Origin: Armatimonadota bacterium
GTDB taxonomy: Bacteria; Armatimonadota; JAAZEB01
NCBI GenBank assembly: GCA_012512505.1
Contig: JAAZEB010000179.1
Location: 1-34,956, forward strand
Length of the DNA: 34,956 bases
Direction: 5' to 3'
The notes beneath the pieces are model-generated. The model did not search any database. It had not been told where the DNA came from and was given only the letters and a program-made list of their open reading frames with translations. Below, one piece after another: positions 1 through 34,956 of this stretch (within the stretch, counting starts at the first letter, position 1; each line of letters starts with the position of its first letter). Position numbers and translations under genes: made by a program.

Positions 1-3000
1 CTGCAACTCCAGCGAGAGTCTGCCATCAGCCTGCCGGGCGAAGCTCCCGCCGATGTCGATCCCCTCGGCGCGCAGGCTGAGGTTATCGGCCGACACGTTG
101 CCCGCGTCCCACTGCAGCGTCGCCCCGGTCTGCGCCAGGCGGGTCTCCCCGACCCGGGCATCCGTGAGCATCAGCCGCGCCGAGCCGTTCAACGCCGCCA
201 CGTTGCCGGAGAGCGCTACCTCCCCGCTCACCGTGCCGGTGAACGGCTCCGGCAGGCTCGCCAGCGCCGCCGCGAAGGGCGAGGCGGCCTCGGGGTCCGC
301 GCCGGAACCCACCACAGCCGACAGCGTCGTCGCCAGAGCATGCAGAGACTCCACCCGGCTGGGGCCCAGGCGCACCTGGGTAGTCAGTCGGCGCCCGCTC
401 AGGCGCACGCCACCCGCCAGGTCCACCCCGTCGGCGGCAAGCACCGCGTTGCTCAGCTCCACCGCCCCCGGCGCCCAGATCGCCTTGCCGGCAAACTGGT
501 GGAGGCGAGCCGGGCCCAGGGCCAGGTTCCGCCCGTTGAACTCCATGATGCCAGAGGCGCGCGCCACCGGCCCGTGGAGGGTCACCTTCCCGGTCACGGT
601 GCCCGCCACCGGGTTGGGCAGGGCGGCGATCTGCCGGTGCAGGTCGCGGCCGAACGGCGTGTCCGGCAGCTTCAACGACCGCGCCAGCGACGCCAGGTAA
701 GCCAGGTCGGCCTGCGTCGCCGATGCCTCCAGGTCGAGCATCCCCTTGCTCGGCTGCAGCGACAGGCGATCCACCTGATAGCGGCTCGGGCCGCGCGCGA
801 CGGAGAGGTGAGTGACCTTCGCTTCGCCCCCGGCATAGGCCACCTGGCCGGCGAGGGTGCCCAGCCCGTGGCCATTGACGGAGACCGAGCCGCCCCGCAC
901 GCTGAGCTGGAGCCGCGGATCTGCGGTGGTGCCAGAGACGGTGCCGGAGACATCCACCCGGCCGGCCAACTCGGCGTACGGCTGGGTGAGGCGGTTGAGC
1001 AGCGCCAGGGGCACCTGCTGGCCGCTGATCTCCAGATCCACGCGCCCGCCGATCGCCAGCGCTCCCGCGGCTACCAGCCGTGCCGGCCCATCCTCGATCG
1101 TCAGCCGCTCCACGCGAATGCCGCCCGGCTTGCCTTCGGCGGCGCGCTGCAGGCGGCCACTCACCCGCCCGACGGCAACGCCGGCAAAGACGGCATTGGC
1201 CACAGTGAAGTCACCGGCCACCGTCAGGTTGGGGAAGGCGCCGGAGATCTCCAGGTCGGCCTTGCCACGCCCGGCGAGCGGCAGCGGCACCCCCAACGCC
1301 TGCAGCACGGCGGCCACGTCGAGGGAATCGGCGCTCAGGCGACCGCTGACAACCATCGGCCCCTGGCGGTCCACCGACGCGCTGCCGGCCAGCGAAAGCG
1401 ACTCGCTGCCGCGGCGGACCACGACATTGTTGAGGGCCAGGCCACCAGCATCGGCGCGCACCCCGGCGCGCAGCTCGTCGTAGTCCAGGCCGCTCAGGCT
1501 GCCCTTGGCGGCAGTGATCCGGCCCCGCACCTGCGGGGCGCTCAGGGTGCCGAGCAGGCGACCCTCGAAGGCAGCTTTCCCGGCGGCGGGCAGCTCCTTC
1601 GGGGTGGCGCCCATCCCGGCCATTCCGGCGAACCCGCCCAGGTCCACTTCCGGGGTCCGCAGCGCCAGGTCGAGGCCACCCGCGTGGGTCACCTTGCCGC
1701 TGGCGGTGAAGCTGCCCTGGGGGATCTGAACCTGAACCCGGGGCAACACCACTGCGCCCTCGCGCAGCAGCGCCTGGCCGGAAGCGGAACGGATCGCCAG
1801 GCCCTGCGCCCGCGCGTTCTCCACGGCGAACTCCACCGTGCCCGACCGCAGGCTCTGCAGAGTGTACTTCGCCCGCAGACCGCCGAAGCTGATGTCGCGC
1901 ACGCGCCCATCGGCGGCCTTCAGCGTGCCGGACACGCGCGGCTGCGCGAGGGTGCCGCCAATGCGCGCTTGCACATCCGCCTTGCCGCTGATCCCCGTCA
2001 TCCCGAACAGGCGCGCCAGTGCCGCCGCGTCGGCGCGCGTGGCGCCCACCTGCAGGTCGAGCGCCCCGGCCGGCGAGACCGTCCCGGAGACGGTGAGCGC
2101 CTGCCCGGCGACCACGACGCGGCCATCGTGGATGCGCACGCCGCCAGGCAGGACCTCGAAGCGCGCGGAGGCGCTCTCAGCGGTCGGCAGAGCGGCTTCC
2201 CCGGTGGCCTGGGCTGTCTCGTGCCGCGCCCCGCCGCGTGCGGCCAGCCGAGTGGGGCGCGCCGGGGCCGTCGCCACGCTGGCGGCGCGCGCGCGCACTT
2301 GCAGCGGCCCTTCCCAGGGGAGGGTGATCTCCGCCGCGAGGCTGCCAAAGTGCGCCGGGCCGAGGGCGATCTCCTTCCCGGCAATCTGCGCCTCGGTCTG
2401 AACGCCATCCGTCGGCCCCTGGGCCACGAACGAGACCGTGGCCCGACCCGACTTGCTTTCGTCGCTGAGGAACGGCAGCCGCGCTACGTCCACGTCGGTG
2501 GCCGTGCCGCGGAAGTAGACCCGCGCTGGCGTCGGCTTCACATCGACGCGCCCGGTGGCGACCACCTTGCCGCCGGCCGCCTGCGCCTCAGCCGAATGAA
2601 CGACGAAGAGGCGCTGGTTACGCTGATAGGTGAAGCGCACGTTCAGGTCCGACGCATCCACGCCGCGCGCGTGCAGGCGCGGCAGGCGCCCCGTGACCAC
2701 CGCCTGCCAGTCGTTCGACGACCCGGTGACGTGGGCTTCCAGGCTGGCTGCGGACTGCCAGGTAACGCCGCGGATCTGCGGCCAGTCGGCCAACAGCTTG
2801 CGCCCACCGGCATCGGTGACCCGTGGCGCCCGCAGGCGCAGGTCCAGTAAGGTATCGTTGGCGCGCAAGACCAACCCGCCCTCCAGGGAGAGCGGCACGC
2901 CGGCGGAGTGGCCCTCTGCCTCCAGGGTCAGGCGTTCGTTGTGGACGCGGACCACCAGCGGTTGGGCCACCACCGGCTCCTGCACGGCCGACGGTACCAG

Positions 3001-3837
3001 AACCAGGTGGGGCACCCGCACGGTGCCCTGGATCTCCGGGCGCTTGCCGATGGTCCAGGCAATGTCGAAGGAGCTGGCGGCGGTGCCGGCGCGCACCGGC
3101 AGCACCGGGGCCGCCTGCGAGTAGCGCTGCCAATGGCGCACGTTGGCCCCATCAAACGAGGCCTGCAGGCTCAGTGCGCGGCGCTCGAGGTGGTAGCTCC
3201 CCGACAGGTCCACCTTCCCCAGCACGCGCCCATCACCGCGCGCCGCAAGGGCCAGCGTCACAGCCGGCGAGTGGCGCGCGTCGAGCGTCAATGACAGGTG
3301 CTGCAAACGGGTGACCGCCGGCGCGGGCAAATCCCCGGCGCGGTAGTCGCGCAGGGTGACGCGGGCGTCATCCAGCACCAACCGGCCGCGGAACTGCTGC
3401 CACCCCGGGCCACCGCTGCCGGAACCCAGGAGGGAGGCCACGTTCCAGTCGCCGGAACGCTGGCGCACCAGCAGCAGATCGGGGTTCTCCAGGCGCAGCG
3501 AGGCGACCGCCAACGTCGGCGCGTCACGGTGGCGCAGCAGACCAGCCAGGCTGAACCGGAGCACCGCGCGTCGGGCCTTGAGCAGCGTGCCCGACTGGAA
3601 AGAGGCTCCGTCGGCAATCGCCAGGTCCTCGATGACGATGCGGTTCATACCGGAGACGGAGGCGCGGCCGACGCGGACCTCCCGCCCGAGCATCTGCGCC
3701 AACTGCGGCGCCACCACGGAGTCCAGGTCGCGCAGCGCCGCGCGGCCGGCGCGGTAGGCGAACGCACCCGCCAGACCTGCCAGCAGCAGCAGCGAGAGCA
3801 CCACCGGCGCGCGTGCCCACCCCCGTGGCCTACCCAT
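1..3837 (-). CDS. TamB/AsmA-like envelope protein, C-terminus cut by window edge
   Basis: The minus strand is open for 1279 codons from ATG 3837 to the window edge with no stop. The N-terminus has a short basic stretch and one hydrophobic segment (about residues 9-27, VVLSLLLLAGLAGAFAY), a signal anchor. Next comes an AsmA/TamB-type opening (LGREVRVGRASVSGM, then LRLENPDLLLVR and GDWNVASLL), followed by many repeats of amphipathic beta strands rich in 'G.v..sG.v' patterns. Known relatives are long periplasmic beta-groove proteins that bridge inner and outer membranes and take part in lipid transport or outer-membrane protein assembly. The TamB C-terminal signature domain would lie beyond base 1, so TamB and large AsmA-like cannot be separated here. 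An in-frame ATG at 3858 is an alternative start, but no clear ribosome site precedes it. No BamA/TamA-type partner is visible in the window. Confidence 0.82.
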   Translation of the reverse strand, partial: MGRPRGWARAPVVLSLLLLAGLAGAFAYRAGRAALRDLDSVVAPQLAQMLGREVRVGRASVSGMNRIVIEDLAIADGASFQSGTLLKARRAVLRFSLAGLLRHRDAPTLAVASLRLENPDLLLVRQRSGDWNVASLLGSGSGGPGWQQFRGRLVLDDARVTLRDYRAGDLPAPAVTRLQHLSLTLDARHSPAVTLALAARGDGRVLGKVDLSGSYHLERRALSLQASFDGANVRHWQRYSQAAPVLPVRAGTAASSFDIAWTIGKRPEIQGTVRVPHLVLVPSAVQEPVVAQPLVVRVHNERLTLEAEGHSAGVPLSLEGGLVLRANDTLLDLRLRAPRVTDAGGRKLLADWPQIRGVTWQSAASLEAHVTGSSNDWQAVVTGRLPRLHARGVDASDLNVRFTYQRNQRLFVVHSAEAQAAGGKVVATGRVDVKPTPARVYFRGTATDVDVARLPFLSDESKSGRATVSFVAQGPTDGVQTEAQIAGKEIALGPAHFGSLAAEITLPWEGPLQVRARAASVATAPARPTRLAARGGARHETAQATGEAALPTAESASARFEVLPGGVRIHDGRVVVAGQALTVSGTVSPAGALDLQVGATRADAAALARLFGMTGISGKADVQARIGGTLAQPRVSGTLKAADGRVRDISFGGLRAKYTLQSLRSGTVEFAVENARAQGLAIRSASGQALLREGAVVLPRVQVQIPQGSFTASGKVTHAGGLDLALRTPEVDLGGFAGMAGMGATPKELPAAGKAAFEGRLLGTLSAPQVRGRITAAKGSLSGLDYDELRAGVRADAGGLALNNVVVRRGSESLSLAGSASVDRQGPMVVSGRLSADSLDVAAVLQALGVPLPLAGRGKADLEISGAFPNLTVAGDFTVANAVFAGVAVGRVSGRLQRAAEGKPGGIRVERLTIEDGPARLVAAGALAIGGRVDLEISGQQVPLALLNRLTQPYAELAGRVDVSGTVSGTTADPRLQLSVRGGSVSVNGHGLGTLAGQVAYAGGEAKVTHLSVARGPSRYQVDRLSLQPSKGMLDLEASATQADLAYLASLARSLKLPDTPFGRDLHRQIAALPNPVAGTVTGKVTLHGPVARASGIMEFNGRNLALGPARLHQFAGKAIWAPGAVELSNAVLAADGVDLAGGVRLSGRRLTTQVRLGPSRVESLHALATTLSAVVGSGADPEAASPFAAALASLPEPFTGTVSGEVALSGNVAALNGSARLMLTDARVGETRLAQTGATLQWDAGNVSADNLSLRAEGIDIGGSFARQADGRLSLELQ

Positions 3838-4669
3838 CCGCCATGCCCCATTTACCATTCGATCTGGATATCAGCATAGGAATGCGAAACTTTCCAAGAC
3901 TTTGAGAGAATCCGCAACTGCCACAATCGCGCAGAGGAGAAGTAATGATGCCGGGCTGCCACTTCGCCCGGAAGTGATCCAGTCTGTGAAGGCACACGCC
4001 CGGGCGTAAGCGTTCCGCAATGCAAGCCAGGTCGGAGGGCCAGCGTCCCGCCGGCCTCTGCCTGAAGCGCCAAGGTTGCCATTGGCTCGGTGGGGCCGAC
4101 CAAAAGCCAGCGCTCCAGCCGCCGTCGCCCGAACGTACTCCTGAGTTCTTGAACACCTACAGCCAGGGTGGGCAAGTTGCCTGCCAAGGCCGCACTCTGT
4201 GCAACGATCGGCCCCGGCGCAACGCCAGGATCGGTCTCCCCTCCTGGCTCCCGCGGCCTGCTTCTGATATAGGACAACTTTGATAGCAAAAGGTTCGCAC
4301 CGAAGGAATCTACCGGTCGGTGGCGAAGGGGCACAGCCGCTACCTCGGCATCCCCCCGCCGATTGCGCCAATAGGTTGGCGATATCGCGGTCGGATCGCC
4401 GGCGTCTCGCCGGCCGCCGTCGGAGGCGCACCCCGCCGTAGGAGGCGTCTCCGATGCCGACGAGCGCCATCAAGGCTCGCGCTGGCAAAGCGGGAGCAGA
4501 GACCGAGGGCGTGGCGGTACCCCGTGACGCGGAAAGAGCGGCTGGCCAGCGAGGGCTGCTTTCGGCGCCGACGGCGTCGCTCCCTGCCGACGACAAGCCG
4601 CGACGGGCGGCGCGCCGGTTTGGGGTTCGCCGCGGAACGGGAAAGGAGTCTCGGCAAGGAGCGGCCACC
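3838..4669. other. Gene-poor gap between divergent genes
   Basis: This 832-base stretch separates the start of the TamB-like gene (-) from the zinc-ribbon gene (+). Open frames exist on both strands but none reads like a protein: they are Arg/Ala/Gly-rich or have no recognisable pattern. Bases 3841-3960 are about 50% GC by hand count, clearly below the flanking genes, and probably hold the promoter of the minus-strand gene, although I found no convincing -35/-10 pair. One copy of a dispersed hairpin repeat lies at 4389-4429. I looked for tmRNA, RNase P and SRP RNA signatures and saw none. The gap could hold a degraded gene or an unrecognised RNA. Confidence 0.6.
4389..4429 (+). repeat. Dispersed 41-bp hairpin repeat, copy 1
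   Basis: A 41-base unit beginning GGTCGGATCGCC matches 23364-23404 at 40 of 41 positions. It contains a perfect 7-bp stem, GCCGGCG (4398-4404) and CGCCGGC (4408-4414), around a 3-base loop. The only difference between the copies (T4407 versus C23382) falls in that loop, so the stem is intact in both. It is likely a REP-like palindromic element. Directly downstream, TCGGAG (4420-4425) is complementary to a CTCCGA further on, so the element may extend to about 4460. Confidence 0.75.
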
Positions 4670-4882
4670 ATGAGAGAGTGTCCATATTGCCGAAAGGGCC
4701 ATTGGCACGAGATCGTCGAGTTCGCGACGGTGTGCCATGGCGTGGCAACCGTCGGGGGCGCGCCGACGATCTGCCCCGAGTGCGGCAGGCACCACCCGGA
4801 GGTGGAGGAGACCGACCGTTACTACCAGTGCGAGACGTGCGGGTACGTGGAGCACACGCCGGCCGGCGTATCGACGGGTTGA
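4670..4882 (+). CDS. Small zinc-ribbon protein, 70 aa
   Basis: The protein has two pairs of CxxC knuckles: C4/C7 (CPYC), C35/C38 (CPEC) and C54/C57 (CETC), plus a lone C22. This is enough for one or two structural zinc sites of rubredoxin or zinc-ribbon type. The second half (CPEC, 15 residues, CETCGYVEHT) resembles the short zinc ribbons that report metal or bind nucleic acid or protein partners, but no family with a known role is recognised. The ATG at 4670 is chosen because AAGGAG ends 8 bases upstream. An in-frame ATG at 4454 would add 72 low-complexity residues and has no such site. The stop is 10 bases before the BON-domain gene, so the two are probably co-transcribed. Confidence 0.7.
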   Translation: MRECPYCRKGHWHEIVEFATVCHGVATVGGAPTICPECGRHHPEVEETDRYYQCETCGYVEHTPAGVSTG

Positions 4883-4892
4883 GAGGAGCGCA

Positions 4893-5555
4893 ATGGCGAC
4901 ACTGACCGATGATGCGATCGAGCGGCAGGTGGAGCAGGCCATCGGCCTCGACCCCCGGGTGGGGGTGTTCGACGTGAACATCCAGGTGCTGCGCGGCGTG
5001 GCCCGGCTGGAGGGGATTGTCGAGAGCCTGGAGGCGAAGCGTGCCGCCGGGGAGGCCGCTGCCCGCGTGCCCGGCGTGCGCCGCGTGGACAACATGCTCA
5101 CCGTGGAGGACCCGCGCGGCCTGAAGAGCCTCGATATTGAGCACGCGGTAGAGAACGCCCTGGAGAACGATCCCGCCGTGGATCCCCGCGATGTTGGCGC
5201 GCGGGTGGAAGATAGCGTCGCGCACCTGGTCGGCCACGTCGACAGCACCGCCGAGGAGGACGCCGCCGTGCGCGTGGCCAGCCGGGCCGAAGGGGTGAAG
5301 GAGATCGTCAGCGAGCTGGACATCTCCCCCGGACGCGACATCGACTGGACCGACCTGAAGAACCAGGTGGTGGACGCGCTGTCTACCGCCGACGACCTGA
5401 TCCCCTACACCATCGATGTGGAGGTCGAAACCGACGGGCGCGTCGTGCTGAGCGGCAGCGTTGCCACCCGCCAGGACTGCCGGCGGGCCGTCGAGATCGC
5501 GCGCCAGGTGCCGGGGGCGAAGGAGGTCGTGAACCGGCTGCAGGTTGGCGGCTAG
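4893..5555 (+). CDS. Protein of three BON domains, 220 aa
   Basis: The sequence divides into three repeats of about 70 residues (near 5-72, 76-145 and 148-220). Each runs helix, 'v.v.v..g.v.L.G.v', helix, 'v.gV..V.n.l', the BON pattern (for example GRVVLSGSVATRQDCRRAVEIA and VPGAKEVVNRLQVGG). BON domains bind phospholipid or membrane surfaces in OsmY, secretins and mechanosensitive channels. No signal peptide is visible after the ATG at 4893, so this copy looks cytoplasmic or surface-associated from inside. The start is supported by GAGAGGAG about 6 bases upstream, which overlaps the preceding gene's stop. The gene ends in a TAG that interlocks with the nadB stop on the other strand. Confidence 0.85.
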   Translation: MATLTDDAIERQVEQAIGLDPRVGVFDVNIQVLRGVARLEGIVESLEAKRAAGEAAARVPGVRRVDNMLTVEDPRGLKSLDIEHAVENALENDPAVDPRDVGARVEDSVAHLVGHVDSTAEEDAAVRVASRAEGVKEIVSELDISPGRDIDWTDLKNQVVDALSTADDLIPYTIDVEVETDGRVVLSGSVATRQDCRRAVEIARQVPGAKEVVNRLQVGG

Positions 5556-7132
5556 CCGACCAGGCGGTCCTGGATGCGATGGCTGGCGCCAGTGAAGATG
5601 ATGTGGCGCCGCCAACGCTCGTCGTGATCCGGGAAGTCGGTGCGGTGGTGGCCGCCACGGCTCTCCTCGCGCAGCAGCGCCGCCGTGGCAATCAGGCGCG
5701 CGACGGTGAGCATGTTCTGCAGCTCGGCGGTGCGCGGGCAACTGCTCGGGACCCCGGCCGCCTCCGAAAGCGCTTCGAGGGTGGTGAGCGCTTGCTGCAG
5801 GCGCTCCGCGTCGCGCGAGATGCCGACGCAATCCCACATCACCTCGCGCAGCCGCGTGGCCAGGGGGTCCGTATCCATCGACCGGGCCTCCGGGCAGGTC
5901 ACCTCCGGGTGAGCGGCGGGAGCGGGCGGCAGCTCGCGGAGAATGGCGCGCGCGGCGCGGTTGCCGAACACCAGGCCCTCCAGCAAGGAGTTGCTGGCCA
6001 GTCGGTTGGCGCCGTGGATGCCGGTGCAGGCCACCTCGCCACAGGCATAGAGGCCGGGGATGCTCGTGCGCCCCCAGGGGTCGGTCACCACGCCCCCCAT
6101 GCTGTAGTGAGCGCTGGGGTGGATCGGCACCGGCTGCCGGGTGATATCGATCCCGTACGACTCGCACGTCTTGAAGATCGTGGGGAAACGCTCGCGGATG
6201 AACGCCGCGTCGAGGTGGGTCACGTCGAGGAATACGTGGTGGCTGTCGGTGCGGCGCAGTTCGGCCATGATTGCCCGGCTGACCACGTCGCGCGGCGCCA
6301 GCTCCGCCATCTCGTGGTAGCGCGGCATGAAGCGCTCGCCCGCCACGTTGCGCAGGAGCGCCCCCTCGCCACGCACCGCCTCAGAGATGAGGAAGGTGGG
6401 CGCGCCATTCAGCATCAACGCCGTCGGGTGGAACTGCACGAACTCCAGGTCGGCCATCGCCGCCCCGGCCCGGTAGGCCAGCGCGGCGCCGTCGCCGGTC
6501 GCCACCGCCGGGTTCGTAGTACTACGGTAGAGTCTCCCCAGGCCGCCGGTGGCCAGGACCGTGGCCCGGGCAAGAATCAGGGAGACCTCGCCGGTTTGCT
6601 GGTGAACCACCTGGGCACCGACGCAGCGGCCGGCATCCAGCGCCAACTGCAGCGTGAAGCGTGACTTCAGCAGCTCGATGTTCGCCAAGCCGCGGGCTCG
6701 CTCCACCAGGGTGCGCTGGATCATCTCGCCCGTGGCATCGCCGTGTGCATGGAGCACGCGGTGGAGGCGATGGGCGGCTTCACGCCCGAAGACCAGTTCG
6801 CCGTTGACGGTGTCGAACTGCAGGCCCCACTCGATCAGGTGGCGAACGCGGTCGGGCCCCTCATGCACCAGCACGTTGACGGCATCCTCATCGCAGAGGC
6901 CATCGCCGGCACGAATGGTATCCTCGAAGTGCAGCTCGGGGCTGTCGGCGGGGCTGAGGGCGGCGGCCACACCTCCCTGGGCATAGCGGGTGGCGCTCTC
7001 GGAGGAAGAGTCGGCCTTGGTCAGTACCGTCACCTTGGCGCCAGAGGCGGCTTCTACCGCGGCGCTGAGGCCGGCGATGCCGGCTCCGATCACCAGTACA
7101 TCGGTTTCCACGATCTCATGCACGGTTCGCAA
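5552..7132 (-). CDS. nadB: L-aspartate oxidase
   Basis: 526 residues, close to the usual 530-540. The enzyme oxidises L-aspartate to iminoaspartate with FAD, the first step of de novo NAD synthesis, in the cytoplasm. Visible marks are the FAD Rossmann motif VIGAGIAGLSAAVEA (residues 14-28), the SESATRYAQGGVAAAL substrate-loop segment, HRVLHAHGDATGEMI, HPSAHYSMGGVVTDPWG and the C-terminal FAD motif GLYACGEVACTGIHGANRLA. The helical succinate dehydrogenase-like C-terminal domain follows. The apparent start is TTG at 7132, with AGAGG about 10 bases upstream. GTG at 7123 is an alternative. No nadA or nadC is in the window. It has its own promoter at 7159-7187, overlapping the dinB stop, and its TAG stop shares CTAG with the BON gene stop. 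Confidence 0.96.
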   Translation of the reverse strand: MRTVHEIVETDVLVIGAGIAGLSAAVEAASGAKVTVLTKADSSSESATRYAQGGVAAALSPADSPELHFEDTIRAGDGLCDEDAVNVLVHEGPDRVRHLIEWGLQFDTVNGELVFGREAAHRLHRVLHAHGDATGEMIQRTLVERARGLANIELLKSRFTLQLALDAGRCVGAQVVHQQTGEVSLILARATVLATGGLGRLYRSTTNPAVATGDGAALAYRAGAAMADLEFVQFHPTALMLNGAPTFLISEAVRGEGALLRNVAGERFMPRYHEMAELAPRDVVSRAIMAELRRTDSHHVFLDVTHLDAAFIRERFPTIFKTCESYGIDITRQPVPIHPSAHYSMGGVVTDPWGRTSIPGLYACGEVACTGIHGANRLASNSLLEGLVFGNRAARAILRELPPAPAAHPEVTCPEARSMDTDPLATRLREVMWDCVGISRDAERLQQALTTLEALSEAAGVPSSCPRTAELQNMLTVARLIATAALLREESRGGHHRTDFPDHDERWRRHIIFTGASHRIQDRLVG

Positions 7133-7158
7133 AGGTTCACATCCTCTTGAATGGCCTC

Positions 7159-7187
7159 AGTGTAGCACTTTTGCGGAGCCAAGTCAA
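7159..7187 (-). promoter_or_regulatory. Sigma70-type promoter for nadB
   Basis: On the minus strand TTGACT (7187-7182) is followed by a 17-base spacer and TACACT (7164-7159). The start codon lies about 27 bases beyond the -10 box. The -35 box contains the dinB stop codon (TGA within TTGACT), so nadB can be transcribed separately from dinB. Confidence 0.7.
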
Positions 7188-8356
7188 CGAAAGTGATCGC
7201 GGCGCAGCAAGCGGGCGCGCTGGACAATCGCGTCGCCGAAGCGCTCGCGCAGGGCATCCACCGTCTCGGCGAGGCGCTCGCGGCGGTCGTCTAGTGGCAC
7301 GAAGAGGTTGAGCTGGCGCGCGGGGCGCCCCGGCGTCAGGTTCGAGACGGTCACGCCCAGCAGGCGCACCTTGCGGTCGCGCTCCACGGCGCGGAAGAGG
7401 TCGCGCGCCACCGGGTAGATCGTCTCCGCCAGCGCGGTCGGCTCCGACAGCGAGCGCGCCCGGGTGAGGGTGGTGAAGTCGGCGAAGCGCAGCTTGAGGG
7501 TGATGGTGCGCCCGCAGACGCCCTTGCGGCGCAGGCGGGCGGCCACCTCCTCGGCAAGCGCCAGAAGCACCCGCTCCAGCGTTGCCGTATTGCCGATATC
7601 CTCGGCAAAAGTGGTCTCGCGGCCGATCGACTTCGCCTCGGTGTCCGGCTCCACCGGGCGGTCATCCTCGCCGTGTGCCAGGCGATGCAGCGCCTCGCCG
7701 GCCGCGCCGAGACGCAATCGCAGCACCGCCACCGGGCAGGCAGCCACCTCGCCGATGGTGCGCAAGCCCAGGCGCGTCAACTGCCGCTCCGTGGCCGGCC
7801 CAACGCCCCAGAGGCGGGAGACCGGCAGGTCACGTAGGAAGGCGGCCACCTGATCCGGCGGCACCACCACCAGGCCATTCGGCTTGCGCAGGTCGGAGGC
7901 CAGCTTGGCGAGGAACTTGTTGGGGGCCACACCAACCGAGGCGGTAAGCTGCAGCTCGCTGCGGATGCGCGCCTGGATCGCCCGGGCAATCGCTTCCCCG
8001 TCGCCAAAGAGGCTCCGGCTGCCGGTCACGTCGAGGAACGCTTCGTCGATGGAGAGTGGCTCGACCAGCGGCGTGTAGTGGCGCAGGATGGCCATCACCT
8101 GCCGCGAAACCTGCCGGTAGAGGTGCGGGCGCACCGGCAGGAAGACGCCCTCGGGGCACAGCCGCCGCGCCTGCGCCGTCGGCTGTGCCGAGTGCACCCC
8201 AAAACGCCGCGCCTCGTAGGAGGCCGCCGAGACCACCCCCCGATCCTCGACGCTGCCTCCGACGATCACTGGCTTGCCGCGCAGCTCCGGGCGCTCCCGC
8301 TGCTCGATAGCCGCGTAGAAGGCATCCATATCCACGTGCAGAATCGTCCGTGCCAT
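7184..8356 (-). CDS. dinB: DNA polymerase IV (Y-family)
   Basis: 390 residues. It is a translesion DNA polymerase that copies past damaged bases with low fidelity. The palm carries the metal ligands D9 (HVDMDAFYA) and D104/E105 (LSIDEAFLDV), and F13 is the steric gate against ribonucleotides. KPVIVGG and SYEARRFGVHSAQP are typical DinB finger segments, the thumb has the helix-hairpin-helix LWGVGPATERQLTRLGL, and the little finger follows. Residues 348-352 (QLNLF) match the beta-clamp-binding motif, although 38 residues follow it. The ATG at 8356 is chosen because it begins the family's first strand and has GGAG 5 bases upstream. The frame stays open further upstream without homology. The promoter is at 8406-8434, and no LexA-type operator is obvious. 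Confidence 0.96.
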   Translation of the reverse strand: MARTILHVDMDAFYAAIEQRERPELRGKPVIVGGSVEDRGVVSAASYEARRFGVHSAQPTAQARRLCPEGVFLPVRPHLYRQVSRQVMAILRHYTPLVEPLSIDEAFLDVTGSRSLFGDGEAIARAIQARIRSELQLTASVGVAPNKFLAKLASDLRKPNGLVVVPPDQVAAFLRDLPVSRLWGVGPATERQLTRLGLRTIGEVAACPVAVLRLRLGAAGEALHRLAHGEDDRPVEPDTEAKSIGRETTFAEDIGNTATLERVLLALAEEVAARLRRKGVCGRTITLKLRFADFTTLTRARSLSEPTALAETIYPVARDLFRAVERDRKVRLLGVTVSNLTPGRPARQLNLFVPLDDRRERLAETVDALRERFGDAIVQRARLLRRDHFR

Positions 8357-8405
8357 CACCGCTCCGGGAAGCAGCGCACGCGCCAGCGGCCGTCTCTCCA
8401 GCGCC

Positions 8406-8434
8406 ACTATAGCACGCCTGGCTGCTGCGGTCAA
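8406..8434 (-). promoter_or_regulatory. Sigma70-type promoter for dinB
   Basis: On the minus strand TTGACC (8434-8429) is separated by exactly 17 bases from TATAGT (8411-8406). This is five of six matches in each box. The dinB ATG lies 50 bases downstream of the -10 box. Confidence 0.75.
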
Positions 8435-8446
8435 GAGAGCGCGCGA

Positions 8447-8476
8447 TTGCATTCGGGCGCGCGGATGCGGTATGAT
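8447..8476 (+). promoter_or_regulatory. Probable promoter of the Nudix-serS-glycosyltransferase operon
   Basis: TTGCAT (8447-8452), an 18-base spacer and TATGAT (8471-8476) lie about 50 bases before the Nudix start codon. The promoter is back-to-back with the dinB promoter, whose -35 box is only 12 bases away, so the two may compete. Confidence 0.6.
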
Positions 8477-8524
8477 AGGGCGCGGGTGAGGGGCATGCAT
8501 CTCACTCGCGGAGGGAGCAAGGCG

Positions 8525-9064
8525 GTGCCCGAAGAAGAGAAGTGCCTCGAAACGAAGACGGTCTACGACGGCCGGCTGCTGAAGGTGCGGGCCGACCGGG
8601 TGCAGCTCCCGGGCGGATCGGAGAGCACCCGGGAGGTGGTGACCCACCCGGGGGCGGTGGCGATGGTGCCGGTCACCGCGGATGATCAGGTGGTGCTGGT
8701 GCAGCAGTGGCGCTACGCGGCCGGCGGGCCGCTGTTGGAGATCCCGGCCGGAACGCTGGAACCGGGGGAGGAACCGGTCACCTGTGCCGCCCGCGAACTG
8801 GCGGAGGAGATTGGCTGTCGGGCGGGCCGCCTGGAACCGCTTGGCTCCTTCTTCGTCGCCCCGGGCTACTCTTCCGAGCGCATTCACCTCTATCTGGCCA
8901 CGGAGCTGCAGCCGGCGGAAGGAGAGCCGGACGCCGACGAGGCGATTGAGATGCTGCTGGTGCCGCTGGCCCAGGCCGTGGCGATGGCCCGGGATGGCCG
9001 CATCGAAGACGCCAAGAGCATCATCGGCCTCCTCCTGGCCGCCGAACGCCTCCGCGATCGGTGA
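8525..9064 (+). CDS. Nudix hydrolase, ADP-ribose pyrophosphatase type
   Basis: 179 residues. Residues 76-98 match the Nudix box GX5EX7REUXEEXGU exactly (G76, E82, then RELAEEIG), which binds the divalent metals for pyrophosphate hydrolysis. The N-terminal strands (ETKTVYDGRLLKVRADRV, VVLVQQWRYAAGGPLLEIPAG) and the downstream GSFFVAPGYSSERIHLYLA are characteristic of the NudF-like ADP-ribose/ADP-sugar pyrophosphatases. The exact substrate is not certain. GTG at 8525 is preferred because GGAGGGAG ends 7 bases before it. The in-frame ATG at 8495 has its purine tract only one base away. It is followed 28 bases later by serS and is probably in one operon with it. Confidence 0.92.
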   Translation: MPEEEKCLETKTVYDGRLLKVRADRVQLPGGSESTREVVTHPGAVAMVPVTADDQVVLVQQWRYAAGGPLLEIPAGTLEPGEEPVTCAARELAEEIGCRAGRLEPLGSFFVAPGYSSERIHLYLATELQPAEGEPDADEAIEMLLVPLAQAVAMARDGRIEDAKSIIGLLLAAERLRDR

Positions 9065-9092
9065 CGCCAACGGCGGCGCGTGAGGAGACGCG

Positions 9093-10376
9093 ATGCTCGA
9101 CCTGCGCTGGATCCGTGCCCACCCCGAGGAAGCGCGGCGCCGGCTGGCCTCCCGCGGCGCGGTGGAGCCGCTTGATGAGGTGCTGCGCCTGGACGAAGAG
9201 CAGCGTGCCCGGCTGGCAGAGGTAGAGGCTCTGCGGGCACAGCGAAACCAGGCATCCCTGGCGATCCGCCAGCAGCGCCAGCAGGGCGCGCCCACGGCCG
9301 AAGCCCGCGAGCGGGCACGCGCCATCGCCGCCGCCCTGGCCGCCGCCGAGCCTCCCCTGCGCGCGGTGGAGCACGCCCTGACGCAGGCACTTCAGGCCAT
9401 CCCCAACATCCCCCACCCCGAGGTCCCCGTTGGGCACGACGAGACCGCCAACCGGGTAGTGGAGACCCACGGCGCACCAACCCGGCCGGAATGGGTGCGC
9501 CCGCACTGGGAAGTGGGCCGCGAGCTGGGCATCCTCGACCTGCCGGGCGGCAGCCGGCTGGCCGCCGCGCGCTTCCCGCTGCTGATTGGCGCCGGTGCGG
9601 CCCTGCAGCGCGCGCTCACCCAGCTCATGCTGGCGCTGGCCGAGGAAGACGGCTTCACCGAGGTTGCCCCGCCGCTGCTGGCGAACGCCGACGCGCTCAC
9701 CGGCAGCGGGCACCTGCCAAAGTTCGCCGCCGATCTGTTCCGCACGCAAGAGGGCCTCGCCCTGATTCCCACCGCCGAGGTGCCGCTGGTGAACCTGCAC
9801 CGTGGGGAGATGCTGGCCGGCGCCTCGCTGCCGCGGCGCTACGTGGCGGCCACGCCTTGCTTCCGTGGGGAGGCCGGCGCGCCCGGCAGGGAAACCCACG
9901 GCTTGATCCGCCTGCACCAGTTCGAGAAGGTGGAGCGCGTCAGCTTCACCGGGCCGGAAGAATCGACCGCCGAACTGGCCCGCCTGACCCAGGCAGCGGC
10001 ACGAGTGCTGCAGCGGCTGGCGATCCCCCACCGCGTCGTTGAGCTGTGTACCGGCGAGCTAGGCTTTGCCGCCGCGCGCACCTTCGATGTCGAGGCGTGG
10101 TTTCCGGCGCTGGGGCGCTACCTGGAGGTGAGCTCCTGCAGCGATTGCGGCGACTTCCAGGCGCGCCGCCTGAACACCCGCTTCCGTGACGAGCAGGGCC
10201 GCCCGCGCTTCGTGCACACCCTGAACGCCTCGGGGCTTGCCGTCGGGCGCACCCTGGCCGCCGTGCTGGAGAACTGCCAGCGCGAGGATGGCACCGTCGT
10301 CGTCCCGGAGGCGCTGCGAGACTACTGCCGCTTGACGGTGCTGGGGGAGAGACGGCGGGAGCACGGTGACGGGTGA
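9093..10376 (+). CDS. serS: Seryl-tRNA synthetase
   Basis: 427 residues, the normal bacterial length. This cytoplasmic class II synthetase charges tRNA-Ser with serine. Residues 1-100 form the long antiparallel coiled-coil arm that grips the tRNA variable arm. The catalytic domain shows LIPTAEVPLVNLHRGE, motif 2 (CFRGEAGAPGRETHGLIRLHQFEKVE), SSCSDCGDFQARR and motif 3 (NASGLAVGRTLAAVLEN). The ATG at 9093 has GAGGAG 6 bases upstream. The stop overlaps the next gene's start by 11 bases, suggesting translational coupling. Confidence 0.98.
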   Translation: MLDLRWIRAHPEEARRRLASRGAVEPLDEVLRLDEEQRARLAEVEALRAQRNQASLAIRQQRQQGAPTAEARERARAIAAALAAAEPPLRAVEHALTQALQAIPNIPHPEVPVGHDETANRVVETHGAPTRPEWVRPHWEVGRELGILDLPGGSRLAAARFPLLIGAGAALQRALTQLMLALAEEDGFTEVAPPLLANADALTGSGHLPKFAADLFRTQEGLALIPTAEVPLVNLHRGEMLAGASLPRRYVAATPCFRGEAGAPGRETHGLIRLHQFEKVERVSFTGPEESTAELARLTQAAARVLQRLAIPHRVVELCTGELGFAAARTFDVEAWFPALGRYLEVSSCSDCGDFQARRLNTRFRDEQGRPRFVHTLNASGLAVGRTLAAVLENCQREDGTVVVPEALRDYCRLTVLGERRREHGDG

Positions 10377-12075
10377 CCGGAGCCAGGATGGCGGCCGCGG
10401 CAGCCGGGCGCGGCCGAAAGGACGCGGGGCGACCGCCGCGGGCCTGGCGCTGCTGGCAGCGGCGACGCTGGGCCTGTGCCTGCCACTGCTGGGCGGCATC
10501 AACTTCACCCCCGACACCGCGGAATACACCGGAATCGCCCGGCGCCTGGCCGAGGGGCAAGGACTGACCACCGCCATCAAGTGGCACTTCCTGGACCACG
10601 GCCCCGTCGTTCGCCCGGCGGCGGTGGAACGCCCGATCCTCTACCCGCTGTTTGGCGCCCTGGTGCTGAAGCTGGCGCCCGCCGCCGACCCGTTCCGCGC
10701 CCTGCAGACCGCCAACGCCCTGCTTGCCGCGCTGAACGTGGTGGTCGCCGTTGGCGCCTTCCGCACGGTGGTGCCGCCCGCCGCCGCGTGGCTCGGCGCC
10801 GCCTGCCTGGCGCTGAGCCCTGGCTTTACCCAGACGGCCACGGTGGCGCTCAGCGATCAGCTTTTCCTGCTGCTGTGGCTGCTGGCGCTGTGGCTGCTCC
10901 CCAACGCGCGCGGCGCGCGGGGCGGAGCGCTCTTCGGCGTTCTGACCGGGCTGGCCACCCTGACGCGTCCGAACGGGGCGCTGCTGGCACTTGGATACGC
11001 GCTTTACGCCGGGGCGCGGGGCGAGCGCCGCCGGGCCGCGGCGGTGGCGATGATGCTGGCGATGGCGCTCCTGGTGGCCGCGCCGGCGGCGCGTACCACC
11101 TTGGCGGCCCGGGCCCATGGTCTGCGCCCGGGGGCGCTGGTCAACTACTCCGTGCTCCACATCCACCAGGCAAGCTGGGAGGGCTTCGGCCAGCAGATCC
11201 CCTCGCCGCTGCAGTTGCTGCGCCAGCAGCCAGCGGCGGTGCTGCAGGGCATCCGGCGCAAGGCGCGCGCCAATGCCCGGGCGCTGGGCCTCTTCCCGGG
11301 GCCGCTCTTCTTGCTGCCGCTGCTCTCTTTGCCGGGAGCCCTACGTCGCCGCCGGGACCCCGCCGCCGCGGTGCCACCCCTCGAGGCAGAGGCCGCGGCC
11401 GCCGACGGCCGGCAACCGACGACAGCAGCCGAGTTGCGCCGGGTATGGTGGGTGCTGGCGGGGGCGAACCTTGCCTTCTACTGCGCCTCCTGGGTGGCGG
11501 CCGGCGCCCTGCGCTACCTGCTGCCCACCACCACACTGCTCCTGCCGCTGCTGCTGGCGGCGGGCTTCCGCCGGGCTGGCCACAGCAGCGCCGCTCGCAG
11601 CATGGCGGTGGTCCTGGTGGCCGGCACGCTGCTGCTGCTGGCGGGCTACTGGCACACGCACTGCCAGTGGATGCAGCGGCGCTGGCAGCCGGCAGGCTGG
11701 GAGCCTTACCACGTCGCCGCTCGCTGGATAGCGGCCGTCACCGGCCCGGACGAGGTGGTTGCCAGCAACAACCCGTGGATGATCCACGCGCTGACGCGGC
11801 GGCCCGCGCTTGCCTGTCCCTACTTCCGCCCGGGGGCCGACCTGACGGCGCTGGCCCGCACGTTCTCGGTGCGCTGGGTGGTGCTCATCGTCCGGCCGGG
11901 GGAGCCGCGGTTGCGCCACTGCCTGCAGCACCCGGCGGCCCAACTGGTGCGTACTCAGGATCGCGGCCGCCGTGCCGGGATCTACCTCTTTTCGGTAGCG
12001 CCCCCGCCGTCGCCGGCCGGCCGGGCGCAGAGGCGCATGCGCACCACCAAGATCGGCGGGATCTCCGGAAGGTGA
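10366..12075 (+). CDS. GT-C type membrane glycosyltransferase (GT39/ArnT-like)
   Basis: 569 residues with about ten hydrophobic segments. After the first transmembrane helix comes INFTPDTAEYTGIARRLAEG. An acidic residue here (D50) in the first periplasmic loop is the hallmark of GT-C enzymes of the ArnT/PMT/GT39 type, which transfer a sugar from a polyprenyl phosphate donor. RPILYPLF, LSDQLFLLLW and LTRPNGALLALGY fit the same superfamily, and a soluble C-terminal domain begins near residue 440. Acceptor and donor cannot be told. The start is GTG at 10366, inside the serS 3' end, with GGGAG upstream. The last 94 bases are antisense to the 3' end of the methyltransferase gene on the other strand. 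Confidence 0.8.
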   Translation: MTGDRSQDGGRGSRARPKGRGATAAGLALLAAATLGLCLPLLGGINFTPDTAEYTGIARRLAEGQGLTTAIKWHFLDHGPVVRPAAVERPILYPLFGALVLKLAPAADPFRALQTANALLAALNVVVAVGAFRTVVPPAAAWLGAACLALSPGFTQTATVALSDQLFLLLWLLALWLLPNARGARGGALFGVLTGLATLTRPNGALLALGYALYAGARGERRRAAAVAMMLAMALLVAAPAARTTLAARAHGLRPGALVNYSVLHIHQASWEGFGQQIPSPLQLLRQQPAAVLQGIRRKARANARALGLFPGPLFLLPLLSLPGALRRRRDPAAAVPPLEAEAAAADGRQPTTAAELRRVWWVLAGANLAFYCASWVAAGALRYLLPTTTLLLPLLLAAGFRRAGHSSAARSMAVVLVAGTLLLLAGYWHTHCQWMQRRWQPAGWEPYHVAARWIAAVTGPDEVVASNNPWMIHALTRRPALACPYFRPGADLTALARTFSVRWVVLIVRPGEPRLRHCLQHPAAQLVRTQDRGRRAGIYLFSVAPPPSPAGRAQRRMRTTKIGGISGR

Positions 12076-12833
12076 TCCCAGCGCAGGTAGCGGCCATCCT
12101 CGGCGCCCGGGGGCAGGCCGGGTTCTTCCAGCCCATCCACGGCGAAGCCATGCCGGAAACCGCAGCCCAGCAAAAGATGTAGGGGGCGATGGAAGTAGTA
12201 GTGCGGCTCCGGTTGGCCCAGGATGCCAACCCCCTTCCAGGCCCGGGGCGTCAGATACTGGCTTACCTGCACGCCGTTGCGCACCTCGAACTCGCCTTCG
12301 CGCTCGGTGGACACGGCGAATCTGCTGGCTTCGGGCGTCTGGAAGCAGGGGTGCATCAGCGAGAAGACGAACCACCCGCCCGGCTTGAGCAAGGTGGGCA
12401 GCGCACTGAAGAGCGGCTCGATCGCCGCCATGTCCATGAGCGCCATCGTGGCCACGGCGCCGTCAAAACGGCCCGCGCCCAACGCGCGCAGCGCCGACGC
12501 GTCGGTGGCGTCCACAACGTGGTACTCGATGTTGCGCAGGTGTTCCGGGGTGCGGGCCACGGCGCGTTCGATGAAGCGGCGGCTGAGGTCGATCGCGACG
12601 ACGTGGGCGCCCAGTTCGGCCATGCGCCGCCCAAACCGTCCCGCTCCGCAGGCCACATCGAGGACCACGCTGCCCGGCTGAATCTCCAGGAGACGCTCAG
12701 TGGCCGGCTCGATCAACTGGCACTGAAACCGGTTGCCGTCGCCGATGCGGTCATCCCACCACTCGGCGTTGCGATCCCAGATGCGCCGCACCTCCTCGTT
12801 CAGGTCCTGGCGTTCCAATGACGACTTCTCCAT
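11982..12833 (-). CDS. Class I SAM-dependent methyltransferase, 283 aa
   Basis: The N-terminal region (RIWDRNAEWWDDRIGDGNRFQ) precedes a Rossmann core: motif I VLDVACGAGRFGRR (about 58-71), the acidic end of strand 2 (HVVAIDLS), VVDATD, FDGAVATMALMDM and LLKPGGWFVFSLMHPCF. This is a small-molecule methyltransferase of the UbiE/Methyltransf_11 group. After the core a C-terminal part (PRAWKGVGILGQPEPHYYFHRPL) resembles enzymes acting on small metabolites, but the substrate is unknown. ATG 12833 is chosen. GGGGAGG lies only 3 bases upstream, so ATG 12854, seven codons earlier, is possible. The 3' end overlaps the glycosyltransferase gene on the opposite strand. Confidence 0.88.
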   Translation of the reverse strand: MEKSSLERQDLNEEVRRIWDRNAEWWDDRIGDGNRFQCQLIEPATERLLEIQPGSVVLDVACGAGRFGRRMAELGAHVVAIDLSRRFIERAVARTPEHLRNIEYHVVDATDASALRALGAGRFDGAVATMALMDMAAIEPLFSALPTLLKPGGWFVFSLMHPCFQTPEASRFAVSTEREGEFEVRNGVQVSQYLTPRAWKGVGILGQPEPHYYFHRPLHLLLGCGFRHGFAVDGLEEPGLPPGAEDGRYLRWDHLPEIPPILVVRMRLCARPAGDGGGATEKR

Positions 12834-12950
12834 CAACCTCCCCTTCCGCGGCATGGGCGACGCGGGCTGGCACCGGCTGCAGCGCAGGTACCGTTCGCGG
12901 TCAGCGCCGGCCCGGCCTGCCGCCTCGCGGGGATAGCAAACCAGCACTCT

Positions 12951-12979
12951 TTCAGAATCTGTGGCAAATATGGTATGAT
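12951..12979 (+). promoter_or_regulatory. Probable promoter upstream of clpP
   Basis: TTCAGA (12951-12956, four of six matches), a 17-base spacer and TATGAT (12974-12979). Transcription from here would give clpP a leader of about 280 nt. Confidence 0.5.
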
Positions 12980-12984
12980 GTTGC

Positions 12985-13268
12985 CGGCAGGTAGGATGGG
13001 AGCGGCAGCGCCCATCCTGCGCCAACCGCCCGCGCAAACGGGCCTGGGGCGCGGCTCAGCCCGGCCGCTGCGCGGGTGGCGTGTCGTGTTGCACCCCCCC
13101 TGGATCTGCCACCATCGCGCCGGCTCCGTCGGCGACGCCGCCGGGCACCCAGGATACCGTCTTGCATTGTTGGGTAGCGCGTTCCGTTCGCCAGGGGATG
13201 GCCGGTGGCCATCCTGGCAGTGAGCCTCGTACCATCGACGGGAAGAGGGCCAATTGGGAAAGGATCGA
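12985..13268 (+). promoter_or_regulatory. Long structured leader (or small RNA) before clpP
   Basis: This stretch has no plausible protein but several strong helices. AGGATGGG pairs with CCCATCCT around a 10-base loop just after the predicted transcription start (about 12992-13017). CCGCCCGCGC near 13026 can pair with GCGCGGGTGG near 13071. A perfect 8-bp stem, GGATGGCC (13196-13203) and GGCCATCC (13207-13214), has a GGT loop, and CCA/TGG extends it past a two-base bulge. The first and last hairpins share the GGATGG/CCATCC core. I could not match it to RNase P, SRP RNA, tmRNA or a known riboswitch. Confidence 0.45.
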
Positions 13269-13829
13269 ATGGCTGAACGCAGTAGCAGCGACGTGTTGTC
13301 CAGGAAGCGCATCGTCATCATCAACGGCGAGATCCGCGAGGAGATGGTCGAGAACATTGCCAAGGAGTTGCTGCGCCTAGAGGCCGCCAACCCCACCGAG
13401 GACATCAACGTCTTCCTCAACTCTCCCGGCGGTAGCGTCATCGCGGGCCTAGCGATCCACGATATCATGAAGATGGTGCGGTGTGAGATCTCGACCATCT
13501 GTTACGGGCAGGCCGCGTCGATGGCCGCCGTGCTGTTGATGGCGGGCACCAAGGGGAAGCGGTTCATCAGCCCCAACGCCCGGGTGCTGATCCATCAGCC
13601 CAGCGGTGGCGCCTTCGGCACCGCCACGGAGATTGAGACCACGGCCCTGGAGATCACGCGCATGAAGAAGCGCCTCCTGGAGCTGGTGTCGTTCTACACC
13701 GGGCAGCCGATTGAGCAGGTGGCCATCGACATGGAGCGTGACTTTTACATGGATGCCGAGGCGGCAGTGCGCTATGGCGTGGTGGATGGGATCCGCTACC
13801 CCGGCGAGGGCGGCACGGTCACCGAGTAG
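13269..13829 (+). CDS. clpP: ClpP-family serine protease with short N-terminus
   Basis: 186 residues. ClpP forms a tetradecameric chamber that degrades proteins fed by ClpX, ClpA or ClpC. The triad is visible: S84 (GQAASMAAVLL), H109 (RVLIHQPSGG) and D158 (ERDFYMDAEAA); the His-Asp spacing of 49 matches E. coli ClpP. Glycine-rich NSPGGSV is the oxyanion-hole segment. The N-terminus (MAERSSSDVLSRKRIVIING) aligns about 13 residues short of mature E. coli ClpP, so the axial loop that gates the pore and contacts the ATPase is largely missing. ATG 13269 follows AAAGGA. A TTG at 13254 would add only five residues. No clpX or tig is adjacent, so this may be a second ClpP-like copy. Confidence 0.9.
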   Translation: MAERSSSDVLSRKRIVIINGEIREEMVENIAKELLRLEAANPTEDINVFLNSPGGSVIAGLAIHDIMKMVRCEISTICYGQAASMAAVLLMAGTKGKRFISPNARVLIHQPSGGAFGTATEIETTALEITRMKKRLLELVSFYTGQPIEQVAIDMERDFYMDAEAAVRYGVVDGIRYPGEGGTVTE

Positions 13830-13850
13830 CCGGGGCGGTGCAGGGAAAAG

Positions 13851-13880
13851 AAAGCGCGGAGGGGGGCGCCTCCGCGCTTT
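13851..13880 (+). terminator. Hairpin terminator after clpP
   Basis: A perfect 12-bp stem, AAAGCGCGGAGG (13851-13862) and CCTCCGCGCTTT (13869-13880), surrounds a 6-base loop 21 bases after the clpP stop. There is no long T tract. The A/T ends make it symmetrical, and it could also serve the minus-strand DUF2283 gene, which ends 31 bases away. Confidence 0.75.
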
Positions 13881-13911
13881 CGCCGGTCAAACAACAAACC
13901 ACGTTAAGAGC

Positions 13912-14163
13912 TCAGCCAGCATGACCCATCGGCAGCAGCAGCGGCCATTCGCCAGGCTCCATCTCCTCGTCTAGCAACAGGCCATCGACGAAGGGCGCGC
14001 CCGGGAACATCCGGCTTGCGGAGAGGATGCTGATGCCGCGCAGGTTCTCGTCACTATCCAGGTCGAGCAGCACATGGCGGGTGACCTGAATGGTGCGTGC
14101 AGCCTCGCGATCGCTGAGATAGCAGTAGACCGCGTCAACCTGCTCGTCGTAGGTAACCTTCAT
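13912..14163 (-). CDS. DUF2283-family small protein, 83 aa
   Basis: The opening MKVTYDEQVDAVYCYLSD, then VLLDLDSDENLRGISILSASR, matches the DUF2283 pattern 'tYD...D.lYi.l....' and 'v..D.d..g.l.GiEil.as'. These short cytoplasmic proteins are common in bacteria and sometimes sit beside toxin-antitoxin-like genes, but their function is unknown. The C-terminus is acidic (VDGLLLDEEMEPGEWPLLLP). ATG 14163 has GGAG 6 bases upstream. No partner toxin is visible next to it. It has its own consensus promoter at 14219-14247 and a short leader carrying a hairpin at 14189-14211. Confidence 0.82.
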   Translation of the reverse strand: MKVTYDEQVDAVYCYLSDREAARTIQVTRHVLLDLDSDENLRGISILSASRMFPGAPFVDGLLLDEEMEPGEWPLLLPMGHAG

Positions 14164-14188
14164 CCACTTCTCCCATTCTGGGGGAATC

Positions 14189-14211
14189 GTCCGCTCCAAC
14201 CGCGAGCGGAC
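14189..14211 (-). promoter_or_regulatory. Hairpin at the 5' end of the DUF2283 mRNA
   Basis: GTCCGCTC (14189-14196) and GAGCGGAC (14204-14211) form a perfect 8-bp stem around a 7-base loop. It sits at or within a base or two of the transcription start predicted from the promoter, the placement of stabilising 5' hairpins or of protein-binding sites. Confidence 0.55.
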
Positions 14212-14218
14212 GCGCATC

Positions 14219-14247
14219 ATTATAGGCGCCGACCGGGCACGTGTCAA
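14219..14247 (-). promoter_or_regulatory. Perfect-consensus sigma70 promoter for the DUF2283 gene
   Basis: On the minus strand TTGACA (14247-14242), exactly 17 bases, then TATAAT (14224-14219). All twelve hexamer positions match. The predicted start near 14212 gives a leader of about 50 nt. Confidence 0.85.
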
Positions 14248-14380
14248 GCAGCCCGGCTGCCGAATCCGTTCAGGAATCGGGAGTGCGTCCCGCCGCTGGC
14301 ACCAGGCCAGGCTAACTCTACGCCCCCCGTCCTGAACTCCGGCGACCACCGTTGTCGGCCCGGTATTCCCAGGCTCAAGT

Positions 14381-15622
14381 ATGAGACGTTCTCTTGACCC
14401 GCTGCGTTCCCCGGTGTTGCACCTTCGCGCCGGGTTTGTGCTGCCGGTGAGCGGCCCGCCGATCCCCGACGGCGCCGTGCGGGTGTGCCGGGGCGTCATC
14501 ATGGCGGTGGCGCCCGCGTCGCGGCTGGTGCCACAGCCGGGCGATGAGGTTCTCTCCTTCCCGGATGGCATCCTGCTGCCGGGGATGGTCAACGCGCACT
14601 GCCACCTAGAACTAGGTGATCGCGCCGGCCGGGTGCCTTACCCCGGCACGCTCCCCGGCTGGCTCCGCGCGCTGACGGCGCTCCCCCCGGCGGACGCGGC
14701 CCAGGTGGCCCACAACGTGCGGGCGGGCGCGCGCACCCTCCTGGCCGGCGGCGCCACCTGCGTCGGCGACATTACCACCACCGGGTTCGCCCGCGCGCCC
14801 CTCCGCCGCACTGGCCTGCGCGCGGTGTCGTTCCGTGAGCTGCTCGGGTTCACGCCGGAGCGCGTGGCGGCGGCGCGCGCCGCGGCGCAGGAGTGGCTGA
14901 CAGAGACCACGGCGGGAGTGACAAACGGGATCTCGCCGCACGCGCCCTACTCCACGGCCGCCGCCTTGTTCCAGGAGGCCGCGCGGCTGGCGCTGGCCAG
15001 CGGCGTGCCGTTCACCACCCACCTGAGCGAGAGCCTGGACGAGGCCGAGTTCGTCGCCCGGGGCGAGGGCGAGTTCCTCGAGTTGCTGCGCGCTCGCGGC
15101 ATCCCGCCTGAGGTGTGGCAGCCGCGCGGCAGCTCTCCCATCCGCTACCTGGCCGACCTGGGGGTGCTGGAGGTGCCGGGCGCCGCGGCGCACGTGAACT
15201 ACCTGCTGCCGGGAGACCTGGAGCTGCTGGCCGCGGGGAAACTGGTGCCGGTCTATTGCCCCCGCAGCCACGCCTTCTTCCGCCACCCGCCGCACCCGGC
15301 CGGCGAAATGCTGCGCGCCGGCATCCCGGTCGCCCTCGGCACCGACAGCCTGGCCAGCAACCACGGGCTCGACATGCTGGCCGAGGCGCGGCTGGCCTGG
15401 CAGAGCGTGGCCGGCACCGGCGCTGCCGATTGGGTGCGGGCAGCAACACTGAACGGCGCGCGGGCGCTTGGGCAGGACGACCTCTGCGGCACCCTGGAAC
15501 CCGGCAAGCGCGCTGATCTCATCGTGGTCCGTCCCGGCGGGCACGCCCCCGATCCGTACGCCGCCGTACTTTCGCCCGGCAGCACCGTTCAGTTCACCCT
15601 GGTGGATGGCCGCGTGCCGTAA
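14381..15622 (+). CDS. Amidohydrolase-superfamily deaminase, possibly aminodeoxyfutalosine deaminase
   Basis: 413 residues, a metal-dependent TIM-barrel hydrolase. Metal ligands are visible in NAHCHLELG (H73, H75), SPHAPYST, FTTHLSESLDEAEF and LGTDSLASNHGLDML. The C-terminal LEPGKRADLIVV closes the composite beta domain. The combination HAPYS, HLSES...E, CPRSHAFF and GTDSLASN resembles the MqnX branch (deamination of aminodeoxyfutalosine in menaquinone synthesis) and the related chlorohydrolase/SAH-deaminase group. No other menaquinone gene lies in the window, so the substrate is an inference. The ATG at 14381 has only a weak upstream AGG. The start is divergent from the DUF2283 gene, 217 bases away. 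Confidence 0.85.
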   Translation: MRRSLDPLRSPVLHLRAGFVLPVSGPPIPDGAVRVCRGVIMAVAPASRLVPQPGDEVLSFPDGILLPGMVNAHCHLELGDRAGRVPYPGTLPGWLRALTALPPADAAQVAHNVRAGARTLLAGGATCVGDITTTGFARAPLRRTGLRAVSFRELLGFTPERVAAARAAAQEWLTETTAGVTNGISPHAPYSTAAALFQEAARLALASGVPFTTHLSESLDEAEFVARGEGEFLELLRARGIPPEVWQPRGSSPIRYLADLGVLEVPGAAAHVNYLLPGDLELLAAGKLVPVYCPRSHAFFRHPPHPAGEMLRAGIPVALGTDSLASNHGLDMLAEARLAWQSVAGTGAADWVRAATLNGARALGQDDLCGTLEPGKRADLIVVRPGGHAPDPYAAVLSPGSTVQFTLVDGRVP

Positions 15623-15647
15623 CCCGGCGGTGGTTCGGCCACCCTAT

Positions 15648-15666
15648 GCCTGCCGGAAGGGCAGGC
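15648..15666 (+). terminator. Short hairpin after the amidohydrolase gene
   Basis: GCCTGCC (15648-15654) and GGCAGGC (15660-15666) pair around GGAAG, 26 bases after the stop. There is no T tract, so it may be an attenuator or mRNA-end stabiliser rather than a full terminator. Confidence 0.4.
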
Positions 15667-15738
15667 TGGAGATGCCGCCGAAAAGGCTTGGCGGAGATGA
15701 GTTCCGGCCGCGGCATGGCGGCCGGGCAGGAGGTAAAG

Positions 15739-17709
15739 ATGCAGGCAGGAGCGGGTAGGCTCAAGGAGCGGTTCTGGCTGGGGGTGAACTACTGGCCCCG
15801 GCACCGTGGCCTGGCGATGTGGCGGGACTGGCACCCCGAGGAGATCGACCGCGAGCTGGGCGAGATGGCGGCGCTTGGCCTCAACGTCGCGCGCATCTTC
15901 CTGGTGTGGGGCGACTTCCAGCCGATCCGCGAGTACCGGGGCGGCGGCTGCCAGGGGGAGCCGGTGGCCCGCTGCCTGGCGCACGACGACCGCCTCGACG
16001 AGCAGGCCTGCCCCGACCTGGTCGACCCAGTGATGGTCGAGCGCCTGGCCGAAGTGTGCGCGCTGGCCCGGAAGCATGGAATTCGGCTGATCCCCACGCT
16101 GCTCGTCGGCTGGATGAGCGGGGTCTCCTTCGAGCCGCCGTTCCTGCGCGACCGCAACATGTTCACCGACCCCACCCTGCTGCGTTACCAGGTGATGCTC
16201 TGCCGCCACCTGGCCCGGCGCTTCCGCGGTGAGGAGGCGATCCTCGCTTGGGACCTGGGGAACGAGCAGAACTGCTTTCAGCCCGTGCCCTCGATTGACG
16301 CCGCCTGGCATTGGACCTACCTGCTGACCACCACCCTGCGGGCCCACGACCCGACGCACGCGGTGATGTCTGGCATGCACGGCCTCGGTACCACGCGGCA
16401 GGCCTCGCAGTACGCCGGCCGCTTCCTCATCCGCGACGTGGCCGAGTGCACCGACTGCCTTTGCGTCCACCCGTACCCCGACTTCGTGCCGGCGGTGATC
16501 GACCCGCCGCTGGACCCTCGCGCCACGCTGATCGCCTCCTGGCAGCTCCGGCTTTATGCCGGCGTCGGCGGCATCCCGGTGATGGCGCAAGAGTTTGGCA
16601 CCCTCGGCGACGGCGCGATGAGCCGCGAGATCGCCGCCCGCTACGCCCGGCGCACCCTCTACAGCCTGCTGGCCAATGGGAGCATCGGCGCCATCTGGTG
16701 GTGCCACACCGACTTCACTGTCCCTGACCAGATGCCGTACCGCACCAACCTGATGGAGTACTACGGCCTGGGCCTGCACGATACCTCGGGCGAGCCAAAG
16801 CCGACGGCGGAAGCCTTTCGGGAGTTCAGCGGCGTGCTGGCGCGTCTCGACACCGGCCGGCTCGAACGCCTGCCGGCGCAGGCGGCCATCCTGCTGCCCT
16901 GGCAGAGCGAGCACCACGAGGAGGCGTTCAACGCCTTCGTACTGGCAAAGCGCGCCGGCTTCGAGGCTGACATCGTGCTGCCCGACCAGCCCCTGGAAGC
17001 CTACCGTCTCCTGATCGTGCCGGTGGCGATGGGGCACTCGCACTTCACTCAGCCGCAGTGGGAGAAGATCCGCGCCCGCGTCGCCGCGGGGGCCACGCTC
17101 TACGTCTCTTCGGGCGGCGCCTCGCTGCCGGGCCTCAACGAGATGGCCGGCCTGGAGGTGCAGTACCGCCGCACCGTCTCCGGCCGGCGCGAGGCGCGGG
17201 TCGCCACCGAACGGCCGGGCCTGGAGGGGGACGCCACCCTCACCTGGGAGGCGGGTGCATCGTCGTCGCACGTGGTCTGCGCCACCACGGGCACCGTGGT
17301 GGCCACCGGGGCCGAAGGGGCTCCCCTGCTGGTGGAACACCGCTGGGGAGAGGGCGTTGTGGCGTTTCTGGCGGAGCCGGTGGAGCGCTACCTCTGCGGG
17401 CGATCTGGGGTCTCCGCCACGGATGAGACGTGGCGGCTCTACCGCTACCTGAAGGCGCTGGCGGGAATCCGCGCCCCCATCGAGTGTGCCCACCCGAACG
17501 TCGAGGTTGGCCTTCTGCGCGAGGGGGAAAACCGGGTGGTGGTGCTGGTGAACCACTCCGACTCGCCGGTGGAAGCAGTGCTGACGGTCGATCCCAGCGT
17601 GGCCGGCCTGGCGGATCTGGACGGCCGGCCCGCCGCCGTGGCCGCCGGCACCTGTACCGTGGAACTGCCGGCCAACGGCGGGGCGGTCTTGCGCGCTGCT
17701 GGGGCATAG
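15739..17709 (+). CDS. Clan GH-A glycoside hydrolase (GH5/GH42-like), cytoplasmic
   Basis: 656 residues without a signal peptide. The first ~390 residues form a beta/alpha barrel: GVNYWPRHRGLAMW, LGLNVARIFLVWGDFQP, then the acid/base segment AWDLGNEQN (E176) and the nucleophile segment VMAQEFGT (E285), the two-glutamate layout of retaining clan GH-A enzymes. A Rossmann-like domain follows (AAILLPWQSEHHEEAFNAFVLAKRAGFEADIVL...LLIVP), like the trimerisation domain of GH42 beta-galactosidases, then a beta C-terminal domain (VVVLVNHSDSPVEAVLTV). Beta-galactosidase or beta-mannosidase activity is plausible but not decided. ATG 15739 is preferred over upstream in-frame ATGs because GGAGGT lies 4-5 bases before it. 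The 203-aa gene follows after 14 bases. Confidence 0.85.
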   Translation: MQAGAGRLKERFWLGVNYWPRHRGLAMWRDWHPEEIDRELGEMAALGLNVARIFLVWGDFQPIREYRGGGCQGEPVARCLAHDDRLDEQACPDLVDPVMVERLAEVCALARKHGIRLIPTLLVGWMSGVSFEPPFLRDRNMFTDPTLLRYQVMLCRHLARRFRGEEAILAWDLGNEQNCFQPVPSIDAAWHWTYLLTTTLRAHDPTHAVMSGMHGLGTTRQASQYAGRFLIRDVAECTDCLCVHPYPDFVPAVIDPPLDPRATLIASWQLRLYAGVGGIPVMAQEFGTLGDGAMSREIAARYARRTLYSLLANGSIGAIWWCHTDFTVPDQMPYRTNLMEYYGLGLHDTSGEPKPTAEAFREFSGVLARLDTGRLERLPAQAAILLPWQSEHHEEAFNAFVLAKRAGFEADIVLPDQPLEAYRLLIVPVAMGHSHFTQPQWEKIRARVAAGATLYVSSGGASLPGLNEMAGLEVQYRRTVSGRREARVATERPGLEGDATLTWEAGASSSHVVCATTGTVVATGAEGAPLLVEHRWGEGVVAFLAEPVERYLCGRSGVSATDETWRLYRYLKALAGIRAPIECAHPNVEVGLLREGENRVVVLVNHSDSPVEAVLTVDPSVAGLADLDGRPAAVAAGTCTVELPANGGAVLRAAGA

Positions 17710-17723
17710 GGAGGCACGCAGCG

Positions 17724-18335
17724 ATGGCCAGGGGGCGAACCGAAGAGCCACGTCGAGCCAGGAAGACAGCCGCCCGACAATCGGCACGGCCGGCGCGGGT
17801 AAGGTCGCTGCCCCGGTACGAGGCGAGCGCCGAGAGGACGCCCCTTCCCCCAGAGGCAGCGCGGCTGGCCTCCACGGAGCTGCCCCTGGTCGGGGCCTGG
17901 ATCACCGAGGGGTGGCAAGAGAACCGGGTGGCCGGCGTGGTGATCGCGCGCCGCGAGCCGGGCGGCCGCGTTCTCGCCGGCTGGTTCCTGGTAGACCTGC
18001 GTGGCTTTGGCCTGCGGGAGGCCTGGGGCTACCTGGCGGCCACCGAGGCGGAGCTCACCCAACGCCTGAAGCGGGGCGCCTACGTCGCGGCTGACTACGC
18101 GGAGGCCCGTCGCCTCCTCCTGGCTGCTGAACAGTGGGCGCAGCAGTGGGAGTTCGCCCTACCTCAGGAGTGGGACGTGCTGCGGAACCTGATCGAGCCA
18201 CCCCGGCCCGGTGAGGTGCTTCCCCTGGAGCTTTTCGGCGATGAGGATGGCCGGCCGCTCCTGAGCGGGGAGTTGGCGGATCTGGCACGGCACCTGGGCG
18301 CGGAAGGGAACGGGGCTCCCGAGAAAGCCGGATGA
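17724..18335 (+). CDS. Uncharacterised 203-aa protein
   Basis: I do not recognise a functional family with confidence. The first ~45 residues are Arg/Ala-rich, a basic disordered tail. The core reads ELPLVGAWITEGWQE, VAGVVIARREPGGRVLAGWF, LVDLRGFGLREAWGYL, then a helical section (LKRGAYVAADYAEARRLLLAAEQWAQQW) and PLELFGDEDGRPLLSG. The 'W..egW.e.g.a.VvvaR..p.G....g.FLVDl..lGv.dA' pattern is one I associate with conserved hypothetical proteins from plasmids and GC-rich genomes, with no known role. ATG 17724 has GGGAGG about 9 bases upstream. It follows the glycosidase gene by 14 bases, so co-transcription is likely. Its 3' end forms one arm of a long hairpin shared with the convergent gene. Confidence 0.72.
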   Translation: MARGRTEEPRRARKTAARQSARPARVRSLPRYEASAERTPLPPEAARLASTELPLVGAWITEGWQENRVAGVVIARREPGGRVLAGWFLVDLRGFGLREAWGYLAATEAELTQRLKRGAYVAADYAEARRLLLAAEQWAQQWEFALPQEWDVLRNLIEPPRPGEVLPLELFGDEDGRPLLSGELADLARHLGAEGNGAPEKAG

Positions 18336-18379
18336 CCCCGCGGTGGCGCCCTCCGGCTCCCTCGTAACCCCGTTCCCTT
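18304..18379. terminator. Long hairpin between convergent genes
   Basis: AAGGGAACGGGG (18304-18315) and CCCCGTTCCCTT (18368-18379) are perfect 12-base arms. Inside them AGCCGG and CCGGCT, with GAG/CTC, pair again. The left arm lies within the last codons of the 203-aa gene, and the right arm lies 7 bases before the stop of the DUF4838 gene on the other strand. It is a likely bidirectional terminator. Confidence 0.7.
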
Positions 18380-18385
18380 TGGCCC

Positions 18386-20626
18386 TCACTCGATAGTTCC
18401 GGCGATCCCCCACTGGTCCATCGCCAGGATCTCCTCGTTGCCGGTGTTGCTGTTCTGCACCTGGAAGCGCAGGAGGAAACGGTCGCGGCCGGCCACCAGC
18501 GGCGTCAGGTCGCGCTCGGCGGTGCCGCCCCACAGGTGATCATCCTGGTAAGGGGTCTCCCAGGTCTGGCCATCGTCCACCGACACCGCGATCTGGTTGT
18601 GTCCGCCCGGCGGCAGCGCCAGGTACATGGAGTGCAGGTAGGCGTCGCGGAAGCGGAGGCCCTCACCCGCCCGCACCTCGTAGACCAGCTCGCCGGTCGC
18701 GCCCGGGGCCAGCGAGAGGCCGTAGGTGCTGATGGTGAAGCCGGTCCGGCTGCGGGCGTGGTAGACCTTGCCGCCGTCGTCGAGCGTATCCAGATAGCGG
18801 AACGGCCCCGCCTGGGCAAAGAAGGTGCCCGGGTCGTTCAGGGCTTCCAGGGTAGAGGCAACATAGGCGCGTGCCGCCTTGCCCACGGTGAGCGTGCCGT
18901 CCAGGCTATCGATCTGTTTCAGGTAGGCTTCGGCCGCCGCCTGCGCCCGCTGCTTGGCCGAGGCATCGCCGCGGCGGAAGCGGCCGGAGGCATCCCAGAA
19001 GTCCAGCCACCGCCGCAGCAACTGCAGGCAGTGCTCGTCACGCTCCAGGCGGGCCACCCGCACGCGGTTGCCAGCTACCTGCGCCTTCGCCGCGGCGATC
19101 TGCCGCAGGGCTTCCTCCACCATCGGCACCGGGTAGAGTCTCGGCACGTCCATCGGCTCGCCGGTGCCGCCCACCGCCATCATCTGCCGCTCAAAGCGCT
19201 CGTAGAGGGCGCGCATCGTCGGGGCGGCCGCCCCGAAGTAGGCCGGGTAGAACTGGTCGAGGAGGGCGTCTACCTTCAGGTTGGCATCCCAGGCGATGCG
19301 GAAGGTGAGCCACATCGTCACGTCGGTGCCCAGGTTGCGGTCGAGGTATTCGGGCATCAGGCCGCTGAAGCCGAGGCGGCGGTAGTAGGCCTGATCCGCT
19401 TCGAGGTTGTGGAAGAGTGTCCAGGGGCCGGGGTACCAGCCGATGTAATCGTAGCTCCAGGCACGGGGGAGCAGCTTCATCCAGCGCTCCACGCGCCGGC
19501 GGTAGGTGTTGCACCAGGGGTTGTTGTCGGTCTTGGGGCGCAACTGCTCCATCGCGTACGAGCAGATGATCGGGTAGAGATTCTGGGCACCCTTCAGGTC
19601 GCGGATGGGCGGCTCGATGGTGCTTGAGTAGGGCAGCAGCGTGATCCCTTTGCCCGGGCAGGCGGCAGCCACGCGCTCGGCCACCTGGTTGGTGAAACGC
19701 AGCACCCGCTCCGCCGGGTTGGCGCCCATCGCCTCGCACTCCGAACACTGGCACCACGCGTCGTTGTCGTTCGGGCTGAAGGTGTAGTAATCGAGGTCGG
19801 GGTTGTTCCCAAAGACGTGGATGAAGCGCTCGGTGGCGATCTCCACGGCGCGCGGGTAGGAGATGCAGATCTGCCCCTCGGCCCCACGCGGGGCACGCTT
19901 GCCGTTGATCATGGCCTGCAGGCCGGGCTCCTTCTCCTGGAGCTCTTTGGGGAAGGTGGTCGACCACTCCTGGCCGCCGTAGCCACGGATGCCGCCGGCG
20001 CGGTTGCGCACGCGCCACTTTGCCATCGCCGCTTGCTCCTCGGGCGTCTGGCGCGCGGCGGCGTTGCCGTTGTACCAGGGCGCGCGCAGCTCGAAGGAGG
20101 GGCGCACTACGGCGTATCCGCCCGGCACGCTCACTTGCACCGTGCGCCGCCGCGGAATGTGGGTGCCGATCTCTCCCGGGGTGAACCAGTGGCAGCCCAG
20201 ATAGTCTTCCAGGAGGCCGTAGACCGCGTTCGACACGCCCTCGGGCCGAGGGCTGAGGAGCGCCAGGTAGCCCTTACCGGCCAGGATCAGGTAGCCGTCC
20301 GGCCAAAAACGCCCCCGGTCCGTCAGCGCCACCGGCAGCTTCACGCCGGGCGGGGTTACGCCCAGGTAGAGCTTCGTGGCGGGCGCCGCCTTCGTGTCCG
20401 TCACCAGGGGCACCCGGGCGCCGGACATTACCTGCAGGTGCCACTGCAGATCCTCGGCCGCCGCCCGGATCCGGTCGTTCTTCTCGGCCGGCAGCACGAT
20501 CGCGCACCGCGCCTGGCCGTTCCCCACCAGCGTCACGCTCACCGGCCGCGGCGCCGCCGACGCTCCCACCCCAACTCCGAGGGCCACCAGGCCAACCGCC
20601 CAACCAATCCAGATCCTTCTCGACAT
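18386..20626 (-). CDS. Secreted DUF4838 protein, 746 aa
   Basis: A signal peptide is clear (MSRRIWIGWAVGLVALGVGVGASA). Residues ~30-150 resemble the N-terminal domain of GH20/GH67 enzymes (RIRAAAEDLQWHLQVMSGARVPL, then DGYLILAGKGYLALLS and GLLEDYLGCHWF). The central region carries the DUF4838 signature, DYYTFSPNDNDAWCQCSECEAMG near residue 290, followed by barrel-like blocks (SYDYIGWYPGPWTLFHNLEAD). The ~100-residue C-terminus (YLALPPGGHNQIAVSVDDGQTWE) is a beta-sandwich like sialidase-repeat or CBM domains. DUF4838 proteins are predicted glycosidases of polysaccharide-degrading bacteria without a settled substrate. ATG 20626 has GGAG 7 bases upstream. It is divergent from the 812-aa secreted protein across 230 bases. 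Confidence 0.85.
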   Translation of the reverse strand: MSRRIWIGWAVGLVALGVGVGASAAPRPVSVTLVGNGQARCAIVLPAEKNDRIRAAAEDLQWHLQVMSGARVPLVTDTKAAPATKLYLGVTPPGVKLPVALTDRGRFWPDGYLILAGKGYLALLSPRPEGVSNAVYGLLEDYLGCHWFTPGEIGTHIPRRRTVQVSVPGGYAVVRPSFELRAPWYNGNAAARQTPEEQAAMAKWRVRNRAGGIRGYGGQEWSTTFPKELQEKEPGLQAMINGKRAPRGAEGQICISYPRAVEIATERFIHVFGNNPDLDYYTFSPNDNDAWCQCSECEAMGANPAERVLRFTNQVAERVAAACPGKGITLLPYSSTIEPPIRDLKGAQNLYPIICSYAMEQLRPKTDNNPWCNTYRRRVERWMKLLPRAWSYDYIGWYPGPWTLFHNLEADQAYYRRLGFSGLMPEYLDRNLGTDVTMWLTFRIAWDANLKVDALLDQFYPAYFGAAAPTMRALYERFERQMMAVGGTGEPMDVPRLYPVPMVEEALRQIAAAKAQVAGNRVRVARLERDEHCLQLLRRWLDFWDASGRFRRGDASAKQRAQAAAEAYLKQIDSLDGTLTVGKAARAYVASTLEALNDPGTFFAQAGPFRYLDTLDDGGKVYHARSRTGFTISTYGLSLAPGATGELVYEVRAGEGLRFRDAYLHSMYLALPPGGHNQIAVSVDDGQTWETPYQDDHLWGGTAERDLTPLVAGRDRFLLRFQVQNSNTGNEEILAMDQWGIAGTIE

Positions 20627-20856
20627 CCCGCTACTCCTGCCGCCTCAGCGGACGGCTCCCACACGTCTTCTTCACCCATCCGCCCGCGTCGCCGGGCCTC
20701 TACTATCCAAACGCTTCGCCGCCGGCCGTGATTTTCCCTACCGTGCCGCCGGCCGCGCCCGCTGCGCGGCAGGAGCCACCGCCTTCGCCGCGGAAACCGG
20801 AGAGGGAGCGCGGAGCCCCTGCCCGCGAACCAGAACCACCTATCGAGAGGTTCCCA
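20627..20856. other. Divergent intergenic region of two secreted-enzyme genes
   Basis: The 230 bases between the DUF4838 gene (-) and the CBM/TIM-barrel gene (+) should contain both promoters. I saw no convincing -35/-10 pair. GATAGT on the minus strand near 20704 is a possible -10 without a -35. No operator palindrome stands out. Confidence 0.4.
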
Positions 20857-23295
20857 ATGAACAGACAGACCCTTTTCGCCTGCCTGCTAGCTGCCGCCAC
20901 CTTGGCGTTGCCCGCGTGTGCCGCCCCCAACCTGCTGACCAACCCCGGCTTCGAGGATGCCGCCGGGTGGCTGCACGGCTGGACGGTGGAGCGCGCCGAC
21001 CCGGCGGGCGAGCTGTACTACTATCACCTCCGGGCCGGAGGCGGCGGCCACGGCGACGCGCGCCCGCGCACCGGCGCCCACGCCCTGGAGATCTACTCGC
21101 CCAACACCTGCCTGCGCCAGTCGGTGACGCTTTCGCCCGGCACCTACCGCCTCTCCACCTGGGCCCGCAACAACGGCGATTCCGGCGGCCCCCGCCTGAT
21201 CCTGGCGCTCGGGGAGCAGCAGCGGCGCGTGCCGGTCCTCTCCGACCGCTATCGCCGCTACTACGCCGACTTCACCGTGGAAACGGCCGGCACGCTGCAG
21301 GTGCAGCTCGTCTCCACTTCTCTGGGCATCGCCGTAGACGACCTGGCCCTGGAACGGCTGGAGGGCGAGCCGGAGCCGCCCCTGCCTTACCTGTTCATCG
21401 ACCTGCAGCCGTCCGGGGGCGAGCGCTCCGCCAACGTGCAGACCTACCTGCGGGGGATGAAGCAGTGGGTGGACCTCACCATAAGCTGCATTGACCCGCA
21501 GCGCCTCGGCGTCGCCGAGCTGGAGGTCCGGGTGCCGGAGACAGTGCGCCTCTCCGGGATCAACGAGAAGCTGCTGCACAACTGGCGCCCGTTCCAGCTC
21601 TCCCAGGCCACCGTCGCCACCACTCGCGACACCGACGAGGCGGGGCGCGCGATCACCAGTTACCGCTTCCCCTGCCCCCGTTTCGTCAACGGCATCGAGA
21701 ACCCGGTGGGGTTCGGCGGCTTCTTCGTCGAGGTTCCCTCCGGCAAACGGGCGGAGTTTGAGGTCCGCATTCACGACCACGGCCGGCTCGTCTCCAGCGA
21801 GCGCTTCCAACTGGTGCCGCTCCAACCGCCCGCGCGGCAGAAGACGCCGCGGCTGCTGAAGACACTCTCCTATTGCGTGCAGGACTGGAAGGCCGACCTG
21901 CAGGGCCGGCTGGAGACGACGCCGCGCCTCTTCAAGCTGATGGGCCTGAACGTGTGGAGCGAGTATCAGATCACCCGGCTGAACGCCAAGGCCGAGCCAA
22001 CCGCCGAAGAGCAGGTGATGGCCCGCGCCGCGCGCGAGTTCGGCGTGCGTGAGTTCTGGCCGAACTTCTCGGAGCTGCTTTCCGGCGCCAACGGCCAAAT
22101 CATGGACTGGGGCACCTCACCCCAGGCCGAGGAGGATCCCGACCAGTACCTCGTCCGCGCCGATGGCAGCGTGGATAAGAGCCACTTCAACATGCGCTAC
22201 GCCGCCAACATGGGCAAGGCGTGGGTCGAGACGGCCCTGAAGGCCCACCAGCGCACGATCACCCGGCCGCGGGACCTGGGGCTCCCCTATCGCCACAGCG
22301 GCTTCATCACCGATGCCCTGGAGGGCCTCTACTTCAGCTACGACCCGGCAACCCTGGCCGACTTTGCCCGGCAGAAGGGGATCGACCCGGCGGAGGCCAC
22401 CGTGGCCAACGTGAACGGCAAATACCGAATGGAGTGGATCTCCTACAACAACGCCCTCTACGCCCGGGTGGCCGCCAACCTAGCCGCCGCCCTGCGCGAG
22501 GTGGACCCCTCGCTGAAGGTGATCAACACCGCCAGCCCCTTCGGGCCCATCGGCAGCTACGAACTCCCCCGCCGCGAGCAGATGGAATGGGCCCGCACCT
22601 ACGACTATACCATGCCCCAGTGGTACTCCCTGCGCTACTTCGGCTCGCTCTACAGCGACACCATCGAGCTAGGCACGCGCGAGAAGCTGTACGGGCGTGG
22701 GAACGGCTATGCCGACGTGATCCCTCTCCTCTGCAACTCGATGGGCACCTGCACCGAGGACCTGAGCTGCATTCGCTTCAAGGTGTTCGACCTGATCTCG
22801 GCGTCGCCGCACGTCAAGGGCATCGGCTACTACATCGGCACCAATGCCTTCGCCGATGCCCGCTGGATGGTGGGGATCTCGCGCGTCCACACTCTCCTGG
22901 CCGACGTGGAGGAGTATTACGCCCAGGGCACGCGCCGCGACCGCCTGGCCCGCTTCGTGAAGCTGCCCGGCGGCATCAAGAAGATCGAAGGCATGGACGA
23001 CGAGGGGCGGCAGACCACGCTCACTCCCAAGGTGGAGACCGCCTGCCGCGTCCACACCTTGCGGAAGGGCGGGCGCCTGGCACTGATCACGCTCATCTCG
23101 CACTGCAACCAGCGCGTCGGCGAGAAGGGCCGGCTGCGGCTGGATCTGAAGGCGCTGGGCGCCACGCCTGGCAAGGCGGTGCTCTTCAACCACCTCACCG
23201 GCAAGACGCTGCCGCTGCGCCCGGAGATCACCGTAGACACCAACGCCACCGGCAGCCTGGCGCTGCTGGAGGTCCGCTCGGCCACGGTGAAGTAG
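20857..23295 (+). CDS. Secreted protein with CBM-like and TIM-barrel-like domains, 812 aa
   Basis: The N-terminus is a signal peptide, MNRQTLFACLLAAATLALPAC. LPAC could be a lipobox, making it a lipoprotein. NLLTNPGFEDAAGWLHGW to AVDDLALERLEG (about 23-165) is a typical carbohydrate-binding jelly roll of the CBM4/9/22 kind. A second beta domain follows to about 330. From LKTLSYCVQDWKADLQ onward the protein reads like a large TIM barrel: LFKLMGLNVWSEYQ, FGVREFWPNF, GFITDALEGLYFSYDP (acidic D486/E489), DPSLKVINTASPFGP, YDYTMPQWYSLRYFG, and a C-terminal beta domain. I cannot assign a glycoside hydrolase family, and D486/E489 are only candidate active-site residues. ATG 20857 has GAGAGG 6 bases upstream. 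The gene is convergent with a methyltransferase gene. Confidence 0.75.
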   Translation: MNRQTLFACLLAAATLALPACAAPNLLTNPGFEDAAGWLHGWTVERADPAGELYYYHLRAGGGGHGDARPRTGAHALEIYSPNTCLRQSVTLSPGTYRLSTWARNNGDSGGPRLILALGEQQRRVPVLSDRYRRYYADFTVETAGTLQVQLVSTSLGIAVDDLALERLEGEPEPPLPYLFIDLQPSGGERSANVQTYLRGMKQWVDLTISCIDPQRLGVAELEVRVPETVRLSGINEKLLHNWRPFQLSQATVATTRDTDEAGRAITSYRFPCPRFVNGIENPVGFGGFFVEVPSGKRAEFEVRIHDHGRLVSSERFQLVPLQPPARQKTPRLLKTLSYCVQDWKADLQGRLETTPRLFKLMGLNVWSEYQITRLNAKAEPTAEEQVMARAAREFGVREFWPNFSELLSGANGQIMDWGTSPQAEEDPDQYLVRADGSVDKSHFNMRYAANMGKAWVETALKAHQRTITRPRDLGLPYRHSGFITDALEGLYFSYDPATLADFARQKGIDPAEATVANVNGKYRMEWISYNNALYARVAANLAAALREVDPSLKVINTASPFGPIGSYELPRREQMEWARTYDYTMPQWYSLRYFGSLYSDTIELGTREKLYGRGNGYADVIPLLCNSMGTCTEDLSCIRFKVFDLISASPHVKGIGYYIGTNAFADARWMVGISRVHTLLADVEEYYAQGTRRDRLARFVKLPGGIKKIEGMDDEGRQTTLTPKVETACRVHTLRKGGRLALITLISHCNQRVGEKGRLRLDLKALGATPGKAVLFNHLTGKTLPLRPEITVDTNATGSLALLEVRSATVK

Positions 23296-23314
23296 GAGCA
23301 GGGCAAACCCTCAT

Positions 23315-23360
23315 CCCCCCGGCTCCCTCTCCCGACGGCATGGGAGAAGGAGTCGGGGGG
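23315..23360. terminator. 19-bp imperfect hairpin between convergent genes
   Basis: The left arm (23315-23333) starts CCCCCCGGCTCC and the right arm (23342-23360) ends GTCGGGGGG. They pair over 19 positions with one G-T and one mismatch around an 8-base loop. The CCCTCTCCC/GGGAG pattern is like the abundant intergenic palindromes of many GC-rich genomes, so it may be both a terminator and a dispersed repeat. Confidence 0.65.
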
Positions 23361-23363
23361 CCG

Positions 23364-23404
23364 GGTCGGATCGCCGGCGTCCCGCCGGCCGCCGTCGGAG
23401 GCGC
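23364..23404 (+). repeat. Dispersed 41-bp hairpin repeat, copy 2
   Basis: It matches 4389-4429 at 40 of 41 bases in the same orientation. The stem GCCGGCG (23373-23379) and CGCCGGC (23383-23389) is perfect, and the single difference lies in the 3-base loop. It begins three bases after the 19-bp hairpin and ends three bases before the stop codon of the minus-strand methyltransferase gene, so two palindromic elements fill the gap. Confidence 0.75.
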
Positions 23405-23407
23405 GGC

Positions 23408-24256
23408 CTACTCCTTCCGCAGGACCATCCACCACTGGCGGTCGAGGCCGGCGGGGGTGATCTCCACCAGCGGCACCGAGAGCGACAGCGCTACTTCCCG
23501 CGCTAGCGGGATCAACTGGCTGAACAGCTCGCCCGGGAACCAGTCCATGGCGAGGTAGTGCTCGAAGGTCCAGTGGTCGAAGCAGAGGAAGCCGCCGGGT
23601 TTGACGGCGCGCGCCGCCACTTCCAGGATGCGGCGCAGTTGGGGCAGGCCCACCTCCTGCAGCCGGTGCCGCTCCCACTCCTCGGCCAGCCACTCGATCA
23701 TCCGGCGCTCGGTGGGCCACCAATCGATGTCGCGAGTGTCCATGCCGCGGGCAGTGGCCACGGCCGTCTGCAGGATGTCGTTCACCGCGTGGTGGAAGCA
23801 GGCGCAGTCGAAGGTGCCGTCGTCGAAGTACTGGGGCAGGTTCTGGGCGTCGTCCTCGATCAGGCTCACCTGCAGGGCGAGGGTCGAACAACGCTCCATC
23901 AGCTCCGCGGCGAGCTGGCGGTTCAGGTTCAGCGTGTGGTAGTGCCCCCGGCGGCCGAACAGGGTATCGACGGCAACCACCACCGGATCGCTGCTGCCGA
24001 CGCATAGCTCCAGCACCACGGGCTCTTCGGGGAGCCGCAGGTGCTCCAGCAGCACGGTCCACTGCGCGGCGAGAAGGCGTCGGCTGAGCGGCCGGGCGCC
24101 GGGCGAAAACTCGGCGGCCTGCGGGCGCCGCAACACCTGCCCGGCGGCGGTCACCAACTCATCGCGTGAGAGCGCATCCACCTCGTCCAAGCCGCGAAAC
24201 CGTTCTCCGACCCGGCCGCCGACGGCCTCCGCCAGAAGCTGCTCCGTTGTCCACAT
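23408..24256 (-). CDS. SAM-dependent methyltransferase-like protein, 282 aa
   Basis: An N-terminal helical region (about 1-75) precedes a Rossmann core: VVLELCVGSSDPVVVAVDTLF (motif I, but LCVGSSD replaces the usual GxGxG), HYHTLNLNRQLAAELMERC (strand 2), LIEDDAQNLPQYFDDGTFDCACFHHAVNDI (strands 3-4) and EVAARAVKPGGFLCFDHWTF (strand 5). The loose motif I means SAM binding needs proof. A Trp-rich insertion (DWWPTERRMIEWLAEEW) may form the substrate pocket. Two ATGs are possible. 24256 has AGAGAGG about 7 bases upstream, while 24262 is too close to it. The gene lies 78 bases after the GH95-like gene on the same strand and may be the last gene of its operon. Confidence 0.75.
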   Translation of the reverse strand: MWTTEQLLAEAVGGRVGERFRGLDEVDALSRDELVTAAGQVLRRPQAAEFSPGARPLSRRLLAAQWTVLLEHLRLPEEPVVLELCVGSSDPVVVAVDTLFGRRGHYHTLNLNRQLAAELMERCSTLALQVSLIEDDAQNLPQYFDDGTFDCACFHHAVNDILQTAVATARGMDTRDIDWWPTERRMIEWLAEEWERHRLQEVGLPQLRRILEVAARAVKPGGFLCFDHWTFEHYLAMDWFPGELFSQLIPLAREVALSLSVPLVEITPAGLDRQWWMVLRKE

Positions 24257-24334
24257 GTTCATTCCTCTCTGTCTAGTACACTGTGATAGTAGGAGGCCGT
24301 CGCGCCATTCGCGGGCCTCGGCGGCGATGGCCGG

Positions 24335-27283
24335 CTAATCGGCGGCCACCGGCTGGCCGTTCAGGTAAAGCGTGCGCTGGCGAGTGGTGCCCTCCACCGT
24401 CGCGGCGACGTGCGACCAGCGCCCTAACGGCAGGTTGGCGGCATAGGTCAGGAACGGGTCACGCGCGATCAGGCGCAGCGAGTTCCCGGGGTAGGTATCC
24501 AGCAGGTAGGCGGTCGCTATCCCTACCGGCGACTTATCGATCACCCGGACGCCTGCCGGTGGCAAGGCCGCCGGGCGGATCCAGGCCGCCAGGGTGATGC
24601 CGTCCGGGCAGTCGAGCGCGCGGTCATCCGCGATCTCCAGGAAGCCTTGCCCATCCAGCTTCAGCGCCGTACCGGGCAGCCCCTCGGCCGCCTCGCCGGT
24701 GGCAACCGTGCCCACAACGCGGGCCGGCAGCGCCGGAAGCGCCAGGTTGGGGAAATGGTCTCCCTCCCGCCGGTCAAAGTCGAGGCGAACCAGGCATCCC
24801 TCGGGTGAGCCCGAATCGGGGCGCGCCGGATCGGCCAGGCGCGCGATCTCTTCCGGGCTCAAGGCGCGATTGTAGACGCGCACGTAGGCCATCTCACCGG
24901 TGAAGCGGCACCCGCCGTTGCTATCGGCACCGATGCGCAGCGGCAGGCGATTTGGCAGGATAGGGGCAGTGCTAATCTGCAGCGGCGGGGCAGCATCCGC
25001 CGGCGCGGGCGGGATCGCCGCCGGGCGCGGCAGCGTCGCCTCGATCACCTCGCCCGCCTTCAGCGAAACGACGTAATCCGGCCCCACCTTGCGCACCCCG
25101 GCGCGGCTCCAGCGCGGCTGGCGGCCGCCGAAGTTATCGCGAATGCGCACCGCGCCGGTGCGGCCGGCAACGACGCGCAGCCAGGTGGTGGCGTTGCGCT
25201 CGCGCCGGGCGGAGACGCGGTGCCCCCCTTCGACGCGCAGGTCGGCGAACGACGCCGTGTGCCAACGCCAGGGCGTCGCCGGGAAGAGGCGGATGGCGCC
25301 CGGCTCGCCGGAGCCGGGGCGGACGCTCCAGCTTTGCAGCAGCATCTCGTGGACCGCCTGCAGCGCCAGGAAGTTGCCCTCCAGCGTGAACGGCCGGTAG
25401 GTCATGCTCGAAAAGCCAAGGCCCGACTGATCGCCGTTGCAGTGGAAGCCGTTGCGCAAGACGAAGGCGTTGACGAAGATGTCGAGGTTGCGCAGTGCCG
25501 CCTCGGCATCGCCCACGCGCGCCCGCAAGCAGGCCATCCACGAGAAGCTGTAGCCGCACCAGGCCGCCGTGCCCAGTTCGTCATAGCGCCGGCAGGTGGC
25601 CGTAATCACCTGGCGGTCGCGGTCAGTGCCTTCCGCGTGGATCAGCCCGAACGGGTGGATCGCCATGCTGTGCGAGAAGTGCCGGTGCGACTCGCGCACT
25701 TCATCCTCCGGCGAGAACATCAGGCAGCCTTCCGCGTCCGTCGCGAACCCGCCCAGGTCTTCGGCGTCCTGGCGCCACCGTGCGGCCTCTTCGTGCTTCC
25801 CGAGGGTGCTGGCCATCTCCGCCAGCGAGAGGAACAGCGCCTTCAGGCAGGCCTGGTCGTAGCTGCTGTTCGGCTTCAGCCAGGCACGCGGGGTGTTGTC
25901 GAAGATCTCCGGCGAGGAGGAAAGCGCCAGCTTCAGCAGGCCCTGGGCGTCTGGCTGCAGCATCGCGCGCAGGCTGGTGCCCACCTCAGCGCACCAGGGG
26001 TAGGCCCGCTCCCTCAGGAAGCGGGCATCGCGCGTGTAGCGCCAGTGCTCGGCAAATAGCCAGCCCAGCCAGGCGGCGTTGGTGGGCGACAGCGAGTACT
26101 GCGGCCAGCCGGTCAGCGGCTTTCCATCGAGGCTCATCACCCCGGGCACGGCCGCGCCCGGAGTGCCGTAAAAGCGACGCGCAAACTGCCGAAACTCCGG
26201 CAGCAGCTTCCAGAGGAAGTCGAGGAAGCAGCGCCCCTCCGCGAAGTGCCCGGCCATCAGGTAGCCGGCGTAGGTCATCTGGGTGTTCAGATCGTGGTGA
26301 TAGTCGCCCTTCCAGGGTGGGAGGCCACCCTCGTCCGCCGTCCAAACGCCCTGCAGCGGGATCGGCGGCGCCCCGGGCCGCGAGGCCGCGCCGTAGAAGT
26401 AGCGGACCAGATAGTACTGCTTCAGGATGAGCGGATCCGGCACCGAGACGCGCGACTGCGCCCAGAAGCGCGCCCACCACTGCCGGTGCGGCGCAAAGAG
26501 CACTGCGTAACCGCGCGCCAGCGCCCGCGCCACTCGCTGCCGGGCCACGGCCACCGGGTCGGCGCCATCGGCGGTCGAGGCCACCGTCACCGCCACCAGC
26601 GTCACGTTTCCCACCCGGCGCGTGGCAGCCAGGCCGGCGTAGCGCAGGCCGGAGCCCGCCTCCTGCACATACCACCGCGCGCCATCCGCCTCACCGTGCG
26701 TCGCGGGAGGATGCCCGAGCTGCTTCACCGACTCCGGCGCGAGGAGGCGGATCTCCTTGGGCGCTGGCCCGGGGATCCGCAGCAAGGCCACCGGCTCCCT
26801 CGCGCTGACGAAGGCGGCAATGGTGCCTCCCTCCTTCAGGCGCGCGCGCCCCTCCGCCGTCGCCAGATCCAGAGAGAACTCCTGGATGCTTTGCGAGGGA
26901 TCGAGGTCGATCTCCAGGCGGCCGGCCGGCACCTTGGTCGGGTACGGAATGCCGTACGGCTCGTCGAAGCGGCGGCGCAGCTCGTCGTGCTTCCCCTCGG
27001 CCACCAGCCGCTTCAGGGTGGCCCAGGTCCAATCCTCCTCCTGCAGGACCTCCGGGAGACGCAAGTCCCACAGGTCGCCCCGGTCCAGCGAAAGGCGCAG
27101 GGTAGACCCGGAGCCCCACAGCAGCCCGCCCATCAGGCCGTTGCCGAGGGGAATCGCCTCGTCCCAGCGGGAGATCGGCGCCTTGAGCACCGGGTTCAGA
27201 TCCGCCGGAGGCAGGCGCGACTCAGCGGCATCGGCCGCCCCCGCGAGGGCAGCGAGCAGGATCAACACCCTTGGCATCATCAT
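24335..27283 (-). CDS. Secreted GH95-like glycosidase with permuted C-terminal LamG domain
   Basis: 982 residues, with a signal peptide (MPRVLILLAALAGAADAAES). AIPLGNGLMGGLLWGSG, LDRGDLWD and the following beta domain match the N-terminus of GH95 (alpha-L-fucosidase/galactosidase); the (alpha/alpha)6 barrel follows. The presumed acid is E459 (SSSPEIFDN). The usual NxN pair appears as D331 and N333 (YHHDLNTQM), and the usual QIDGN base motif as TLEGN with E635, so two expected catalytic residues differ. Residues 764-816 (PPLQIST...RVYNRALSPEEIARL) are the C-terminal third of a LamG jelly roll. Residues 828-982 (VRLDFDRREGD...LYLNGQPVAAD) are its N-terminal two thirds, so the order is swapped. 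Three consecutive ATGs (27283, 27280, 27277) follow GGGGAG. The gene lies 28 bases after the M60-like gene. Confidence 0.85.
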   Translation of the reverse strand: MMMPRVLILLAALAGAADAAESRLPPADLNPVLKAPISRWDEAIPLGNGLMGGLLWGSGSTLRLSLDRGDLWDLRLPEVLQEEDWTWATLKRLVAEGKHDELRRRFDEPYGIPYPTKVPAGRLEIDLDPSQSIQEFSLDLATAEGRARLKEGGTIAAFVSAREPVALLRIPGPAPKEIRLLAPESVKQLGHPPATHGEADGARWYVQEAGSGLRYAGLAATRRVGNVTLVAVTVASTADGADPVAVARQRVARALARGYAVLFAPHRQWWARFWAQSRVSVPDPLILKQYYLVRYFYGAASRPGAPPIPLQGVWTADEGGLPPWKGDYHHDLNTQMTYAGYLMAGHFAEGRCFLDFLWKLLPEFRQFARRFYGTPGAAVPGVMSLDGKPLTGWPQYSLSPTNAAWLGWLFAEHWRYTRDARFLRERAYPWCAEVGTSLRAMLQPDAQGLLKLALSSSPEIFDNTPRAWLKPNSSYDQACLKALFLSLAEMASTLGKHEEAARWRQDAEDLGGFATDAEGCLMFSPEDEVRESHRHFSHSMAIHPFGLIHAEGTDRDRQVITATCRRYDELGTAAWCGYSFSWMACLRARVGDAEAALRNLDIFVNAFVLRNGFHCNGDQSGLGFSSMTYRPFTLEGNFLALQAVHEMLLQSWSVRPGSGEPGAIRLFPATPWRWHTASFADLRVEGGHRVSARRERNATTWLRVVAGRTGAVRIRDNFGGRQPRWSRAGVRKVGPDYVVSLKAGEVIEATLPRPAAIPPAPADAAPPLQISTAPILPNRLPLRIGADSNGGCRFTGEMAYVRVYNRALSPEEIARLADPARPDSGSPEGCLVRLDFDRREGDHFPNLALPALPARVVGTVATGEAAEGLPGTALKLDGQGFLEIADDRALDCPDGITLAAWIRPAALPPAGVRVIDKSPVGIATAYLLDTYPGNSLRLIARDPFLTYAANLPLGRWSHVAATVEGTTRQRTLYLNGQPVAAD

Positions 27284-27311
27284 CTCTCCCCGAAGCAGGG
27301 TTGGTCGGCGT

Positions 27312-29588
27312 TCACTCGCGGCCACCGGTCGTGGCGGTGCCGTTCCCCGTTGTGATCGGAAGGCCATTCTGGAAGTCGGGCGGGAGCCACAGCGGCAGGT
27401 CCTCGATTGACCGACGCGCCTCCTCGGACGTGGGGATGCCCCAGGCAGTGAAGAACGGCCCCAGGTTGCGCCCCACCACCCGGGAGAAGCGGACCAGGAA
27501 CTGGTCGCGCTTCTCGTCGTCGTTGGTCGGCAGGTCCTTACGGTTGGCGGCGCGGTAGTCGGCGAAGAGGCGCTGGTAGGCTTCCCAGCCGAACGCCTGC
27601 TGCAACTGGGCGTAGAACATCAGCGAGAGGCCCGGGTCGCGGCACCATTCAGCGAACTTGGCGCCACGGGCGAAGTAGTCACGAACCGTCTGGTTGCGCT
27701 CGGCGACGTTCAGCCAGGCGTTTTTCAACACCGGCTCGCCACTCACCCGCTCACAGCAGTAGAGGCTAAAGAGGTTGTTCGTCGTCTCGCCGGTGCCGGC
27801 GAAGGTCCAGTCGGCGCTCTGGTAGTTGTGGCCCAGCTCGTGCCAGAAGCCCCAGCACAGCTTGGCGCCGCCGGTGCGCAGGCGCTCGCGGTCCACCATC
27901 AGCGGCGGCACGTCGAGGTGGGTCATGATCGGGTAGCCGGCATGCATGTAGCCGCCGCTGATCTGCTGGTCACAGCAGATGCGCTCCGGGCGTTCTCGCT
28001 CGTGGGGGATGCCGGCCAGGTCGGCGATGGCATCGAGGCCCTCATCCCACACCTGCATCAAGGCCTCCGGGTCGTCCAGGTCGCGCACCACGGCGGCCGG
28101 CACGGTGAGGATGATCTTGCGCGTTGCCAGCTCGGCCCAGGGCGCCGGGTAGTGGCGAATGGTGGTGCGCCAGGCCTCCAGGGTCGTCTCGCCCGCCACG
28201 AAGAGCGGCATCCGCACGGCGCCTTTGATCGTGACGGCCACCCGCCCCGCCCGACAGCCCCGGGGCACGGTGACGTAGAGGATGCCGCCAAACGGGTTGC
28301 CGCAGCGGGTGACCGCGCGCGTGAGCGGCAGCGCCCGGCTGATCTCGGGGAAGCGGCGCCACTCCTCGTGGTGCCAAATTGTATCGGTGTGGCTGCCGAT
28401 GCGCAGCCCCAGGCCGGCGCCCACCGCCTCGTCGGGGATCTGCACCTCCACCGGCTCGCCTGGCGCGGCGTAAAGCCCGGTGCTGTGCCAGTCTGGTACC
28501 GCAGTGTCGATGGTCACGGTAGCGGTGACGCGCGGGGCGCTGGCGGGAACCGCCCCGGGGAAGCCAGCGGCGGCGGGATGGGCCCGCAGGCGGCTCACCG
28601 GCGCCCGGCGCAGCTCGGCGTGCTGTAGCACGCAGGCAATCCGGCCGACCGGCTCCGCCAGCGACAGCGGCTGCTTCGGCAGCGGCACCGCCGGGCGCTT
28701 CCGGGCCACCAGCCGGCGCAGTCGGGGAAGCAGCACCCGGTCGTCACCCGGCACGGCGCCGCAGGCGCTGCTAAGCGTGTAAGAGACCTGCGCCAGCTCC
28801 TCTTTGGCGAGCTTCGCCTGTCCGTCGGCGTGCCGCTCCAGCGCCGTCAGCGCCGTGCTGGCGTGGGAGAAGGTGAGGCCAGAGCGGTCGGCCAGCCAGC
28901 CCTCCGGGCCGGTCGGATCCAACCAGCCATCGGCGATCGCCAGGCCCATGCGGGCCGACAGCCGGTTGCCGCCGTAGTCGTCGGCCAGCGACAGGCCCGG
29001 GTTGAGCTGCAGCCATCCCCAGCCGGGGATGCCGTCGCACCACCCGCCGCCCTGGTCAACGAAGCGGGCCACCGCCTCGATCACCTTGTCCTGGTCGCGC
29101 GGGGTGAGGCGGCCGCCGGCAAGGAAGAGGACGTCGGCGTTTTTCAGGCTGGGCAGCAGCTCGTCGTAGGCGATGCGCTTCACCGCGAAGCCCGCCTCGG
29201 CAAGGGGCGAGGCCACCTGCGGATGATCGACCACCAGGACGCGGGCTTGCTTGCCGCGCGCACCGGCCAGCCACGTGGTGATGTTGAGGATCAGCCGCCG
29301 CTGGTCGCGCCGCTCCAGGGTACCATAGAGGCCCTCGTGGCCCGACAGCACTACCCGCCCCTTTCCATAGTGCGCCGCCGCCAGGATCGGCAGCCGGTTC
29401 GCGCCGGTGCGGCCGGTGATCACCGGGAAAGCGCGCGTGCCGAAAACCGCCACCGGGCCGACCAGGCACCGCGGCGCCACCACCTCCCGCACATTATCCA
29501 GCAGCACGTCCAGATCGGCCGGCGCCGCCGCGGCCGGGCCAACCTCAACCAGCAGCAGCAGCGCGGCCATCATCCGCCAGGACATCAT
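27312..29588 (-). CDS. Secreted M60-like (enhancin/mucinase-type) metallopeptidase, 758 aa
   Basis: A signal peptide covers MMSWRMMAALLLLVEVGPAAA. The first ~300 residues look like a GATase1/ThuA-like Rossmann domain (LPILAAAHYGKGRVVLSGHEGLYG, VLFLAGGRLTPRDQDKVIEAVARFVDQGGG). Beta-sandwich segments follow, then the peptidase domain with HELGH at 583-587 and a third ligand E601 in GTGETTNN, that is HExxH-13-E, the M60 gluzincin pattern. The upstream CGNPFGGILYVTVP segment is also typical of M60-like proteins. Characterised relatives cleave mucins and other O-glycoproteins. ATG 29588 or 29585 may start the protein, with GGTGAG just upstream. It is followed after 28 bases by the GH95-like gene, so the two are likely co-expressed. 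Confidence 0.88.
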   Translation of the reverse strand: MMSWRMMAALLLLVEVGPAAAAPADLDVLLDNVREVVAPRCLVGPVAVFGTRAFPVITGRTGANRLPILAAAHYGKGRVVLSGHEGLYGTLERRDQRRLILNITTWLAGARGKQARVLVVDHPQVASPLAEAGFAVKRIAYDELLPSLKNADVLFLAGGRLTPRDQDKVIEAVARFVDQGGGWCDGIPGWGWLQLNPGLSLADDYGGNRLSARMGLAIADGWLDPTGPEGWLADRSGLTFSHASTALTALERHADGQAKLAKEELAQVSYTLSSACGAVPGDDRVLLPRLRRLVARKRPAVPLPKQPLSLAEPVGRIACVLQHAELRRAPVSRLRAHPAAAGFPGAVPASAPRVTATVTIDTAVPDWHSTGLYAAPGEPVEVQIPDEAVGAGLGLRIGSHTDTIWHHEEWRRFPEISRALPLTRAVTRCGNPFGGILYVTVPRGCRAGRVAVTIKGAVRMPLFVAGETTLEAWRTTIRHYPAPWAELATRKIILTVPAAVVRDLDDPEALMQVWDEGLDAIADLAGIPHERERPERICCDQQISGGYMHAGYPIMTHLDVPPLMVDRERLRTGGAKLCWGFWHELGHNYQSADWTFAGTGETTNNLFSLYCCERVSGEPVLKNAWLNVAERNQTVRDYFARGAKFAEWCRDPGLSLMFYAQLQQAFGWEAYQRLFADYRAANRKDLPTNDDEKRDQFLVRFSRVVGRNLGPFFTAWGIPTSEEARRSIEDLPLWLPPDFQNGLPITTGNGTATTGGRE

Positions 29589-29904
29589 CAGCTCACCATT
29601 CTGCCCGAAGGGATTTCCGGTGCCAGGCACCGCGCCGTGAGATCGGGGCCTGGCGTCCATTCGTCCCCCTCAGGGGTTCGCCGGGAGGCGGTGGGGGTTC
29701 CTCTCTTGAGGACCCTCGGCCGGAGGTGATCCGACCTCGCCCCAGGAGAAGACCCGGCAGGAGGTCGGCCGCCCGGCTGCGAATCCTGGGAGCCGGGGGC
29801 CCACCCTTTGCCAGCCACCCCGGCATCGCCGGACGCTGTGTCTCACCGTCGGCACCCTCTACCTGAACGCGGCCCCCGACGGCCCACTTATTTGGAGGAA
29901 CCTG
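29589..29904. other. Divergent intergenic region with several small palindromes
   Basis: The 316 bases between the M60-like gene (-) and the FadL-like gene (+) code for nothing I recognise. They contain a perfect inverted repeat, CGGTGCC-A-GGCACCG (29618-29632), similar to REP sequences found near RAYT-type transposases. CCCC-TCA-GGGG is at 29665-29675, and a hairpin GGGTTCCTC/GAGGACCC at 29695-29715. I found no convincing promoter hexamers for either gene. Confidence 0.5.
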
Positions 29905-31203
29905 ATGAACCCCGTCCGCAAACACCTAGGAGCGGCCGCGCGCGCCTGCGGCGCCTTGCTGCTCCTCTCGACCGCCATCTCTCCCGCCCTGGGCCACAGC
30001 ATCAAGGCCCGCGGCTCCGGCACCGCCGGCATTGCCTTCCCGCAAGATGCCACCGCCGCCCGCCTCAGCCCCAGCGGCATGGTCTTCGTTGGCAACCGTG
30101 TCGACCTGGGCCTCACCGGCATGACGAACGATGTCTCCTACAGCGTCACCGGGGCGCCCTCGGGAGCGCCCGGTACCTCCGGCCTGTTCCCGGAGACGGT
30201 GAAAAGCAAAGGCGGCCTCAGCCTCGCGCCCAACCTGGGGGTCAACTGGATGCTGGGGTCCCGTCGCTCCGTCGGCCTGGTCGTCTACGGCTCCGGCACG
30301 ATGTTCACCGACTACCCCGGCAGCGCGGGCGGCGGCGCCGGCACCTTCGGCGGCGGCCCGGCCGGCGTTTCCACCGAGCAGCTCTTCCTGCTCCCCACCT
30401 ACTCTGAGAAGATGAACGAGACCTCCGCCTGGGGCGTTTCGGCGGTGGTGGTCTATCACCGCTTCCGCGCCAAGGGCCTCGGGCAGATGGCCCCCTACGT
30501 CAGTGACGGCACCGCCGACAACCTCTCGGACATGGGCTACGACGTAGCGACCGGCATCGGCGCCAAGTTCGGGCTGCAGTCGGAGGTGCATCCGGGGCTG
30601 ACCCTGGCCGCCTCCTACCAGACGCGCGTCCGCATGTCGAAGCTGGACCGCTACGCCGACCTCTTCGCCGAGCAGGGCGGCTTCGACGTGCCGCCCACGC
30701 TGATGGTCGGCTTCGCCTGGCAGATGTCCCCAACCTCGACGCTGATGTTTGATTTCGAGCGCACTTGGCACCGCGACGTGGCGTCGCTGGGCAACTCGGT
30801 GTCCAACTTCGCCACCTGGATGGCCACCGGCAACACCGATTACCTCCTGGGCGGCGACCACGGGGCCGGCTTCGGCTGGCGCAACACCAACCTCTACAAG
30901 CTCGGCTATCAGTGGCAGGCGTCGCCCACCTGGACGCTGCGCGCCGGCACCTACTACGGCCGGCATCCGATCCCAAGCTCGGAAGTGGTCATGAACGTGC
31001 TGGCGTCTGGCATCCAGGAATGGCGCATGACGGCCGGCTTCACCAAGAAGATGGGGCCGGGCAGGGAGCTGACGCTCTCACTGCTGTACGCACCGCGCGT
31101 GCGGGTGAGCGGCACCAACCCGCTCGATCCGGCGGCCAACCAAACCGTCGAGCTGCGCTCCAGCCAACTCGGCGTCGAGACGAGCTGGTCGCTGGCGTTC
31201 TAA
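29905..31203 (+). CDS. OmpP1/FadL-family outer-membrane protein
   Basis: 432 residues. The signal peptide runs to about ALGHSIKA (residues 1-32). It is followed by the glycine-rich GSGTAGIAF and AARLSPSGMVFVGNRVDLGL, equivalent to the 'NPAGm' region at the start of FadL proteins. Alternating amphipathic strands then fill the protein, and it ends in an aromatic (WSLAF), the usual signal for outer-membrane barrel assembly. FadL-family channels import long-chain fatty acids and other hydrophobic compounds. This one has no visible partner, so the substrate is unknown. ATG 29905 has GGAGG 6 bases upstream. The gene is monocistronic by appearance, with a strong hairpin after its stop. Confidence 0.85.
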   Translation: MNPVRKHLGAAARACGALLLLSTAISPALGHSIKARGSGTAGIAFPQDATAARLSPSGMVFVGNRVDLGLTGMTNDVSYSVTGAPSGAPGTSGLFPETVKSKGGLSLAPNLGVNWMLGSRRSVGLVVYGSGTMFTDYPGSAGGGAGTFGGGPAGVSTEQLFLLPTYSEKMNETSAWGVSAVVVYHRFRAKGLGQMAPYVSDGTADNLSDMGYDVATGIGAKFGLQSEVHPGLTLAASYQTRVRMSKLDRYADLFAEQGGFDVPPTLMVGFAWQMSPTSTLMFDFERTWHRDVASLGNSVSNFATWMATGNTDYLLGGDHGAGFGWRNTNLYKLGYQWQASPTWTLRAGTYYGRHPIPSSEVVMNVLASGIQEWRMTAGFTKKMGPGRELTLSLLYAPRVRVSGTNPLDPAANQTVELRSSQLGVETSWSLAF

Positions 31204-31230
31204 GAATCCGTCACCGGGTAGGCCCGGTGC

Positions 31231-31276
31231 TGCCGGGCGCCCCTCCCCCGACCGGGGATCGCAGGGGCGCCCGGCA
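31231..31276 (+). terminator. 14-bp perfect hairpin after the FadL-like gene
   Basis: TGCCGGGCGCCCCT (31231-31244) and AGGGGCGCCCGGCA (31263-31276) pair perfectly. A smaller CCCC/GGGG helix sits within the loop. There is no T tract. It lies 44 bases before the cobalamin adenosyltransferase start, so a regulatory leader role is possible, but I see no cobalamin riboswitch features. Confidence 0.65.
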
Positions 31277-31319
31277 ACCTGCACGCGGCCAGCGCGGCAT
31301 CCACCAGGGGGGAGAGGGA

Positions 31320-31877
31320 GTGCGAATCTACACGCGAACCGGCGACACGGGGCAGACCGGGCTGATCGGGGGCGAGCGCGTGCCCAAGGGGTGCGCCCGG
31401 GTGGAGGCTTACGGCACGGTGGACGAACTGAACGCCCACCTTGGCCTGGCACGCGCACTGCTCCAGGACGCCGAACTGGATGCCCTGCTGACCGACATCC
31501 AGAACGAACTGTTCGACCTGGGGGCGGATCTGGCCGCGTCCCAGCCGGGCGCCGCGCCGCTGAAGCACTCGGTGCCGCGCATCACCCCGGCGCAGGTGGC
31601 GGCCTTGGAAGCGATGATTGACCGCCTGGAGGCCGACCTGCCGCCGCTGCAGCAGTTCATTCTCCCGGGTGGCGCGCCCGCCGGCGCCGCGCTGCATGTC
31701 GCCCGCTGCGTTTGCCGGCGCGCTGAACGCTGCACGGCCCGGCTGGCTGCCGCGGAACCGGTGAACCCCGAAACCCTCCGTTACCTGAACCGCCTCTCCG
31801 ATCTGCTCTTCGTGATGGCGCGCGCCGCCAACGCCCGGCAAGGGGTGCCCGAAGTGCCCCGTCGCGGCGGGTCGTAA
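31320..31877 (+). CDS. Cob(I)alamin adenosyltransferase, PduO type
   Basis: 185 residues. The enzyme transfers the adenosyl group of ATP to cob(I)alamin to make coenzyme B12, in the cytoplasm. Family motifs in order: RIYTRTGDTGQTGLIGGERVPK (ATP-binding N-terminus), RVEAYGTVDELNAHLGLA, NELFDLGADLA, LQQFILPGGAPAGAALHVARCVCRRAER, and YLNRLSDLLFVMARAAN. The helical-bundle PduO family is clearly distinguished from CobA and EutT. The GTG at 31320 is chosen because GGAG lies 5 bases upstream and the first strand starts there. The VKOR-family gene begins 61 bases downstream. Confidence 0.95.
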   Translation: MRIYTRTGDTGQTGLIGGERVPKGCARVEAYGTVDELNAHLGLARALLQDAELDALLTDIQNELFDLGADLAASQPGAAPLKHSVPRITPAQVAALEAMIDRLEADLPPLQQFILPGGAPAGAALHVARCVCRRAERCTARLAAAEPVNPETLRYLNRLSDLLFVMARAANARQGVPEVPRRGGS

Positions 31878-31938
31878 GAGCGCCGCTGGTTTGGCGGCCG
31901 GCCGCGCCGGGGTATCCCCAGGTGGGAGTAGGCCGCCA

Positions 31939-32451
31939 ATGGAACCGCAAGCACGCCCCCTGGCCACCGAACCGCCCGCCGACGCCGGGGAAAGCCGCCC
32001 GGCGCGCGCCGGCTGGCGGGCACGCCGGTTGGGAATCGCTGGTCTAAGCATGGTAGGGCTCCCCGTCTCCTTGTACATGCTGGCCTACCAGGGCGGGTGG
32101 ATCAAGACGCTGGCCTGCCCCTTCTTTGGCAAGGGATGCGAGCGGGTGGGGCGCTCCGCGCACGCGGAGCACCTGGGGGTGCCCAACGCGGCGGTCGGCG
32201 CCGTCGGCTACGCGGCGCTGGCAGCACTGGCCCTCGGAGCCGGCCAGGCGCCCCTGGAGCAGCGTCGCGGGCCATCGCTGCTGCTGGGGGCGATCGCCCT
32301 GGGCGCGGCGGGAGCCAGCGCCGTGCTCACCTGGGAGCAGAAAGTGAAGGTGCGTGCCTGGTGCTTCTGGTGCCTGCTGACGGCAGGGATCAACGCTGCC
32401 ATCCTCCCACTGGCGCTAGTGGAGGCCGGGCGCGCCCTGCGCCGACGCTAA
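31939..32451 (+). CDS. Vitamin K epoxide reductase (VKOR) family protein
   Basis: 170 residues, an integral membrane thiol oxidoreductase with about four helices. The active CxxC is WCFWC (C142, C145). The loop cysteines are C60 and C67 (LACPFFGKGCERV). The downstream segment SAHAEHLGVPNAAVGAVGYAAL matches the conserved 'S....lG.P.a..G...Y' of VKOR. Bacterial homologues reoxidise a DsbA-like thioredoxin and pass electrons to quinone, so disulfides form in the periplasm. No thioredoxin domain is fused and no DsbA-like gene is adjacent. ATG 31939 begins the protein. GGGAG lies about 11 bases upstream. The N-terminal ~30 residues are soluble and Pro/Ala/Arg-rich. Confidence 0.88.
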   Translation: MEPQARPLATEPPADAGESRPARAGWRARRLGIAGLSMVGLPVSLYMLAYQGGWIKTLACPFFGKGCERVGRSAHAEHLGVPNAAVGAVGYAALAALALGAGQAPLEQRRGPSLLLGAIALGAAGASAVLTWEQKVKVRAWCFWCLLTAGINAAILPLALVEAGRALRRR

Positions 32452-32531
32452 CGGGGGCCGTTTGCGGCCGTCGGGAGCCGGGTAACCCTCCCCGTAAGGG
32501 CGCCCGCGCTGGCGTCGCGGGAGGGGTGGCG

Positions 32532-33446
32532 ATGGCACCATGGCGGCAGAAGCTGAGCCAGGCGGGAAGCTGGGTCGGCTGCATTTACCGGGAGTTCCGG
32601 GCCGAGCACGCCAACCTGAGCGCGGCGGCGATTGCGCTGTTTGCCCTCCTCTCGCTCTTCCCGCTGCTGCTGCTGGCGATCAGCCTTGCCAGCTATGCCC
32701 TAGGGGGCCCCGAGGAGGCGATGCGGCGCATCAACGCGCTCCTCGCGCAGGTGCTGGTGGGAGGGGCCGGGGCCGCCGTCTCCAGCACCCTCCGCGGCGT
32801 CATCGAGGCGCGAGGCACCGCCGGGCTCCTCGGTCTGCTTGGCTTCCTCTGGGCCGGCAGCCGGGTCTTCACTATCCTTGCCCAAGCGTTCAACATGGCC
32901 TGGGACGTCACCGAGTCGCGCGGCTTCCTGCGCCTGAACCTCCTCGCCCTGGGGCTGGTGCTCCTCAGCTTCACCTTCGGGGTGGTGATGCTGCTCGGGC
33001 CGCTGGCCGTCGGCTTCCTGCTGCGCCACTCCGACCGCCTGGCGGCGCTGCTCGGGGTGCCGATCCGCATCGGCGGCACCTTGCCGATTCTGGTGAGCCT
33101 CCTGGCCTACGTCGCGGCGGTTGGCCTCTTCTTCATCCTCTACAAGTGGGTGCCGAACCGGCCGGTGCCGTGGCAGTCGGCGCTGCTGGGCGCCGTGGTC
33201 GCCGCGACGCTGTGGGAGGTGGCCCGCTACCTCTTCCAGCTTTATGTGGTGAACTTCGCCTCCTACAATGAGGTGTATGGCGCCCTGGCAGGCGTCATCA
33301 TCCTGATCTTGTGGCTTTACTACTCGGCGATGATCGTGCTGGCTGGCACCCTCACCGCCGTGGTCCACGCCTCCCGGGTCTATGGTGAGCAGAGGGAACC
33401 GCGGCAGCGCCGAGGCTACGACGGGCGGGCGCACGAGGCGGCATAG
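32532..33446 (+). CDS. YihY/BrkB-family inner-membrane protein
   Basis: 304 residues with six or seven transmembrane segments. The N-terminal REFRAEHANLSAAAIALFALLSLFPLLLLAISL is the family hallmark. LLGFLWAGSRVFTILAQAFNMAWDV, LYKWVPNRPVPWQSALLGAVVAATLWEVARYLFQLYV and SYNEVYGALAGVIILILWLYYSAMIVLAGTLTAV are further conserved blocks. The role is unresolved: early work called it RNase BN by mistake, and a transport or envelope function is usually proposed. ATG 32532 follows GGGAGGGG. The gene is 80 bases after the VKOR-like gene and probably in the same transcript as it and the adenosyltransferase gene. Confidence 0.92.
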   Translation: MAPWRQKLSQAGSWVGCIYREFRAEHANLSAAAIALFALLSLFPLLLLAISLASYALGGPEEAMRRINALLAQVLVGGAGAAVSSTLRGVIEARGTAGLLGLLGFLWAGSRVFTILAQAFNMAWDVTESRGFLRLNLLALGLVLLSFTFGVVMLLGPLAVGFLLRHSDRLAALLGVPIRIGGTLPILVSLLAYVAAVGLFFILYKWVPNRPVPWQSALLGAVVAATLWEVARYLFQLYVVNFASYNEVYGALAGVIILILWLYYSAMIVLAGTLTAVVHASRVYGEQREPRQRRGYDGRAHEAA

Positions 33447-33450
33447 CGCG

Positions 33451-33480
33451 TTGACTCCTCAGAGAAGCGCATGCTATAAT
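33451..33480 (+). promoter_or_regulatory. Strong sigma70-type promoter for the M48 peptidase gene
   Basis: TTGACT (33451-33456), an 18-base spacer and TATAAT (33475-33480). It begins 5 bases after the stop of the YihY-like gene, and the leader to the start codon is about 100 nt. Confidence 0.8.
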
Positions 33481-33589
33481 GCCCGCAAGAGAACCCCGGT
33501 GCCGCCTGTGCCCGGCCAGCCGCCGGCCGCCCCTCGCAGTGCGCAGGCGCCGCGCGAGCGGGCGCAGCCCCCATCGGGGAAACGCAGCG

Positions 33590-34956
33590 ATGACGCTTTG
33601 GAACACTTCCCCTGGAGGCCGGTCGGCCGGGCGGGTCACGCCCCGATGCCGGATCCGTCTGGCAGCGGTGCTGTTCCGCACGCGTTTGGTGCTGCTCCTC
33701 GCCCTTCCCACCCTCCTGCCACTCGTGCCGGCCGCTGGCGCCGGCTCCACTCTCGAACGCGGCCTGGGCAAACCGGTTGCCGAGCAACTCGAAGAGGAAA
33801 TCGGTCTGGTCAAAGACCCGGCCCTCGCCCGTTGGGTGGAGGCGGTCGGCAGCCGGATCGTCCAGGCTGATGGGCGCCCCCCCCAGGAGTACACCTTCCG
33901 GATTCTGGATGCCGACGACGTCAACGCCTTCGCCATCCCCGGCGGCTACATCTACGTCACCCTCGGGCTGCTGCGCTTCGTCGATTCCGAAGACGAGCTG
34001 GCGGCGGTGGTCGGCCACGAACTGGCACACGTCACCGCGCACCATGGGCTGAAGCAGCTCAAGCGGGATCTGCTGCTGACGTTAGGGCTTTCCTTGCTGC
34101 GGGGGCACGTCTCGGAGCTGACCTCCACCCTCGGCCAACTGGGAGGGGTGCTCTATTCGCTGCGGCACTCGCGCGGTGCCGAGGCGGAAGCGGACGCCCA
34201 GGGCATCCAGAAGGTGGCCCGCTCCGGCTACGACCCGGTGGCGATGGTCACCTTCCTCCGCAAGCTGAATGAGAAGGAGAAGAACAAGCCGTCGCGGCTG
34301 GAGATCTACTTCATGACCCACCCGCCGACGACGGAGCGGTTGGCGAAGGCGAGCAGCCACCCGGAGGTAGGGCGCCGCAACCTGGCCGTGCGCCGCGCGG
34401 CCGGCCGTGGCCTGGCCGAGCGCGGCCTCTACCGTCAGGCGATTGCCGTCTACGAAGAGGTGTTGGCACGCGAGCCGGCGGATGCCGCCCTCCACCTGGA
34501 GGTGGCGCGCCTTTGGGAGCAGATCGGCCGCCCGGACCGGGCGCGCGAGGAACGGTCGCGAGCACGCGCCCTGGGGGCCAAGCTGCCCGTGCTGGCTCCG
34601 GCGCCAGTGCCGCCGGCCCCGGCGCTGGCTTCGCGCGCGGCCGTGAGCACCGCCTTGACGCAGGTCGGACGCGCCCACCAGCGCCTCCGCGACGACCGCG
34701 ACCGGCGCGTGCGCCAGGCCGGCGAGGTCCGCCGCGACCTCGCTCAGCGCAAGCGCGAGTTCACCCGTCTGCTGCGCACGCTCGATACCCTGGCGAGCAG
34801 GGTGGCAGCCAGCGACGCGGTGCGCGCCGAGATGCTCCACGACATCGGCCTGGCCGTGGCTAACGTCGAGCGGGCAATGGGGCGCATCGAGGCAACCGCC
34901 GAGGCCGGCGCCACCGTGACCGACCGGCTGCTGGAGTGCGGCGAGGAGCTCACCGC
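33590..34956 (+). CDS. M48-family metallopeptidase with C-terminal repeats, cut by window edge
   Basis: 455 complete codons are visible with no stop. A signal peptide is present (FRTRLVLLLALPTLLPLVPAAGA), preceded by an Arg-rich stretch of about 30 residues, so a later start such as the GTG near the signal is possible. The Zn-peptidase domain includes VNAFAIPGGYIYVTLGLLRF, the HExxH site HELAHVTAHH (H143, E144, H147) and a distal acidic segment EAEADAQG (198-203), as in BepA/LoiP-type periplasmic peptidases that check outer-membrane proteins. THPPTTERL closes that domain. TPR-like helices follow (GLYRQAIAVYEEVLAREPADAALHLEVARLWEQIG), then a Pro/Ala linker and a long coiled coil that reaches the window edge. 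Confidence 0.9.
   Translation, partial: MTLWNTSPGGRSAGRVTPRCRIRLAAVLFRTRLVLLLALPTLLPLVPAAGAGSTLERGLGKPVAEQLEEEIGLVKDPALARWVEAVGSRIVQADGRPPQEYTFRILDADDVNAFAIPGGYIYVTLGLLRFVDSEDELAAVVGHELAHVTAHHGLKQLKRDLLLTLGLSLLRGHVSELTSTLGQLGGVLYSLRHSRGAEAEADAQGIQKVARSGYDPVAMVTFLRKLNEKEKNKPSRLEIYFMTHPPTTERLAKASSHPEVGRRNLAVRRAAGRGLAERGLYRQAIAVYEEVLAREPADAALHLEVARLWEQIGRPDRAREERSRARALGAKLPVLAPAPVPPAPALASRAAVSTALTQVGRAHQRLRDDRDRRVRQAGEVRRDLAQRKREFTRLLRTLDTLASRVAASDAVRAEMLHDIGLAVANVERAMGRIEATAEAGATVTDRLLECGEELT

Follow-up and report, generated by a model that had tools for sequence, protein, structure and literature searches.

Does the GH95-type glycoside hydrolase encoded in this stretch of DNA end in a single LamG domain whose parts have been rotated, and if so, how old is the rotation and how did it arise? 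The window, the whole 34,956 nucleotides analysed here, is one entire contig (G000:C81) from a 396-contig draft genome of an Armatimonadota bacterium. A preliminary description had proposed that the C-terminal block of the LamG domain stands ahead of the N-terminal blocks and that the protein stops where the displaced block should continue. For natural LamG domains we define block A as the first strand ('LVGHWTFD'), block B as LDG...TLAAWIRP...WSHVAAT...LYLNG and block C as PLRIGADxxGxxxFxG...ALSxEEIA. The features needed for the argument are as follows.

24335..27367, minus strand: gene for a glycoside hydrolase of the GH95 type, assigned by Pfam; 1010 codons counting from the first ATG
26609..27184, minus strand: Glyco_hyd_65N_2, the N-terminal beta-sandwich of GH95, residues 62-253 (E 1.6e-11)
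25340..26419, minus strand: GH95 catalytic (alpha/alpha)6 domain, residues 317-676 (Glyco_hydro_95_cat, 3.9e-49)
25136..25300, minus strand: GH95 C-terminal beta domain, residues 690-744, a weak match that stays under the curated threshold (E 0.004)
24338..24988, minus strand: LamG domain judged to be circularly permuted, PPLQIST...LYLNGQPVAAD, order C-A-B (Pfam, segment profiles, rotation, AlphaFold2)
24827..24949, minus strand: block C, 'RLPLRIGADSNGGCRFTGEMAYVRVYNRALSPEEIARLADP', the last part of a natural LamG domain, first here (segment profile)
24806..24826, minus strand: new linker ARPDSGS bridging the former C- and N-termini, short and variable among homologues
24707..24805, minus strand: block A, 'PEGCLVRLDFDRREGDHFPNLALPALPARVVGT', the opening part of a natural LamG domain (segment profile)
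24350..24679, minus strand: block B, 'LPGTALKLDGQGFLEI...TLAAWIRP...WSHVAATVEG...RTLYLNGQP', the jelly-roll core, last here (segment profile)
24335..24337, minus strand: stop codon at the point where a natural LamG domain goes on into block C, directly after LYLNGQPVAAD

The reading frame of the host gene is open throughout. Taking M29 as the start gives a protein of 982 residues, which matches the numbering of the preliminary description, and a likely signal peptide follows M29. The Pfam GH95 catalytic-domain profile matched the protein with 168.1 bits (cut-off 27). The GH95 fucosidase and galactosidase structures 2rdy, 7kmq, 4ufc and 2eab are homologous to the catalytic part, and alignment with these chains is limited to the region ahead of the LamG domain. 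At the aligned active-site motif positions the window enzyme deviates from the solved enzymes, having DLNTQMTY in place of NINTEMNY (NxNxxMNYW) and TLEGNF in place of QIDGNF(G). Judged from sequence, these altered motifs may mean a different substrate or mechanism. An M60 (enhancin-like) peptidase gene adjoins the GH95 gene (27312-29660, minus strand) and a DUF4838 protein is encoded at 18386-20626; the GH95/M60/DUF4838 locus may act on glycoproteins.

Segment profiles placed block C (E 1e-22) ahead of blocks A (5e-11) and B (5e-46), and thus the order originally proposed was borne out, as was the protein end at LYLNGQPVAAD. The Pfam LamG_3 family (PF13385) matched with 81.9 bits (cut-off 27.6, E 7e-23) in two stretches, the main one covering residues 906-1008 and profile positions 3-103 of 151 and running up to the C-terminus. 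This is what the C-A-B order entails, as profile searches that depend on order break such a domain into two partial LamG matches. The canonical A-B-C order was absent from any single alignment, and the full profile aligned only when the window domain was rotated. For rotation we used a natural-order LamG profile built from 14 domains and moved the cut in steps of four residues. The score rose from 116.6 bits unrotated to 162.4 bits with a cut just past the block C helix 'EIARLADP', giving one alignment over profile positions 29-202 of 204. Rejoining the two ends, as had been suggested, therefore restored one alignment to the natural-order profile. Rotation with the cut past the block C helix likewise gave a full-length natural-order match in 23 of the 24 full-length permuted domains described below, raising their scores by about 24 to 55 bits; only L078 deviated, gaining just 1.3 bits and with a different cut. 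The window domain shares the motifs of every block with PF13385 (Laminin_G_3, ConA-like lectin-glucanase) and would have the same fold; the natural order of that family is A-B-C, whereas the order in the window domain is C-A-B and its new ends fall between the NGxxVA strand and the PLRIG strand. Natural-order LamG members are present alongside permuted ones in the window genome and in the phylum.

A search for relatives of the whole protein found the same enzyme in G029, with the same block order, the same end point and 56% identity over the domain, and showed that G016 and G052 carry the permuted domain (46% identity) in different proteins. A profile (A1) built from these four domains, that of the window included, was run over 291 genomes of the phylum and returned two distinct protein sets, one with contiguous C-A-B order and one with B first and then C. 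The comparison of homologues in swapped and normal order called for by the preliminary description thus gave a C-A-B arrangement that recurs across the phylum and a separate natural-order set. About ten families of the phylum contributed 24 distinct full-length C-A-B domains, and many shortened ones were present besides; alignment of the 24 gave common borders, a common cut site and a common linker position. Many columns are invariant in both halves of the permuted domain. The module occurs with the same borders in four settings: (i) as the last domain of GH95 enzymes (the window protein, L079, L064 and L149), (ii) as an insert in a single loop of GH139/DUF5703 enzymes, (iii) in a second large protein family, with a beta domain ahead of it and a helical C-terminal domain behind it, and (iv) right behind the signal peptide and ahead of GH95 (L246-L248). 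As the module starts at block C after a signal peptide in one setting and ends at block B followed by a stop codon in another, the domain is complete in C-A-B order.

Some carriers have features of their own. Members of the family in setting iii (L078, L066, L067, L070-L077) gave no catalytic Pfam match among those scanned, and the family is possibly glycoside hydrolase-like. In L079 (G029:C66) two copies of 'PEFHVKQAAA' lie just ahead of the LamG domain, and FHVKQ can be encoded by the palindrome TTTCACGTGAAACA; the copies may be small repeat insertions. In L064 (G062:C290) about 55 residues ending in 'SQPSRV' break the permuted LamG domain before YLNG; since 'PSRVYL' also opens the frame, a small repeat element is suggested. 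In a scan of public genome contigs the window domain matched one distant natural LamG domain and nothing else, and it had no match in plasmids. A GH139 insert used against plasmids found weak LamG matches, mostly in Streptomyces. Viral contigs had solely natural-order LamG among the cases looked at, and these domains served as rows of the alignment for structure prediction. No strong match turned up in 200 genomes from the phylum to which a Lachnoclostridium belongs, a result that by itself does not prove absence there.

The GH139 setting offers a comparison of filled and empty sites. DUF5703 corresponds to GH139, the family of the 2-O-methyl-fucosidases BT0984 and SDT91673.1 (PDB 9hyq and 9hmb) described in PMC12282258. 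The hosts consist of DUF5703_N plus GH95-like enzymes, and the insert lies between the motifs '..RSWIRVSG' and 'VTQGYxLQRFxxACAGRGxxPIKFNG', which are 51-59 residues apart at empty sites versus 198-275 at filled ones; relatives with an empty site have about 760 residues. By our reading of these motifs against the description in PMC12282258, the insertion site would be the loop that connects strand beta-17 with helix alpha-3, past the small strand between alpha-2 and alpha-3. The GH139 framework of BT0984 and SDT91673.1 carries a permuted module in many members of the phylum, whereas the solved structures 9hmb and 9hyq are without the insert, and a text search of that paper brought up neither LamG nor an insertion. 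Another group of GH139 inserts (L119-L135, L111, L112 and L114) keeps the C-B order but is shortened, with the LDGxGxLE strand and the greater part of block A missing; these are possibly a minimised jelly roll.

AlphaFold2 was run on a 227-residue construct with a 27-row alignment consisting of the query and 26 phage LamG rows, which are distant and some of which span the C1-N2 junctions of tandem arrays. The model had a mean pLDDT of 82.3 and a pTM of 0.81, was all beta and contained the expected helix, and the two halves were packed together; a run on the single sequence was poor (pLDDT 41). Hence, the window domain is predicted to fold as one compact domain, in contrast to the two non-packing truncated domains that the preliminary description had named as a refutation. 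Foldseek against the PDB returned only partial sequential matches to LamG/pentraxin-like folds, the best among the clean hits being AbnA domain 4 (TMq 0.44) and PTX3 (0.34), and its long matches were poor with very high rmsd. Partial sequential matches are the pattern expected of a permutant owing to its altered connectivity.

We are highly confident that the window domain is a genuine natural circular permutant, a reading supported by rotation, by the four host contexts and by the one-domain structure prediction. The split Pfam match could also describe two separate truncated LamG fragments left by a decayed tandem array, and the window genome does contain a tandem natural LamG pair (L002) in which loss of the outer halves would leave C1-N2. 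Such a pair of fragments is nevertheless hard to reconcile with borders that are identical across four host contexts, in the 24 full-length domains as well as in many shorter ones, with the numerous invariant columns in both halves and with the compact AlphaFold2 model, and we regard it as very improbable. Slightly less credible still is a strand-swapped dimer, in which the permuted module would pair with that of a neighbouring chain rather than close on itself. The short new linker and exchanged strands would fit swapping, but the GH139 module is tethered at both ends within one loop, elsewhere the module is a free N-terminal or C-terminal domain, and the monomer model is confident. That the order is an artefact of a sequencing or assembly error, a frameshift or a truncated contig has a negligible probability. 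The window is indeed a whole contig of a 396-contig draft, but the frame is open and the next gene begins at 24262, only 72 bases past the GH95 stop, so that no second LamG half is concealed downstream; the hidden LamG C-terminus beyond 24335 raised as a concern by the preliminary description is thereby excluded. The same order in independent genomes and throughout the phylum already refutes such an error.

A second permuted register is also indicated. Another GH95 group has at its N-terminus a signal peptide, then block B, block C and then 'GVLGDWxFxxxPGxxIxPxxGxLxL', a tail that resembles block A (13 carriers: L142-L145, L147, L148, L150-L152, L154, L237, L245 and L252). Used by itself, the A-segment profile missed strand A of this register at the threshold chosen, and hence the tail was tested by the gain in score relative to shuffled tails. 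Adding block A to the profile raised the score by 1.4-11.3 bits in all 13 proteins, in each case above every one of 50 shuffled versions of that protein's own tail, whereas natural-order controls gained at most 0.2 bits. Profile-profile comparison of the tail with block A gave a P of 3.4e-4 at 38% probability. These sequence comparisons are good evidence, weaker than that for the window register, that B-C-A would be a second circular permutation with the first strand moved to the end. The LamG subfamily thus probably occurs in all three cyclic block orders. We lean toward the fuller reading that a single subfamily within one phylum has A-B-C, B-C-A and C-A-B forms, mostly in related GH95/GH139 (alpha/alpha)6 enzymes, and that one permuted register came from the other. 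If the three-order reading is true, permutation would be a recurrent adaptation of a binding module to N-terminal, C-terminal and in-loop attachment.

In a tree built on blocks B and C, which covers 71 domains over 149 columns and has weak deep branches, the window copy fell inside the clade of GH95 C-terminal domains with support of 100/99. As this clade is nested among older permuted modules, the permutation predates the window gene. Hence, the preliminary description was right that the LamG domain is permuted, though the rotation arose elsewhere than in this gene; the window domain is a member of an old, mobile family of permuted LamG modules in the phylum. The B-C-A set came out as a single clade (89/86), whose placement inside the C-A-B domains is not strongly supported. 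The permutation could be real and yet have occurred independently in each host enzyme, an alternative that concerns history only and is compatible with permutation itself. It draws on the existence of two different registers and on a best tree that has three register changes where the minimum is two. It seems unlikely, if by some way the most plausible of the alternatives, given that neither a single C-A-B clade (p-AU 0.174) nor a single clade of all permuted domains (p-AU 0.345) was rejected and that the C-A-B domains all have the same cut site and linker position.

Returning to one old permuted family, we consider its origin by tandem duplication of a natural-order LamG domain followed by loss of the outer halves a reasonably probable route. 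Tandem natural LamG pairs in the window genome (L002) and in phages have junctions that already read as C1-N2, which makes duplication and loss of outer halves the simplest path to C-A-B. The old C-terminus, past the ALSPEEIARLA helix, would thereby have become linked to what was once the first strand (CLVRLDF), and the loop that joins the 'LYLNGQPVA' strand to the 'PLRIGAD' strand would hold the new termini, so that the C-terminal ~217 residues would form one LamG/ConA-like jelly roll. The module would then have been carried as a GH139 loop insert, between the domains of the second large family and as an N-terminal or C-terminal part of GH95 enzymes, with the window gene inheriting the GH95 C-terminal version.

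Given its LamG family and its architecture, namely secreted GH95 and GH139 enzymes and the M60 peptidase beside the window gene, we favor a putative role for the permuted domain as an accessory module of the carbohydrate-binding type. Such a module would hold the secreted GH95 enzyme on its glycan, and the changed termini, on neighbouring strands, would allow easy plugging into loops as well as attachment at an end. The termini of natural LamG domains are often near each other too, and thus a plug-in advantage of permutation is offered only as a hypothesis.

In the literature searched, which was mostly open-access, neither a permuted LamG domain nor the GH139 insert was described, and the family is apparently undescribed so far. 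Evidence for natural circular permutation commonly comes from a handful of structure pairs. Here the natural and two permuted orders, empty and filled sites and tandem arrays in relatives make it testable how permutation proceeded and how it relates to insertion, and an accessory module is indicated for GH139, a rhamnogalacturonan-II enzyme family the solved members of which are without it. Concanavalin A, a legume lectin, is a natural circular permutant of the ConA-like fold, and the Fibrobacter glucanase is a GH16 enzyme; neither belongs to the LamG family and, to our knowledge, neither is a LamG module that has moved between enzymes or been inserted in a loop. The Fibrobacter succinogenes 1,3-1,4-beta-glucanase is a natural permutant at the level of the gene (Tsai et al. 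2003, as cited in PMC2213659). The window domain would resemble both proteins as a jelly roll that has relocated its termini and retained its fold.
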